Shown here: positions 1 to 64,000 of the stretch, piece after piece
How the letters are laid out: each line of letters begins with the position of its first letter
Numbering within the stretch: the stretch's first letter is position 1
NCBI RefSeq assembly: GCF_000963885.1
Contig: NZ_BALE01000010.1
Location: forward strand, 186,001-250,000
Source: Tanticharoenia sakaeratensis NBRC 103193
GTDB lineage: Bacteria > Pseudomonadota > Alphaproteobacteria > Acetobacterales > Acetobacteraceae
Direction of reading: 5' to 3'
Length of the DNA stretch: 64,000 nt
The notes under the pieces: model-generated
What the model saw: only the letters and a program-made list of their open reading frames with translations
The model's database searches: none
What the model was told of the DNA's origin: nothing
Program-made: the position numbers and the translations under genes

Positions 1-736
1 GTTCCAGCTTGGCTACACTGGTGCGTTGTCGCCGTTCTTCGTAATCGTCTTTCTGGTCCTCGCGGCTGTGACGATTGCGTTCATCGTCTTCATGGAACAG
101 GCTCAGCGCCGGGTGCTGATTCAGTATCCGAAGCGGCAGGTCGGCACGCGGATCTATGGTGGCGAATCGACGCATATGCCGCTGAAAGTGAACACGGCCG
201 GTGTGATCCCGCCGATCTTCGCGTCGTCGGTTCTGCTGATCCCCGTGACCATCGCAGGGTTCATGAACGGCAAGTCGATGCCGGGCTGGCTGTCTTTCCT
301 CGGTCAGGAGCTCGGTCAGGGGCAACCGCTCTATATGGCGTTCTATGCCGGCATGATCCTTTTCTTCTCTTATTTCTACGCGGCTGTGACCTTCAATCCG
401 GACGAGACGGCAGAGAACCTGCGCAAGCAGGGCAGCTTCATCCCGGGCATCAAGCCGGGATCGGCAACGGCGAAGTATTTCGACCGGATCCTGACGCGAC
501 TGACGACGATCGGTGCCCTGTATCTGGTGCTCGTATGTCTGCTGCCGCAGATCCTGATCAGTCGCTACAACGTCCCGTTCTATTTCGGCGGCACCAGCCT
601 GATCATCATCGTCTCCGTCACGATCGATACCGTCACGCAGATCCAGTCTCATCTGGTGGCGCATCAGTATCAGGGTCTGATCCGCAAGCAGCGAGGCCGA
701 GAAGGACGACTTCGCGGACGGGTGCGTCCGCGATGA
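1..736 (+). CDS. secY: Protein translocase subunit SecY, C-terminal part (5' truncated)
   Basis: Central channel subunit of the inner-membrane Sec translocon. Reading frame 2 is open from the first bases of the window to the TGA at 734-736, so the gene starts outside. The visible part has the family hallmarks: the cytoplasmic loop with EQAQRR and YPKRQVG, then STHMPLKVN and the [11 protein letters not shown] helix, further membrane segments, and a basic C-terminus ([12 protein letters not shown]). Roughly the last four to five membrane segments are present. The stop overlaps the adk start (ATGA), as expected for the end of the spc operon. Confidence 0.97.
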
Positions 737-1401
737 ATATCATTCTTCTGGGTCCGCCGGGAGCGGGCAAGGGCACGCAGGCCAAGCGCCTGGAACAGAC
801 CTACGGACTGGTGCAGATCTCGACGGGCGACATGCTGCGCGCAGAGGTCAAGGCTGGAACCAAGCTGGGCCTCGAAGCACGGGAGATCATGGAGCGGGGC
901 GCATTCGTGCCGGACCCCATCATGGTCGGTATGATCGAGACTCGCGTGCAGCGACCGGACTGCGCGGGCGGCTTCATCCTCGACGGGTTTCCCCGCACGG
1001 AGGCACAGGCCGAGGCCCTCGATTCGATGCTGTCGAGGCGATCCCTGCGAATCGACGCAGTGTTGTTGCTTGAGGTGGATGAAGATGCGCTGACCAAGCG
1101 CTTGAGTGGTCGATTCACCTGCGCCGAGTGCGGCGCCGGGTACCACGACCGGTTCAAGCCGACGAAAGTGCCGGGTGTCTGCGACGTATGCGGCAGCACG
1201 GAGTTCATCCGGCGTCCGGATGATAATCCGGCCACGGTTCGCAAGCGGTTCGAGATCTACCGCGAACAGACCGCACCGATTCTTCCTTATTATGAGCAGG
1301 AAGGGCGGCTAGTCCGGATCGACGGCATGGCCGAGATCGGCGTCGTTTCAGCGGAAATCGACGGCGCACTGCGAAAGCTTGGGCTGATCACGCAAACGTG
1401 A
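733..1401 (+). CDS. adk: Adenylate kinase
   Basis: Cytosolic enzyme for ATP + AMP = 2 ADP. The 222-residue protein starts [15 protein letters not shown], with the P-loop at residues 7-15 and the DGFPRT motif at 84-89. The LID carries four cysteines (C130, C133, C150, C153), so this is the zinc-binding LID type. The ATG overlaps the secY stop in an ATGA, which fixes the start and implies translational coupling. Length is normal for the long (LID-containing) bacterial form. No infA lies between adk and rpsM. Confidence 0.98.
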
Positions 1402-1411
1402 TCGGTTTCGT

Positions 1412-1439
1412 TTGACTCAAGGGGGTGCGCCGTTATATT
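1412..1439 (+). promoter_or_regulatory. Sigma-70 type promoter for the rpsM operon
   Basis: TTGACT at 1412-1417 and TATATT at 1434-1439 are separated by 16 bases, and each is one mismatch from consensus. It lies just after the adk stop and about 185 bases before rpsM, so rpsM-rpsK-rpoA-rplQ probably has its own promoter in addition to read-through from secY-adk. The GACTC at 1414-1418 inside the -35 element is also a GANTC (CcrM) site. Confidence 0.7.
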
Positions 1440-1623
1440 GCGCGCCCTCGACACCGGCGCAATTCGGCAGTGATGACACGAAGCGCGTCCGACCGCGAAA
1501 GCGGCGGCGTTTCGTGCGCTGACCAGGGTTCTGGCGCCGCGGATACGGATTTTGGGCCCCGGGCTGATACCGGGAACAAGCCCCAGCCACGAGATGGCTG
1601 GAGGCTCTGAGGGAGTGAGTGGC
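1440..1623 (+). promoter_or_regulatory. Structured 5' leader of rpsM
   Basis: About 180 bases of untranslated leader follow the promoter. A perfect 7-bp hairpin lies at 1583-1601 (CCAGCCA, loop CGAGA, TGGCTGG), just upstream of the Shine-Dalgarno GAGGGAG at 1609-1615. GC-rich complementary runs (GGGCCC, CCGGG) lie 5' of it. Alpha-operon leaders in other bacteria are bound by S4; whether this one is a ribosomal-protein control element is inference. Confidence 0.4.
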
Positions 1624-2001
1624 GTGGCGCGTATTGCCGGCGTGAATATTCCGACGAACAAGCGGGTGCTGATCGCACTCAGCTATATCTATGGCATTGG
1701 GCCGTCGACGGCGCAGGCGATCTGCACGCGTCTCGAAATTCCCGATGCAAAGCGTGTGAATGAGCTGAGCGACGACGAGATCGTGCGCATTCGCGAACTG
1801 ATCGACCAGGACTACCGCGTCGAGGGCGATCTGCGGCGTGAAACTGCGATGAACATCAAGCGCCTCATGGACCTCGGCTGCTACCGCGGCCTGCGTCATC
1901 GTCGCGGGCTGCCGGTTCGCGGCCAGCGCACCCATACCAACGCGCGCACCCGCAAGGGCAAGGCAGTCGCGATCGCCGGCAAGAAGAAGGCCACGCGCTG
2001 A
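1624..2001 (+). CDS. rpsM: 30S ribosomal protein S13
   Basis: Small-subunit head protein that contacts P-site tRNA and the inter-subunit bridge. The 125-residue product starts with GTG and reads (M)ARIAGVNIP, the invariant S13 N-terminus, with GAGGGAG eight bases upstream, so longer in-frame extensions are rejected. It ends in the usual basic tail ([15 protein letters not shown]...KKKATR). First gene of the rpsM-rpsK-rpoA-rplQ block. Confidence 0.97.
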
Positions 2002-2087
2002 TCTTCTCCGCGCGGCGAAAGCAGCTGTTTCATCTGCTGCTCCGCCCGCTTCGCGCCCCCGCACGGAACTGACAGGAACACCTCACT

Positions 2088-2480
2088 ATGGCCAAGGCCG
2101 CTACGCCGCGCATTCGCAAGAAAGAGCGCAAGAACATCATCTCCGGTGTCGCGCACGTGCTCTCCACGTTCAACAACACCATGATCACGATCTCGGACGC
2201 ACAGGGCAACTCGATTGCCTGGTCGTCCGCTGGCGCCCAGGGGTTCAAGGGCTCGCGCAAGTCCACGCCTTACGCCGCCCAGGTTGCCGCCGAGGATGCA
2301 GGCCGCAAGGCGCGCGAGCACGGCATGGAGACGCTGGAGATCGAGGTGTCCGGTCCGGGCTCGGGGCGTGAAAGCGCGCTGCGTGCGCTGCAGGCCGTTG
2401 GATTCTCGATTACGTCGATCCGCGACATGACGCCGGTGCCGCATAACGGCTGCCGCCCGCGCAAGCGTCGCCGCGTCTGA
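2088..2480 (+). CDS. rpsK: 30S ribosomal protein S11
   Basis: Platform protein of the 30S subunit. The 130-residue sequence has the family signature along its length, including [14 protein letters not shown], the [19 protein letters not shown] region and the C-terminal [15 protein letters not shown]. The Shine-Dalgarno AGGAAC lies about ten bases before the ATG. The S13-S11 gap is 86 bases; the gap to rpoA is about 130 bases. Confidence 0.98.
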
Positions 2481-2610
2481 TGCACTTTCCCGCCCGCCGC
2501 GCAGAACCGGTGCGACGGGCGGGAAATTATCGCCCTCGTCCGTGGCTGGTCCGCGGGGTTTGGTCCGCCGTATTCCGATCGGTGGATTTCGTATTTGAAA
2601 GGCCATGATC

Positions 2611-3630
2611 TTGGTGCTCCAGAAAAACTGGCAGTCGCTCATCAAGCCGGAAAAGCTGGAAGTCGAGCAGGGGGCGGTACCTTCGCGCACAGCGACCGTC
2701 GTCGCGGAGCCGCTGGAGCGGGGTTTCGGCCTGACGCTTGGCAATGCGATCCGTCGTATCCTCCTGTCGTCGCTTCAGGGTGCCGCCGTCACTGCGGTCC
2801 AGATCGATGGCGTGCTGCATGAATTCTCGTCGGTCGCCGGTGTCCGCGAGGACGTCACCGACATCGTGCTCAACATCAAGCAGCTTGCCCTTCGCATGCA
2901 TGGCGAAGGCCCCAAGCGCATGGTGCTGACGGCGACGGGTCCGGGCGAAGTGCGCGCAGGCCAGATCCAGGCCGGCCATGACATCGAGGTCATGAACCCG
3001 GATCTCGTGATCTGCACGCTCGACGACGGTGTGAAGCTCGGCATGGAATTTACGGTCAATGTCGGCAAGGGCTACGTGCCTGCAGCCGCCAACCGTCCCG
3101 AGGACGCGCCGATCGGGCTTATCCCGATCGATGCGATCTACTCGCCGGTTCGTCGCGTGTCCTACAAGGTCGAGCCGACCCGCGTGGGTCAGGTGACCGA
3201 TTATGACAAGCTCATCCTGACGGTCGAGACCAACGGTGCCGTGACGCCTGAAGACAGCCTGGCTCTGGCCGCGCGTATCCTTCAGGACCAGCTGCAGCTG
3301 TTCATCAACTTCGATGAGCCGCGTCCGGTCCGCCATGAAGAGCCGCGCGACGATCTGCCGTTCAACCGCAACCTCCTGCGGAAGGTGGACGAGCTGGAGC
3401 TTTCGGTTCGTAGCGCCAACTGCCTGAAGAACGACAACATCGTCTATATCGGCGATCTCGTTCAGAAGACCGAGCAGGAAATGCTGCGGACGCCGAATTT
3501 CGGCCGCAAGTCGCTCAACGAGATCAAGGAAGTTCTCACGGGCATGGGTCTGTCGCTGGGCATGAGTGTCCCGACCTGGCCGCCGGAGAACATCGAGGAC
3601 CTCGCCAAGCGTCTTGACGAGCCGTTCTGA
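2611..3630 (+). CDS. rpoA: DNA-directed RNA polymerase subunit alpha
   Basis: Scaffold for polymerase assembly and target of activators and UP elements. N-terminal domain (residues ~1-235) has the [14 protein letters not shown] dimerisation motif. The C-terminal domain (~260-325) has [18 protein letters not shown] and [12 protein letters not shown]. An ATG at 2605 is only two bases after the only Shine-Dalgarno (GAAAGG, 2597-2602). A TTG at 2611 gives an eight-base spacing and the usual N-terminus (M)[16 protein letters not shown], so I place the start there (339 residues) rather than at 2605 (341). Confidence 0.95.
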
Positions 3631-3675
3631 GAACAACGTTTTAAACCCCAACGTCTAGACTAGGGATAAGCAGTC

Positions 3676-4107
3676 ATGCGTCATGGTGTGAGCGGGCGTA
3701 AGCTCAATGTCACCTCTACCCACCGCGCCGCCATGTTCCGCAACATGGCCGTGGCCCTCATCAAGCACGAGCAGATCACGACGACCCTGCCCAAGGCGAA
3801 GGAACTTCGCCCGGTGGTTGAGAAGCTGATCACGCTGGGCAAGCGCGGCACGCTTCATGCGCGCCGTCAGGCCGTGTCGCAGCTTCAGGACGAAACGATT
3901 GTCTCGAAGCTGTTCGGTGCGGTGGCCGAGCGCTACAAGGGTCGGGCAGGCGGGTACACCCGCGTGCTGAAGGCCGGCGTGCGCTATGGCGACAACGCCG
4001 ACATGGCAGTGATCGAGTTCGTCGAGCGTGATGTCGACGCCAAGGGCAAGGACAGCGGTCCGGTCCAGGTTCGTGCCGACGAAGACGACGATCAGCTCGC
4101 TGCCTGA
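3676..4107 (+). CDS. rplQ: 50S ribosomal protein L17
   Basis: Large-subunit protein near the peptide exit region. The sequence starts [20 protein letters not shown] and contains [19 protein letters not shown], the L17 core. At 143 residues it is longer than the minimal ~120 because of an acidic C-terminal tail ([11 protein letters not shown]), as is common in alphaproteobacteria. Shine-Dalgarno TAGGGA lies nine bases upstream. Last gene of the operon; a terminator follows. Confidence 0.98.
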
Positions 4108-4131
4108 TCGGCCACGATCCGAGACGAGAAG

Positions 4132-4160
4132 ATGCCGGCCAAAAGGTCGGCATTTTTTTT
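4132..4160 (+). terminator. Intrinsic terminator after rplQ
   Basis: Nine-bp stem ATGCCGGCC / GGTCGGCAT (one G-T pair) with an AAAA loop, running directly into eight Ts. It closes the ribosomal operon. Confidence 0.92.
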
Positions 4161-4476
4161 GCCTAGAAATCTGACTGAAACAGTCCTATATATCGCGCCG
4201 TTGTGATGTGCTTCGGCACACGCGCATGCGGTCACCGACGATAAGAAGTCGTCCAATTTTTTCTCGCATGCGGAATGAACCGGCCGGCGATGCCGCGGTT
4301 CTGGCCAGATGCCCAGATGGTGACATGGGCATGGCGCTGGTTCGGGCCTTCAGGCCTGCAGCCGACCTTTTCCATGGGCCCGAGCACTCTCGTAGGGCCC
4401 GCTCAGCAACGCCTTCCACGCACCGCAATGAGGCGGAGCGCTGCAGGGGGCGTTCGCGACATGAAGGAGAGCATTT
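4161..4476 (+). other. Intergenic region / leader of the MFS permease
   Basis: No convincing gene in 316 bases. It holds a 13-base palindrome GACTGAAACAGTC (4173-4185), a TATATA that could be a -10 element (4187-4192, no good -35), a small stem TGTGC-TTCG-GCACA (4207-4220), two copies of CGCATGCGG about 54 bases apart, and a GGGCC/GGCCC hairpin at 4376-4400. The permease is probably transcribed from here with a structured leader, but no regulator site is recognised. Confidence 0.4.
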
Positions 4477-5790
4477 TTGTCTGATGCAACGACCCCAAAT
4501 CAGGGCGGGATTGCGGGTGCCCTCGGCATTCCAAGGCCGCTGCTGTTCGGCTTCCTCGGTCTTCTGCTATTCATGGTGGGTGATGGCGTCGAGGCTGGCT
4601 ATCTCGACACCTACATGCTGCATCACGGTCATACCCAAGGCGATGTGAACCTGCTTTTCACCACCTATGGTATAACCGTGATGATCGCGGCCTGGTTCTC
4701 GGGCCCGCTTTCTGATCTGTTCGGTCCCAAGAAGGTCATGTGGGTTGGTCTTGTCCTCTGGGCTGCCCTCGAAGTCGGCTTCCTGTCTCTCGGCCTCGGG
4801 TCGAATTCATATCCGATGATTCTGACGTTCTATACGCTGCGCGGCTTCGCCTATCCGCTGTTCGCGTATGGCTTCCTGGTCTGGATTGCGGCATCCACGC
4901 CGCCGGTGATGCTCGGATCGGCCGCCGGCTGGTTCTGGTTCTCCTTCTCGGCCGGTCTGCCTACCCTGGGTTCCCAGTTTGCCCGCTATGCGATCCCGGA
5001 AATCGGCGAGCTCGCGACATTCTGGTGCTCGCTCGGCCTGGTCGTGCTTGGTGGTCTCGTGGCCCTGCTGTTCACGCATGAGCCGACCGGATCGAAGCGT
5101 CTGCTGCCGGAGCATGTGAGCACGTCGAAGATCTTCTTCGGGTCGATCAGCATCGTCTGGCGCGAACCTAAGACGCTGGTTGCAGGCATCGTCCGGACCG
5201 TCGACACATCGTCGGAATACGCGTTCCTGGCCATCATGCCAGCGTTCTTCGTCGATCATCTGCACTTCACGCAGGGGCAGTGGCTGAACCTGCTGTCGAT
5301 CGTGTTCCTGTCGAACATCCTGTTCAACCTGGCCTCGGGCATGATCGCCGACAAGCTGGGGCACCGGTTCGTCGTGGCAGTTTTCGGGTGCGTTGGCGGC
5401 TTCGTTTCGATCCCGCTCTTCTACTACGTGCCGGTCTGGTATCCGGGTAACTTCGGCATGGCCGCGCTTGTGGGCGTGTTCTATGGTGCGACGGTCGCGG
5501 CGTTCGTGCCGCTGTCGGGCCTGATGCCGCAGGTCTGCCCCAAGGAGAAGGCTGCCGCCCTGTCCATCCTGGGTCTCGGCGCGGGCGCCAGCACCTGGGT
5601 CGGGCCGGCGATCGTGGCCCTGTGCGAGGGCGCGTTCGGCATGGGCCTGCAGGGCGTGATCTGGACGTTTGCCGTGATCTATCTGCTGTCGGGCGCCCTG
5701 ACGATGATGATCACGATTTCGCCGGAAGCGCGTAAGTACAGCGAAGAGGCGATCGCCCGCGGCGAGACGGTCACGGCCGTTGGCCACTGA
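4477..5790 (+). CDS. MFS transporter, polyol-permease-like
   Basis: Twelve-helix major facilitator of 437 residues in the inner membrane. The N-terminal GLLLFMVGDGVEAGYLDTYML, with an acidic GDGVE in the first helix, and the SGPLSDLFGPKKVM loop between helices 2 and 3 are what I recall for the RbtT/DalT/CsbX polyol permease group; a sugar alcohol substrate is therefore a suggestion only. The start is TTG at 4477, preceded by AAGGAG seven bases upstream; an ATG at 4461 is in another frame and stops at once. The gene stands alone between two terminators. Confidence 0.85.
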   Translation: MSDATTPNQGGIAGALGIPRPLLFGFLGLLLFMVGDGVEAGYLDTYMLHHGHTQGDVNLLFTTYGITVMIAAWFSGPLSDLFGPKKVMWVGLVLWAALEVGFLSLGLGSNSYPMILTFYTLRGFAYPLFAYGFLVWIAASTPPVMLGSAAGWFWFSFSAGLPTLGSQFARYAIPEIGELATFWCSLGLVVLGGLVALLFTHEPTGSKRLLPEHVSTSKIFFGSISIVWREPKTLVAGIVRTVDTSSEYAFLAIMPAFFVDHLHFTQGQWLNLLSIVFLSNILFNLASGMIADKLGHRFVVAVFGCVGGFVSIPLFYYVPVWYPGNFGMAALVGVFYGATVAAFVPLSGLMPQVCPKEKAAALSILGLGAGASTWVGPAIVALCEGAFGMGLQGVIWTFAVIYLLSGALTMMITISPEARKYSEEAIARGETVTAVGH

Positions 5791-5822
5791 CGACTGACGC
5801 GTTATTCGCGGCTAAATAGCGG

Positions 5823-5857
5823 GGAGGCGGCTCGATCGGATCGGGCCGCCTCCTTTT
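5823..5857 (+). terminator. Intrinsic terminator after the MFS permease
   Basis: Fourteen-bp stem (5823-5836 with 5840-5853, one G-T pair), CGG loop, then TTTT. Confidence 0.9.
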
Positions 5858-5897
5858 GCGTTGAACGACAGTGATCATGCATGTGAAGGACATAGAG

Positions 5898-6134
5898 ATG
5901 GCAGAAAGCGATTTGCGTGAAGGTCTGGAAGAGGGCGTAGGCCGGGTCCAGGACGGACTTGATTCCGTGTTCGCGGGCAACTGGATCGGGACGCTCAAAT
6001 CCCGCGGGTGCAAAACCCTGTGTGGTACACGAGACGCGGTGTCCGACCTTGCGGTCGACAGGCCGATCCTGTCCGTAACGATCGCCGTTCTGATCGGGCT
6101 TGTCTTGGGCCGGCGCCTGTCTCGACGCGGATGA
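5898..6134 (+). CDS. Small tail-anchored DUF883/ElaB-YqjD-like protein
   Basis: A 78-residue protein: an amphipathic, charged N-terminal half (MAESDLREGLEEGVGRVQDGL) followed by DRPILSVTIAVLIGLVLGRR and a basic C-terminus. This layout of a helical soluble part and one C-terminal membrane helix ending in arginines is that of ElaB/YqjD (DUF883) proteins, which in E. coli are ribosome-associated inner-membrane proteins of stationary phase. Start ATG 5898 is set by GAAGGA seven bases upstream; earlier GTG/ATG codons lack one. Two cysteines (KSRGCKTLCG) in the middle are unusual. Assignment rests on architecture, not strong identity. Confidence 0.6.
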   Translation: MAESDLREGLEEGVGRVQDGLDSVFAGNWIGTLKSRGCKTLCGTRDAVSDLAVDRPILSVTIAVLIGLVLGRRLSRRG

Positions 6135-6191
6135 ACTTTGGTTCACAGGCCGCGTTAGCCGCGTGTTGCACCCTCTGGAGAGCCGGACACC

Positions 6192-6368
6192 ATGTTACAC
6201 TGGGCTATTGTATTTCTCGTGATCTCCCTGGTCGCCGGTCTTTTCGGCTTTACAGGGATTTCGGAATCCGCGGCCGGTATCGCGAAGATTCTTTTCTTCT
6301 TGTTCCTCATCATCTTCCTGGTGATGCTGGTGCTGGGCTTCATGGGCGCGCACGCCGTCGCGGGCTGA
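6192..6368 (+). CDS. DUF1328 (YtjA-like) small membrane protein
   Basis: A 58-residue protein starting [20 protein letters not shown]. It has two hydrophobic segments and the [10 protein letters not shown] motif in between, the signature of the DUF1328/YtjA family of tiny inner-membrane proteins with no known function. GGAG lies 11 bases before the ATG. It follows the DUF883-like gene by 57 bases and is closed by a strong terminator, so the two are probably one stress-related unit. Confidence 0.85.
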
Positions 6369-6398
6369 TGCCGGTATCCTGAACAGGATCCTCTAACG

Positions 6399-6431
6399 AA
6401 ACGGGCGCCGTGCTTCACACGGCGCCCGTTT
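6399..6431. terminator. Bidirectional terminator
   Basis: Perfect 14-bp inverted repeat AAACGGGCGCCGTG / CACGGCGCCCGTTT with a CTTCA loop. It sits between the DUF1328 stop (+) and the efflux lipoprotein stop (-) and has Ts on one side and As on the other, so it can serve both strands. Confidence 0.9.
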
Positions 6432-6436
6432 TGCAT

Positions 6437-8038
6437 TCAGTTGCCGTTCTCGCGCTCGACCGATGCCGGGCGCGCGCCCTGCTTGTCATGCTGAATGAAG
6501 CCGGGAAGAAGCGGCTGATCGGTCTGCAGGCTGTTCTTGGTGGGCAGGGATGCCGGATCCCAACCGCCGCCAAGATCCGTCACCAGCGTTACGCTGTTGA
6601 TGGCGAGCTGCTCGCGTATGGCAAGTGCGTCCTGCTCATATGTAAGCGCATTCTGCTGGGCGGTGATGACAGTCGTATAGATATCGATGCCGGCCAGATA
6701 GCCGTTCATGGACACCCGCACGGCCTCGTTGGCCGCACCGACCGCCGTGTTCTCCTGGTCGAGCTGCTGCGTGTAGATCCGCAGATTGGACAGGTCGTTT
6801 TCCGTATCCTGGAATGCGGTCAGCACGGTCTGGCGATATGTCGCAACCGCCTCGTCATATTGGGCATAGGCGCTTCGCACGGCGGCCGTCCGGGCACCGC
6901 CGTTGAAAATCGTCTCGCTGGAGGATGCAGCGAGGGACCAGAACTGGGTTCCGGCCTGGATCAGTTGGGTAAGCGGATTGCCCTGATACCCGTATTCGGC
7001 TGTGAGCGTCGGTGTCGGATAGAAGGCCGCGATATCGATCCCGATCTCGGCGTTAGCGCTTTCCATGTTGCGCTCCTGCTCCGCAATGTCGGGGCGGCGC
7101 TGAAGCATGACGGCGGGAATCGCTGATGGCGGGGCGGGCAGGCGATCAGGCAGGGCACCGGCAGGAATGTTGAGGTCGGCGGGCGTCTTTCCGACCAGCA
7201 CCGCGATGGCATGTTCCCACTGCGCGCGTGCGGCCCGTGCCTGGGTTGCCTGGGCTCGCGTGCTCTCGAGCTGATAGCGTGCCTGCAGCGCCGTGGTCGG
7301 GTCGGCCGTCCCGGCCGTGACCTGGTTGCTCACGATCTTGTAGGCCTGCTGGTAGTAGTTCACGTTGCGGTCGAGCAGCGTAATCAGGCTGTCTTCGTAG
7401 CGCAGCGAGAAATAGTCCTGCGCCAGCGTCGACTGATAGGACAGGGTCATGGCGGCGAGTTCCGCGGCGGACGCCTGCGTCGCCGTCACCTGCTGCTGGA
7501 TCTGACGTCTGACCTTGCCCCAGATATCCGGCGACCAGCTGGCTTCCGGATAGGTCTGCCATGTGTTCGTGATCGTCTTCGTCGTAAAGCCGGTCGTGCC
7601 CCCATTGGCGCGCGAGCTCGCGCCGTAGGAATTCCGCGTGAAGCCGAACGTGCCGGTGACGGTCGGATAGAGCTGCGCGCGTACGGAATCGACCATTGAG
7701 GCGGCATAACGATAGGCCGCCTCGTAATATTTGACGTTCTGGTTCGAGATCGCGACCTGCTGCTCGAGCTGGTCGAGCTGCGGGTCGTTGAACACTTCCC
7801 ACCACGGGCCTTTGGGCGCTTCGGCAAGTGTCGGCTGGGCATACTGCCAGCCCGGCGGCGGCGGCTGCTCCTTGAAACGCTGGGACGTAATGGCGGCCGG
7901 CCGATGATAGTTCGGCCCGACCATGCAGCCGGACAGCGCTGTCGTCATCGACGCGGCAGCCAGAAGGATCGTCGTCGCCGGGATCGGCGCACGCACGCGA
8001 CGCGCGCTGCGGGGACGGGACGGAGAAGACGGGATCAT
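6437..8038 (-). CDS. Outer-membrane efflux lipoprotein (NodT/OprM type)
   Basis: TolC-like outer-membrane channel of the adjacent RND system. The 533-residue precursor has a signal peptide ending in a lipobox (LSGC, Cys38) followed by MVGPNYHRP, the start of mature NodT-family proteins. Two OEP repeats follow, with long helices rich in Gln/Ala and the LNIPAG and RRPDIAEQERN motifs. The start codon overlaps the upstream pump's stop in an ATGA, so it is translationally coupled as the last gene of a four-gene operon. Confidence 0.93.
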   Translation of the reverse strand: MIPSSPSRPRSARRVRAPIPATTILLAAASMTTALSGCMVGPNYHRPAAITSQRFKEQPPPPGWQYAQPTLAEAPKGPWWEVFNDPQLDQLEQQVAISNQNVKYYEAAYRYAASMVDSVRAQLYPTVTGTFGFTRNSYGASSRANGGTTGFTTKTITNTWQTYPEASWSPDIWGKVRRQIQQQVTATQASAAELAAMTLSYQSTLAQDYFSLRYEDSLITLLDRNVNYYQQAYKIVSNQVTAGTADPTTALQARYQLESTRAQATQARAARAQWEHAIAVLVGKTPADLNIPAGALPDRLPAPPSAIPAVMLQRRPDIAEQERNMESANAEIGIDIAAFYPTPTLTAEYGYQGNPLTQLIQAGTQFWSLAASSSETIFNGGARTAAVRSAYAQYDEAVATYRQTVLTAFQDTENDLSNLRIYTQQLDQENTAVGAANEAVRVSMNGYLAGIDIYTTVITAQQNALTYEQDALAIREQLAINSVTLVTDLGGGWDPASLPTKNSLQTDQPLLPGFIQHDKQGARPASVERENGN

Positions 8039-11000
8039 CCTGGCGAAATATCCTGGCGAGTAGGGGAGAGGACCTTCGAGATCCGGTGGAGGCCGCGACG
8101 CACGGCTTCGCCGAACTGTTCGAGGTAGAGATAGACGACGGGCGTGCTGTAGAGGGTCAGCAACTGGCTGACCAGCAGGCCGCCGAGGATCGACAGGCCA
8201 AGCGGATGGCGCAGTTCGCTGCCATAGCCGTTGCCGATGACGAGCGGGACCGCGCCAAGTGCCGCGGCAAGCGAGGTCATGATGATCGGCCGGAAGCGCA
8301 GCACGCTGGCTTCGCGGATCGCACCATGGGCGCTCATGCCTTCCCGTCGGGCCTGGATCGCGAAATCGACGAGCAGGATCGCATTCTTCTTCACAATGCC
8401 GATCAGCAGGATCACGCCGATCATGGCGATCAGGGAGAAATCCTCGCCGAAGAGCTGAAGGAACAGCAGCGCACCGACACCGGCGGACGGAAGGGTCGAG
8501 AGAATGGTCAGCGGGTGCACCGTACTTTCGTACAGGATGCCCAGCACCACGTAGACCGCGATCAGGGCCGCACCGATCAGCAGCGGCTCGCTCTTGAGCG
8601 ACGACTGGAACATCGCGGCATTGCCGGCGAAGCCGCCCTGGATCGTCTTGGGCATGTGCAGCTTCGCCATGGCGGCATGAATGACGGTGACCGCGGTTCC
8701 GAGCGAAACGCCGGGCGAGAGGTTGAACGACACCGTGGTCGCGACGGCCTGACCCTGATGATTGACCGTAAGCGGCGTCGTGGTCGGCTTGATGCTCCCG
8801 ACCAGTGTCAGGGGCACCATCGTTTCGGCGCTGGTGCTGACGGCAGCACCCGTCGAGGCGGAGTTGCCGCCGGCGAGACTGTTGGCCATCTCGTTCGCAT
8901 AGGCGCTGGAGGCGGCACTTGCCGTCGTGCTGGTGGAATCCTCGAGCTGCACGCGAATGGTGTTGGACGAGGAGCTGCCGGATGCCGTGCCGCCGCTCGT
9001 GCTGATCCAGACCTGACGCAGCGATGTCGGGTCCCGCCAGAAGCGGGGCGCCGCTTCCATCACCACGCGATACTGGTTCAGCGGCTTGTAGATGATCGAG
9101 GCCGCACGCTGGCCGTAGGCATCGTAGAGGATGTTGCTCACGAGCTGGGGCGTGAGCTGCACGCGCGCTTCCGTGTCGCGGTGGATGGAAACCGACAGGG
9201 CCGAGCCGCCCTGCTGCATGTCCGAGGAGATGTCCATCAGCTCATGCTGCGCCTTGAGCGCGTTCACGAGCTTGGGCGTCCACTCGTAGAGGGCGTCCGC
9301 ATCCGAGCTCTGCAGGGAATACTGATAGGCCGCATTGGAGCTGCGCGCGCCGGCGCGAACGGCGCCCGGCTCCATGAGATACATCTGCGCGCCCACCATG
9401 TGGCTCAGCCGGCGGGAAATCCGCTGGATCGTCTGGCTGACTTCATCGGTACGCTTTCCCTTGTCTTGCAGCTGGATGAAGAGGTTGCCCTCGTTGGCCG
9501 AGCGCCCACCCAGGAAGGCAGCGACGCCGTCCACGTCACGGTCCTTCAGGATCCCGCGCATCGCCTCGTCCATCTTGGTCTTCATGGCGGTGAACGAGAT
9601 GTCCTGATCGCCCATGAGGTGTCCCATGAGCAGGCCCGTGTCTTCCGTCGGGAAAAAGCCCTTCGGCATCTTCACGAACAGCACGCCGGCCAGAACCAGG
9701 GTCGCCGGCAGCGACAGGACAGTCAGGAAACGGTGGCGCAGGGTGACGTCGAGCGATGCGGCATAGGCGTTCGTGATACCGTCCAGCACGCGTTCGACCG
9801 CCAGTGAAATCTTGGAATGCGGTCGCTCGTGATCGCCGTCCGGCAGGATCATCGCGCACAGCATCGGCGTCAGCGACAGCGACAGCACCATCGAGATCAC
9901 GAGCGAGATCGAGATCGTCATGGCGAATTCATGGAACAGGCGCCCCGCGATCCCGCCGAGCAGCATGATCGGCATGAACACGGCGATCAGGGATGCCGTG
10001 ATCGAGACGACGGTGAATGCGACTTCCTGCGAGCCGAGCAGGGCCGCGTCGAAGCGCGAATGCCCCATCTCGATATAGCGCGTGATGTTCTCGAGCACGA
10101 CGATCGCATCGTCGACCACGAACCCCGTCGAGATCGTGAGCGCCATGAGTGACATGTTGTCGAGCTGGTACCCCATCAGCGCCATGGCACCGAAGGTCGC
10201 GATGATCGACACGGGCACCACGATCGCGGGAATGACGATCGCGCGGAACGACCGCAGGAAGATCAGCACGACCGCCACGACGAGCGCCACCGCGATGACG
10301 AGGGTCGCCTTGGTGTCGGCCAGCGACGAGCGGATGGTGAGCGAGCGGTCGATCGCGATATGGAGCTGGACGTCGGGCGGCAACGCGGCCTGGATCAGCT
10401 TGAAGCGCGACTTGATCTCGTCGGACGTCTTGATGACGTTCGCACCGGCCTGCGAGAAGATCGTGATGATGATCGCGGGATCGCGGCTGTACCAGCCCGC
10501 ATTGCGCAAATTCTCGACGCTGTCGAAGACCTGCGCCACGTCCGCCAGATGGACCGCGGCATTGTCCCGATAGGCGATCACGAGATCCTTGTAGGCCTCG
10601 GCCTGTGTCGCCTGGTCGTTGACGTCCAGCATGTAGCGGGTGTTGCCGGCCTCGATGAAGCCCTTGGGGCTATGGGCGTTCGCGGATGCAAGGTTCGCGC
10701 GAAGGTCCTCGAAGCCGATCCCGTATTTGTAGAGCTGAAGCGGGTTCACCTCGACCCGCACCGCCGGCAGGGCGCTGCCGCCGACCTCGAGATCCCCGAC
10801 GCCCTGCACCTGCTCGAGCTGCTGCTGGAGAACATTGGTGCCGAGGTCGAAGAGCTGGGCCTGGGTGCGCGTCGGCGAGGTGAGCGACAGCACCATGATC
10901 GGCGGGCCGTTGGAATTGGCAAGCGAATAGGCGGGATTCTGTCGCAGGGAGCTCGGCAGGTCGGCGTGGGCTGCCTGAAGGGCCGCCTCGACGTCGCGGG

Positions 11001-11313
11001 CCGCGCCGTTGATGTCACGCGAGAGAGAGAACTGAAGCGTGATGCGCGTCTGGTTGACCATCGACTGCGACGTCATTTCGGTCAGGTCGGCGATCGCGCC
11101 CAGATGGCGTTCCAGAGGCTCGGCGATCGTACTGGCAATCTCGCTCGGAGACCCGCCCGCCTGCTGGGCGTGCACCGAGATCACCGGAAAGTCCACGTTC
11201 GGCAGGTCTGCGACCGGCAGCTGGGTGTAGCCGAGCACGCCGCCGATCAGCAGGGCGGCCGTGAGAAGCGTGGTGGCGACGGGCCGCGTGATGAAAAGGC
11301 GGGCTGGGTTCAC
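8035..11313 (-). CDS. RND efflux pump, MdtC-like (HAE1 family)
   Basis: Inner-membrane proton-driven drug exporter of 1092 residues. N-terminus (M)NPARLFITRPVATTLLTAA and the motifs DINGAARDVEAAL, VDDAIVVLENI (helix 4 region) and GILYESTVHPLTILSTLPSAGVGALL match MdtC rather than MdtB. It overlaps the preceding MdtB-like gene by ATGA. Odd feature: a Ser/Thr/Ala-rich, low-complexity stretch of about 60 residues (~771-830, DNA about 8821-9003) interrupts the second large periplasmic domain between WISTSGG and VPLTLVG, where MdtC proteins are normally short. Confidence 0.93.
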   Translation of the reverse strand: MNPARLFITRPVATTLLTAALLIGGVLGYTQLPVADLPNVDFPVISVHAQQAGGSPSEIASTIAEPLERHLGAIADLTEMTSQSMVNQTRITLQFSLSRDINGAARDVEAALQAAHADLPSSLRQNPAYSLANSNGPPIMVLSLTSPTRTQAQLFDLGTNVLQQQLEQVQGVGDLEVGGSALPAVRVEVNPLQLYKYGIGFEDLRANLASANAHSPKGFIEAGNTRYMLDVNDQATQAEAYKDLVIAYRDNAAVHLADVAQVFDSVENLRNAGWYSRDPAIIITIFSQAGANVIKTSDEIKSRFKLIQAALPPDVQLHIAIDRSLTIRSSLADTKATLVIAVALVVAVVLIFLRSFRAIVIPAIVVPVSIIATFGAMALMGYQLDNMSLMALTISTGFVVDDAIVVLENITRYIEMGHSRFDAALLGSQEVAFTVVSITASLIAVFMPIMLLGGIAGRLFHEFAMTISISLVISMVLSLSLTPMLCAMILPDGDHERPHSKISLAVERVLDGITNAYAASLDVTLRHRFLTVLSLPATLVLAGVLFVKMPKGFFPTEDTGLLMGHLMGDQDISFTAMKTKMDEAMRGILKDRDVDGVAAFLGGRSANEGNLFIQLQDKGKRTDEVSQTIQRISRRLSHMVGAQMYLMEPGAVRAGARSSNAAYQYSLQSSDADALYEWTPKLVNALKAQHELMDISSDMQQGGSALSVSIHRDTEARVQLTPQLVSNILYDAYGQRAASIIYKPLNQYRVVMEAAPRFWRDPTSLRQVWISTSGGTASGSSSSNTIRVQLEDSTSTTASAASSAYANEMANSLAGGNSASTGAAVSTSAETMVPLTLVGSIKPTTTPLTVNHQGQAVATTVSFNLSPGVSLGTAVTVIHAAMAKLHMPKTIQGGFAGNAAMFQSSLKSEPLLIGAALIAVYVVLGILYESTVHPLTILSTLPSAGVGALLFLQLFGEDFSLIAMIGVILLIGIVKKNAILLVDFAIQARREGMSAHGAIREASVLRFRPIIMTSLAAALGAVPLVIGNGYGSELRHPLGLSILGGLLVSQLLTLYSTPVVYLYLEQFGEAVRRGLHRISKVLSPTRQDISPG

Positions 11314-14300
11314 TGGCCGGCCTGATCGCTCGCCAGGCCCGCCGCGCCGCGATCGGGGGCAGGGGCATGGCCGAACATGCGACGTGCGCCACGACCGATG
11401 CGGTCCATCGCGAGATAGACGACCGGGGTCGTGAACAGCGTCAGGAGCTGCGACAGCGCAAGACCGCCGACGATGGAGACGCCCAAGGGACGGCGCAGCT
11501 CGGAGCCGACGCCATGGCCCAGCATCAGTGGCAGGGCGCCGAGCAGTGCAGCGAGTGTCGTCATCAGGATCGGACGGAACCGCAGAAGTGCCGCGTGACG
11601 GATCGCGGCCACGGGCGTCATGTGCTCGATCCGCTCGGCTTCGAGCGCGAAGTCGATCATCATGATGGCGTTCTTCTTCACGATGCCGATCAGCAGCACG
11701 ATGCCGATGATCCCCATCACGTCGAGCCCCATGCCGCAGACCTCCAGCGCCAGCAGCGCGCCGATGGCGGCAGACGGCAGCGTGGACAGGATCGTGACGG
11801 GATGGATGAAGCTCTCGTACAGGATGCCGAGCACGATGTAGACGGCGACGAGGGCAGCGACGACCAGATAGAGCTCGTTGCCAAGACTGCTGCGGAATGC
11901 GGCCGCCGTGCCTTCGAAAGCGGTCTGGAACGACGGCGGCAGGTTGATCGCGCGCTCGACGCGCATGATCGCATCCGTCGCTTCACCCAGCGAATAGCCC
12001 GGCTTGATGTTGAACGACACAGTGGTGGCCGGGAACTGGCCGAAATGCGTGATCAGCAGCGGTGCCAGCCCGCGGGTGACGGTCGCGACCTGACGCAGCG
12101 GCACCAGCCCGGACGTCGGCGAGCGCGTCGGCCCGGACGTGCTGCCCCCCATCTCGGTGGAGATGCCCGGGAGATACATCTGGTTCAGGCTGCCAAGATC
12201 GTGCTGGAAGCGCGGATCGGCCTCGAGGATCACGCGATACTGGTTCGCCTGCGTGAAGATCGTGGTGATCTGGCGCTGGCCGAAGCTGTCATACAGCAGG
12301 TTATCGATGGTTTCGGGTGTGATCGAGTAGCGCGCGCCGTTGGACCGATCGAGCGTCACGTGGGCCACGAGGCCGGAGGCCTGCATGTCGGACGTCACGT
12401 CCGACAGCGACGGCTCCTTCTGCAGCGCTTCCACGAATTTCGGGACCCACGTCTTCAGCTCGTCGTAGTCCGGATGCTCCAGCATGAACTGGTATTGCGT
12501 GGCCGAGACCTGCGTATCGAGGGACAGGTCCTGCACCGGCTGCAGATAGAGCTGCGCGCCGACCACAGTGTTCGCATTGCGGGCCAGCCGCGCCATGATG
12601 TCGTCAAGCGACGCGGTGCGCTGCGTCTCGGGTTTCAGATTGATCAGCAGACGCCCGACGTTGAGCGTCATGTTCTGCCCGTCGATGCCCACGAAGGACG
12701 ACACCGACGCGACGTCGGGATCCTGCTGCACCACGCGGGCGATGTCTGTCTGATGGCGCTTCATGTCGTCGAAGGAAATCGACTGCGCCATGACCGAGAT
12801 GCCCTGGATCACGCCGGTATCCTGCTCGGGGAAGAAGCCCTTCGGGATGATGACGGCGAGGAACACGGTCAGCGCGAGCGTCACACCGGTCACGAGCAGT
12901 GTCAGGCCGCGATGGCGCAGCACCACGTCGAGCGCTCGGCCGTAGCCTGCGATCACGGCATCGATGCGCCCTTCGGTCCAGGCCGACATGCGGGCCCAGC
13001 GGCTGGTCGCATTCAGGTCGTGCGGCCGCTCGGACAGCAGGCGCGCGCACATCATCGGCACCAGCGTGATCGAGATGATCGCGGACAGCACGATGGTGAT
13101 CGCAAGCGTCATGGCGAATTCGTGGAACAGGCGCCCCACCACGTCCGACATGAACAGAAGCGGGATCAGCACCGCGATCAGCGAGATCGTCAGCGAGATG
13201 ATGGTGAAGCCGATCTCGCCCGCGCCGCGCAGGGCCGCGGAGTAGCGATCCTCGCCTTCCTCGACGTAGCGCGCGATGTTCTCGATCACGACGATCGCGT
13301 CGTCGACGACGAAGCCCGTCGCGATCGTCAGCGACATGAGCGAGAGATTGTCGAGCGAATATCCGAGCAGATACATCACGGCGAGCGTGCCGACGAGCGA
13401 CAGAGGCACGCTCAGGCTCGGAATGATCGTGGCCGGGATGTTGCGCAGGAACACGAAGATCACCGCGACGACCAGGACCATCGCCATGCCAAGCTCGAAT
13501 TCGACGTCGGCGACCGAGGCGCGGATGGTCGTCGTGCGGTCGGTCAGGGGCTGAATGTCGATGCCCGGGGGCAGATTCTGGCGCAGTTTCGGCAGGATGG
13601 CGCGCACGTTGTCCACGACCGAGATCACGTTGGCGCCCGGCTGGCGCTGGACGTTCATGATCAGGGCAGGGACGGTGCCGGCCCAGGCGGCAAGCTGCTC
13701 GTTCTCCGGGCCGTCGATCACGGTGCCCACGTCGCGCAGGCGGATCGGGCCGTTGTTCTGGTAGGCGATCACCTGGTTCATCAGCTGGTCGACGGACTGG
13801 ATCTGTCCGTCCACGCGCAGCGTCGAGGAGCGGTTCGGCCCGTCGAACGTGCCCGTCGGCGAATTGACGTTCACCGTCGTGATCGTGGTGCGCAGCGTGT
13901 CGAGCGCGATGCCGTAAGATGTCAGCTTCGGCACGTTGATGCGGATGCGGATCGCCTTGCGGTTGCCGCCCGAAAGGGTCACGAGGCCGACGCCGTTGAT
14001 CTGCTGGATCTTCTGCATCAGCCGTGTGTTGACGTAGTCCTCGACCTCGGTCAGCGGCATCGTCCTGGACGTGATGCCGAGCGTCAGCACGGGCGTATCC
14101 GCCGGATTGACCTTGGCGTAGATCGGCGGCGCGGGCAGGTCCGTCGGCAGCAGCGAGTTCGCCTGGTTGATGGCGGCCTGGACTTCCTGTTCAGCGATGT
14201 CCATCGACATCGTCAGCCCGAATCTCAGCGTGATGACCGAAGCACCGCCGGACGATTGCGACGTCATCTGGTCGAGTCCGGCCATTTCGCCCAGCTGGGT

Positions 14301-14504
14301 TTCCAGCGGGGCGGTGACGGACGTCGCCATCACGTCAGGACCGGCGCCGGGATAGAAGGTCGAGACCGTGATCGTCGGGTATTCGACCTCGGGCAGCGCC
14401 GACAGGGGCAGGAAATGATAGCCCAGCAGGCCCGTCATCAGGATCGCCAGCATCAGCAGCGTCGTCGCGACCGGGCGCTCGATAAAGATGCGTGACGGGT
14501 TCAT
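11310..14504 (-). CDS. RND efflux pump, MdtB-like (HAE1 family)
   Basis: Second RND subunit, 1064 residues, whose partner is the MdtC-like protein; in E. coli MdtB and MdtC form a mixed B2C trimer. It starts MNPSRIFIERPVATTLLMLAILM and carries SSQSGG-type residues (MTSQSSGGASVITL), EQEVQAAINQANSLLP, ATGFVVDDAIVVIENIARYVEEG and GAGEIGFTIISLTISL, all close to MdtB. Standard twelve membrane helices and two large periplasmic loops are apparent. The gap to the upstream adaptor gene is 55 bases. Confidence 0.93.
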   Translation of the reverse strand: MNPSRIFIERPVATTLLMLAILMTGLLGYHFLPLSALPEVEYPTITVSTFYPGAGPDVMATSVTAPLETQLGEMAGLDQMTSQSSGGASVITLRFGLTMSMDIAEQEVQAAINQANSLLPTDLPAPPIYAKVNPADTPVLTLGITSRTMPLTEVEDYVNTRLMQKIQQINGVGLVTLSGGNRKAIRIRINVPKLTSYGIALDTLRTTITTVNVNSPTGTFDGPNRSSTLRVDGQIQSVDQLMNQVIAYQNNGPIRLRDVGTVIDGPENEQLAAWAGTVPALIMNVQRQPGANVISVVDNVRAILPKLRQNLPPGIDIQPLTDRTTTIRASVADVEFELGMAMVLVVAVIFVFLRNIPATIIPSLSVPLSLVGTLAVMYLLGYSLDNLSLMSLTIATGFVVDDAIVVIENIARYVEEGEDRYSAALRGAGEIGFTIISLTISLIAVLIPLLFMSDVVGRLFHEFAMTLAITIVLSAIISITLVPMMCARLLSERPHDLNATSRWARMSAWTEGRIDAVIAGYGRALDVVLRHRGLTLLVTGVTLALTVFLAVIIPKGFFPEQDTGVIQGISVMAQSISFDDMKRHQTDIARVVQQDPDVASVSSFVGIDGQNMTLNVGRLLINLKPETQRTASLDDIMARLARNANTVVGAQLYLQPVQDLSLDTQVSATQYQFMLEHPDYDELKTWVPKFVEALQKEPSLSDVTSDMQASGLVAHVTLDRSNGARYSITPETIDNLLYDSFGQRQITTIFTQANQYRVILEADPRFQHDLGSLNQMYLPGISTEMGGSTSGPTRSPTSGLVPLRQVATVTRGLAPLLITHFGQFPATTVSFNIKPGYSLGEATDAIMRVERAINLPPSFQTAFEGTAAAFRSSLGNELYLVVAALVAVYIVLGILYESFIHPVTILSTLPSAAIGALLALEVCGMGLDVMGIIGIVLLIGIVKKNAIMMIDFALEAERIEHMTPVAAIRHAALLRFRPILMTTLAALLGALPLMLGHGVGSELRRPLGVSIVGGLALSQLLTLFTTPVVYLAMDRIGRGARRMFGHAPAPDRGAAGLASDQAGQ

Positions 14505-14559
14505 GAACGGGGCCTCTGGGATACGCGCATGATCGAATGGTCAGACCGGGGACGGCAGA

Positions 14560-15924
14560 TCACGGATTGGTGCCTGACTGCGTCGCGTTGTTGCCCGTGT
14601 TGGCGGGCGGGGTCTGGCCGGTGCTGGGCGCCTGCTGCGTCTCGCCCTGTTCGCCGTCCGCCTTGTGATGCTTGCTGCCGGAGCTGGTCTGCGACGTCGT
14701 ATCCGACTGGGCCGCGGCCGCCGGATGGTCCGCCTGGATCGAGACCTTGGCACCCGGACGCAGATGATTGGTGCCGTCGGTGACGACGCGGTCGCCGATC
14801 TTCACGCCCGACGTGATCACGGCATGGTCGTTGTCCGAGACGCCGACCTTCACATACTGGACCTTCACGGTGCTGTCCGGCTGCACAACGTAGACAAACT
14901 GCCCGTTCGGTCCGGTCTGCAGCGCGTTCGTCGGCAGCAGCATGACGTCATGCAACGTGTCGACCAGAAGATGCGCATTGACGAACTGGTTCGGGAACAG
15001 ATGCTCGTCCTCGTTCGTGAAGATCGCACGCAGGCGAACCGTGCCGGTCGAGGTGTCGATCTGGCTGTCCAGCGCACGAACGGTGCCATCGGCGATCTTC
15101 TTGAGGTTGGCGCTGTCCCAGGCGCTGACCGGCAGGTCGCCGACCGCGCGCAGACGGTCCGTAACCTGTGCCAGCTGGTCCTGCGGCAGGGTGAAGATGA
15201 CCGAGATCGGCTGCATCTGCGTCAGTGTCGTCAGCGTCGTGCTGCCGGCGGTGACATAGTTGCCCATGTCCACGCCGCGGATACCGACGCGACCGTCCAC
15301 GGGGGCCGTGATGTAGCAGTAGAAGACGTTGAGCTTGGCCGCCGCGAGATTGCCTTCGTCGTTCTTGACCTGGCCCTCGTCCTGCTGGACCACGAATTCC
15401 TGATCGCGTGCGGTCTGCGCGGCTACACTATTCTGCGCGATCAGGCGCTGGTAGCGGGCGTTGTCCACGCGCGCCTCTTCCAGGACCGCCTTGTCGTGGG
15501 CCAGCAGGCCCTCATACTGGTCGACGATCGCCTGATAGGGACGCGGGTCGATCACTTCCAGCAGGTCGCCTTTCTTGACGTGCTGGCCCTCCTGATAAAG
15601 CACCTGCATCAGATAGCCCGTCACCTTCGCCTGCATCGTGACGTTGGTGATCGGAACGACCGTGCCGAGTTCCGTCAGCTCGATCGGCATGCTGCCGGTC
15701 GAAACGCTCGTCACCGCCACCGGCTCGGCGGCGTTGGCCGCTGCCTGACGGCCGTGGCCCGCACCCGTCTTCGCGTGCGGGCGCAGGAGCGCAAGCGCGA
15801 TGATCGCGATCAGAACGACAAGGCCGACGATCACGAGCAGGCGGCGCCGGCCGCTCCTGCGTGGTTCCGTCTGCGTCGGAGTGATTCGATGGCGGTCGCG
15901 CGATTCGGCCGTCTGGTCGTCCAT
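14560..15924 (-). CDS. RND periplasmic adaptor, MdtA-like
   Basis: Membrane-fusion protein linking the RND pumps to the outer-membrane lipoprotein. The 454 residues have a cytoplasmic N-terminal arm rich in Arg, one membrane anchor (~29-48, LLVIVGLVVLIAIIALALL), then the lipoyl/hairpin/beta-barrel core with VPITNVTMQAKVTGYL, KGDLLEVIDPRPYQ and GRVGIRGVDMGNYV. The last ~50 residues are Gln/Ser/Thr-rich and probably disordered. First gene of the operon; the promoter must lie in the AT-rich stretch to its right. No local regulator gene (two-component or TetR) is present. Confidence 0.93.
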   Translation of the reverse strand: MDDQTAESRDRHRITPTQTEPRRSGRRRLLVIVGLVVLIAIIALALLRPHAKTGAGHGRQAAANAAEPVAVTSVSTGSMPIELTELGTVVPITNVTMQAKVTGYLMQVLYQEGQHVKKGDLLEVIDPRPYQAIVDQYEGLLAHDKAVLEEARVDNARYQRLIAQNSVAAQTARDQEFVVQQDEGQVKNDEGNLAAAKLNVFYCYITAPVDGRVGIRGVDMGNYVTAGSTTLTTLTQMQPISVIFTLPQDQLAQVTDRLRAVGDLPVSAWDSANLKKIADGTVRALDSQIDTSTGTVRLRAIFTNEDEHLFPNQFVNAHLLVDTLHDVMLLPTNALQTGPNGQFVYVVQPDSTVKVQYVKVGVSDNDHAVITSGVKIGDRVVTDGTNHLRPGAKVSIQADHPAAAAQSDTTSQTSSGSKHHKADGEQGETQQAPSTGQTPPANTGNNATQSGTNP

Positions 15925-16304
15925 GCGTGTAGTCTTCCGTGCCCCGTTTGTTTGGCGACGGCCGCGTGCCGGTCAGGCTTCCGCGAGGTCGCGCCTTGGC
16001 GTGCGCGTGTCGCGAGACCCCCGGGAGGCAGCCGGAATTCGTGGGGCGACCATACCGCAACTGTGCCCTGCGTCCCATGACGGCAGCTAAATATTTATTC
16101 AATGAAGTCGCGTCGATTTATTGTCGTCTTTCAATGCGTTACGAGATTACGAATTGTGCCACGAATGTAACAGACGTGTACATTGTTCCGGTTTCGCGTG
16201 CGTGCACGGTTGGGTTGCGAAGTTCTCGCGCAACCGTTGCCCGAACGCTCCGTTTGGCACACACCCGCTTCTTCGCGGACACATTTGCTTCGGGAGATAT
16301 GAGA
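15925..16304. other. Divergent intergenic region between efflux operon and CsbD-like gene
   Basis: 380 bases without a gene. Bases about 16085-16190 are clearly AT-rich compared with the surroundings and are the likely site of the divergent promoters, though I cannot pick -35/-10 pairs with confidence. Inverted repeat GGTTGCG (16213-16219) / CGCAACC (16229-16235), with an alternative partner ACGGTTG (16206-16212) / CAACCGT (16231-16237), may be an operator or leader hairpin of the CsbD-like gene. Confidence 0.4.
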
Positions 16305-16592
16305 ATGGTTGACGAGAACACGCAGACGAAGGCCGAAGGGCTGCTCGACGAGGTTTCGGGCAAGGTGAAGGATGCAGCCGGCGGGCTGACCGGCGATATC
16401 GGTCTGCAGGCCAAGGGCAAGATCGAACAGTTCGGCGGTCAGGCGCAGCAGGAATTCGCCGGCCTGTATGACGAGGGCGAAAGCAAGCTCGAGATGGCGA
16501 CGGCGTTCGTTCAGGATCGGCCGCTTCTCTCGCTCGGCGTCGCGACGCTGGTCGGCACACTCGTTGGCTGGCTGCTGTTCTCCCGGAAGTAA
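16305..16592 (+). CDS. CsbD-like domain with C-terminal membrane anchor
   Basis: A 95-residue protein. Residues ~5-50 (KAEGLLDEVSGKVKDAAGGL then GDIGLQAKGKIEQFGGQAQQ) look like a CsbD general-stress domain. The C-terminal ~25 residues, DRPLLSLGVATLVGTLVGWL then LFSRK, form a single membrane helix of the ElaB/YqjD kind. Start ATG 16305 is set by GGGAG eight bases upstream; the ATG at 16299 is too close. Cellular role unknown; a membrane-tethered stress protein is inferred from the two halves. Confidence 0.75.
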   Translation: MVDENTQTKAEGLLDEVSGKVKDAAGGLTGDIGLQAKGKIEQFGGQAQQEFAGLYDEGESKLEMATAFVQDRPLLSLGVATLVGTLVGWLLFSRK

Positions 16593-16694
16593 TCTCGACC
16601 GGAGACAATTTTATCGGTTGTCAGGGTCCACGCCTTTGATTCACAAGCGACTCGGGGCGGCACTTGGGCCGCGTCGTGTCGCAAGGCGAGGTCG

Positions 16695-17324
16695 ATGCCC
16701 GATTTCCTGCTCGAGTCTCAACATGGCGGTCTTGTCGCCGGCGTGGATGAGGTCGGGCGGGGCCCACTCGCAGGTCCTGTCGTTGCCGCCGCGCTGATCT
16801 TCAGTGCGGCTCCGACGCAGGCTCTGGCGCAGGGCCTCGATGATTCCAAGAAACTCAGTGCGCCCAAGCGCGAAGCGCTCTACGCAGCGCTCAGGGCGGA
16901 TCCGACCGTGACGCTGGCGCTCGGTGCCGCGTCGGTCGATGAAATCGCCCGTTACAATATTCTCCACGCCAGTCACATCGCCATGCGACGTGCCCTCGCG
17001 CGTCTGGCCGTGCGTCCGGCCCTGGCCCTGATCGACGGGAACCGGGTGCCGGATGGGTTGTGCTGCCCGGCGGAGGCCGTGATCGGTGGTGACGGGCTCA
17101 GCCTGTCGATCGCCGGCGCCTCGATCGCAGCCAAGGTCGTCCGCGATCGCCTGATGGTCCGTCTGGCGCAGCGTCACGGTGGCTATGCTTGGGAGCGCAA
17201 TGCGGGCTACGGCACCGCCGCGCATCTGGCGGGCATGAAGAACCTCGGCGTCAGCCCTCATCACAGAACCGACTTTGCCCCTGTCCGGGCCTGTATCGCA
17301 GCGCGAGAGGTAATTGCGGCATGA
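16695..17324 (+). CDS. rnhB: Ribonuclease HII
   Basis: Removes RNA from RNA-DNA hybrids and misincorporated ribonucleotides. The 209-residue protein has [18 protein letters not shown] (Asp18, Glu19), [10 protein letters not shown] (Asp114) and [16 protein letters not shown] (Asp151), the full DEDD metal site of type 2 enzymes. A GA-rich stretch (AAGGCGAGG) precedes the ATG. The stop overlaps the ccrM start in an ATGA. Confidence 0.97.
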
Positions 17325-18406
17325 GCTTCGAACTGCCGCTTGACCAGATTTTCCGGGGCGACTGCATCGAGATGATGCAGATGCTGCCATCAGGCAGCGT
17401 CGACTGCGTGTTCGCCGATCCGCCGTACAATCTGCAACTGCGGGGCGAATTGCGCCGTCCGGACGAGAGCGTGGTCGACGGCGTGGACGACGCCTGGGAC
17501 AAGTTCGCCGATTTCGCAACCTATGACACCTTTACCCGTGCCTGGCTGGGTGAGGCGCGTCGTCTGATGCACAAGGACGCCACGATCTGGGTGATCGGGT
17601 CGTACCACAACGTCTTCCGGCTCGGCGCGATCATGCAGGATCTGGGGTTCTGGATCCTGAACGACATCGTGTGGCGCAAGTCGAACCCGATGCCGAATTT
17701 CCGGGGGCGCCGCTTCACCAACGCGCACGAGACCCTGATCTGGGCCGCGCGCGGGCCGGAGAGCAAATATCGTTTCAATTATCAGGCCATGAAGGCCCTG
17801 AACGACGATCTGCAGATGCGCAGCGACTGGTATCTGCCGCTATGCACCGGCAATGAACGGCTGCGCAACACGCACGGTCTCAAGCTTCATCCGACGCAGA
17901 AGCCCGAGAGCCTGCTCCATCGGGTGCTGATTGCCTCAACGCACGTCGAGGACATTGTTCTCGATCCGTTTTGCGGCACGGGCACGACGACCGCGATGGC
18001 CAAGCGTCTGGGCCGCCGGTACATCGGCATCGAACGCCATCCGGATTACGTCGAGGCGGCGCTGGGCCGCACGCAGCGCGAGGTGCGCCTGCCGCCGGAC
18101 CAGCTCGCCATCACGCCCGCGCGCCGGGAGGCACCGCGCGTGCCGTTCGGCAGCTTCGTGGAGCGCGGCGAACTGCCGGCCGGGACGACACTGTGGGATC
18201 GCAGCCGCCGCGTGAAGGCGGTGGTCACGCCGGACGGCAGCCTCGTGTCGGGCCAGCAGCGCGGGTCGATCCACAAGATGGGCGCCCTGCTGACAGGGGC
18301 CGCGTCCTGCAATGGCTGGACGTTCTGGCATATGGAACGCGACGGCGCGCTCGTGCCGATCGACGTGCTCCGCACCACCGAGACGGCATTGCGCAGCGCG
18401 GGCTGA
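17321..18406 (+). CDS. ccrM: Adenine DNA methyltransferase CcrM (GANTC)
   Basis: Beta-class N6-adenine methyltransferase, 361 residues. DPPY (33-36) precedes the AdoMet motif [10 protein letters not shown] (215-224), and the target region has [15 protein letters not shown]. The C-terminal ~90 residues carry the extension typical of CcrM ([28 protein letters not shown]), which distinguishes it from HinfI-like restriction methylases and makes GANTC the expected site. No restriction endonuclease neighbour is present, as expected for the cell-cycle methylase. Translationally coupled to rnhB. Confidence 0.94.
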
Positions 18407-18739
18407 GGCTGCCGCATCCGGGACTCGTTCCTGCGCATGGGTGTCCGGCACTCATTCACGGGATGCGTGAGAGCAGGATGCGGACGGATACAGGAAAGCC
18501 GGGCCGTCCGCCTGTCGGCTTGGGTCTGTCGTGTCGTCCATCGCAGTCGGCATCACAAGCGTCCGCGTGGCGCGGGCTCATCAGAACCGCGGACGGTGAT
18601 CGCGAAGATCCGGACATGTGAGAAGGCCGTCACACTTCACGGTCTCTCCGCCAGCGTAACAATCTGCTAATCCGTGAGAGACGGTGATCGCGGAGCAAAG
18701 TGTCTGCGGGCCCGAAATCCTTCTGTGTGGAGTTGGCTG
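18407..18739 (+). other. Intergenic region
   Basis: 333 bases between ccrM and the nucleoside permease gene. I see no gene, tRNA or clear terminator; it presumably contains the permease promoter, not recognisable by eye. Confidence 0.4.
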
Positions 18740-19921
18740 ATGCCTCGACGATCAGGCGTATTTGCGCGTGCGCTTCAATTTCTTGGCCTTGAGGCGCCCA
18801 CAGGGCTGAATATGCCTCGATTGCCGCGCGCGGACGCCGGGCGGACCGATTCGAAGTGCCGCCCGCGCGGTGTTGTCCGAGGTCTGGTCGCGGGGCTCGC
18901 CAGCATGAGCGCCATGACCGTCTCGGCCCATGCTGCGCCATGGCCGGTGCGCGCGGTCATCGTCACGACGTTCGAGGTCGGGCACGACACGGGCGATGCG
19001 CCCGGCGAGGCGCAGTTCTGGATCGAGCGTCTTCATCTGACCGAGAAGCTCGACTTTCCGGGCGGCACGCATCCGATCCTCGCATCGCCCGATCATCGCA
19101 TTGTGCTGATCGAGACCGGCATGTCGCTGATCAATGCCGGGATCTCGACCATGGCGCTCGGACTGGACCCGCGTTTCGATCTGAAACAGGCCTACTGGCT
19201 GGTCGCGGGCATCGGCGGCATCGATCCGGCGGCCGGTGCGATCGGCTCGGCCGTTTGGGTGCAGCACACGATCAACGATACGGCGCAGGAAATCGATCTT
19301 CGCGAGGCGCCGAAAGGCTGGGCCTATGCCCGCTATGTCTCCGACACCCATGGGCCGGGCACGCTCGAGGGAGCCGAGCATGATCTCGGGCCGGACGGGC
19401 CTTATCCTCTGGTGTTCACGCTGAACCCCGATCTGGCGCGGTTCGCCTGGTGCCACTCGCGCGACAAGGCTGTCGCTGCATCCGATGACATGAAGCGTTT
19501 CGGCGTGCGCTATGGTGGTGCCGCAGCCCAGCCGCCATCCGTGCTGCTGGGTGACAGTTTCGCGTCCGATATCTATTGGCACGGCGCGATCCAGACGCAT
19601 TACGCCGAGGACTGGGTGAAGCTGCTGACCCACGGAGCCGGGCGCTTCATGATCAGCGATATGGAGGATTCGGCCGTCGCCGAGGCGCTGTGGCGTCTCA
19701 ACCGCATGGGCCGTGCCTCATTTGACCGGCTGATGATCCTGCGCACGGCCTCGAACTACACGGTGCAGCCGCCCGGCGAGACGGCGATCCAGTCCGTGCT
19801 CGCACCTTATCCGGGCGGGGGGAAACCGGCATTCGAGGCGGCTTTCCGGGCGGGCAATGCGGTTCTGGATGCGCTGCTGGCAACCTGGCCTGCAATGCCC
19901 GCGAAGGATACGTGTCGATAA
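18740..19921 (+). CDS. Purine nucleoside permease (NUP family)
   Basis: About 393 residues. The core from WPVRAVIVTTFEVGHDTGDAPGE through HRIVLIETGMSLINAGISTMAL, YWLVAGIGGIDPAAG, LLGDSFASDIYWHG and FMISDMEDSAVAEAL belongs to the NUP family first described as a purine nucleoside permease in Candida and related to nucleoside phosphorylase folds. A hydrophobic segment (LVAGLASMSAMTVSAHA, ending AHA-A) looks like a signal peptide, so the protein is probably periplasmic. The start is uncertain: ATG 18740 has GGAG seven bases upstream but leaves a long arm before the signal; ATG 18812 would give a more normal leader without a clear Shine-Dalgarno. It faces a secreted adenosine deaminase. Confidence 0.85.
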   Translation: MPRRSGVFARALQFLGLEAPTGLNMPRLPRADAGRTDSKCRPRGVVRGLVAGLASMSAMTVSAHAAPWPVRAVIVTTFEVGHDTGDAPGEAQFWIERLHLTEKLDFPGGTHPILASPDHRIVLIETGMSLINAGISTMALGLDPRFDLKQAYWLVAGIGGIDPAAGAIGSAVWVQHTINDTAQEIDLREAPKGWAYARYVSDTHGPGTLEGAEHDLGPDGPYPLVFTLNPDLARFAWCHSRDKAVAASDDMKRFGVRYGGAAAQPPSVLLGDSFASDIYWHGAIQTHYAEDWVKLLTHGAGRFMISDMEDSAVAEALWRLNRMGRASFDRLMILRTASNYTVQPPGETAIQSVLAPYPGGGKPAFEAAFRAGNAVLDALLATWPAMPAKDTCR

Positions 19922-19939
19922 GCCGAGGCTGACGACGCG

Positions 19940-19972
19940 CCGAAGCTCCGCGATGAAGTGGCGGGGCTTCGG
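19940..19972. terminator. Hairpin between convergent purine genes
   Basis: Twelve-bp stem CCGAAGCTCCGC / GCGGGGCTTCGG (one G-T pair), nine-base loop, no T run. Its position between two convergent stops suggests termination or transcript end protection. Confidence 0.5.
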
Positions 19973-19982
19973 TCCTGTAGCG

Positions 19983-21476
19983 TTACCGGAAAAGTGGCTC
20001 GTGTGCCGCCCAATGCTCGAACGCCGCGAAATCATGCTGGAGCCGCGCGTTCAGCGTCGTGCGATCGGCATCGGATTCAAAACCGTAGCGGATACCCGTC
20101 GCCGAAAGCTGCTTCAGTGTCGGATAGTCGAGCCCGTATGTAGTGGTGGCCCGCTGGTACTCGTGGGTCAGGTCGATGCGCGAGACGCCCTCGTCGTCGG
20201 TCGACAGCGCCGTCGGCACGCCTGCGCGGCGATAGAGCATGAACGGGTGGTCGCCGCCGCTGACGCCGAGAATCTGGGCGTTGCTCGACAGGTTGATCTC
20301 CACCATGATCTGCTTCTGAGCCATCTCATGCAGCAGTTCGGCGGCGTCTCGCTCATATGCGATATCGACGCCATGACCGATCCGGCGAGCGCCCGCGACC
20401 TCGACCGCCTGCCGGATATGGCTCTCCAGTTCCGAAGGCGGAACGAGGCCCAGTGTCAGCTCGCCGGCGTGCAGGCTCAGCTTCACGTCCGGAGCCACGC
20501 CGTTGAGATAACGGAACATCCGCATGTGTAGATCGTAGTCGCGCAGGGCGACGGGATCGTCTTCGGGCGCCACGAAGTTCACACCGACCACGCGCGGATC
20601 GCTGTGCGCAAGGGCATAGCCGGCGGCGAGCTGTCCGAAGACCATCGGCGGCGGCAGGATGCGCAGCGGCTGAAACAGGTATCGCACCGTCACGGCACAG
20701 CCCGGCTGTGGGTGCGCGGTGCCGCATCCGAGGATGGCGTGCGCGCGGCTCTCCATCTGGTTGATCTCGGCGCGCGCGGTTGCGACCACCGCGGGAAGGG
20801 ACGGGGCGATCTCCGCGTAGCTTCCGGCGAAATTATTGCCTTTCAGCGGATGATGCGCGCCGAGCGCCATGGCCTGGGCCAGCGCGGGTGAGACCATCGT
20901 TTCGAGATAGAGCTCGTGATCGCGGGCCGCCTGCGCGAGCACCTCGGCCAGCGCTTCGCCCTGATGGGTCTCATAGGCGGCATCGAACTTGTCGAACGTA
21001 TCGAAGAAGTGGTCGTGCCCGCTGCGATCGGTTTCGGTCGGCACGAAGCCGCGCATGGACATCGCGTCGATGGCGCGGTTGGTCGTATCCTCGCTGTTGA
21101 ACGCTTCGGCTGCGGGGACGAGGCCCGGCCGGCCACAGCTCGAATCGTTGCTCAGCGTCTGGCGGCGCGGATCGAGGCATTCGCGGTCGGTCCGGGCCCA
21201 GTCGAGCATCGGTTCCGCGTAAATCGCGCCGGCAAGATGATTATGCAGGTCCGCACCCTTGGGAAAGGCCTGCAGGAACAGGCGAAGACGGGCGGGATCG
21301 TTCCGGAGTGCGGCAAAACGACGGGCGGTCTCGGCCGCATCGTCGGCGCTCGACGCGACAGGAGCTGTCGTGTCGTTCTGCGGGACATCGTGCGCCAGCG
21401 CGGGCGCTGCGATGAGAAAGGCCACGAGCGCGGTTGACGCGCAGCCGTGGCCGTATCGGGAAATTCGGTCTGTCAT
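19983..21476 (-). CDS. Secreted adenosine deaminase
   Basis: Metal-dependent hydrolase turning adenosine into inosine and ammonia. The 497 residues begin with a signal peptide (about 1-28, cleavage after ALA). The metal and catalytic motifs are complete: ADLHNHLAG (His78, His80), KLSLHAGE, ARRIGHGVDI and ALSTDDEGVSR. The length and the exported form resemble adenosine deaminase growth-factor type enzymes rather than the ~340-residue cytosolic Add. A stretch GCGTAHPQPGCAV with two cysteines could form a disulfide. Convergent with the nucleoside permease, suggesting periplasmic purine nucleoside salvage. Confidence 0.9.
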   Translation of the reverse strand: MTDRISRYGHGCASTALVAFLIAAPALAHDVPQNDTTAPVASSADDAAETARRFAALRNDPARLRLFLQAFPKGADLHNHLAGAIYAEPMLDWARTDRECLDPRRQTLSNDSSCGRPGLVPAAEAFNSEDTTNRAIDAMSMRGFVPTETDRSGHDHFFDTFDKFDAAYETHQGEALAEVLAQAARDHELYLETMVSPALAQAMALGAHHPLKGNNFAGSYAEIAPSLPAVVATARAEINQMESRAHAILGCGTAHPQPGCAVTVRYLFQPLRILPPPMVFGQLAAGYALAHSDPRVVGVNFVAPEDDPVALRDYDLHMRMFRYLNGVAPDVKLSLHAGELTLGLVPPSELESHIRQAVEVAGARRIGHGVDIAYERDAAELLHEMAQKQIMVEINLSSNAQILGVSGGDHPFMLYRRAGVPTALSTDDEGVSRIDLTHEYQRATTTYGLDYPTLKQLSATGIRYGFESDADRTTLNARLQHDFAAFEHWAAHEPLFR

Positions 21477-21528
21477 GGGATCGTTACGCTGGCACAGTCA
21501 CCCGATGTCGCCAAGCGTCCCGTTCAGG

Positions 21529-22137
21529 TCAGCGCGAGGCAAACCCCAGGAAACCGATATCGGGCTGCGGTGTGCCGCCACCGGTCTCGTAATGCGGCCC
21601 GGTAGGCACCGGCGCCGAGCGCCTGGTATGTCCGTTCAGCGTCAGGTGGCCGGCGCTGCCCTTCGTATCGACGCCTTCGTCGGAAAGATCGGATGCGGTC
21701 TCGATCTTGCCGTCCGGGTTGTAGGTCCGCATCGACAGCAGCAGGAAGGTGATGTCGTTGCGATTGAGATCGATCGCCATGTCGAGCGGCGTCTGGCCGA
21801 GGACATTGTGGCCACCCATGTCGGCGCCCCGGTTCAGCGCTTCCTTGGCCGCTCCCAGACTTCCACGATTGATGGCGTCGAACAGGGCCGAGGTCGGGTT
21901 CAGGTCGGTGTTCGCATGCCCCGACTCTTCCTCCTGCGATTCGGCGCCGGGAAGGGCGGAGGGCGGTGCTGCCATCTTGGCGGCGCGCCGCGCTTCCTTT
22001 TTCTTCTGGGCGTCCATCGCCTCCTGTTCGGCTTCGGCGTCGTCGGCATCCTGCGCGTGGGCAGCGTGCCATGGCACGAAGGCGACGGGGGTCGCGATCA
22101 CGCAGGCGATCAGGAACAGGCGCAGGAAACGGGTCAT
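21529..22137 (-). CDS. Exported ankyrin-repeat protein
   Basis: A 202-residue protein whose start MTRFLRLFLIACVIATP gives a normal Sec signal peptide (cleavage after AHA, about residue 28); the longer in-frame reading lacks this. A charged, probably coiled region (EAEQEAMDAQKKKEARRAAK) precedes about two ankyrin repeats (TSALFDAINRGSLGAAKEAL, then GQTPLDMAIDLNRNDITFLL), and the C-terminus is low complexity. It lies 76 bases downstream of the VWA/amidotransferase-like gene on the same strand, so it may belong to that operon. Partner unknown. Confidence 0.8.
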   Translation of the reverse strand: MTRFLRLFLIACVIATPVAFVPWHAAHAQDADDAEAEQEAMDAQKKKEARRAAKMAAPPSALPGAESQEEESGHANTDLNPTSALFDAINRGSLGAAKEALNRGADMGGHNVLGQTPLDMAIDLNRNDITFLLLSMRTYNPDGKIETASDLSDEGVDTKGSAGHLTLNGHTRRSAPVPTGPHYETGGGTPQPDIGFLGFASR

Positions 22138-22213
22138 GATCGAACCGGGCTCGTCATCGGGAAGGGACAGAAGGCACTCTCTATAACCGGATGCGTCGTG
22201 CGATGCGACTCCT

Positions 22214-24307
22214 TCAACGCCTGCGTCCCTCGCGCCACCAGCCAAGCATTGTAAGGCAGAGTATCAACGCCATGGCGACCCAGGCGGGCAGCAGCGGCGT
22301 CGTGTGCGCAGCACCCGGTATGCGCGAAAGGCGCTGGGGGAAGCCGATCCAGCCGGGGCCGGATGCGGCTCCGCCGGGCTGGGCCAGACGCAGCGCAGGC
22401 GTGCCGTCGGGTGACGGCACGAACAGGGACGCGCCATGGCTCGCGTCCACGACGGGCGCCAGACGGCTTGCCGTCGCGCGCAGATCCGCGAGTTCGAGAG
22501 GGTCGCCGCCCATCGGGGCCGCATAGGCCGTCAGCGATCCGCACGTGACGGTCCAGATCCCGAACGTGTCGGGAATTGCAAGACGTGCGCTTGCGAACCC
22601 GTGGCCCGTGCCCGTCAGCCTGATTTCGGTGCGTCGTCCATCAGGGGCCGTCACGATGGCCGGCGGGATGGCATCGTTGCCCGCAGACCGGCGCGCGATC
22701 GACAGATGTCCGTCCGCGATCGAGGCCGAGAGCTGGTTCTCCTCCAGCTCGGGCTCCTTCATCAGCCAGTGTGCCAGACGTCGCAGCAGTTCGGCCTGCG
22801 GGCCGCCACCGGCCTCGCCGCGCGACCAGAGCCAGATCTGGTCGGACAGCAGCAACGCGACACGCCCCTGCTCGACATGATCGAGGATCAGCAGGGGCTG
22901 TCCGTCGGCGCCGTTCATCAGGACTTCGCCGCGATGTTCGTCGCTGCGCAGGTCGCGATACCACGGCCCCCAGCCGGGCGGCGCGGTCATCGAGAGTGGT
23001 GCGCCGGGCAGGCCTTCGGTCACGGGATGGCGTGCGCCCGTCTCGCTCAGCGTCGGCGTGAATTTCTGCTGGACCAGTCCGTCTTCCGGGACATGTGCCG
23101 GCAGGATGTCGGCGAGCGGCCCGTCCTGCAGGGTTCCGGGCTGCGTGAATTCCGGGCCCGCCGTCAGCAGAAGGCCGCCGCCGCCACGTACGAAATCGGC
23201 GATGTTCTGGAGATAGACCTGCGGCAGGATACCGCGATTCTGGAAACCGTCGAGGATGATGAGGTCGAACTGGCGGATCTTGTCGGCAAACAGCTCGCGC
23301 ACCGGAAACGGGATGAGCGCCAGATCGGAATTCGGCGTGTCGTCTTCCTTGTCGCCGGGACGCAGGATCGTGAAATGCACGAGGTCGACCGACGGATCCG
23401 CCTTCAGCAGGCGGCGCCAGACCCGCTCGCCCTGATTGGGTGCGCCGGACACGAGCAGCACGCGCAGGCGGTCGCGCACGCCGTTGATCCGCACGACCGC
23501 GCGGTTGTTTTCCTGCGAAACCTCGCCCGGAAGCGCCGAGACCGACAGCCCGACCAGCGTCTCGCCTGGGTGGCTGATCGGTACGGGAATGTCCTGCGGC
23601 ACGCCGGGCTGCACATCACGTACGATCGGGGGCTCGCCGCTGCGCGTCAGCGTCAGTGTCGCGGGCGCATGCGCGACAGGACCCATGTCATCGACCTGCA
23701 CGCGCAGGGTCGCGGTCTGACCGACGATGGCAAACGGCGGCGCCTGTAGGATGCGCAGGCGGCGATCGGTTTCCTCGCCGCGGGCGGTCAGCAGCGCGAA
23801 CAGCGGCAGCGCGTGCCCGTCCTGATCGCGGAACAGATCGGGCAGGGCCCTGGGCACGTCATCGACTTCGCCATCCGTCACCATGACGGCGCCCGCGAAC
23901 CGCCCGGCTGCGATGTCGGCCCGGTCGAGGCCTGCGAACAGGCGCGTGCCGTGGCCCGGCTCGGTGCCCGCATCGACGAATTTCAGCGACAGGCCCGGAA
24001 TGTGGTCGGCTTCGGCGCGGAGAGCGGCGGCAATCCCCTGGGCATCGGTCGCGCGATTGCCGGTCGCCATCGAATGCGACCGGTCGAGCACGACCAGGGC
24101 CTGCATCGGCACGGCGCGCAGCGACTGGGTGAGCCATTGCGGACCCGTCAGCCAGCCGAGCAGCACGGCAAGCGCCAGCAGCCGGAACACGCTGCCGCGC
24201 GCGCCGCGGATCAGGCCGTAGAGCCCGAGCGCCAGTGCGATCGCCGCCAGCGTCGCCAGCAGCCAGACCGGCAGGAGAGGTGTTGCGATCAGGCTCGCCC
24301 GCGTCAT
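22214..24307 (-). CDS. Membrane protein with VWA-like and amidotransferase-like regions
   Basis: A 697-residue protein with two N-terminal membrane helices (~12-33 and ~40-57), a VWA-type segment with a DxSxS metal motif (ALVVLDRSHSMATGN, Asp75), an immunoglobulin-like middle, a region LTAGPEFTQPG resembling class I glutamine amidotransferase folds without an evident catalytic Cys, and a final membrane helix near the C-terminus. Proteins of this design accompany MoxR/DUF58/BatA operons. Its ATG overlaps the upstream DUF4159 stop (ATGA). Exact biochemical role unknown. Confidence 0.8.
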   Translation of the reverse strand: MTRASLIATPLLPVWLLATLAAIALALGLYGLIRGARGSVFRLLALAVLLGWLTGPQWLTQSLRAVPMQALVVLDRSHSMATGNRATDAQGIAAALRAEADHIPGLSLKFVDAGTEPGHGTRLFAGLDRADIAAGRFAGAVMVTDGEVDDVPRALPDLFRDQDGHALPLFALLTARGEETDRRLRILQAPPFAIVGQTATLRVQVDDMGPVAHAPATLTLTRSGEPPIVRDVQPGVPQDIPVPISHPGETLVGLSVSALPGEVSQENNRAVVRINGVRDRLRVLLVSGAPNQGERVWRRLLKADPSVDLVHFTILRPGDKEDDTPNSDLALIPFPVRELFADKIRQFDLIILDGFQNRGILPQVYLQNIADFVRGGGGLLLTAGPEFTQPGTLQDGPLADILPAHVPEDGLVQQKFTPTLSETGARHPVTEGLPGAPLSMTAPPGWGPWYRDLRSDEHRGEVLMNGADGQPLLILDHVEQGRVALLLSDQIWLWSRGEAGGGPQAELLRRLAHWLMKEPELEENQLSASIADGHLSIARRSAGNDAIPPAIVTAPDGRRTEIRLTGTGHGFASARLAIPDTFGIWTVTCGSLTAYAAPMGGDPLELADLRATASRLAPVVDASHGASLFVPSPDGTPALRLAQPGGAASGPGWIGFPQRLSRIPGAAHTTPLLPAWVAMALILCLTMLGWWREGRRR

Positions 24308-27096
24308 TCGCCACCGAGCCGCTTGAGGATGGCCGGGATATGCACCTGATCCGCCTTGTAGTTGCCCGTCAGCGCATACAGCACCACGTTGACGCCGAAG
24401 CGATAGGCCAGCGTGCGCTGGTCATCGCCGCCGGGGATGACGGCATAGGGCGTGCCGCCGGAGGAATCGACCGCCCATGCATGTGCCCAGTCGGCGGAGC
24501 CGATGATGACGGGGCTGACGTCGTCGTTGCTCTCGTCGCCCGACTGCGCGACCCAGACCGGCTGGCCCGCGAGGCGTCCCGGGAAATCGCGCAGCAGGTA
24601 GAACGTATGCGCCAGCACATGCTTGGACGTGAGCTTCGCAAGGGCCGGGATATCGAGCCCGTCGGTCACGCGTCGGAGTGCTGCCTGGGTCGCGGCACTC
24701 TGCCCGGCATCGTCCAGTTCGGACCCCGCGCCCTGCGTGTCGATCAGGATGATGCCTCCATGGGCCATGTAGGCATTCAGCGCGTCGATCTCGTGCGGGT
24801 TCGTGGTCGAGTTCGGCGTGATCGGCCAGTAGAGCATCGGATAATAGCTGAGATTGTCATGGCCCGGTGTCACGCCATCCGGCGCGCCGAGCTGGGCCGA
24901 GGTCCGGGCATTCACATAGTCGCTCAGGCCGCGCAGTCCCTCACGCGATATGTCGTCCACGGCGGAATCGCCGCTCAGCACATAGCCCAGATGCGTCTCG
25001 ACGGCCGCGCGCGGGACGTTGGCCGGCAAGGGGGCTGGAGCTGGCGCGGGTGCCGGCGGTGGCGCGGGGGGCGGATCGGCATACTGGGCATGTGCCTGCC
25101 CGGACAGGCCGATGACGAGGGCTGCGGCCGCAAGCCGTCCAAGCAGCCCGCGAAGGCGCAGGGAAGCCAGCAGGTCCGCCAGCAGGAGAAGCACGCCGAG
25201 CAGCGCAAGCCACGGTCCGAACTGTCGTTCAGGGGCCGCGCCAGCCGGCGAGATCGCGGTGCCGAGGAGAGGCTCGCGATCGATGGCGCCGCTTGCACCG
25301 CCGGCACCGGGCGCGTCGCCCAGATTGAGCGCGCGCCGCCCGGATTGCGGGCCGTAGAGACCTGCCGGATGCAGCGCGGAGACGGACGTCGTGCGGAACG
25401 CGTCCGCCGCGATCGACCGCGCGCTTTGTGGCGCCGGACCCAGCAGCCCGTCGGAATCGAGGGTGAGTGCCGGTGCCAGATCGCCGGTGGCAACGCCGTC
25501 GCGCTGGCCCGCCGAGCGATCGATCAGGCGCTGGAGCATGTCCGGGAAGATCCCGGACAGCGGCAGGTTCGACCAGTCGGCGCCCGGGGTTACATGAAAC
25601 AGGACGATTTCGCCGTGGCCGAGCGGAGCGGCCGTCACCAGCGGCGTGCCGTCCGCCAGCCGCGCCCAGACATGACGGTCGAGGTCCGCGCCCGGCTGGG
25701 CGAGCACCTGACGCGAGACCGTCACCTCGCCCGGAATGGGCAGGGCGGTGAACGGCGAATCGTCCGGGAACGGGTTGAGATGTTGCGGGTGCCCCCATGA
25801 CATCGCGCCACCGATCTGGCGCATGCCCATCAGCGGCACCGGCAGGAGCGATTGCGCGAGGTCCGGGGCAGGCGTAGCCGTCTCCGCGCCCGGTTCCTGC
25901 GTCTGCGGCTGGACGATTTCGGGACCTGCAAAACGGATCAGCTCGCCGCCGTTCTGAACCCATCTGGCGACCAGATCACGCACATGCGGATTGGCGAGCG
26001 TGCCGTCGGTCGCCACCAGAACCGAGAGCGGGCTCGTGACAAGCTGGGCCGCATCGCCTTCATGCACGTCGGCGATCGGCGCCAGCGCCCGGTTCAGGAA
26101 GAACAGCGCGCCCACAAGCGGCGTATCGGATCCGCGCGAGGCGATCAGCCCGACCGGATGGCGCCGGTCGCCCGCATCCAGCAGACGCACGCCGGCGGGC
26201 CCGTTCGCGCCGTCCAGCGTCAGCGACGCCGTCCGGTTGCGAAGCAGCGCGGGCAGGTTGAGAGCGACCGTGGTCGTCTGCGCACCTGCCGCAATCGTCG
26301 CCGGGAACACGCCGAGCGTCGCCCCGGTCTCGCCGCGCGCGCGGACCGTCACCGCGCGGGCAGGGCAGCCGCCAGGCGTGTGGATTTCGGCGTTCAGCGT
26401 CGCACCGGTCCGCGCGCCGATCGTTGCCGTATCGCACACGTCCCAACGCATGTCGGAGACGGCTCCGAGCGTCGACAGCGCTGTCCGCAGCGGCGCATCG
26501 TCAGCCGATGCGATGCCGTCGGACAGCACGACGATCCGGGCAGTGCCGGTCAGGTGCTGACGCAACGCATCCAGTGATTGGGCCAGCGCGGCGCGATCCG
26601 GACCCCACGGTTCGGGACGCCATTGCGCCAGCGTGCGGGCGATCTGGGCGCCGTCACGGGCGACGACTGGCTCCGGCAGAGCGCCATCCGGGCCACGTGC
26701 GCTGCGCAGGAGCGCGATCGTGCGACCTTCCCGGGCCGCCGCTGCGGCCAGAGACTGTGCGGCCGCGATCCGCGCCCGCCACGTCGCGATGGAAGCCCAG
26801 CCGTAATCCACGACGATGACGAGCGGTCCGCTCCCCCCGGTCGACGGCGTCGTGGCGTGGGGAAGAAGGGTCGGTTGTGCCAGGCCGAAGATGACGAGAC
26901 CCGCGGCACACAGGCGCAGGATCAGCAGCCACAGTGGTGCCCGCGCGGTGTCTTCCTGCCGTCTTGCAAGGCGTCGGAGCAGCAGGAGTGCCGGAAACGC
27001 GACATCGCGCGGCGGCGGCGGCGTTGCACGGATCAGCCACCAGATGGCCGGAAGCGCGAGCAGGCCCAGAAGGGCGAGGGGCGCCAGAAGCGTCAT
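24304..27096 (-). CDS. BatA-like N-terminal domain plus C-terminal DUF4159 membrane protein
   Basis: A 930-residue protein. Residues ~1-80 form a BatA-type start (two membrane helices, ALLALPAIWWLIR then RDVAFPALLLLRRLARRQED). A VWA-like region follows (VIVVDYGWASIATW), though without the DxSxS motif. A further membrane segment lies near residue ~640, then a Pro/Ala-rich linker, and DUF4159 from ~705 to the end (YYPMLYWPITPNS, GGIILIDTQGAG, VNVVLYALTGNYKADQVH). The DUF4159 part should face the periplasm. It starts 10 bases after the DUF58 gene and overlaps the next gene by four bases. Function not established for the family. Confidence 0.88.
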   Translation of the reverse strand: MTLLAPLALLGLLALPAIWWLIRATPPPPRDVAFPALLLLRRLARRQEDTARAPLWLLILRLCAAGLVIFGLAQPTLLPHATTPSTGGSGPLVIVVDYGWASIATWRARIAAAQSLAAAAAREGRTIALLRSARGPDGALPEPVVARDGAQIARTLAQWRPEPWGPDRAALAQSLDALRQHLTGTARIVVLSDGIASADDAPLRTALSTLGAVSDMRWDVCDTATIGARTGATLNAEIHTPGGCPARAVTVRARGETGATLGVFPATIAAGAQTTTVALNLPALLRNRTASLTLDGANGPAGVRLLDAGDRRHPVGLIASRGSDTPLVGALFFLNRALAPIADVHEGDAAQLVTSPLSVLVATDGTLANPHVRDLVARWVQNGGELIRFAGPEIVQPQTQEPGAETATPAPDLAQSLLPVPLMGMRQIGGAMSWGHPQHLNPFPDDSPFTALPIPGEVTVSRQVLAQPGADLDRHVWARLADGTPLVTAAPLGHGEIVLFHVTPGADWSNLPLSGIFPDMLQRLIDRSAGQRDGVATGDLAPALTLDSDGLLGPAPQSARSIAADAFRTTSVSALHPAGLYGPQSGRRALNLGDAPGAGGASGAIDREPLLGTAISPAGAAPERQFGPWLALLGVLLLLADLLASLRLRGLLGRLAAAALVIGLSGQAHAQYADPPPAPPPAPAPAPAPLPANVPRAAVETHLGYVLSGDSAVDDISREGLRGLSDYVNARTSAQLGAPDGVTPGHDNLSYYPMLYWPITPNSTTNPHEIDALNAYMAHGGIILIDTQGAGSELDDAGQSAATQAALRRVTDGLDIPALAKLTSKHVLAHTFYLLRDFPGRLAGQPVWVAQSGDESNDDVSPVIIGSADWAHAWAVDSSGGTPYAVIPGGDDQRTLAYRFGVNVVLYALTGNYKADQVHIPAILKRLGGE

Positions 27097-27106
27097 GCGG
27101 GCGACC

Positions 27107-28066
27107 TCATTGCGGCCCGCGTGCGCCGGACAGACGCCCGTGCAATGCCAGCAGGGCGGGCATCGGGCTTTGATCCGTCACATGCAGCGTGAAATCGGCG
27201 CGATGGGCGGCACAGTGCGTGCGCAGGATGTCCAGATGGCGCGCGATGGCCGCGTCGTAATCGGTGCGGAGGGTTTCGACGGCCGGCAGGGTCAGGCTGT
27301 CACCGGTCTCGAGCGCATTGAACCGCACGCGTCCCTCATAGGGGAGGGTCAGTTCTGCCGGATCGAGCACGCACAGCAGATGCGCGCGTCCCGCGCGACC
27401 GGAGATGGCGTCAAGGACACCTGCGATGCGCTCTTCCGGCCAGAGGAAATCGCTGACCAGAAGGATCTGGGCATAAGGGCGCAGCGCGCGGGTTTCCGGC
27501 CAGTCGTCGCCTCCCGGCGCCGGGGCCTCGGTCAGGACGTGGGCAAGGGCCGGAAACGCGCTCTGCCCGGTATGGAAGCGTCCGGGCCGGGCGCTGTTTC
27601 GCGCGCCCATGCCGAGCATGCCCACGCGTTCGCCGCCACGCAGCAGCGCCGAGGCCAGGGCCAGCGTGCAGACCTGCGCGCGGTCGCGCTTGGTCGGCAG
27701 GGCGGGCTGCGATCGCCATGCCATGGAGGCGGACGGATCGCACCACAGGGCGATCGTTTGCGGGCTCTCGGCTTCCCGCTCGCGCACCCAGAGCTGGTCG
27801 GAACGCGCGGACTGTCGCCAGTCGATGCGGCTGGCGGGCTCGCCGGGCTGGGCCGCCCGATACTGCCAGAAATCCTCGCCCGCGCCGGCCATGCGCCGGC
27901 CATGGGCTCCGGCAGCCAGCGCGCGTGCGATCCGCTCGGCCTGCAGCACGAGCTCGGGCAGCGGCGTCGCCTGGGCATCCACGACGCGCGCGGCGGGACC
28001 TGCCGTGCGGCCCGCGCGTTCGCGCCGTCGCGAGAACGGGAAAAGGGAGGAGAAGGCGCCGGCCAT
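27107..28066 (-). CDS. DUF58 domain protein
   Basis: A 319-residue soluble protein. The DUF58 signature is clear at ~70-105: RAAQPGEPASRIDWRQSARS then DQLWVREREAES, followed by a VWA-like fold (IALWCDPSASMAWRS, a DxSxS pattern). DUF58 proteins are the regular partner of MoxR ATPases and BatA-type membrane proteins. It starts 23 bases after moxR and is followed within 10 bases by the DUF4159 gene, so one operon is likely. Confidence 0.92.
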   Translation of the reverse strand: MAGAFSSLFPFSRRRERAGRTAGPAARVVDAQATPLPELVLQAERIARALAAGAHGRRMAGAGEDFWQYRAAQPGEPASRIDWRQSARSDQLWVREREAESPQTIALWCDPSASMAWRSQPALPTKRDRAQVCTLALASALLRGGERVGMLGMGARNSARPGRFHTGQSAFPALAHVLTEAPAPGGDDWPETRALRPYAQILLVSDFLWPEERIAGVLDAISGRAGRAHLLCVLDPAELTLPYEGRVRFNALETGDSLTLPAVETLRTDYDAAIARHLDILRTHCAAHRADFTLHVTDQSPMPALLALHGRLSGARGPQ

Positions 28067-28089
28067 GATGCTGCGTGCCCGGGGCGGCC

Positions 28090-29118
28090 TTATGCCAGCG
28101 CCGCGGCGTGTCCTGCGATCATCGTCTCGAGGGAGGCGCCGTCCGCGCGGGCCGAGAAGGTCAGCGCCATGCGATGGGCGAGCGTGGGTTCGGCCAGGGC
28201 CAGCACATCGTCGGGGCTCGGTGCCAGACGGCCGTCCAGAAGGGCACGGGCGCGCACGGCAAGCATCAGGGCCTGGGCCGCGCGCGGGCCGGGACCATAA
28301 GCCACGGCGTCCCGCGTCTCGGCCCTGGTCGCGCTTTCGGGGCGGAGGCTGCGCACGAGGTTCACGATCATGTCCACGACCTTGTCGCCGACCGGCAGGC
28401 GCCGCACCAGCGCCTGGGCCGCCATCAGCGACTCGGACGAGAAGACGGCACGCGGCGCAGCACCCTCGACGCCGGTCGTCGCCAGCAGCATCGCGCGTTC
28501 GTGTGCGGCATCCGGGAAGCCCAGCATGATCCGCAGCATGAACCGGTCAAGCTGCGCTTCTGGCAGGGGATAGGTGCCTTCCTGTTCGATCGGGTTCTGC
28601 GTTGCCAGCACATGGAACGGACGCGGCAGCGCATGCTCGATCCCGGCCTGTGCCACGCGATATTCCTGCATGGCCTGCAGGAGTGCCGACTGGGTTCGCG
28701 GGCTGGCGCGGTTGATCTCGTCGGCCATCAGCATCTGGCAGAAAATCGGGCCCGGCACGAAGCGGAACCGTCGGTGGCCGGCGTCGTCCTGATCGAGGAT
28801 TTCCGCCCCTGTGATGTCGGACGGCATCAGGTCGGGCGTGAACTGCACGCGCTTGGCATCCAGCCCCAGCACGCGCGCGGTCGTATTCACCAGCAGCGTC
28901 TTGCCCAGGCCCGGTGCGCCGACCAGAAGGGCGTGGCCGCCTGACAGGATGGTGATGAGCAGGTTTGCGATCACGTCATCCTGACCGAGCACGTGACGGC
29001 CGATTTCGCCTCTGATTTCCGCAAGGGAGGCCGTCACCCGATCGGCCAGCGCCGCGTCGTCGGACGGGGCGCGCTCGGTCACAGGGGAGCCCGGATGGAA
29101 AGACGTGGTATCGCTCAT
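28090..29118 (-). CDS. MoxR-family AAA+ ATPase
   Basis: A 342-residue AAA+ chaperone-like ATPase. Walker A GAPGLGKT (67-74), Walker B with MLMADEINRASPRTQSALL, sensor LATQNPIEQEGTYPLPEAQL and the C-terminal lid are all present. MoxR proteins are thought to help fold or insert VWA-domain and metal-binding partners. It is the first gene of the moxR-DUF58-DUF4159-VWA operon, with its promoter in the 117-base divergent gap. Confidence 0.95.
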   Translation of the reverse strand: MSDTTSFHPGSPVTERAPSDDAALADRVTASLAEIRGEIGRHVLGQDDVIANLLITILSGGHALLVGAPGLGKTLLVNTTARVLGLDAKRVQFTPDLMPSDITGAEILDQDDAGHRRFRFVPGPIFCQMLMADEINRASPRTQSALLQAMQEYRVAQAGIEHALPRPFHVLATQNPIEQEGTYPLPEAQLDRFMLRIMLGFPDAAHERAMLLATTGVEGAAPRAVFSSESLMAAQALVRRLPVGDKVVDMIVNLVRSLRPESATRAETRDAVAYGPGPRAAQALMLAVRARALLDGRLAPSPDDVLALAEPTLAHRMALTFSARADGASLETMIAGHAAALA

Positions 29119-29181
29119 GCCGCCAATCTGACACGTCCGGGGCTTTCATCAAGACGAAAGCGCACCCACTATCTGCCGCAC

Positions 29182-29215
29182 GCCGGGCGGTCGTTGTCGC
29201 CCGGCCCGGTTTTTT
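29182..29215 (+). terminator. Terminator-like hairpin upstream of DUF1285 gene
   Basis: Eight-bp perfect stem GCCGGGCG (29182-29189) / CGCCCGGC (29198-29205), then CCGG and six Ts (29210-29215). It reads toward the DUF1285-cca genes and ends 10 bases before their Shine-Dalgarno, with no plus-strand gene upstream. It is either an attenuator or an insulation element. Confidence 0.6.
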
Positions 29216-29235
29216 CAGGTTTTCGGAGAAGTATA

Positions 29236-29871
29236 GTGCGCGACGAACGCAATCTCATGCCGCGGCAGGATCTTTCCGCGCACGGGTGCGCCAAGGCTGC
29301 GCCATCCTCCGTCACCCCGGCCCACACGCCTCTGGCCCGACGCGTGCTGCCGTTCCTGATCCGGCGCGACGGCACCTGGCTCTATCGCGGGACGCCGATC
29401 ACCCGCAAACCCATGGTCTGCCTGTTCGCCTCCATGCTCACGCGCGATGCCGAGGGCACCTTCTGGATGCGCACGCCGACCGAGAGCGGCACGATACAGG
29501 TGGAGGACGCGCCGTTCCTGGCGGTGGCGCTCGACTTTCACGGCACCTGCGGACGGCGCCAGAACCTGTGTTTCCGGACCAATGTCGATGAGGTCGTCTG
29601 TGCAGGGCCGGATCATCCGCTGCTCTGTCACTGGGATGCGCCTTGTGCGGAGGATTGTGCAGGTGCCGTTCCCTATCTGACCGTGCGCAGCGGCGAGGAC
29701 GGAATGCCGATCCAGGCCAGACTGACGCGCGCGGTCTACTACGAGCTGGCGGCCCTTGCTGTCCCCGGCCATGCGGATGGGCGACCCTGCATGGGCGTCT
29801 GGAGCCAGGACGTGTTCTTCCCGCTCGGTCCCATGCCCGGCGCCGGCCATGACTGCATGGACGATCTGTGA
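29236..29871 (+). CDS. DUF1285 domain protein
   Basis: A 211-residue soluble protein of unknown function. The core RRDGTWLYRGTPITRKPMV, LFASMLTRDAEGTFWMRTPT and QVEDAPFLAVAL matches DUF1285. The start is GTG 29236, preceded by GGAGAAG with a seven-base spacing; the ATG at 29257 lacks one. It contains an unusual number of cysteines in the second half (several in GTCGRRQNLC, HPLLCHWDAPCAEDC). Its stop overlaps the cca start (GTGA), a pairing I recall as common in alphaproteobacteria. Confidence 0.88.
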   Translation: MRDERNLMPRQDLSAHGCAKAAPSSVTPAHTPLARRVLPFLIRRDGTWLYRGTPITRKPMVCLFASMLTRDAEGTFWMRTPTESGTIQVEDAPFLAVALDFHGTCGRRQNLCFRTNVDEVVCAGPDHPLLCHWDAPCAEDCAGAVPYLTVRSGEDGMPIQARLTRAVYYELAALAVPGHADGRPCMGVWSQDVFFPLGPMPGAGHDCMDDL

Positions 29872-31073
29872 CGGGCTTGCAGGCGGCCCGGGCCGATCTC
29901 GCGCCACTGCCCGGCCATGACGGTCTGACCCGGCTTTTCGATCTTCTTCCCGATGCGCGTCTGATCGGCGGCTCCGTACGCGATCTTCTGTGCGGTCATG
30001 TGCCGAGCGACCTCGACCTCGCGACGCCCGAGCCGCCCGAGCGTGTGCAGGCGCTGCTGGAGGCGGCCTCCATCAAGGTCGTGCCGACCGGGCTGTCCCA
30101 CGGGACCGTCACGGCCGTGATCGACGCACGGCCGTTCGAAATCACGACCCTGCGGCGCGACGATGAAACGGACGGACGCCATGCGGTCGTCTCGTGGACT
30201 TCGGACTGGCGTGAAGATGCAGCGCGACGGGATTTCACGATCAATGCCATGTCCTGCGGGCGGGATGGGCGAATTCACGACTATTTCGGCGGCCTTGCGG
30301 ATCTCGAAGCCCGGCGCGTCCGCTTCGTCGGCGATCCGGGACTTCGGATCGAGGAAGACGCGCTGCGCATCCTGCGCTTCTTCCGGTTCACGGCGCGGTT
30401 CGGCGGCGATGTGATCGACGGACCGGCTCTGGCCGCGATCACGGCGCATGCCACGTTGATCGACAAATTGTCACGTGAGCGCGTCGCATCCGAGTTCCTG
30501 CGCCTTCTGGGTGGTCCGCGCGTGGTCGCGATGCTGCGCGCGATGGCGGAAGGTGGCGTTCTGCCTCATGTGATCGCAACGACCGACGCCCGGATTGCAC
30601 AGCTCGAGACCCTGATCGTGCGCGGATTGCCCGCCGATCCGATCCTGCGTCTTGTGATGATCGCGACAGACGCCGTCGGTGCCGCGCGAGCGCTGCGCCT
30701 GTCGAACGCGCAGATCGCGCGCCTTGAGGCTGCGACATCCGCTTCTGCCGAAAAACCTGCGCCTGACTGGGATGACGATGCGCTCAGACGGGCACGGTCG
30801 CTCGAAAGCGCCCGCACGCTGACAGACCGGACATGGCTGGCGCAGGCGGAGAACGGGGCATGCGGCGACTGGAACGCGTTGCGCGCCCGGATCGAGGCGA
30901 TCGACCAGCCGGTCTATCCGCTGACAGGGCGCGACGCGGCATCCGTGGGTCTGAAACCCGGGCCCGCGATGGGACAGGCCCTGCGTTCGGTCGAGGCGTG
31001 GTGGCGTGCGGGCGGGTGTCGGGCCGATCGCGCCGCCTGCCTGGCGCGCCTGCGTGAAATTGCGACCTCTTGA
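29868..31073 (+). CDS. cca: CCA tRNA nucleotidyltransferase
   Basis: Adds or repairs the 3' CCA of tRNAs. A 401-residue class II nucleotidyltransferase: LIGGSVRDLLCG and SDLDLATPEPPE (the metal-binding DxD at DLD), then WREDAARRDFTINAMSCG, the RRDFTINAM motif, YFGGLADLEARRVRFVGDP and EDALRILRFFRFTARFG. No HD domain is visible. Start GTG 29868 overlaps the DUF1285 stop, so translation is coupled. Confidence 0.95.
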   Translation: MTGLQAARADLAPLPGHDGLTRLFDLLPDARLIGGSVRDLLCGHVPSDLDLATPEPPERVQALLEAASIKVVPTGLSHGTVTAVIDARPFEITTLRRDDETDGRHAVVSWTSDWREDAARRDFTINAMSCGRDGRIHDYFGGLADLEARRVRFVGDPGLRIEEDALRILRFFRFTARFGGDVIDGPALAAITAHATLIDKLSRERVASEFLRLLGGPRVVAMLRAMAEGGVLPHVIATTDARIAQLETLIVRGLPADPILRLVMIATDAVGAARALRLSNAQIARLEAATSASAEKPAPDWDDDALRRARSLESARTLTDRTWLAQAENGACGDWNALRARIEAIDQPVYPLTGRDAASVGLKPGPAMGQALRSVEAWWRAGGCRADRAACLARLREIATS

Positions 31074-31217
31074 GTTCGCATGACGCGGACTGGTCTGTGG
31101 CATGTCGCATGGCGGGAGGCATTCAGGTGGCCTGCGATAGATCGCATTCGCGGCTCGATACCGCGAGGCGGTGCGTCAGGCTTTCCATGACCGCCGGGCC
31201 GCTGTAAGCCGCCGGAC

Positions 31218-32990
31218 ATGGACGCTTCCGCAAAACCCGATCCGCTGGAACCGCGCAGTCGCGCATTGCTGCGCCGCCTGTGGCGCGAGGCAGTCCGCCA
31301 GCACCCCGGGATGATCGCGTCCGTCGTGCTGCTGACCATTCTCATGGCCGGGCTGACCGCGCTCTATCCGGTCGTGATCTCCCGTGCGGTCGACATGTTC
31401 GCAGGACACGATCCGCGCATCCTGTATCAGGTGCCGGCTCTCGTGGTGATCATCACGAGCGCCAAGGCGGCCGCGCAGTATGGCCAGAGCATCGCCGTGC
31501 AGGGCCTCGTGCTGACGGTCATCCGCGGCCTGCAGGCGCGCATGTTCGCCCATACGCTACGCGCCGACATCACGCGCGTCGAGGAAGAGGCACCCGCGCG
31601 CTGGGCCGCGCGTTTCACGACCGATGCCGTCTCGATCCGCGAGGCCATGGTGCGGGTGGTCAACGCGTTGGGCGATGTCGTGACCGTCGTCGGTCTGGTC
31701 GGCTCCATGGTCTACATGGACTGGGAACTCAGCGTCATCGCACTGGTGCTCTATCCGGTGGCGGCCGTGCCGATTCAGAAGCTCGGCCGTCGCGTGCGGC
31801 GTGCGTCCGGTGGCATGCAGGAACAGATCGGTCACACCGCCGCCCTGCTGACCGAGAGCTTCGGTCTGGCCCGGCAGGTCCGGATCTACCGGATGGAGCA
31901 GACGGAAGGCGCGCGGGTGAACGCCTCGCTCGACCTGCTGCACAACGCCTTCCTGCGCATCGCGCGCGGTCGGGCGCGGGTCGATCCGGTGCTGGAGGTC
32001 CTCGGCGGGACGGCGATCGCGCTGGTGCTCGGGTTCGCCGGGTGGCGGGCGGCCACTGGCGGTGCCTCTCTCGGCGATTTCTCGGGCTTCGTGACGGCGC
32101 TCTTCGCTGCGGCACGCCCCTTGCGGGCACTGGGTGCGCTGAATGCGGCGCTGCAGGAGGGGCTCGCCGGCATGGCGCGCGTGTTCGCCGTCATCGACGA
32201 GCCGCCTGCCGTAGCCGAACGTCCCGGCGCGCGTGAATTGCCTGCCGGGTCCGGCCATCTTCAGTTTCAGGGGGTCGATTTCTACTATCCCGACGGCCGG
32301 CGCGGGCTTCGCGGTTTCGACTTCGAGGCGCGCCCCGGCCGCACGGTCGCCCTGGTCGGGCCATCGGGTGCCGGCAAATCGACGGCCCTGTCCCTGATCC
32401 CGCGCCTGCATGATGTCGCCGGCGGCCGGATCCTGCTCGATGGCGTCGATCTGCGCGATCTGACGCTGGCGTCCCTGCGCGATGCGATTGCCTATGTCAG
32501 TCAGGACACGATCCTGTTCGACATGTCGGTGCTCGACAACATCCGCCTCGGGCGACCGGATGCATCTCGCGCCGAAATCGAGCATGCCGCCGAAGCGGCA
32601 GCCGTGGACTTCGCAGCCAGCCTGCCCAATGGGCTGGATACGCCGGTCGGGCCGGGCGGGCAGCGCCTGTCGGGCGGCCAGCGTCAGCGCGTGGCCCTGG
32701 CCCGGGCCCTTCTGCGCGATCCGCGCCTGCTGCTGCTGGACGAAGCGACGAGCGCGCTCGATTCCGACAGCGAAGCCAAAGTGCAGGCGACGCTTGCGCA
32801 TCTCAGGCAGGGGCGCACGACGATTGTCGTCGCCCACCGTCTGTCGACCGTTCAGTCGGCCGATCTGATCGTCGTGATGAGCGAGGGGCGGGCGATCGAA
32901 TATGGCACCCACGCCGAACTGTTGCGGGCGGACGGCATCTACGCGCGTCTCGTTCGGACACAGTCGCTGGAACTGGAAGTCCTGTCGTGA
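31218..32990 (+). CDS. ABC exporter (fused membrane and ATPase domains)
   Basis: A 590-residue half-transporter that would function as a dimer. Residues ~20-320 form the six-helix membrane domain; ~340-585 the ATPase with GPSGAGKST (Walker A), YVSQDTILFD (Q-loop), RLSGGQRQR (signature), LLLLDEATSALDS (Walker B) and the H-loop VAHRLST. It resembles MsbA/LapB-like lipid or multidrug exporters; substrate unknown. The Shine-Dalgarno before ATG 31218 is weak. The stop overlaps the downstream Nudix gene (GTGA). Confidence 0.93.
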   Translation: MDASAKPDPLEPRSRALLRRLWREAVRQHPGMIASVVLLTILMAGLTALYPVVISRAVDMFAGHDPRILYQVPALVVIITSAKAAAQYGQSIAVQGLVLTVIRGLQARMFAHTLRADITRVEEEAPARWAARFTTDAVSIREAMVRVVNALGDVVTVVGLVGSMVYMDWELSVIALVLYPVAAVPIQKLGRRVRRASGGMQEQIGHTAALLTESFGLARQVRIYRMEQTEGARVNASLDLLHNAFLRIARGRARVDPVLEVLGGTAIALVLGFAGWRAATGGASLGDFSGFVTALFAAARPLRALGALNAALQEGLAGMARVFAVIDEPPAVAERPGARELPAGSGHLQFQGVDFYYPDGRRGLRGFDFEARPGRTVALVGPSGAGKSTALSLIPRLHDVAGGRILLDGVDLRDLTLASLRDAIAYVSQDTILFDMSVLDNIRLGRPDASRAEIEHAAEAAAVDFAASLPNGLDTPVGPGGQRLSGGQRQRVALARALLRDPRLLLLDEATSALDSDSEAKVQATLAHLRQGRTTIVVAHRLSTVQSADLIVVMSEGRAIEYGTHAELLRADGIYARLVRTQSLELEVLS

Positions 32991-33427
32991 AGACCGTGTC
33001 GGTCGTCTGCGCGTGGGTCATGCGCGCGGATGGCCGGATCCTGCTTGTGCGCAAGGCGAACACTGCGCTGTTCCTGTTTCCCGGCGGCAAGCCCGAGCCG
33101 GGCGAGACGGCAGAAGAAACCCTGCGGCGCGAAATTGTCGAAGAACTGGGATGCGCGTTGCGCTTCGAGCACGACCGTTGGCCAGGCGACGTATTGCGGG
33201 CGCCTGCGGCCAACGAGGCGGGCTTCGATGTCGAGGCAACCCTTCTGCAGGTCGAGCTGGACGGTCTGTTTTCCGCTCGGGCCGAGATTGCCGAGATCGC
33301 CTGGATGGATCGTGCCGGCCGCGACGATGATGGCCGGCTGCTGCCGTGCGCGCCGCTTACGGATGTGGCGTGGTCGGCCTATGACGGCTGGATGATTTCA
33401 GCGAAATCCTCGGCCAGACGCGCATAG
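32987..33427 (+). CDS. Nudix hydrolase
   Basis: A 146-residue protein with a complete Nudix box, GGKPEPGETAEETLRREIVE then ELG. N-terminus MKTVSVVCAWVMRADGRILL suggests a MutT-like house-cleaning enzyme; substrate cannot be told. GTG start overlaps the ABC exporter stop. Its 3' end runs 49 bases into the convergent rppH gene, whose own reading frame is intact. Confidence 0.9.
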   Translation: MKTVSVVCAWVMRADGRILLVRKANTALFLFPGGKPEPGETAEETLRREIVEELGCALRFEHDRWPGDVLRAPAANEAGFDVEATLLQVELDGLFSARAEIAEIAWMDRAGRDDDGRLLPCAPLTDVAWSAYDGWMISAKSSARRA

Positions 33428-33894
33428 AGTGCGCGTTTGAAGCCGAGATCGAAACGCTGGACGTCACCGATCGGCACCCAGCGCCATGCATCGAACTCGG
33501 CCGGCAGATGCGCGTCCAGACGGATGTCCGAATCCCTGCCGTTGAAGCGCACGACGAACCAGACCTGCGTCTGTCCCCGATAACGGCCGCCGAGCGCGCG
33601 TCCGATCAGATGCGGCGGCAGATCGTAACTCAGCCATTCGCCATGACGCGCCAGAACGCTGACATCGTTCGTGCCGATTTCCTCGCCCAGTTCCCGAAAC
33701 AGCGCCTGCTCGGGCGCTTCCCCATCGTCGATCCCGCCCTGAGGGAACTGCCATACCCCATCCTCGGGTCCGCGATCGGGCGTACGGCCGACCAGGTCGG
33801 CGCGGCGTGCCAGAAACACGTCTCCCGCCCGGTTGACGATGATCGCGCCGACATTCGGTCGATAGGGAAGGGTGGTCGGATCGGGGGCCGTCAA
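33379..33894 (-). CDS. rppH: RNA pyrophosphohydrolase (RppH / IalA-like Nudix)
   Basis: Removes pyrophosphate from 5' triphosphate RNA to start decay. Motifs: LPYRPNVGAIIVNRAGDVFL, WQFPQGGIDDGE and the Nudix box to RELGEEIG, then LSYDLPPHL and GQTQVWFVVRF, all RppH hallmarks. The start is best placed at TTG 33894, which has AAGGA eight bases upstream and gives (M)TAPDPTTLPYRPNVG, 171 residues; a GTG at 33945 is in frame but has no Shine-Dalgarno. Convergent overlap of 49 bases with the Nudix gene on the other strand. Confidence 0.93.
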   Translation of the reverse strand: MTAPDPTTLPYRPNVGAIIVNRAGDVFLARRADLVGRTPDRGPEDGVWQFPQGGIDDGEAPEQALFRELGEEIGTNDVSVLARHGEWLSYDLPPHLIGRALGGRYRGQTQVWFVVRFNGRDSDIRLDAHLPAEFDAWRWVPIGDVQRFDLGFKRALYARLAEDFAEIIQPS

Positions 33895-34023
33895 GGCAGG
33901 GTTCCTTCGGGAGCGGGGCACGGTTTCCGATGTAGAGCAGTTCACCCGGTCGACGAAGCCCCGATGCGACGTAATGTACGTTTGGACCGCTATCCCGCGT
34001 CCCGACCCGGATATCCGGACGAT

Positions 34024-35226
34024 CTAGTTGGCTGGGGCGTCCGCCTGCACGTTGGCTCCGCTCACGTCGGCTCCGCTCGCAACAGGTGAGGCGGACGCAG
34101 GCAGGGGCGCCGCCGAGACGGCAACGGTTTCAAGCGGCGACGGCGCCTCATGTTCCGTCAGCCTGGAGACCGGTACCAGCCGGACAGCCTGCAAGCCTTT
34201 CGACCATTCAGTGATACGCGCCAGCAGGGCCGGCGTGAGCGGGCCGGCGACGCCAAGCGCATGCCCGTTTCGTGCCGCGACGGTCGTCAGGGCTGCGAGC
34301 TGCCGGTCGATCCCTGTCGCATCGCTGTCACCATCGATCGAAACATCCGCCGTGGCGCCCGGCGCTGTTCGCGCGCGTCCGGGCTCGGCTTCGATGAAGG
34401 TGAGATGCGCCTCTTCCAGACGTCGGGCGATGGGATCGAAGTCGGGTGAGGATACGAAGGCGCCGCCGGTCATGCCGGATGCGAGATCCGTGACGCCGTC
34501 GGGATGCGGAAGCCGTGACAGGGCCCAGGTCAGCGCATCCTGATCCTCCTGCGCTGTGTGGACGCCGCCGAGCTGCTGGGGGCCTTCATCATCCCGTGCA
34601 CCTTGCGAGGGCTCCATCGGCAGCGAGAGCAGCACCGCGTGCCCATGCGCGCGCGCCTCGTCCGCCGCTGTGGAGGCGTCGGGCAGATACGGCGAAACGA
34701 TGACGCCGATTGCGGACGGCAGAGCCAGTGCCTGCCCGGTGAGATCGGCAGAGAAGCCGACACCATCAATCACCAGAGTCACGACCGGACCTGATGGTGT
34801 CGGCAAATGCGCGGGCGCCGGGAGAGACGGAGCCGTAGAGGCTGTCGGCTGCGATACGGCTGTCCGATCCGGGACCGGCGGCTGGTTGTTCTGCGGTTCC
34901 GACGGAAGGTGTGCTGCTGCGGATTTCACAGAGGCAGGTGTGCCATGAGCAGCGGGCGCGGCCGGCTTGGGCAAGGGGCCGAGCCAGGCGAGCGTCGCGC
35001 CGGTCGCCAGCGTCGCCGTGGCGAGACCTGCCCATGCAAGGAGCAGGATACGCCCCGCTTCTGGCAGGCGCGCCCAGAGGCCGGGTGGTCTCGGCGCGGA
35101 TGCATCGTCGCGCGGGGCACCCAGACGCGCCGACGGGTCAGCGCCGATCGGCACATCCGAACCCGACAGGGCGCGCGACCGATTGTCGGGAGCCGAAGGA
35201 GATGGGCGTTCCTTACGGAACCGCAT
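34024..35226 (-). CDS. Divergent polysaccharide deacetylase family protein
   Basis: About 400 residues. A basic cytoplasmic arm, one membrane anchor (AGRILLLAWAGLATATLATGAT), a Pro/Ala-rich linker, then the deacetylase-like domain: VVTLVIDGVGFSADLTGQAL, AIGVIVSPYLPDAS, HAVLLSLPMEP and FIEAEPGRARTAPGATADVS. This is the divergent polysaccharide deacetylase (DUF610) family found next to ctpA/envC. In-frame ATGs at 35256, 35238 and 35226 are all without a clear Shine-Dalgarno; 35226 keeps the overlap with ctpA smallest. Confidence 0.9.
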   Translation of the reverse strand: MRFRKERPSPSAPDNRSRALSGSDVPIGADPSARLGAPRDDASAPRPPGLWARLPEAGRILLLAWAGLATATLATGATLAWLGPLPKPAAPAAHGTPASVKSAAAHLPSEPQNNQPPVPDRTAVSQPTASTAPSLPAPAHLPTPSGPVVTLVIDGVGFSADLTGQALALPSAIGVIVSPYLPDASTAADEARAHGHAVLLSLPMEPSQGARDDEGPQQLGGVHTAQEDQDALTWALSRLPHPDGVTDLASGMTGGAFVSSPDFDPIARRLEEAHLTFIEAEPGRARTAPGATADVSIDGDSDATGIDRQLAALTTVAARNGHALGVAGPLTPALLARITEWSKGLQAVRLVPVSRLTEHEAPSPLETVAVSAAPLPASASPVASGADVSGANVQADAPAN

Positions 35227-36679
35227 GGGCAGTCGCATTATGCGGCGGTGTCGCATTGGCCGTGACGTCCGGCGCCGGCAGGCCGGCCATCGAGCGCACG
35301 ACGCGCAGGCCTTCCTGAAGCTGGAAGTCGGTATCGGGCTTGGTCAGGTCGAGGTCGGGCCAGTTCGCGGGCGGCTCGTCCGGAATGGAGCCGGCGATCG
35401 CGGGCAGATCGGTGCGGGCGACCGGCTTCGACCGGTTGCCGCCCTCGTTCTTGATGATATGGGCGAGATCCGCTTCGTGAACGCTGAAACCCGGGTCGGA
35501 CCGGCTGTCCTTGACTGCAATGTCCGGCACGATCCCCAGGCCCTGGATCGAGCGTCCCGACGGCGTGTAGTAACGAGCGGTCGTCAGGCGGACAGCGCCA
35601 TATCCCGGGAACGGAAAGATGGTCTGGACCGAGCCCTTGCCGAACGACTTCGTGCCGAGCAGCACGGCGCGCCTGTGGTCCTGAAGGGCGCCTGCGACGA
35701 TCTCCGCGGCCGACGCCGTGCCCCCGTCGATCAGGACGACGATCGGCAGATGGTTCGTCATGTCCGTGCCGCGCGCGTCCCAGCGCTGATCCTCATGCGG
35801 GTCGCGGGCCCGGATGGACACGATCTGCCCTTCCGGAATGAAATCGTCGCTGACGGCAATCGCCTGGTTCAGCAGGCCGCCGGGATCGCTGCGCAGGTCG
35901 AGAACGAGGCCCTGCAGCTTGCCGCCGGCGCCTTTGGCATCGGCCTGGGCCTTCAGCTTGTTGAAGGCTTCATGCATCCGGGCTTCGGTTTCTTCCGTGA
36001 ACTGGGAGACGCGGATGTAGCCGATATTGCCGTACAGAGCTGAGCGCACGACCTGAAGATGGATGATCTCGCGCGTCATGGTGACGGTGATGGGCTTGGG
36101 GGCCTTCTCGCGCAGGACGGTAACGGCGATCTTCTCGCCGGGCTTGCCTTTCATCGTCTGCACGACGGTATCGACCGGCTGGCCATCCACGTCATGCCCG
36201 TTGACGGCGACGATATAGTCGCCGGGCTTGAGGCCGGCGCGGGCCGCCGGACTGCCGTCGAAGGGGGCCACGATCCGGATGTGGCCGTCCTGGCCCTGAA
36301 CCTCGATGCCGAGACCACCGTAATTGCCGGTCGTCTGGATCTTCATGTCCCCGTACTGCTTTTCGGTCATGTACGAACTGTGCGGATCAAGGCCGCTGAT
36401 CATGCCGGACAGGGCGTTGTTGATCAGGTCGTGCACGCTGACCGGCTCGACATATTTCGCGCGTGCGAGGTCGAGCACCTGACCGAACAGCACAAGGTAG
36501 CGGGCAATTTCCGCGTGATTTCCGGAATCGGCGGCACTCGCCGGGACTTCCTGCGCCAGGGCCGCCATGCCGAGGCTGAAGGGACCTTCCGGCAGTCCTG
36601 CGATCCGGCCCGCAAGCGGCCCCGCTGCCAGACCGATGGCAAATGCGCTGCCGAGCAGCAGACCGTTGCGCAACTTCAT
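35213..36679 (-). CDS. ctpA: C-terminal processing protease CtpA (S41)
   Basis: Periplasmic serine protease of 488 residues. Signal sequence MKLRNGLLLGSAFAIGLAAG, an N-terminal helical part with SGMISGLDPHSSYM, a PDZ domain (~110-190: GGLGIEVQGQDGHIRI, GLKPGDYIVAVNG) and the S41 catalytic core with Ser in GGTASAAEIVAGAL and Lys in FGKGSVQTIFPF. Start ATG 36679 is chosen because it begins the signal peptide; 34 upstream in-frame residues are not signal-like. It lies 234 bases after envC, so it may have its own promoter. Confidence 0.94.
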   Translation of the reverse strand: MKLRNGLLLGSAFAIGLAAGPLAGRIAGLPEGPFSLGMAALAQEVPASAADSGNHAEIARYLVLFGQVLDLARAKYVEPVSVHDLINNALSGMISGLDPHSSYMTEKQYGDMKIQTTGNYGGLGIEVQGQDGHIRIVAPFDGSPAARAGLKPGDYIVAVNGHDVDGQPVDTVVQTMKGKPGEKIAVTVLREKAPKPITVTMTREIIHLQVVRSALYGNIGYIRVSQFTEETEARMHEAFNKLKAQADAKGAGGKLQGLVLDLRSDPGGLLNQAIAVSDDFIPEGQIVSIRARDPHEDQRWDARGTDMTNHLPIVVLIDGGTASAAEIVAGALQDHRRAVLLGTKSFGKGSVQTIFPFPGYGAVRLTTARYYTPSGRSIQGLGIVPDIAVKDSRSDPGFSVHEADLAHIIKNEGGNRSKPVARTDLPAIAGSIPDEPPANWPDLDLTKPDTDFQLQEGLRVVRSMAGLPAPDVTANATPPHNATAHAVP

Positions 36680-36913
36680 ACCCTTCGTTTCCCCGAACGC
36701 GGCCGGCCCGAATCGATATCGGGCAACCACCGGTCCCATACGCTGTCCGGCGCCCGCGTCCTGGTTATTGACCGCAGGCAATCTAGGGCGCCGAAGGTTG
36801 ACAAACTTCTAACGTGGGCGAGCTTAGACGCTCGCGCGGCACCGCGAAACTCCGATCGCGCGGATTGCTGCATCGTCATGTTCTCGACATGACCCAGGTG
36901 CATCTGCCGCTTC

Positions 36914-38209
36914 TCACAGGAACGGCGCCGGATCGACGCTCTGTGCGCCCTGTCGCAACTGGACGAACAGGATCGGCCGCGATCTGCCCGTCGAGCCCAT
37001 GACGCCCAAGGGGGCGCCGCGCCCGATCTGCGCGCCGCGGGCGACCGAAAGCGATCCCATCCCGGCGATGACGAAACGATAGCCGCGTCCGCAATCGAGG
37101 ATCAGCATCCGTCCGAAGGACCGAAACGGCCCGGCGAACTCCACGGCACCCGAGCACGGCGCACGTACGGCGCTGCCGGGGTCGGCGGCATAGGTGATGC
37201 CGGTGGCGGGCCCGGCTTCCGTGGTCTGGCCGAATGCCGTCAGCACCGGCCCGGCGACAGGTGCCGCGCCCCCGTGGGATGCAAGGCCGGGCCCGGCATG
37301 GCCGGACAGCGTGTTGGCAAGGGTCTGGGCGCGCGTCTGCGCGTCATGGGCGCGGGCGGCCTGATGCGCCGTTTCGGCGGCACGGGCTTCTGCATCGGCT
37401 TTGGCCTCGGCAGCGCGTTCGGCAGCATCGATCTGTGAGAGCGCGGTCGAAAGGGCCGCGGCCTGCGCCACGGCGGCACTGGCCGCGGCACGGGCGCGGG
37501 CGAGGGCATTGTCATCCTGGCGCTGCACCCATCGTGCGCTGGTGGCTGACTGGGCCGCGGCGCGGGCGTGGGCCGCCTGCTTGTCCTGCAGGGCGGCAAG
37601 CTGTGCCGACTGCGCCGACAATTCCGTGTTCGTCCGGTCGAGGGCTGCCGTCTGGTCGCGCAGGATACCCGCGCTCCGGTCCGTCAGCATGGCGACGCCG
37701 GAGAGGATGGTCAGGCCGCGCACCACGTCCCCGGGGTGACTGGAGGCGACCAGCAGTGTGGCATTGGGATGCGCCGATACCCGCAGCGCCGTGGGCAGAA
37801 GGGCCCGCAGCGTTGCGGCATTGTTCGCAATCGCCGTCTGTGTGCGCGCCTGATCCGCGCGCAGGACGGCGATCCGCGCGGCCGTGGCATCGAGCTGCTG
37901 CGTGGTCTGGGCGAGGGCTGCGCGATCGGCGTCGCTCACGGCTCCCAGCGTCTGGGCACGGGTGGCGGCCTGAAGGGCGCGGGCCTGCGCCAGTGCCTGT
38001 GCCCTGGTGCGCGCCTGGACCATCTGGGCCTGGGCCGCCTGCTGTCGTGCCAGCGCCGCGCGCTCGGCCCGGGCTTTCAGCAGGGCATCGCGCGCGGCAT
38101 GGCTCGGCGCCGCGTGCGACACGTGCGCCGGAGGGCGATGATGCGGTGCGGCCAAGGCAGGAGCGGCCGCTGCAAGGGCCGCCAACAGCATGGCACGGAC
38201 ATGCGGCAT
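36914..38209 (-). CDS. EnvC-like murein hydrolase activator (degenerate M23)
   Basis: A 431-residue periplasmic protein: signal peptide (about 1-21), a very long Ala/Gln/Arg-rich coiled coil (~35-300) and a LytM domain (~315-431). In the LytM part the zinc-binding histidines of active M23 peptidases are absent: the region normally carrying HxH reads SRPILFVQLRQG. This is as in EnvC, which activates amidases rather than cutting peptidoglycan. The cluster with ctpA and the deacetylase-like gene supports a role in envelope remodelling at division. The stretch to the upstream gpmI is 22 bases. Confidence 0.9.
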   Translation of the reverse strand: MPHVRAMLLAALAAAAPALAAPHHRPPAHVSHAAPSHAARDALLKARAERAALARQQAAQAQMVQARTRAQALAQARALQAATRAQTLGAVSDADRAALAQTTQQLDATAARIAVLRADQARTQTAIANNAATLRALLPTALRVSAHPNATLLVASSHPGDVVRGLTILSGVAMLTDRSAGILRDQTAALDRTNTELSAQSAQLAALQDKQAAHARAAAQSATSARWVQRQDDNALARARAAASAAVAQAAALSTALSQIDAAERAAEAKADAEARAAETAHQAARAHDAQTRAQTLANTLSGHAGPGLASHGGAAPVAGPVLTAFGQTTEAGPATGITYAADPGSAVRAPCSGAVEFAGPFRSFGRMLILDCGRGYRFVIAGMGSLSVARGAQIGRGAPLGVMGSTGRSRPILFVQLRQGAQSVDPAPFL

Positions 38210-38231
38210 CCGGGCGTCCGGAGCAGGACGA

Positions 38232-39767
38232 TCAGGCGTCGGTCAGCAGCGAATGACCCGTCATTGCGTCCGGCTGCGCAAGGCCCATCAACGCCAGAAG
38301 CGTGGGTGCGAGATCGGCCAGCCGCCCGTCCGAAAGACCGTGGCCCTGTCCGCCAGCCAGCATCACCGGCACACGGTTGAGCGTATGGGCCGTATGCGTC
38401 CCGCCGGTGGCCGGATCGCGCATCGTCTCGCAGTTGCCGTGATCGGCCGTGACCAGTAGGGCGCCGCCCTGGCGCGTGATGGCGTCCGCGATACGGCCCA
38501 GCCCCTGGTCGACCGCCTCGCACGCACGGATGGCCGCCGACAGCACGCCGGTATGTCCCACCATGTCGGGATTCGCGAAGTTGAGCACGATCAGATCGAA
38601 CCTGCCGCTTTCGATGGCCTCGACAGCGCGATCCGTCAGCTCGGGGGCGGACATTTCAGGTTGCAGGTCATAGGTTGCAACCTTGGGGGAGGACACCATG
38701 ATCCGCTCTTCCCCCGGCAGGACCGCCTCGCGGCCGCCATTCAGGAAGTAGGTCACGTGCGGATATTTCTCGGTCTCCGCCATGCGGAGCTGCGTCCGGC
38801 CGGCCTGCGCCACCACGTCACCCAGCAGATTGTCGAGGCTCTGCTTCGGGAACAGCACGCTCATGCGTTTGGCCAGCGTCTCGCTGTAGGGCGACATCGC
38901 GCAGGCATCGGCGAACCGGATCGTCTTCGTGCGGGCGAAACCGTCGAAATCGGGTTCGAGCAGCGCATCGAGCAATTCACGAATGCGGTCGGCGCGGAAA
39001 TTGAACGAGACGAGCCCGTCGCCGTCGCGCATGCCGCCGTAGCCTTCCATGACGCTGGGGGTGACGAATTCGTCCGATGTGTCACGGGCATAGGCCTCGT
39101 GAAGCGCTGCCTCGGGGGCCGTGATGAGGGCGCCTTCGGCCAACACCATCACGTCATAGACCTTCGAGACGCGATCCCACCGCTTGTCGCGATCCATGGC
39201 GAAATAACGGCCCGAGACCGTTGCGATCCGGGCACCCGGCGGCAATGCCGCGGCAAACGCCGTCAGATCCTGTTCGGCTGCGCGCGGTGCGCAGTCGCGG
39301 CCATCCGTGAAGACATGAACTGCGACCGGGATGCCTGCGCCTGCCACCACTTTCGCGAGGGCCACGGCATGGTCTTGATGAGCATGAACGCCGCCGGGCG
39401 AGATCAGGCCCAGCAGATGGCAGGTGCCGCCGGTGTCGCGCAGGGTCGCGATCAGGTTCCGCAGTGCTGCGATATCGGCCAGCGAGCCATCGCGGGCGGC
39501 ACGGGAGATCCGTGGCAGTTCCTGCATGACGACACGGCCCGCGCCGATGTTGAGATGACCGACTTCGGAATTGCCCATCTGGCCTTCCGGCAAGCCGACA
39601 TCCTCGCCGCAGGTCGCAAGGAAGGCGCGGGGCCCCTGGGCCCATAGCCGGTCGAAATTGGGCGTGTTCGCCAGACGGACGGCGTTGTCGGCATCGTCCT
39701 CGCGCCAGCCGAATCCGTCGAGGATCACCAGCATGACAGGCTTGGGCGGGTGGGCGGTATCGGACAT
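38232..39767 (-). CDS. gpmI: 2,3-bisphosphoglycerate-independent phosphoglycerate mutase
   Basis: Glycolytic isomerase, 3-phosphoglycerate to 2-phosphoglycerate. 511 residues with PVMLVILDGFGWRED, the nucleophile motif QMGNSEVGHLNIGAGR, VHVFTDGRDCAP and LVTADHGNCETM (metal site). ATG 39767 has AGGAGAG about nine bases upstream; the 24-residue longer reading does not. First gene of the gpmI-envC-ctpA-deacetylase-rppH cluster. Confidence 0.97.
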   Translation of the reverse strand: MSDTAHPPKPVMLVILDGFGWREDDADNAVRLANTPNFDRLWAQGPRAFLATCGEDVGLPEGQMGNSEVGHLNIGAGRVVMQELPRISRAARDGSLADIAALRNLIATLRDTGGTCHLLGLISPGGVHAHQDHAVALAKVVAGAGIPVAVHVFTDGRDCAPRAAEQDLTAFAAALPPGARIATVSGRYFAMDRDKRWDRVSKVYDVMVLAEGALITAPEAALHEAYARDTSDEFVTPSVMEGYGGMRDGDGLVSFNFRADRIRELLDALLEPDFDGFARTKTIRFADACAMSPYSETLAKRMSVLFPKQSLDNLLGDVVAQAGRTQLRMAETEKYPHVTYFLNGGREAVLPGEERIMVSSPKVATYDLQPEMSAPELTDRAVEAIESGRFDLIVLNFANPDMVGHTGVLSAAIRACEAVDQGLGRIADAITRQGGALLVTADHGNCETMRDPATGGTHTAHTLNRVPVMLAGGQGHGLSDGRLADLAPTLLALMGLAQPDAMTGHSLLTDA

Positions 39768-39822
39768 GGGCAGGGCTCTCCTCGCAATCGCCGCCATCAT
39801 GCCATCACCCGGCAGATATGCG

Positions 39823-39852
39823 AACGCCGGGACGATCACTCGTCCCGGCGTT
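39823..39852. terminator. Hairpin terminator between csbD-like gene and gpmI
   Basis: Thirteen-bp perfect stem AACGCCGGGACGA / TCGTCCCGGCGTT with TCAC loop. The T run is stronger on the plus strand, but the only transcript ending here is the minus-strand csbD-like gene, 27 bases away. Confidence 0.7.
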
Positions 39853-39879
39853 TTGCAGTATCAGGTGAAAAGAGCGCGA

Positions 39880-40059
39880 TCAGACCTTGTCGATGGCGCC
39901 CTTGACCCGACCCTTGGCTTCCTGGGCGTGGCCCTTGAGTTCCTGGGCCGTGCCTTCTGCCTCGAGGCGATCGTTCTTGGTCGCCTTGCCGACGCCCTGT
40001 TTGGCCTTGCCGGCTATCTGGTTGGCGGCGCCGCTGATCTTGTCGGAAGTCTTGCTCAT
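39880..40059 (-). CDS. CsbD family stress protein
   Basis: A 59-residue hydrophilic protein, [20 protein letters not shown] then [20 protein letters not shown], with the G-x-GK(A/V)K pattern and repeated A/K/E helices of CsbD/YjbJ proteins, general stress proteins of unknown mechanism. AAGGAG eight bases before ATG 40059 fixes the start. Confidence 0.92.
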
Positions 40060-40222
40060 CGGTCTTACTCCTTTTGAAGACGATGGTATCGAGGCTAACG
40101 GCATGCCGAACATGGAGTTTCCGCTCGCATGGCGGGGCTGGAAGACTTAATTTTGCAGACCCACATAGGCATGGAACCGTCCCGCCCGCGTTCCGGACCG
40201 GGCCACCTCGAAGGACATCGTC

Positions 40223-40633
40223 ATGACCGAACCGACCACGCCCGCATCCTGCGGCCCCGTTTCCTGCGGCACGCCCCTCAGCCCCGAACAGCGCCGGATC
40301 ATGCGCGAGCACGGCACTGAACGGCCCGGATCGAGCCCCCTGAACGACGAGAAGCGTGAAGGTGTCTATCATTGCGCCGATTGCGGAACGCCGCTGTTCA
40401 GTTCGAAGACGAAGTACGAGAGCGGCAGCGGCTGGCCGTCGTTCTGGGCGCCGCTGCCGGGCGCTGTCGGCAGCACGACCGATACGGCCTTCGGCATGGT
40501 GCGCACCGAAATCCACTGCGCGAAATGTCATGGTCATCTGGGGCACGTCTTTCCCGACGGCCCGCGTCCCACGGGGGAGCGGTATTGCATGAACGGTCTG
40601 GCGCTCTCGTTTCATCCGGGCGAGACGGCCTGA
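40223..40633 (+). CDS. msrB: Peptide-methionine (R)-S-oxide reductase
   Basis: Repairs methionine-R-sulfoxide. 136 residues with both zinc CxxC pairs (CADC, CAKC), KYESGSGWPSFW, HCAKCHGHLGHVFPDGP and the catalytic Cys in RYCMNG near the end. Family proteins usually read RYCINS. GAAGGA lies nine bases upstream of the ATG. No msrA in the window. Confidence 0.96.
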   Translation: MTEPTTPASCGPVSCGTPLSPEQRRIMREHGTERPGSSPLNDEKREGVYHCADCGTPLFSSKTKYESGSGWPSFWAPLPGAVGSTTDTAFGMVRTEIHCAKCHGHLGHVFPDGPRPTGERYCMNGLALSFHPGETA

Positions 40634-40677
40634 TCGGCGCAGTAGCGAGGCACGCGCGATCGCGGTAAAGTCGGTTC

Positions 40678-41343
40678 ATGACCGATACGTCTCCCAACGC
40701 CCCGATCCCGTCCGCCATTCCGCCGGTTGTGCTCGACCATCCGCTGGTCCGCCACAAGCTGACGCGCCTGCGCCAGGCCAGCACGTCGACCGCCGGTTTC
40801 CGGCGGCTGACGCGCGAACTCAGCCTGCTGATGTGCTACGAGGCAACGCGCGATCTCGCAGTGGAACCGATCGAGATCGAGACGCCGCTGGAGCGCATGG
40901 AAGGCTGGGCCCTGTCCGGTAAGAAACTGTGTTTCGTTTCCGTCCTGCGAGCGGGCAACGGCATTCTGGACGGCATGCTCGATCTGGTTCCGGCGGCGCG
41001 CGTCGGCCATGTCGGCCTTTATCGCGATCCGAACACGCTCGAAGCTGTCGAATATTATCTTAAGTTCCCCGAGGACGTGGCCGAGCGCGACTGCATCGTC
41101 GTCGATCCCATGCTGGCGACCGGCCACAGTGCTGCGGCCGCCATCGATCGCGTGAAGGCGGCCGGGGTCACGAACATCGTCTTCGTGTGTCTGCTTGCAT
41201 CGCCGGAAGGCGTGGCACACATGAACGAACGCCATCCTGACGTGAAGATCGTGACCTGCGCCATCGATCGCGAGCTGGACGATCACGGCTATATCCGCCC
41301 CGGCCTGGGTGACGCAGGCGACCGGCTGTTCGGCACGAAGTAG
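40678..41343 (+). CDS. upp: Uracil phosphoribosyltransferase
   Basis: Uracil + PRPP to UMP. 221 residues with [29 protein letters not shown], the PRPP loop [18 protein letters not shown] and the C-terminal [13 protein letters not shown], the uracil-binding end that is conserved in Upp. It follows msrB by 44 bases. Confidence 0.97.
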
Positions 41344-41362
41344 GCGTGGTGCCATCCCGGCG

Positions 41363-41575
41363 ATGGGTCAACGGCTTGGCGCATTTCTGGGCGCCGTGGG
41401 TGTCGGCGGCATCATCGCCTGTAGCGCGCACACCGATCATGACGATTGTCATGCTCTCAACGAAAAGACAGGCGCGAAGCGGGACTGCGATTGTTCCACC
41501 CAGATCGGCGGCAACGCCGTCTGGCCGTCCGGCAGGTCGCGCAATGATGACGACGACAAGGAACGCATCGCGTGA
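41363..41575 (+). CDS. Putative small lipoprotein
   Basis: A 70-residue product not recognised by family. MGQRLGAFLGAVGVGGIIAC has a basic start, a hydrophobic stretch and a plausible lipobox (IIAC, Cys20). The mature part is Cys- and Asp-rich (CDCSTQIGG, NDDDDK). Its stop overlaps a GTG that opens the decayed glutathionylspermidine-synthase-like gene (GTGA), so the two were once translated together; in E. coli the related YgiC gene follows a lipoprotein gene (ygiB). No good Shine-Dalgarno, so moderate confidence. Confidence 0.5.
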   Translation: MGQRLGAFLGAVGVGGIIACSAHTDHDDCHALNEKTGAKRDCDCSTQIGGNAVWPSGRSRNDDDDKERIA

Positions 41576-42765
41576 AGCGGCGAGTGACGCTGCGGCGTAT
41601 TCGCGTTCTGCTTCGCCCCGACAGGGAAGCGGTGGCAGCGCGGATCAGATACGACTACGCCTGTCGCGCCGACGGCAGCCTGGCGCGAGGATGTCTGCTC
41701 CGTTTTATCGCGCCGTAACTCGGCGCTGTTGCGCAGGGCAATGAAACACTCCATTGCCTGTGTCTCGAGCTCGTGGGCGAGGCGGTTCGCGCGTCGCATG
41801 GGCTCGAGGCATTTCATATCCCGCCAACGATGCAGTCGGTCGTACGCGAGCCCTGGTGGCGACGGGATCCGTTCCTGATCGGGTGCTTCGATTTCGCGTG
41901 GAACGGCGGCGCGCCCAAGCTTATCGAATACAATGCCGACGCACACGCGACCCTGCCGGAAAGCACGCGGATGCAGTCGGTCTGGCACGCCGACAGGGCC
42001 GGCCCTTGGGCGCGCGTCGCTTGACGAACATGCGATTGCGGACCGGTTGAAACGGCTGCGTAAAAACGGTCGGGTCGGCGACGTTGTGCACGTCGTGCCG
42101 TATCCCGATAATCGCGAAGATCAGGCACGCGCGCGGGCATCGAGGCAGTGCCATGCGCATTGTGCGAGCTGCACATCTCGACCGACGGCCGACTGCTCTA
42201 TCGCGGCCGGATCGCGCGCACGATGATCCGCATGTATCCGTGAGAACTGATGTTTCGTGATGCAGGCGCGCGTCATCTGCAAGACTGTGGATGCATTTTT
42301 CTCAATCCGCCTTGGACGTCGCTTCTGTCGAACAAGGCATTGCTGCCGGCGCTCTGGGACCGCCGCCCCGGGCATCCGCGCCTGCTGCGCGCCGGCGCAA
42401 CGCCCAAGGGAATGGCGTCTTATGCGGAAAAGCCAATCCATGGGCGAGGTGGAGAAAATGTCGGCCTTGTAAGAGAGAGTTCCGAAGCGGTCTCGCGTGG
42501 TGGCGGCTACGGCGCCTATCCACGCATCTATCAGGCGCTGGCCGATCAGAGAGTCGATGGCGTACCCGCGTCAGTCGGCGCATGGATCGTGGGCAATGCA
42601 TTCGCGGGCATCACGATGCGGGAAAACGCAGGCGGCATCGCCAGAAATGCCGTGATCTGCCACGATTCTCCGATCGTGCCGCACGTCATTCGCAGTGGGC
42701 CAGCCCGGCGTCTTATGGATATCCCGGCGCGCATGGCCAGACGCTTCGCATCGGGCGCACACTGA
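41572..42765 (+). pseudogene. Decayed glutathionylspermidine-synthase-like (YgiC-type ATP-grasp) gene
   Basis: Pieces of one protein run in order through changing frames: MKRRVTLRRIRVLLRPDREA; a short patch WREDVC in another frame; LHCLCLELVGEAVRASHGLE then FDFAWNGGAPKLIEYNADAH; SLDEHAIADRLKRL and GDVVHVVPYPDNREDQA; RGRIARTMIRMYP; then MFRDAGARHLQDCG, FLNPPWTSLLSNKALLPALW, PIHGRGGENVGLVR and SVGAWIVGNAFAGITMREN. Damage: in-frame TAA at 41716-41718, frameshift giving TGA at 42022-42024, a second shift back near 42120-42165, and TGA at 42241-42243 where the family has a Trp. The last 171 codons (42250-42765) remain open. ATP-grasp activity is not possible from any one piece. Confidence 0.85.
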
Positions 42766-42975
42766 GCGCGCCATTGCAGGGGCCCACACAGGCACCGCGC
42801 TACCGGATGCGATCAAGAATCCACTCGAAAACCGACCGGACGATCTCCCTTCCGACCGTCACGACGCAAACCGTCAGATCACCTCGGGTTTCGCAATCGT
42901 TTCCGATGATGATGCAGCCCTGGGCCACGTCGAATTGTCTTGTCATTTCAAGAAAAAATTGTGGAGGCTGTTGCC

Positions 42976-43542
42976 ATGTCCAGCTTATCGAGGGCGCGTC
43001 ACCATGTGCGTGTCAGGGAAATATCTTGCCCACATCAGACGATTTCAAAGCGGAATTCGGATCGACCGGATCTGGCCGATACGTTTGCCGTCACGTTGCC
43101 GCGGCCGGTGGCCGATCTGCGTGCAAGCGTCGAGGCCGTCCTTGGAACGCCGCCAGGCTGGTTTCGCGTCCTGATCGGAATTCGCGATCGCATCGTGGCC
43201 CCCTTCGGCGTCGCAACATCGGCGATGCTTCGGCAGGAACTCGAAACGGCCGACCGGATCGACTTCTTTCCGGTTCTGCATGCCGGGCCCGATGAAGTCA
43301 TGCTCGGTGCCCGGGACCGGCATCTCGATTTCCGTATTGCGTTTCGCAGGGTGCGGGCAAGGCAGGGCGAACTGATCGCCGCGACGACCGAAGTCTGGTG
43401 TCACAATACGCTGGGGCGCGTCTATCTCGCCCTTATCAGGCCGGCGCACCGGATTGTCGTGCGATCCATGCTCTCGCGGATGGCCCGCCAGAACCTTCAG
43501 GACGGGTCTGTCGACAGTCCGAGCCTGCGGTCGCGCGCCTGA
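42976..43542 (+). CDS. DUF2867 domain protein
   Basis: A 188-residue soluble protein. From ~43: DLADTFAVTLPRPVADLRAS, GTPPGWFRVLIGIRDRIVAP, FPVLHAGPDEVMLGARDRHL and FRIAF, then CHNTLGRVYLALIRPAHRIV, the DUF2867 pattern; function unknown. ATG 42976 has GGAGG eight bases upstream. The first ~40 residues are basic and not typical of the family. Its 3' end overlaps the convergent transporter gene by 46 bases. The 210 bases before it hold no recognisable gene. Confidence 0.82.
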   Translation: MSSLSRARHHVRVREISCPHQTISKRNSDRPDLADTFAVTLPRPVADLRASVEAVLGTPPGWFRVLIGIRDRIVAPFGVATSAMLRQELETADRIDFFPVLHAGPDEVMLGARDRHLDFRIAFRRVRARQGELIAATTEVWCHNTLGRVYLALIRPAHRIVVRSMLSRMARQNLQDGSVDSPSLRSRA

Positions 43543-44069
43543 ACTGCCGCGAGGGCGGGCAGCGTTGCCAGGACGACCCAGAACTTGCCGACGACCTGAC
43601 CGGCCAGAAGGTCGAGATTGCCGAATGCGAGTGTCAGGAACACGAGACTGTCGGCCACGAGGCCCGCAAGGCTGCTGGCGAGTGCTGCGATAACGAGGCC
43701 GCGTCTTTGCAGCGGCGTGTAGACCGCAAGGTCAAGCGTTTCGGAAACGGCGAAGGCCAGTGTCGATGCCAGGATCAGGGCAGGGGGCGCGAAGATCGCC
43801 GACAGGGCCGCGCCAACGCCGACCGCGACCGCCGACCAGGCAAGGCCGAGACGACGCTGCACGAGGTCGCGCAGGATCAGGGCCAGGCTTGCCGCCACGA
43901 CGCCACTTGGCGCCATGAGGCCGGGTGCCACGGGCAGCACGCACGGTCCATGGGGAATGCACATCGTGCCGACATGCCCGATCAGCCAGTTCGCGAACGG
44001 CACGCAGGCGGCATATGCCGCGAACAGCACCATCCCTTCGACGCGACGACGGGTCTGCGGGCCTGTCAT
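43497..44069 (-). CDS. VUT-family queuosine precursor transporter (YhhQ-like)
   Basis: A 190-residue inner-membrane protein with about six helices. [49 protein letters not shown] and [20 protein letters not shown] match the COG1738/VUT family, whose YhhQ member imports queuosine precursors (preQ0/preQ1). The ATG overlaps the queC stop (ATGA), strong support for that role here. Convergent 46-base overlap with the DUF2867 gene. Confidence 0.88.
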
Positions 44070-44788
44070 GACGCTGCGATGCCGCTCTGCGCACGGAACC
44101 GCTTCCAGCCTTCCGCGCGCAGTGCGCAGGCCGGGCAGGTGCCGCATCCATATCCCCAGTCATGGAGATGCGTGCGTTCGCCTTCGTAACAGGTGTGGGT
44201 TTCGCGTCGGATCAGTTCGACGAGAGCGGCGCCACCGGTTTCCTGCGCGAGCGTCCAGGTCTGGGCCTTGTCCCGCCACATGAGCGGGGTCTGCAGCACG
44301 AAGCGCGTGTCCATGCCGAGATTGAGCGCGACCTGCATGGCCTTGATCGTATCGTCGCGGCAATCGGGATAGCCGGAATAATCGGTCTCGCAGACGCCGG
44401 TGACGATATGGCGGGCACCCCTGCGGTAGGCGAGAGCCGCCGCGAAGGTTAGAAACAGAAGATTGCGACCGGGCACGAAAGTATTCGGAAGTCCGTTCGC
44501 CTGCATGGCGATCGTGACGTCACGCGTCATCGCGGTGTCGCTGATCTGCCCGAGGATCCCCAGATCCAGAACGTGGTCCGCGCCAAGTCGTTCGGACCAG
44601 TCGGCATCGAGTGCGCCCATCCGCGTGCGCACCGTATCGCGTACGTCGAGTTCGATCCGGTTGCGCTGGCCGTAGTCGAAACCGATCGTCTCGACATGGG
44701 CATGGCGCGCAAGAGCCCAGGCCAGGCAGGTCGCGGAATCCTGTCCGCCCGAAAACAGGACGAGTGCGGTATCTGAAGAGAGCATCAT
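44066..44788 (-). CDS. queC: 7-cyano-7-deazaguanine synthase
   Basis: ATP-dependent conversion of carboxydeazaguanine to preQ0 in queuosine synthesis. 240 residues: PP-loop [64 protein letters not shown] and the zinc cysteines [16 protein letters not shown]. The start is one of two adjacent ATGs (44788 or 44785). It lies 25 bases after ilvA and is coupled to the transporter gene. No queD/queE/queF in the window. Confidence 0.95.
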
Positions 44789-44813
44789 GTTCGCCCGGAT
44801 ACGATCGAAGACG

Positions 44814-46040
44814 TCAGCTCCGCCGCACCTTGTAGCGGGCAGCGAGCAGGGCCTGGATCTCATGCGCGTGGTCGGCGTCCCGCGCCTCGATCATCAGTTC
44901 GAGGTCGGCGGTCTGGACCGACGGGGCGGCGAACAGGCGCTGATGCCCCACTTCGATGATGTTGCCGCCGACGCCGCCGATGATCGCGGCAATGTCGGCC
45001 AGAACGCCCGGGCGATCGGGGATTTCAAGCACCAGACGCAGCAGGCGCCCGTCGCGATGCAGCGAGCGCAGCAGCGTGTTGGCCAGAATGCGGGTGCCGA
45101 TATTGCCGCCGGTCACCGGCAGGGCCACGCGCTTGCCGCGAAAATAGGCCGGGTTGGCGATGACGGCCGCCAGCGCCGAGGCCGCGGCCCCTTCGCCAAC
45201 CTGCTTGGCCCCTTCGGCAAGCGTCGTGATCGCGCTCTCGACCTCAAGTTCTGAGACAACGAACACGCGCGACAGGCGATCCGTCAGCGCGTCCATGCAG
45301 TGCCGCCCGACCTGCGTGACGGCGATGCCCTCTGCAATGGTGCCGCCGCCACGTGCGGCCGTCTCGGCGCCGGGGAAGCCGGCAAGCGACGCATAGGCCT
45401 CGACCTGAACGCCGATCAGCTCGAGGTCCGGCTGCAGATGGGCCGCCGCGATCGCGCAGCCCGAAATCAGGCCGCCGCCGCCGATCGGCACGACGAGGGC
45501 ATCGAGCGGCCCTGCGTCTTCCAGCAGTTCCACGGCAAACGTGCCCTGACCCGCGATGACCGCGGGATCGTCATAGGGATGGATCAGCACCCGCCCTTCG
45601 CGCGCCTGAAGTTCGGCGGCATGGGCGAAGGCATCCGCCAGCGTTTCGCCGGCGAGGACGACCCGCGCGCCCCAGCTCCGGGTCCGCGCGACCTTGGCGA
45701 CGGGCGTCTGGCTGGGCATGACGATGACCGCGTCGATCCCGAGCAGGCTCGCATGCCGGGCCACCCCTTGGGCGTGGTTCCCGGCCGAGACTGCAATGAC
45801 GCCGCGTGCGCGCTCGGCTTCGCTCAGAAGCGAGAGGCGGTTGGCCGCCCCGCGTTCCTTGAAGGAGCCGATCGCCTGCAGGTTCTCGAGCTTGAGACTG
45901 ATCGAGGCACCTGTAAGGCGCGAGAGCGTATGGCTTGCGACCGTCGGCGTGCGGACGATGTTCGGCGCGATGCGGGCGTGCGCCGCCGCGATATCGGCGA
46001 AGCCGAGCACCGCGCCTTCGGCCTGTTTCGCGGCCGACAT
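44814..46040 (-). CDS. ilvA: Threonine ammonia-lyase (ACT-domain form)
   Basis: PLP enzyme turning threonine into 2-oxobutanoate and ammonia. 408 residues: PLP lysine in [25 protein letters not shown], the glycine loop [14 protein letters not shown] and one C-terminal ACT domain (~330-405: [20 protein letters not shown]). The length and the single ACT domain are of the TdcB/short IlvA type rather than the ~510-residue two-ACT enzyme. The ATG follows the greA stop by one base, so it is cotranscribed. Confidence 0.94.
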
Positions 46041-46041
46041 G

Positions 46042-46515
46042 TCAGCGGTAGGCGACGGTCAGGATCTCGTATGTCCGATCGCCGCCGGGGGCGGGGACGG
46101 AGACGCTGTCGCCGACGCTCTTGCCGATCAGCGACTTGGCGAGCGGGCTCGAAATCGACAGCAGGCCCTGCTTGATGTCGGCCTCATGCACGCCGACGAT
46201 CTGATAGGCGCTTTCCTTGTCCGTCTCTTCGTCCACGAGCTGGACGTGCGCGCCGAACTTCACCTGATCGCCTGAAAGCTGCGACGGGTCGATGACCTCG
46301 GCCGTCGAGATCAGTTCCTCGAGTTCCAGCACGCGTCCCTCGATGAAGGACTGCCGGTCGCGCGCTGCATGGTATTCCGCGTTTTCCGACAGGTCCCCAT
46401 GCTCCCGCGCTTCCGCGATCGCGCGAATGACCGCCGGACGATCTTCCCCCTTGAGGCGGCGGAGCTCGTCTTCGAGACGGACGAGGCCGTTACGGGTCAT
46501 GGGTATCTTCTGCAC
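46042..46515 (-). CDS. greA: Transcription elongation factor GreA
   Basis: Rescues backtracked RNA polymerase by stimulating cleavage. 157 residues with the N-terminal coiled coil (DELRRLKGEDRPAVIRAIAE, GDLSENAEYHAARD with the tip acidic residues) and the C-terminal FKBP-like domain (ISSPLAKSLIGKSVGDSVSV). First gene of greA-ilvA-queC-transporter. The 287 bases upstream have no gene and presumably hold its promoter. Confidence 0.97.
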   Translation of the reverse strand: MQKIPMTRNGLVRLEDELRRLKGEDRPAVIRAIAEAREHGDLSENAEYHAARDRQSFIEGRVLELEELISTAEVIDPSQLSGDQVKFGAHVQLVDEETDKESAYQIVGVHEADIKQGLLSISSPLAKSLIGKSVGDSVSVPAPGGDRTYEILTVAYR

Positions 46516-46802
46516 GATGTATCCTCAACAAACGGACCGGGGGCGATGCCTCTGGGAGCCGGGGCAGGCACTTTGCCCTTGCCGGACGGACATGGCCGGG
46601 CACGTGTGTAATAGCCAGAGCCCCACCAAAATCGGTCGGCAACGATATGCGAAGGACACGAAAATTTCAAGTGCGGCGCGGGTTTCGGATCGGTTCCGTG
46701 CCGATCCCGCATTACTTCGGCAGGTCATCGGCACGCGCGCAGGGTTCCGCAAGCGCGTCAATTTCGCGATGATAGGGTCCGATAAGTCTCTCGTCTTCCG
46801 GA

Positions 46803-48203
46803 ATGTCGTGCATGGACTGGTTCTGTCTTTCCCATACGGGCCATCCGGTCGTGCTCGACCGGCAGCAGCAGGTGTTCAGATGCGTGCCCTGGGACCAGGC
46901 GGACCCGCAGGATTTGCTGCTGTGCGCGCCTCTGTCGGCAGCGCAGGGTCCGGTTTCGGTGCGCGACGACGCGGGCATTCCGCATGCCTTGGCCGGCTAT
47001 CATACAATCGTGGCACAGCACGCCGGCGCGGCCGTGAGCGGACATCTGCTGGCTGATGCCCGGTTCGGCTGCGCACGTCGGCCGGGCGATGTGGTGACGT
47101 TCGATCGGGACGAGCCGCACGCGTGGGAGACGTTCATCTTCGCCCCGTGCGACTGGTTCGAGGCCCTGCGTTCGCGCCTGTCCGGACGGCTCCTGTCCAT
47201 CGACCGCCACGAGTTGCTGACGATCGAGACCTCGATTGACGCGGGGCAACTGCGCACAGGGAATGCGCGGTTCGATCTGGTCACCAATCTCGAAGCGTTC
47301 GCGCAATTCGACCGGGCGCTGGTCCTGCGTCAGGAGGGATATCGGTTCTCGATGTTCCGCCGCTATCGGCCGCTGGTCTATTTTGCCTGTTCAGGCGAGC
47401 CGCCAGCGTTCGAGCTGTTGCGGGAGAGTTTGCGTTCGCTGACCCGGACCGGGCGGTATGACGGCGATATCTGCATCATCACCGACCGGATCGAACTCGC
47501 GGCCGGTCTCGCGGCCGATTTTCCCAATCCGATCACCGTCCTGTCCGTCGAGCTTCCCGACAGCGACGACTATTATTTCGCGCGCTACCGGATCTTCGAC
47601 CTGCCGGATTTCGAAACGTACACCGCCGTACTTTATGTTGATACAGACGTCATTTTTCAGGACGACGTCCACATCCTGCTGCGAAGGATCTGTCTGTCGC
47701 ACGGGATCTGCGTCGGCAGCGAGGAATACGAGGACATCATCGTCGTCCCGGTCTCGCTGATCGATGTCGCACCGTCTCTCGGAAGTCACCTGTTCGCAGG
47801 CGATCCTTTCCGGACCGGCTACCGATACGGGTTCAATTCCGGGATCATCGGCTTCGCGCCGTCGCCTGCCGTGGAGCAGGCGTTCCGGCTTGTCCTGGAG
47901 ACGAAGGAAAGACTGCTGGCCGACGGGCGTCGGGAGCTGGACCAGCCAGTTTCGAACTACGTTTTTCGCAAATGCGAGCTGGTCGATTTCACGACCATCT
48001 CAGGCTATGTCGCCGTCGGTGCGAAGGATGCCATCCATTATCACGCACGGCCCGCCGAACGCTGCGTGATCGTGCATTTCTGGCGCGTGGCGGCAGCCGA
48101 ACGCCACGCGGTCATGCAGCGCGTCAATGCGTATCTCGCTGCACGCCACGCCCTCGATGCGGATCTGGCGCTGCCGATTTTCTCGCCGCCCGCGCGGCGC
48201 TAG
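46803..48203 (+). CDS. GT8-like glycosyltransferase with unrecognised N-terminal domain
   Basis: A 466-residue protein with no signal peptide or membrane helix. The C-terminal part (~180-440) looks like a GT-A fold of the GT8 type: YFACSGEPPAFELLRESLRS, ICIITDRIE, a DxD in YVDTDVIFQDD (about residue 280), FNSGIIGFAPS, LDQPVSNYVF and a late His motif (CVIVHFWR). The first ~170 residues (VRDDAGIPHALAGYHTIVAQ, FGCARRPGDVVTF) look beta-rich and match nothing I know. The gene is transcribed against carB and lies between carB and greA. Substrate unknown. Confidence 0.7.
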   Translation: MSCMDWFCLSHTGHPVVLDRQQQVFRCVPWDQADPQDLLLCAPLSAAQGPVSVRDDAGIPHALAGYHTIVAQHAGAAVSGHLLADARFGCARRPGDVVTFDRDEPHAWETFIFAPCDWFEALRSRLSGRLLSIDRHELLTIETSIDAGQLRTGNARFDLVTNLEAFAQFDRALVLRQEGYRFSMFRRYRPLVYFACSGEPPAFELLRESLRSLTRTGRYDGDICIITDRIELAAGLAADFPNPITVLSVELPDSDDYYFARYRIFDLPDFETYTAVLYVDTDVIFQDDVHILLRRICLSHGICVGSEEYEDIIVVPVSLIDVAPSLGSHLFAGDPFRTGYRYGFNSGIIGFAPSPAVEQAFRLVLETKERLLADGRRELDQPVSNYVFRKCELVDFTTISGYVAVGAKDAIHYHARPAERCVIVHFWRVAAAERHAVMQRVNAYLAARHALDADLALPIFSPPARR

Positions 48204-48235
48204 GGCAGTTCGGCAGATCCTGCCTGCGAACTGCC
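48204..48235. terminator. Hairpin terminator between convergent glycosyltransferase and carB
   Basis: Outer stem GGCAGTTCG (48204-48212) / CGAACTGCC (48227-48235) with a further inner GGCAG/CTGCC pairing. It begins right after the TAG stop of the plus-strand gene, with a weak T-containing tail; it probably ends both transcripts. Confidence 0.6.
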
Positions 48236-48278
48236 GTTGCTTCCTGTTTCGCCGACGGCGTGTGCTCCGCGGGGCGCG

Positions 48279-51533
<3,255 letters not shown>

Positions 51534-51536
51534 GGG

Positions 51537-52886
51537 TCAGGCTCCCGCTTTCTCGTCCATGAGGGATACGAAACGCTCGAAGAGGTGGAAACTATCGGAC
51601 GGTCCCGGGCTCGCCTCGGGATGGTACTGCACCGAAAACGCATCGTAGCGATCCGACCGGATGCCCTCGTTCGAGCCGTCGAACAGGCTGACATGCGTGA
51701 TCGAGCAGCCTTCGGGCAGCGACTTGTCATCCACCGCGAAGCCATGGTTCTGGCTCGTGATCTCGACCTTGCCGGTGCTCAGATCCTTCACCGGCTGGTT
51801 GGCGCCGCGATGGCCGCGCTCGAGCTTGTAGGTGCGGGCACCGAGCGCCAGCGCCAGAAGCTGATGGCCCAGGCAGATGCCAAAGACGGGAAGACCTGCC
51901 TCCAGCACGCCGCGGATCGCAGGCACGGCATAGACGCCCGTCGCCGCCGGATCGCCCGGCCCGTTGGAGAGAAATACGCCTTCGGGCTTGTGCCGCAGGA
52001 TGTCATCGGCGGTGGCATCGGCGGGCACGACCGTCACGTCGCAGCCGGCGCTTACCAGGCAGCGCAGGATGTTGCGCTTGGCGCCATAGTCCACGGCCAC
52101 GACACGGCGGCGCACGGTACGCTCGGCATTGTTCCGCTCCCATACGCCCTGATCCCAGGTGTAGCTCTGCGTGCAGGTCACGACCTTCGAGAGGTCCATG
52201 CCCTCGAGCCCCGGCCATGCCGCGATCTTCGCGCGCAATGCATCGAGATCGAACCGGCCGTCCTGCGGATAGGCAAGGAGTGCCGTCTGTGGGCCGCCGT
52301 CGCGAAGGCGGCGTGTGACCGCGCGGGTATCGACGCCTGCGATGCCCGGCTTGCCTTCACGCGACAGCCATGTGTCGAGCGACGCGGTCGAGCGCCAGCT
52401 CGCGGGATCGGTCGGATCGCAGCGCACGACGGCGCCGAGAGCCGCGATCGCGCCGGCCTCGCAATCGTCATCGTTGGTTCCGACATTGCCGATATGAGGG
52501 AAGGTGAAGGTAATGATCTGGCCGGCGAAGGACGGATCGGTCAGCGTTTCCTGATAGCCGGTCAGCCCGGTCGAGAAGCACAGCTCGCCGACGGCGCCGT
52601 CGCTGTGCGCGCCGAACCCGCGGCCCCAGAACACGCTGCCGTCCGCGAGCAGAAGGGCAGCGGTGGCGCCATCCGGCGCCACGGTGGCATCGTCGGCCGG
52701 GGCATCGCCGGGATTGAGATCGGCCAGCGTGATCCCGGGCTGGCGCAGCAGCGTTGCCCAGTGCTTTGATGGGATCGCGCGGGCCTGTCTCCATTTGCGC
52801 ACGGCCTCGAGCCCGACGCCGGTCAGCTTCGCGACCTGCTCCGCGCCACCTGCGCGTTCGATGATGATGTCGATATCGCCGTTCAT
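51537..52886 (-). CDS. carA: Carbamoyl-phosphate synthase small subunit with N-terminal HTH-like domain
   Basis: Glutaminase subunit supplying ammonia to CarB. Residues ~72-449 are a complete CarA: LLLADGSVFWGRGFGA, FSTGLTGYQETLTDPS, SNGPGDPAATGVYA, nucleophile Cys in VFGICLGHQLLAL and the His-Glu pair in VQYHPEASPGP. Ahead is an extra ~60-residue domain (IIERAGGAEQVAKLTGVGLE, AVRKWRQARAIPSKHWATLL) that reads as a Cro/YdaS-like helix-turn-helix; ordinary CarA is ~380 residues. I recall a catalogued N-terminal 'carph-isopro' domain on CarA of this kind, but its function is not known to me. No in-frame ATG separates the two parts. Confidence 0.95.
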   Translation of the reverse strand: MNGDIDIIIERAGGAEQVAKLTGVGLEAVRKWRQARAIPSKHWATLLRQPGITLADLNPGDAPADDATVAPDGATAALLLADGSVFWGRGFGAHSDGAVGELCFSTGLTGYQETLTDPSFAGQIITFTFPHIGNVGTNDDDCEAGAIAALGAVVRCDPTDPASWRSTASLDTWLSREGKPGIAGVDTRAVTRRLRDGGPQTALLAYPQDGRFDLDALRAKIAAWPGLEGMDLSKVVTCTQSYTWDQGVWERNNAERTVRRRVVAVDYGAKRNILRCLVSAGCDVTVVPADATADDILRHKPEGVFLSNGPGDPAATGVYAVPAIRGVLEAGLPVFGICLGHQLLALALGARTYKLERGHRGANQPVKDLSTGKVEITSQNHGFAVDDKSLPEGCSITHVSLFDGSNEGIRSDRYDAFSVQYHPEASPGPSDSFHLFERFVSLMDEKAGA

Positions 52887-52954
52887 CGTCGTCTGCTTGC
52901 TCCGCTGGTCACGTGGCCATAATTCACGCAGGTCATAGCGGCCTTCAGGCCGAA

Positions 52955-53014
52955 TGGGAAGTTTTTTCCCACCGCTGCGGAGGTGGGATGTCGGGTGGGA
53001 AAACCCACCCTTTT
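52955..53014 (+). promoter_or_regulatory. Stacked, mutually exclusive hairpins ahead of yqeY (possible attenuator)
   Basis: TGGGAA (52955-52960) can pair with TTCCCA (52966-52971). TCCCACC (52967-52973), overlapping the latter, can pair with GGTGGGA (52982-52988). GGGTGGG (52993-52999) pairs with CCCACCC (53004-53010) and is followed by TTTT, terminator-like, ending two bases before the Shine-Dalgarno AAGGA. CCCACC could instead pair with GGTGGG at 52982. The arrangement resembles a switchable leader; on the minus strand the same repeats lie upstream of carA. Confidence 0.5.
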
Positions 53015-53029
53015 CAAGGAATTAAGAAG

Positions 53030-53482
53030 ATGTCTCTGCGTCAGACCATCAGCGACGACCTCAAGGCGGCCATGAAATCCGGTCAGAGCGAGCGTGTCGC
53101 CCAGATCCGCGGCATCACCGCGAAGATCAAGGATCTGGATGTCGCGGCCCGTGTGAAGGGAAATGAGGTCGGCGATGCCGAGATCGTCCCGATGCTGCGC
53201 TCGATGATCAAGTCGCGCACCGAATCGGCTGCGATGTATCGCGACGGCGGTCGTCCGGAGCTGGCGGAAAAGGAAGAGGCGGAAATCGCCACGATCCGCG
53301 CCTACCTGCCGCCGGAACTGTCGGACGAGCAGCTCGCCGAGGCCGTGGACGCCGCCATCGCCGAGACCGGTGCTGCCACGATGAAGGACATGGGTCGCGT
53401 CATGGGTATCCTGAAGACGCGTTTCGGTGCCGACCTCGACATGGGTCGGGCCAATGGCGTGGTGAAGGCGCGCCTGTCCTAA
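53030..53482 (+). CDS. GatB/YqeY domain protein
   Basis: A 150-residue soluble protein related to the tRNA-binding tail of GatB. MSLRQTISDDLKAAMKSGQS, LRSMIKSRTESAAMYRDGGR, EIATIRAYLPPELSDEQL and DMGRVMGILKTRFGADLDMG are the family pattern. AAGGA nine bases upstream fixes ATG 53030. Precise role unknown; the yqeY-dnaG-rpoD order is common in alphaproteobacteria. dnaG starts five bases after the stop. Confidence 0.93.
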   Translation: MSLRQTISDDLKAAMKSGQSERVAQIRGITAKIKDLDVAARVKGNEVGDAEIVPMLRSMIKSRTESAAMYRDGGRPELAEKEEAEIATIRAYLPPELSDEQLAEAVDAAIAETGAATMKDMGRVMGILKTRFGADLDMGRANGVVKARLS

Positions 53483-53486
53483 ATCG

Positions 53487-55298
53487 ATGGCGCTCGACCC
53501 CGCCTTTCTGGACGAACTGCGTGCTCGCCTGCCGATTGCATCCGTCATCGGCAGGCGCACGAAGCTCATTCGCTCGGGGCGCAATTTCAAGGCGTGCTGT
53601 CCGTTTCATGGCGAGAAGACACCGTCCTTCCACGTCTATGACGATCATTTCCACTGCTTCGGCTGTGGCGCGCATGGCGACATTATCTCCTTCGTCATGC
53701 AGAGCGAAGGTCGATCGTTCATCGAGGCGATCGAGCAGCTCGCAGGCGAAGCCGGGCTCGACGTGCCCAGGAGCAGCCCGGCGGCCGTTGCGGCGGCCCG
53801 CGCGCAGAAGACGCTGGGCGAAGTCCTGGACGCGGTTCAGGCCAGCTATCGGCGCAGGCTCTATATGCCTGAGGGACGCGAAGGCCTCACCTATCTCAGG
53901 AAGCGCGGCCTGTCGGACGCGACGATCGAAGCCTTCGGCCTCGGCTGGTCGGGAGACGGTCGCGGCAGCCTGATCGCGGAGCTGGAGGCACAGCAGATCA
54001 CCCGCGCGCAGCTCGCCGAAGCCGGGATGATGCGGTTTGCCGAGGACGGCAGCCCGCGCGGCGAACTGTTCTTCAATCGCGTGACGTTTCCGATCCGCGA
54101 CCGGCGCGGCCGTCTCGTCTCCTTCGGCGGGCGCACGCTGGGCGATGCGCAGCCCAAATACCTCAACGGGCCCGAAACCGCCGTCTTCTCCAAACGGCGC
54201 ACCCTGTTCAATCTCGACCGTGCGCGCGAGGCCGTGCGCAAGGGCTGCGATCTCGTCGTGGTCGAAGGCTACATGGATGCCATCATGCTCCATCAGGCGG
54301 GCTTCGAGGCGGCGGTGGCGCCGCTCGGGACCGCCATGGGGGCGGAGCAGCTCGAGGCGTTGTGGCAGGTATCGCCCGATCCGATCCTGTGCCTCGACGG
54401 CGATGCGGCAGGGCAGCGCGCGACATTCCGCACCATCGAGACAGCGCTTCCTCTGCTGGGTGTCGAGAAGACACTGCGTGTGTGCCAGCTGCCGGAGCGC
54501 GACGATCCGGACAGTCTGATCGCGCGCGGCGGCCCCGAGGCCATGGCGGCGGCGCTGTCTGCCAGCGCCGAACTGGTCGATGCTCTCTACAGGGCGGTCG
54601 CGGCGGGGGCGGGGACTTCGCCGGAGGCCCGGGCGGGGCTTCGCGCGCGCCTCGTGGCGCTAGCCGGGCTTATTGCCGACAAGGGGCTGTCATCTGAATA
54701 CCGGCGCGCGCTGCTGGATCGATACTTCGCGCAGAACAGGAAGCCGGACTACCGGAAGGGCGAACGTGGCGCCCGCCCGCAGGCCGATCTGCCGGTGGCG
54801 CGTCATGAGCCCGGACGGGGCAATGACGAGCGCCTGAACATGCTGACCGCCATCCTCCTGCGCCATCCCGACGTTCTGGGAGCGGTGGAGGCAGCTTACT
54901 GCCGGCTCGAGCTGCCCCCGGACCTGGCACTCCTGCGGGAGGCACTTCTGGAATGGTCGCACCAGTTTCCGCCGCCGGAGCCCGCGTCCTTCGCGGCCTG
55001 GATGGAAACCCAGGGTTTCGGCACGGCGGCCCGCGCGGTACTGGACAGCGACATGCCGCGGACGGCGCGTGTCGATGCGGATGACCTTCTGGCTATCGAT
55101 CTGGCGGCCCAGTGGTGGCATTACTATGGGCTCCTCAATGTGGAGGCATTCGCGCGTGAAGTGGCCCACGATGTGGAGGCAGCCATCGCGCGGGCCTATG
55201 AGGGCGATGGCCTGGATGTCTGGCCCGAGGCGCTCGCAGCCCGCGTCCGGGCGCTCGATGCGTTGCGCCGGGGCAGCATGCCTGACGACGACGTCTGA
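53487..55298 (+). CDS. dnaG: DNA primase
   Basis: Makes RNA primers for replication. 603 residues: N-terminal CHC2 zinc finger (ACCPFHGEKTPSFHVYDDHF, HCFGCGAHGD; Cys and His ligands present), RNA polymerase core with Toprim acidic motifs (DLVVVEGYMDAIMLHQAGF, DPILCLDGDAAGQRA), and a C-terminal helicase-binding domain (~430-600). AAGDL-type motifs and length are normal. Confidence 0.97.
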   Translation: MALDPAFLDELRARLPIASVIGRRTKLIRSGRNFKACCPFHGEKTPSFHVYDDHFHCFGCGAHGDIISFVMQSEGRSFIEAIEQLAGEAGLDVPRSSPAAVAAARAQKTLGEVLDAVQASYRRRLYMPEGREGLTYLRKRGLSDATIEAFGLGWSGDGRGSLIAELEAQQITRAQLAEAGMMRFAEDGSPRGELFFNRVTFPIRDRRGRLVSFGGRTLGDAQPKYLNGPETAVFSKRRTLFNLDRAREAVRKGCDLVVVEGYMDAIMLHQAGFEAAVAPLGTAMGAEQLEALWQVSPDPILCLDGDAAGQRATFRTIETALPLLGVEKTLRVCQLPERDDPDSLIARGGPEAMAAALSASAELVDALYRAVAAGAGTSPEARAGLRARLVALAGLIADKGLSSEYRRALLDRYFAQNRKPDYRKGERGARPQADLPVARHEPGRGNDERLNMLTAILLRHPDVLGAVEAAYCRLELPPDLALLREALLEWSHQFPPPEPASFAAWMETQGFGTAARAVLDSDMPRTARVDADDLLAIDLAAQWWHYYGLLNVEAFAREVAHDVEAAIARAYEGDGLDVWPEALAARVRALDALRRGSMPDDDV

Positions 55299-55499
55299 GG
55301 GGACGTCCCGAAGCCCTTGACTTTGCGGCTCGGAGCGGCCACCTGCACGCTACCGTAATCCCATTGCTCCGGTTTTTTCGTCCCCGGCCGCTTCAAGGCG
55401 CAGTGTTCGCCTTGCTGACGTGCGTTCCGGGAGGCGTCGAGACGACACGGTGGCAGGGATCGGCGGCGTGGGACGGTGGGTTAGAGCTTGGAGTGCTAA

Positions 55500-57455
<1,956 letters not shown>

Positions 57456-57460
57456 TCGCC

Positions 57461-58036
57461 GTGCGCGGTCGCATCGCCGAGCCCGCCACGCGGATCGCGG
57501 TAGACGTCACGTTCCTGCGGATGCGTCATCCCCCGCGAACCGCGCCGAGGCCGCTGCCGCCCGGCTACACGGTGGAACGGATCGCGCATCCGTCGGTCTC
57601 GTTCTACCGGCAGCTCTATGATGGCGTCGGTGCGCCGTATTGCTGGTGGCTGCGCCGCGTCCTGAGTGACGCGGCACTGTCCGACGTGCTGAATGCTGCC
57701 CGCACGTCGGTCCATGTGCTTTGGCATTCGGCTGCGGCGGCTGGTTTCTACGAGCTCGATCGTCTCCCCGGACGCGAGATCAATCTCGCCTATTTCGGCC
57801 TGTTGCCGGCGGAGATCGGGCAGGGGGTTGGACGAGCCTTTCTCGATCATGCCATCGCGACCGCCTGGGCCGAAGAGCCCCGGATGCTTCGGGTCAACAC
57901 CTGCACGGCCGATCATCCGCGCGCGCTTCCCACCTACCTGCGCGCGGGGTTCGAGCAGATTTCGCGAGTGCGCGAAATCTGGGACATCCCCGATGCGCTG
58001 GGTTTCGAGATCCCGGCCCGTCTCCGCGTGAAGTGA
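57461..58036 (+). CDS. GNAT-family N-acetyltransferase
   Basis: A 191-residue protein. The GNAT acetyl-CoA signature is at ~105-135 (LAYFGLLPAEIGQGVGRAFL with the Q-x-x-G-x-G/A loop as IGQGVGRA) and LRVNTCTADHPRALPTYLRA follows. Start GTG 57461 is six bases after rpoD and could be coupled; later start codons are possible as the first ~30 residues are not conserved-looking. Substrate unknown. Confidence 0.85.
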   Translation: MRGRIAEPATRIAVDVTFLRMRHPPRTAPRPLPPGYTVERIAHPSVSFYRQLYDGVGAPYCWWLRRVLSDAALSDVLNAARTSVHVLWHSAAAAGFYELDRLPGREINLAYFGLLPAEIGQGVGRAFLDHAIATAWAEEPRMLRVNTCTADHPRALPTYLRAGFEQISRVREIWDIPDALGFEIPARLRVK

Positions 58037-58348
58037 AGGCCGGGTGCTGCTGATCGTGCCGGCATTCGCATGCCAACAGTCAGGTGCGTGATGGTTTCCC
58101 GCAGGCAGTCCATGTCGATTGCCCGGCGCCTGCGAGGAGCACCACCTGCAGGCTGTGTCGCGGGGTCCGATCCGCTGCCCGCCGCTGCGAATGTTCCTTG
58201 CATTCCAAGGTCTGCTGTGCTTTACGGCACCACTTCCCTGCCGGGGCGATATGGCGTCGCGCCGGCTATACCTGTTCGCCTGGGAAGGCGAGTCGATCGG
58301 CACCCTCCGGTGCATCGACGGGGTTGAACCGATCCGAAGGGACATAGC
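58037..58348 (+). other. Intergenic region and leader of the rpsF operon
   Basis: 312 bases with no gene or tRNA that I can support. A short hairpin GGCAT-TCGC-ATGCC (58061-58074) follows the acetyltransferase stop and may end the rpoD unit. The rpsF promoter should lie in the middle; the best guess (TTGCAT near 58197) lacks a good -10. The regulatory hairpin near the 3' end is listed separately. Confidence 0.4.
58292..58319 (+). promoter_or_regulatory. rpsF leader hairpin, possible S6:S18 control element
   Basis: Eleven-bp stem GTCGAT (58292-58297) + GCACC (58300-58304) pairing with GGTGC + ATCGAC (58309-58319), a two-base CG bulge on the 5' side and a CTCC loop. It ends about 15 bases before the Shine-Dalgarno (GAAGGGA). 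In other bacteria a bulged hairpin in the rpsF leader mimics the 16S site of S6:S18 and represses the operon; this is a candidate by position and shape. Confidence 0.45.
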
Positions 58349-58840
58349 ATGCCATTGTACGAAACCGTGCTGATTGCGCGGAATGACGTTACGCAGGCTC
58401 AGGTCGAGAGCATCGTCGACGAAATGAACACCCTGCTCGAGCAGGATGGCGGCGCGATCAAGAAGCGCGAATACTGGGGCCTGCGTTCGCTGGCCTATCG
58501 CATCAAGAAGAACCGCAAGGGCCACTACATGCTCCTTGGCATCGATGCCAAGCCGGAGCAGGTTCGCGAGTTCGAGCGCCAGCTCGGCCTGAACGAGGAC
58601 ATCCTGCGTCTGCTGACGCTGCGCGTCGACGAGATCGACGAGGCGCCGTCGGCGATCCTGTCGCGTCGTGGTGACGATCGTGGCGAGCGCAGTGGCGGTG
58701 GCGGCGGTAATTTCCGCGGCGGTGCCAAGCCGGCTGGTCGCTTTGAAAGCGGTCGCGGCCCGCGTCGCAGCTACGACGATCGTGAGGAATACCGCGCGCG
58801 TGATGACGCTCGCGAGCCCGCGCCGCAGACCGCGAACTGA
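58349..58840 (+). CDS. rpsF: 30S ribosomal protein S6
   Basis: Platform protein pairing with S18. [20 protein letters not shown] and [20 protein letters not shown] plus [10 protein letters not shown] are the S6 core (~1-95). The 163-residue form has a long Arg/Gly/Asp-rich tail ([18 protein letters not shown]), an alphaproteobacterial-type extension that is probably disordered. GAAGGGA lies eight bases before the ATG. Confidence 0.97.
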
Positions 58841-58863
58841 TCGCAGCGCAGGAGGGAACAGTC

Positions 58864-59142
58864 ATGTCCGAGACCACCACCGAGATCAATCCCGCCGCCC
58901 GCCGCACTGCGGTTGGAGCGCGCCGCCCGTTCTATCGTCGTCGCAAGTCCTGCCCGTTCTCCGGGCCGAACGCGCCGAAGATCGACTACAAGGACGTGCG
59001 TCTGCTGAGCCGCTTCCTGTCGGAGCGCGGCAAGATCGTGCCGTCGCGCATCACCGCCGTGTCGGCCAAGAAGCAGCGCGAGCTGGCGCAGGCGATCAAG
59101 CGCGCCCGCTTCCTCGCCCTTCTCCCCTACGTCGTGAACTGA
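58864..59142 (+). CDS. rpsR: 30S ribosomal protein S18
   Basis: 92 residues with [20 protein letters not shown], the [20 protein letters not shown] core and [27 protein letters not shown] seven to eight bases upstream. Lies 23 bases after rpsF and 13 bases before rplI. Confidence 0.98.
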
Positions 59143-59155
59143 GGAGGGCCTAGTC

Positions 59156-59734
59156 ATGCCGCAAACAGAACTGATCCTGCTGCAGCGGGTCGAGCATCTG
59201 GGCCAGATGGGCGACGTCGTGCGCGTCAAGCCCGGCTATGCCCGCAACTATCTCCTGCCGCAGGGTCGCGCGCTGCGCGCCAATGCGCAGAACCGCGCCC
59301 GGTTCGAGACCGAGCGTGCGCAGCTCGAGGCGCAGAACATCAAGCGCCGCGAGGAGGCCGAGCGCCTCGCCGAGCGGATGCACGGTCTGTCGGTCACGAT
59401 CATCCGCCAGGCGGGTGACAGCGGCAGCCTCTACGGCTCCGTCACCACGCGCGACATCGCGCAGGCGGCGACCGAGGCCGGCCTGACCATCGGCCGTCAG
59501 CAGGTCGAGCTCGACCAGCCGATCAAGGTTCTGGGCCTGCACGACGCGCGCGTCGCGCTGCATCCGGAAGTCTCGATCGGTGTGACCGTCAACGTCGCCC
59601 GCTCGGTCGAGGAAGCCGAGCGCCAGGCGCGCGGCGAGACGATCGGCGAGGAAGACGAGGACGAAGTCGAGACGTTCGGCGCCGAAGTCGAGAGCGACGA
59701 GACGCCGGCCGAGGACGCTCAGACCGAAGCCTGA
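59156..59734 (+). CDS. rplI: 50S ribosomal protein L9
   Basis: 192 residues: N-terminal domain with [20 protein letters not shown] and [17 protein letters not shown], connecting helix, and C-terminal domain with [20 protein letters not shown]. An acidic C-terminal tail ([20 protein letters not shown]) makes it longer than the ~150-residue E. coli form. Last gene of rpsF-rpsR-rplI. Confidence 0.98.
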
Positions 59735-59760
59735 TCGTCTTTTCGACGCGAAAACCGGAA

Positions 59761-59794
59761 AACCCGGCATGGCGCAAGCCATGTCGGGTTTTTT
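59761..59794 (+). terminator. Intrinsic terminator after rplI
   Basis: Thirteen-bp stem AACCCGGCATGGC / GCCATGTCGGGTT (one wobble pair), GCAA loop, then six Ts. Confidence 0.93.
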
Positions 59795-59869
59795 GCGTTT
59801 CGGCGCAGGACTTTACGATACCCGGGCCTTTGGGCCATCATCCGCGCGCCAGAACAAGGGAGTTGGTCA

Positions 59870-61093
59870 ATGCGTCGCGTCGTGGATGCCCTCATGCGTC
59901 GGTTCATCATGTTTGGCCGGCTGGACATCCTCTACAGCGACGGACAGCGCGTCACCTATCAGGGTCGTGGCGCGGAGCCGGCTGCCGCCATGCACCTCAT
60001 GACGCCACGCGCTGAGCGGGCCATGGTCATCAATTCCGGGCTCGCATTCGGCGAGAGCTATATGGATGGAGAAATCGCGCCGCTCGACTGCTCGCTCGAA
60101 GAGCTCCTGTCGGTGCTGATGCTGAACATCAACCGGACCGGGCATATCGTGAACCGCCTCGAAGGGGCGACGCGCTATGCCACGCGCAAATGGGCACAGT
60201 TCAATACATTGGCCGGGTCCCGCCGCAACGTCGCCCATCATTACGATCTCAACGGTCGTCTCTACGATCTCTTCCTGGATCCTGATCGGCAGTATTCCTG
60301 CGCCTACTATGCACGTGACGACATGACGCTCGAGGAGGCGCAGGTTGCCAAGAAGCATCATATCGGCGCCAAGCTGAACCTCGATCGGCCGGGCCTGCGC
60401 GTTCTCGATATCGGGTGCGGATGGGGCGGCATGGCGCTGACGCTTGCACGCGACTACGGCGCGCAGGTAACGGGCATCACGCTGTCGAAAGAGCAGTTTG
60501 AGGTCGCCCGTGCCCGTGCCCGCGAAGCCGGCCTCGCCGATCGCATCACGATCGAGCTGCGCGACTATCGGGACGTCCGTCATCAATACGACCGTATCGT
60601 GTCCGTCGGCATGTTCGAACATGTGGGCGTCGGTCAGTTCGACCGCTTCTTCCGCGCCGTGCGCGAATGCCTGCTGCCGGACGGGGTGGCGCTGCTGCAT
60701 TCGATCGGCCGCATGGATGGCCCGGGCTCGACCAATCCGTGGCTCGATAAATATATCTTTCCCGGTGGCTATTCACCCGCACTCAGCGAGACCATCGCCG
60801 CGATCGAGCGTGCGGATCTGTGGGTCACGGACTGCGAGATCCTGCGGCTTCATTATGCGAAGACGATCGCCGAATGGCGCCATCGGTTCGAAGCGCGTCG
60901 GGATGAGGTCGTCGAGATGTACGATGCGCGGTTCTACCGCATGTTCGACTTGTATCTCGTGGGCGCCGAACTTTCGTTCCGGGTTCAGGGCCACATGAAT
61001 TTTCAGCTTCAGCTCACCAGATCCCAGACGGCGGTGCCGCTGACACGGGATTACATGGTCGATCGCGAACGCGCGGCCCCAGCACAAGGCTGA
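59870..61093 (+). CDS. cfa: Cyclopropane-fatty-acyl-phospholipid synthase
   Basis: Methylates the double bond of membrane acyl chains using AdoMet, a late-growth and acid-stress trait. 407 residues: N-terminal lipid-binding domain (~1-115), then the methyltransferase with NVAHHYDLNGRLYDLFLDPD, QYSCAYY, AdoMet loop VLDIGCGWGGMAL, ITLSKEQ and MFEHVGVGQFDRFF, and PGGYSPALSE near the active site. AAGGGAG lies eight bases upstream of the ATG. Convergent with rsmA, 11 bases apart. Confidence 0.96.
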   Translation: MRRVVDALMRRFIMFGRLDILYSDGQRVTYQGRGAEPAAAMHLMTPRAERAMVINSGLAFGESYMDGEIAPLDCSLEELLSVLMLNINRTGHIVNRLEGATRYATRKWAQFNTLAGSRRNVAHHYDLNGRLYDLFLDPDRQYSCAYYARDDMTLEEAQVAKKHHIGAKLNLDRPGLRVLDIGCGWGGMALTLARDYGAQVTGITLSKEQFEVARARAREAGLADRITIELRDYRDVRHQYDRIVSVGMFEHVGVGQFDRFFRAVRECLLPDGVALLHSIGRMDGPGSTNPWLDKYIFPGGYSPALSETIAAIERADLWVTDCEILRLHYAKTIAEWRHRFEARRDEVVEMYDARFYRMFDLYLVGAELSFRVQGHMNFQLQLTRSQTAVPLTRDYMVDRERAAPAQG

Positions 61094-61104
61094 CGGCGGC
61101 CGGT

Positions 61105-61935
61105 TCAGCGAGCCGTCAGGGCGGCGAGCGTTGCGAATTCCGCGACACTGAGCGTCTCCGCGCGACGTGTCGGATCGATCCCGGCGCGTCCCAGAAGCGC
61201 TTCCCCGCCGGCGGATTTCAGGGACGAGCGCAACATCTTGCGTCGCTGTCCGAAGGCGAGGGCCGTGACGCGTTCCATGGCCGCGAACAGGGCCGGAGCG
61301 GGCTGTTCGGCGTGCGGTCGGATCAGGACCACGGCCGAGTGAACCTTGGGCGGCGGTGAGAACGCGCCCGGCGGCACGTCCATCACGACGTGACACTCCG
61401 CGCACCATTGGGAAATGACGGCAAGGCGGCCATAGGCGGAATCGCCCGGGGCGGCGCAGATCCGCTCGGCAACTTCCGCTTGGAACATCAGGGTGAGCGC
61501 TTCCCACGACGCTGCCTGCCGCAGCCAGCCGATCAGAAGCGGCGTGCCGACATTGTAAGGCAGGTTGGCGATGATCTGCCGCGGCGCCGGGCACAATGCC
61601 GTGGCATCGAGGCCGACCGCATCCGCTTCGGTGATGCGCAGGCGACCCGGATAATGGATCGCCAGTTCATCCAGAAGGGGAATGGCGCGCTGGTCGAGTT
61701 CGACCGCATCGACCGATGTCGCCGACGTAGCCAGAAGCGCGCGTGTCAGGCCGCCCGGCCCTGGGCCGATTTCCACGATATGCCGTCCGGCAAGGTCACC
61801 CGGAAGCGAGGCGATGCGGGCGACGATCGTGGGATCGAGCAGGAAGTGCTGCCCCAGCGACTTGCGCGCGTCCAGGCCATGGGCGCGGATCGCGTCACGC
61901 AGGCTCGGCAGGGTGGCGGATGCGCCGGCTGTCAC
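61105..61935 (-). CDS. rsmA: 16S rRNA (adenine1518/1519-N6) dimethyltransferase
   Basis: Dimethylates two adenines near the 3' end of 16S rRNA (KsgA). 276 residues: LDARKSLGQHFLLDPTIVAR, AdoMet loop VEIGPGPGGLTRALL, VELDQRAI, catalytic IIANLPYNVGTPLL (NLPY) and FGQRRKMLRSSLK. It starts two bases after surA; the pdxA gene often found between them is absent. Confidence 0.97.
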   Translation of the reverse strand: MTAGASATLPSLRDAIRAHGLDARKSLGQHFLLDPTIVARIASLPGDLAGRHIVEIGPGPGGLTRALLATSATSVDAVELDQRAIPLLDELAIHYPGRLRITEADAVGLDATALCPAPRQIIANLPYNVGTPLLIGWLRQAASWEALTLMFQAEVAERICAAPGDSAYGRLAVISQWCAECHVVMDVPPGAFSPPPKVHSAVVLIRPHAEQPAPALFAAMERVTALAFGQRRKMLRSSLKSAGGEALLGRAGIDPTRRAETLSVAEFATLAALTAR

Positions 61936-61937
61936 GG

Positions 61938-63377
61938 TCAGGAGGGGGCGCCATGCATGTTGATGACCGCCCGACGCTGCAGATCGCGGGTCAGCTGCCG
62001 CGATTCCTGCTCCACGCGATCGTTGACCAGCTCGTCGGCAATTTCGCTCGGCGTCTGTTGCGCGATGTTCTTTTCCTGCTTGGCGCAGATCATGAGGATC
62101 GCGATGCCTTCGCCGGACACGAGCGGGCGGCTTGGCTGACCCGGCGCCAGCGTGGCGAGAACCGAGCGCATCTGCGGGTTGAGACGCTCGAGCTGCACCG
62201 TTCCCGGATCGGTCTGGTGCTTCTCGCCGAGCTGCTTGTTGAGGGCCGCGAGCTCGTCGCAGGAATGGATCGAGCTGGCTGCCTGCGTTGCACGCTGGAG
62301 CATCTGCTTCTGCTGATCGGTCGGCGCCTGCGGGTTCAGCGGGGCATCAAACGGGAAGAAGGCCTGACGCAAGGACACCATGGTGCCGATCTGGTGGCCG
62401 ATGGTGCGCTTGGCGGCGAGGGTCGCAATCACGTAGCCGCCCGCCACGCGGATCGGGTTCGAGATCGCGCCTTCCGGCATCTGGCGTACGATCGACACGA
62501 CCTGGGGATCGAGCGCGTCTTCCTGCGTCCAGCCCATCTGACCGCCGTCCAGCGCACTCTCGCTTTGCGAGAACTCCGCAGCCACGATGGGGAACGGTGC
62601 GCCGTCACGCAGCTGCTGGATGATGGTCTGCGTGAACTTCAGCTCGGTTTCCGGATGACGCGGGTCGGCGACCGGGATGAAGATCTCGCTGATGAGATAT
62701 TGCGGCTGGCCTTCATCGGCATGAAGGGCGGCTTCACGCTGGGCGATCTGTTCGGACGTCACGTGCCCGGTCGATCCGATCTCCTCGCGGAGCACCTGCA
62801 TCCAGCCGAGCTGCACGCGGATCTGGTCGATCAGGGTCGTCAGCGACACGCCGTCCTGCGCGAGCTTGTCGCGCAGGGCGTTCTTGGGCATCCCGTTGCG
62901 GCTCTCGATGTTGCCGATCGCATCCGCAATCTGCTCCGGCGGGATATTGATGTGACGGGACAGGATTTCCTGCACCTTGAGGCGCTCGTCCACGAGCTGA
63001 TGGACGATCTGGGGACGCAGGCGCGACATCAGCTCGGGGCTGATGTCCTGTCCGGTGGACAGCGCGAACAGGCGCCCACGGCTGTCCACGTCGCGCTGGG
63101 TCAGGACCTGCCCGTTGATGACGGCGACGATGGCGTCTTCCGGAGGATCCTCCGGAGCCGGGCTGGCAGCAGCCTTCGGCTGGGTCTTCGCATGCGCATG
63201 GTGATGATGGGCCGGCGTCTGGGCACGGGCGTGCTGGGTTGCCGCTGCGAACAGCGACGTGCCGAGCAGGAGGGCCAGACGGGCGGTGCGCCCCATGCGG
63301 CGATGAGGGCGAAGGCTGGGGGCAGGAACGGTCGTCATCACTCGCGTCATCTGGTCGGGCATGGTCCGGGCCGGCAT
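61938..63377 (-). CDS. surA: Periplasmic chaperone / peptidyl-prolyl isomerase SurA
   Basis: Guides outer-membrane proteins, including LptD, to the Bam machinery. 479 residues: signal peptide ending near AAATQHARA, a His-rich stretch (PAHHHHAHA), N-terminal SurA domain (AIVAVINGQVLTQRDVDSRG, LMSRLRPQIVHQLVDERLKV), then parvulin-type domain(s) (YLISEIFIPVADPRHPETEL, QMGWTQEDALDPQVV). ATG 63377 overlaps the lptD stop as TGATG, favouring coupling; an ATG at 63296 would start the signal peptide more tightly. Confidence 0.93.
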   Translation of the reverse strand: MPARTMPDQMTRVMTTVPAPSLRPHRRMGRTARLALLLGTSLFAAATQHARAQTPAHHHHAHAKTQPKAAASPAPEDPPEDAIVAVINGQVLTQRDVDSRGRLFALSTGQDISPELMSRLRPQIVHQLVDERLKVQEILSRHINIPPEQIADAIGNIESRNGMPKNALRDKLAQDGVSLTTLIDQIRVQLGWMQVLREEIGSTGHVTSEQIAQREAALHADEGQPQYLISEIFIPVADPRHPETELKFTQTIIQQLRDGAPFPIVAAEFSQSESALDGGQMGWTQEDALDPQVVSIVRQMPEGAISNPIRVAGGYVIATLAAKRTIGHQIGTMVSLRQAFFPFDAPLNPQAPTDQQKQMLQRATQAASSIHSCDELAALNKQLGEKHQTDPGTVQLERLNPQMRSVLATLAPGQPSRPLVSGEGIAILMICAKQEKNIAQQTPSEIADELVNDRVEQESRQLTRDLQRRAVINMHGAPS

Positions 63378-64000
63378 CAGCCGTTGATCCCGAATGTGCC
63401 GATCGTCTTGAAGGTAAAGTTGAACAGGATCGTCATATTGCGCTGCTGTCCGCCGATGTACGTATATTGCTTGATCGCCAGGATGTCCAAGCCAAAGCAG
63501 TCGTTCGAATATCCCAGATCCCCGCCGACCGCGACAAATGCCTTCCGCGAGAGGCTGCGTCTCGCATAGGCGGACACGTGGTATTCCTTGTAGTGCGTCG
63601 AGAATCCGGCGGTCACCTCATTGGTCGGCGTGTAGTAAATGCTCGTCGGGCCCGAGACACGATAGTTCGTCGCATAGTAGTAATATGGCGTTACAGGCTG
63701 GTAGATGTAGCCGGCATTGACATGGAGCAGCGGAACGCCGGCGCTGAGAAGCCCTTCGCCGAAATCGACGCGCCCGTGCCAGGGATCGTAGCGCCCGCGG
63801 GCGGTCAGGTCGACGAAGCGGTTCGGCGTGAACCGTATGCGACCGACGGGATCGGACGCGTGATGCATCAGGCCGGAATAGGGCAACTGGTTGTGATCGA
63901 TATGCTCCTGCAGACTTTCGCCGACCAGCATGTCGATGACATGTCCGCGCCAGGTCCAGTTGGTATGCAGGCCCACATTGCCGCGCAGGCCACCGTCGAG
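63377..64000 (-). CDS. lptD: LPS-assembly protein LptD, C-terminal part (truncated by window)
   Basis: Outer-membrane barrel that inserts lipopolysaccharide. The frame is open to the right edge, giving ~207 residues of the C-terminal barrel with alternating strands (NRFVDLTARGRYDPWHGRVD, TPYYYYATNYRVSG, FVAVGGDLGYSNDCFGLDIL) and a final strand ending in aromatic/hydrophobic residues (NMTILFNFTFKTIGTFGING). The cysteine in SNDCFG would be one of the conserved LptD cysteines. Identified by strand pattern and its place before surA-rsmA. Confidence 0.9.
   Translation of the reverse strand, partial: LDGGLRGNVGLHTNWTWRGHVIDMLVGESLQEHIDHNQLPYSGLMHHASDPVGRIRFTPNRFVDLTARGRYDPWHGRVDFGEGLLSAGVPLLHVNAGYIYQPVTPYYYYATNYRVSGPTSIYYTPTNEVTAGFSTHYKEYHVSAYARRSLSRKAFVAVGGDLGYSNDCFGLDILAIKQYTYIGGQQRNMTILFNFTFKTIGTFGING

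Follow-up and report, generated by a model that had tools for sequence, protein, structure and literature searches.

A GT8-like glycosyltransferase gene with a predicted CBM92/fascin-like N-terminal module, inserted between the presumed carB and greA genes of Tanticharoenia sakaeratensis

The gene and its insertion site

The window, a stretch of 64,000 nucleotides from the genome of Tanticharoenia sakaeratensis NBRC 103193 (3.5 Mb in 94 contigs), contains one open frame for a protein of 466 amino acids in which a GT8-like catalytic part follows a predicted CBM92/fascin-like module, and whose strand is opposite to that of both flanking genes, as the original prediction had stated (Table 1). We take the latter to be carB and greA, and the names carA, ilvA, uvrA, ssb, rlmN, tlyA and dxs used below are likewise our own assignments, read from the sequence. 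A chance open reading frame can be ruled out because, within the same family, 47 of 397 genomes (its own included; 23 of 102 genera; 70 places) have a match at E<=0.001. No signal peptide was recognized by eye, and the AlphaFold2 (AF2) model of the whole protein, made from six sequences, has a mean pLDDT of 64, falling below 50 at residues 128-180. The NCBIfam scan of the protein returned one chance match only and the Rfam scan of the whole window nothing useful; a promoter scan gave one promoter-like site against 0.4 expected, and a terminator scan detected none, the inverted repeat of Table 1 included.

Table 1. Features of the gene, its product and its neighbours in the window
Feature	Position	Strand	Basis or remark
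greA (presumed), divergent neighbour	46042..46515	-	name assigned from sequence
Gene of module-bearing GT8-like glycosyltransferase	46803..48203	+	ATG start, 466 aa, one open frame
Predicted CBM92/fascin-like beta-trefoil module, ~residues 1-118	46803..47156	+	N-terminal profile against PDB, leave-one-out, profile-profile match
R102, six residues before W108	47106..47108	+	Arg there in 11/22 N-termini
W108-E109, aligned with the CBM92 Trp-Glu glucose-contact motif	47124..47129	+	W 22/22, E 20/22
Linker or small subdomain, ~residues 119-185	47157..47357	+	low model confidence; alignment
GT-A catalytic domain, ~residues 186-450	47358..48152	+	structural matches of model
DxD motif, D280-T281-D282	47640..47648	+	sequence; alignment
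H425	48075..48077	+	invariant in 19 rows
Inverted repeat, possible terminator of convergent genes	48199..48240	+	begins in the gene's last codons; weak, z -1.7
carB (presumed), convergent neighbour	48279..51533	-	name assigned from sequence

Among the genomes examined, the position of the gene is peculiar to the window lineage. In all 17 other genomes of the same family that were examined carB and greA are adjacent and the 466-residue gene is absent. Nine genomes from outside this closer circle contain a match to carB, and in eight of them the two genes adjoin, none of these loci holding the gene. This comparison reached up to 1.5 kb on either side of each carB-greA locus and left out one locus (L069) at a contig end, which carries a second carB piece with no greA within reach; none of the 59 other genomes considered belongs to the genus of the window genome. 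A gene conserved at this site throughout the family is thereby ruled out, and the gene is an insertion between carB and greA, as had been proposed. In a genome of another genus (G132), where carB and greA are adjacent too, the carA-carB-greA-ilvA locus is followed, about 1.3 kb past ilvA, by a distant homologue (L087, 7268-8632 and 9955-16402); its nearness can be chance, since the homologue search gave 70 places.

The window genome has two paralogues, each lone among unrelated genes, one between uvrA and ssb and the other between rlmN and tlyA-dxs. A recent duplication of these is ruled out by the tree of the catalytic part (35 rows), in which the window gene groups elsewhere, with the gene of Gluconacetobacter tumulisoli and that of a further genome (G273), at support 99/98; the position of the paralogues themselves is unsure because of long branches in the tree. 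The closest relative found is that of G. tumulisoli, with 36% identity over residues 6-453.

The catalytic part and the N-terminal module

The C-terminal part of the protein is a GT-A, GT8-like glycosyltransferase. The DxD announced by the original prediction is present, and in an alignment of 19 full-length sequences, the 466-residue protein included, hand-chosen among 35 homologues whose start was clear and whose N-terminus was complete, D280, D282, D380-Q381, N385-Y386 and H425-F426 are invariant, H425 standing where the metal-binding histidine of GT8 would be expected. The Pfam GT8 family (PF01501) matches the protein with E 0.0045 and 17 bits, below the gathering cut-off of 24.3, and at E<=1 it matches 10 of the 19 family members, this protein among them, with a best value of 2.9e-10. 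Foldseek with the AF2 model retrieves GT-A enzymes, blood-group transferases appearing from E 1.3e-6, and VIA-align places LARGE1 (7zvj; Z 14.2, 216 residues, rmsd 4.2) level with UGGT (5mzo; Z 14.2, 217 residues, rmsd 3.8), the blood-group transferases lying within 1 Z of both. Since blood-group transferases, which we take to be GT6, and UGGT match about as well as LARGE1, whose catalytic domain we take to be GT8, the fold by itself is not diagnostic of GT8. The likeness to GT8 consists in the modelled GT-A fold, the DxD and the C-terminal histidine, all of them present, whereas identity to LARGE1 is 17% and the Pfam score stays under its threshold; no described GT8 enzyme with such an N-terminus was found in the searches made.

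The N-terminal part had been described as beta-rich and unrecognized; the former agrees with the AF2 prediction, whereas the latter gives way to a strong assignment, made by profile comparison, to the CBM92/fascin-like beta-trefoils. Pfam, Fascin (PF06268) included, gave no match for this N-terminus, and a PDB sequence search with the single protein gave nothing useful; at E<=10 Pfam Fascin matches 2 of 22 N-termini, at best with 8.4e-4. The full-length profile of 19 rows already reaches the CBM92 structure 7zoh at 3e-4 through its N-terminal stretch. A profile was made of 22 N-termini hand-chosen from the 35 homologues by the same two criteria (A6; omitted were L002, L003 (wrong coordinates), L006, L008, L017, L019, L022-L024, L026-L028 and L030); it finds the Chitinophaga CBM92 crystal structures 7zoh (E 3.1e-9) and 7zoi (7.1e-9), known as CpCBM92B and CpCBM92A, respectively. 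The direct match spans about 40 residues, and its value of 3e-9 is attained by adding up three repeats with single values of 0.07 to 30. When the 466-residue protein is left out, the remaining 21 rows recover it with E 2.8e-9 (for one sequence), the best of 2000 shuffles reaching 3e-4.

Structural models say less about this part. In the model of the whole protein, block pLDDT values over residues 1-120 range from 59 to 86; modelled alone, the domain is poor (pLDDT 56), too weak for a verdict on the fold, and its Foldseek matches, mostly trefoils, begin at E 0.026, and the Foldseek and VIA-align lists for the whole model span residues 128-447 and are therefore uninformative on the N-terminus.

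All three repeats of both 7zoh and 7zoi align their Trp-Glu motif with W108-E109. According to PMC11039641, a Trp of CBM92B stacks with the sugar, O3 and O4 are contacted by a Glu, and O2 is contacted by an Arg in one subdomain; in our alignment the place that we read as that of this cleft Arg, six residues before the Trp, holds Arg in two of the repeats of 7zoh and Ser in one, as is described there, and the spacing of R102, as we read the alignment, appears to be the same. The likeness to CBM92 comprises the profile relation, the Trp-Glu motif and this Arg, and the difference lies in the number of sites, three there against one here: residues 1-125 contain no Trp-Glu other than W108-E109, and among the N-termini of the 22 relatives two pairs occur in 4 and none in 2. 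A weak fascin stretch (2.0 bits) aligns a Trp-Glu as well, so that the pair alone is no proof of a sugar cleft; the best-scoring fascin stretch is without it.

Distribution of the enzyme and of its module

The full architecture is bound to the family in the samples searched, since in the class sample of 190 genomes the 19-row profile at 1e-10 matches two, both of the same family. Named sources of homologues are Gluconacetobacter tumulisoli, Acidisoma cellulosilyticum, Acidisoma silvae, Acetobacter cibinongensis and an uncultured Acetobacteraceae bacterium. Searches of genome contigs and of plasmids with the 466-residue protein alone, and of viral contigs with another homologue subgroup, gave nothing useful; a subgroup relative retrieved one plasmid, of Acetobacter aceti, on which a homologue is flanked by genes of IS5 family transposases (L041, 6487-11327). 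The surroundings of 16 loci (103 called proteins, some of them doubtful antisense calls) point to no single pathway, the first 25 of 173 neighbour families including, in raw counts, GT2 3, GT61 2, GT2_4/GT92 2, GT4-type 2 and GT_PLOD 1. In one Acidisoma genome the homologue has as neighbours a GT61 gene and the bcsD-bcsC part of a cellulose cluster (L084, 8048-15213).

The module also occurs on other enzymes. The N-terminal profile detects it in 43 of the 200 genomes sampled from the family, in 3 of 289 of the class sample (2 of them of the same family) and in 5 of 299 of the phylum sample (again 2 of the same family), a contrast to be read with the fact that a profile built from sequences of the family favours detection there. 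Of the six copies in the window genome, GT8-like proteins carry three and GT2_4/GT92-type proteins the other three, and on other proteins the module stands at the N- or the C-terminus. Twenty other module proteins, a hand-picked subset of the matches whose frames were taken from stop to stop, were scanned with Pfam: 16 exceeded a cut-off, of which 15 did so for a glycosyltransferase family (GT2_4/GT92 6, GT61 3, GT90 4, GT4-type 1, Gly_transf_sug 1) and one for a methyltransferase alone, and four gave nothing above a cut-off; one of the four GT90 proteins carries a methyltransferase too. The company kept is biosynthetic, unlike that of CBM92, which according to PMC11039641 is found "in almost every case" with glycoside hydrolases or lyases. 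A literature search, judged mainly by titles, found no paper on a fusion of such a CBM92-like module with a glycosyltransferase.

A second profile, of 23 modules from other proteins (A8), likewise hand-picked and including one row (L125) that by eye may hold another GT8-like domain, finds 7zoh at 3e-21 and 7zoi at 1.1e-19, followed by human fascin (2.7e-9), designed trefoils (from 1.5e-6) and hisactophilin (5.2e-4), whose match spans profile positions 12-111 of 133 and so almost all of the module. Compared directly, the two profiles align over 113 columns with a probability of 99.4, although the modules of the second were preselected for likeness to the first, having been found with it, and the invariance of the Trp-Glu pair in its 23 rows is subject to the same choice. 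A text pattern applied to 49 module copies, themselves found with a profile prominent in Trp-Glu, recorded the Trp in 45, the Glu in 41 and the Arg in 26; it took a wrong Trp in L102 and perhaps in L121, and 4 of the 49 gave no Trp site.

Possible role of the module

We consider it fairly probable that the protein is a cytoplasmic, metal-dependent GT8-like GT-A enzyme whose one-site CBM92/fascin-like trefoil holds the terminal sugar of the acceptor. The nucleotide sugar would be held through a metal ion by D280, D282 and H425, and the cleft of R102, W108 and E109 would receive the terminal sugar of an acceptor glycan, glucose-like by analogy with CBM92, such that the enzyme might stay on, or select, acceptors that are already glycosylated, be they intermediates of a surface polysaccharide or glycosylated surface proteins. 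It would then belong to a group of biosynthetic enzymes, largely confined to the family, that have the module in common, and its gene would have entered the carB-greA interval of the window lineage as a single unit. A comparable arrangement is that of the polypeptide GalNAc-transferases, animal enzymes of GT27 in which a catalytic GT-A domain is joined to a ricin-type trefoil whose ligand is a sugar that the acceptor already carries; the pairing of domains is alike, whereas the trefoil there is C-terminal and of CBM13 type.

A sugar cleft has to be reconciled with the loss of two of the three CBM92 sites and with the absence of the Glu from 2 and of the Arg from 11 of the 22 N-termini, and the retention of a single site would also suit a trefoil that serves as a structural or protein-protein module, in the way that fascin binds actin, with W-E-x-F as a core motif and a shared partner or scaffold. 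The fascin matches of the second profile and the weak fascin stretch with its aligned Trp-Glu agree with such a module, and a common partner would explain its presence on enzymes of different chemistry; we nevertheless regard it as rather unlikely, for CBM92 aligns the pair in all three repeats while the best-scoring fascin stretch does not have it, the pair is invariant in the 23 preselected rows, and an Arg at the same spacing is common among the copies. It is still less to be expected that the gene, which according to the original prediction was perhaps acquired, is a recently acquired foreign one, passively carried. Its unique position among the genomes examined, its patchy spread over the family and the plasmid homologue amid IS5 transposase genes would fit; yet its codon usage is ordinary (rank 14 of 49 among the called genes of the window; 0.650 against a mean of 0.678, sd 0.078) and hence lends no support to a recent foreign origin, which this and the 36% identity of the closest relative test weakly, and furthermore the frame and the catalytic residues are intact, the module occurs mainly within its own family and two further paralogues have been kept.

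That the acceptors are specifically secreted surface proteins with a Hint_2 domain, which the module enzymes would glycosylate in the cytoplasm, seems improbable to us and is a lead, no more. Among the matches listed, 5 of the 27 places at which the protein family occurs in 15 hand-chosen genomes have a Hint_2 match no more than 5 kb away, against 0.83 expected (Poisson 0.0017, or 0.010 for four), and in the window genome a module-bearing GT92-type gene adjoins a Hint_2 gene (L122, 1992-3698 and 3806-5383). However, the idea was prompted by two of these same loci; without G272 and G152, in which they lie, and G202, whose locus is orthologous, 2 of 22 places remain against 0.6 expected (P 0.12), again among the matches listed; 22 of the 27 places have no Hint_2 match nearby among those listed; and of the 9 Hint_2 matches in the window genome the list includes one and shows none close to the window gene. 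A wider and rather doubtful generalization would have the Acetobacteraceae adapt to biosynthesis a sugar-binding module otherwise known from degrading enzymes, making it a one-site "glycan reader" that serves GT8-like, GT61, GT90, GT92-type, GT4 and methyltransferase enzymes that recognize a common sugar end, possibly on Hint_2 proteins, in a family-wide glycosylation system. Should the same cleft indeed recur on the transferases of one family, it would account for stretches at either terminus that are still unassigned in many glycosyltransferases of that family, and W108 offers a single residue with which to test whether an acceptor-bound sugar guides these enzymes.

Two further observations concern module loci. 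Two frames of about 200 amino acids (L134, 3799-4419 and L135, 3824-4441) comprise little beyond the module, and at another locus (L124, 1192-2625) the neighbour of a module protein is a GT2_4/GT92-type enzyme that has an F5/F8 type C domain, which is sugar-binding-like, in place of the module.
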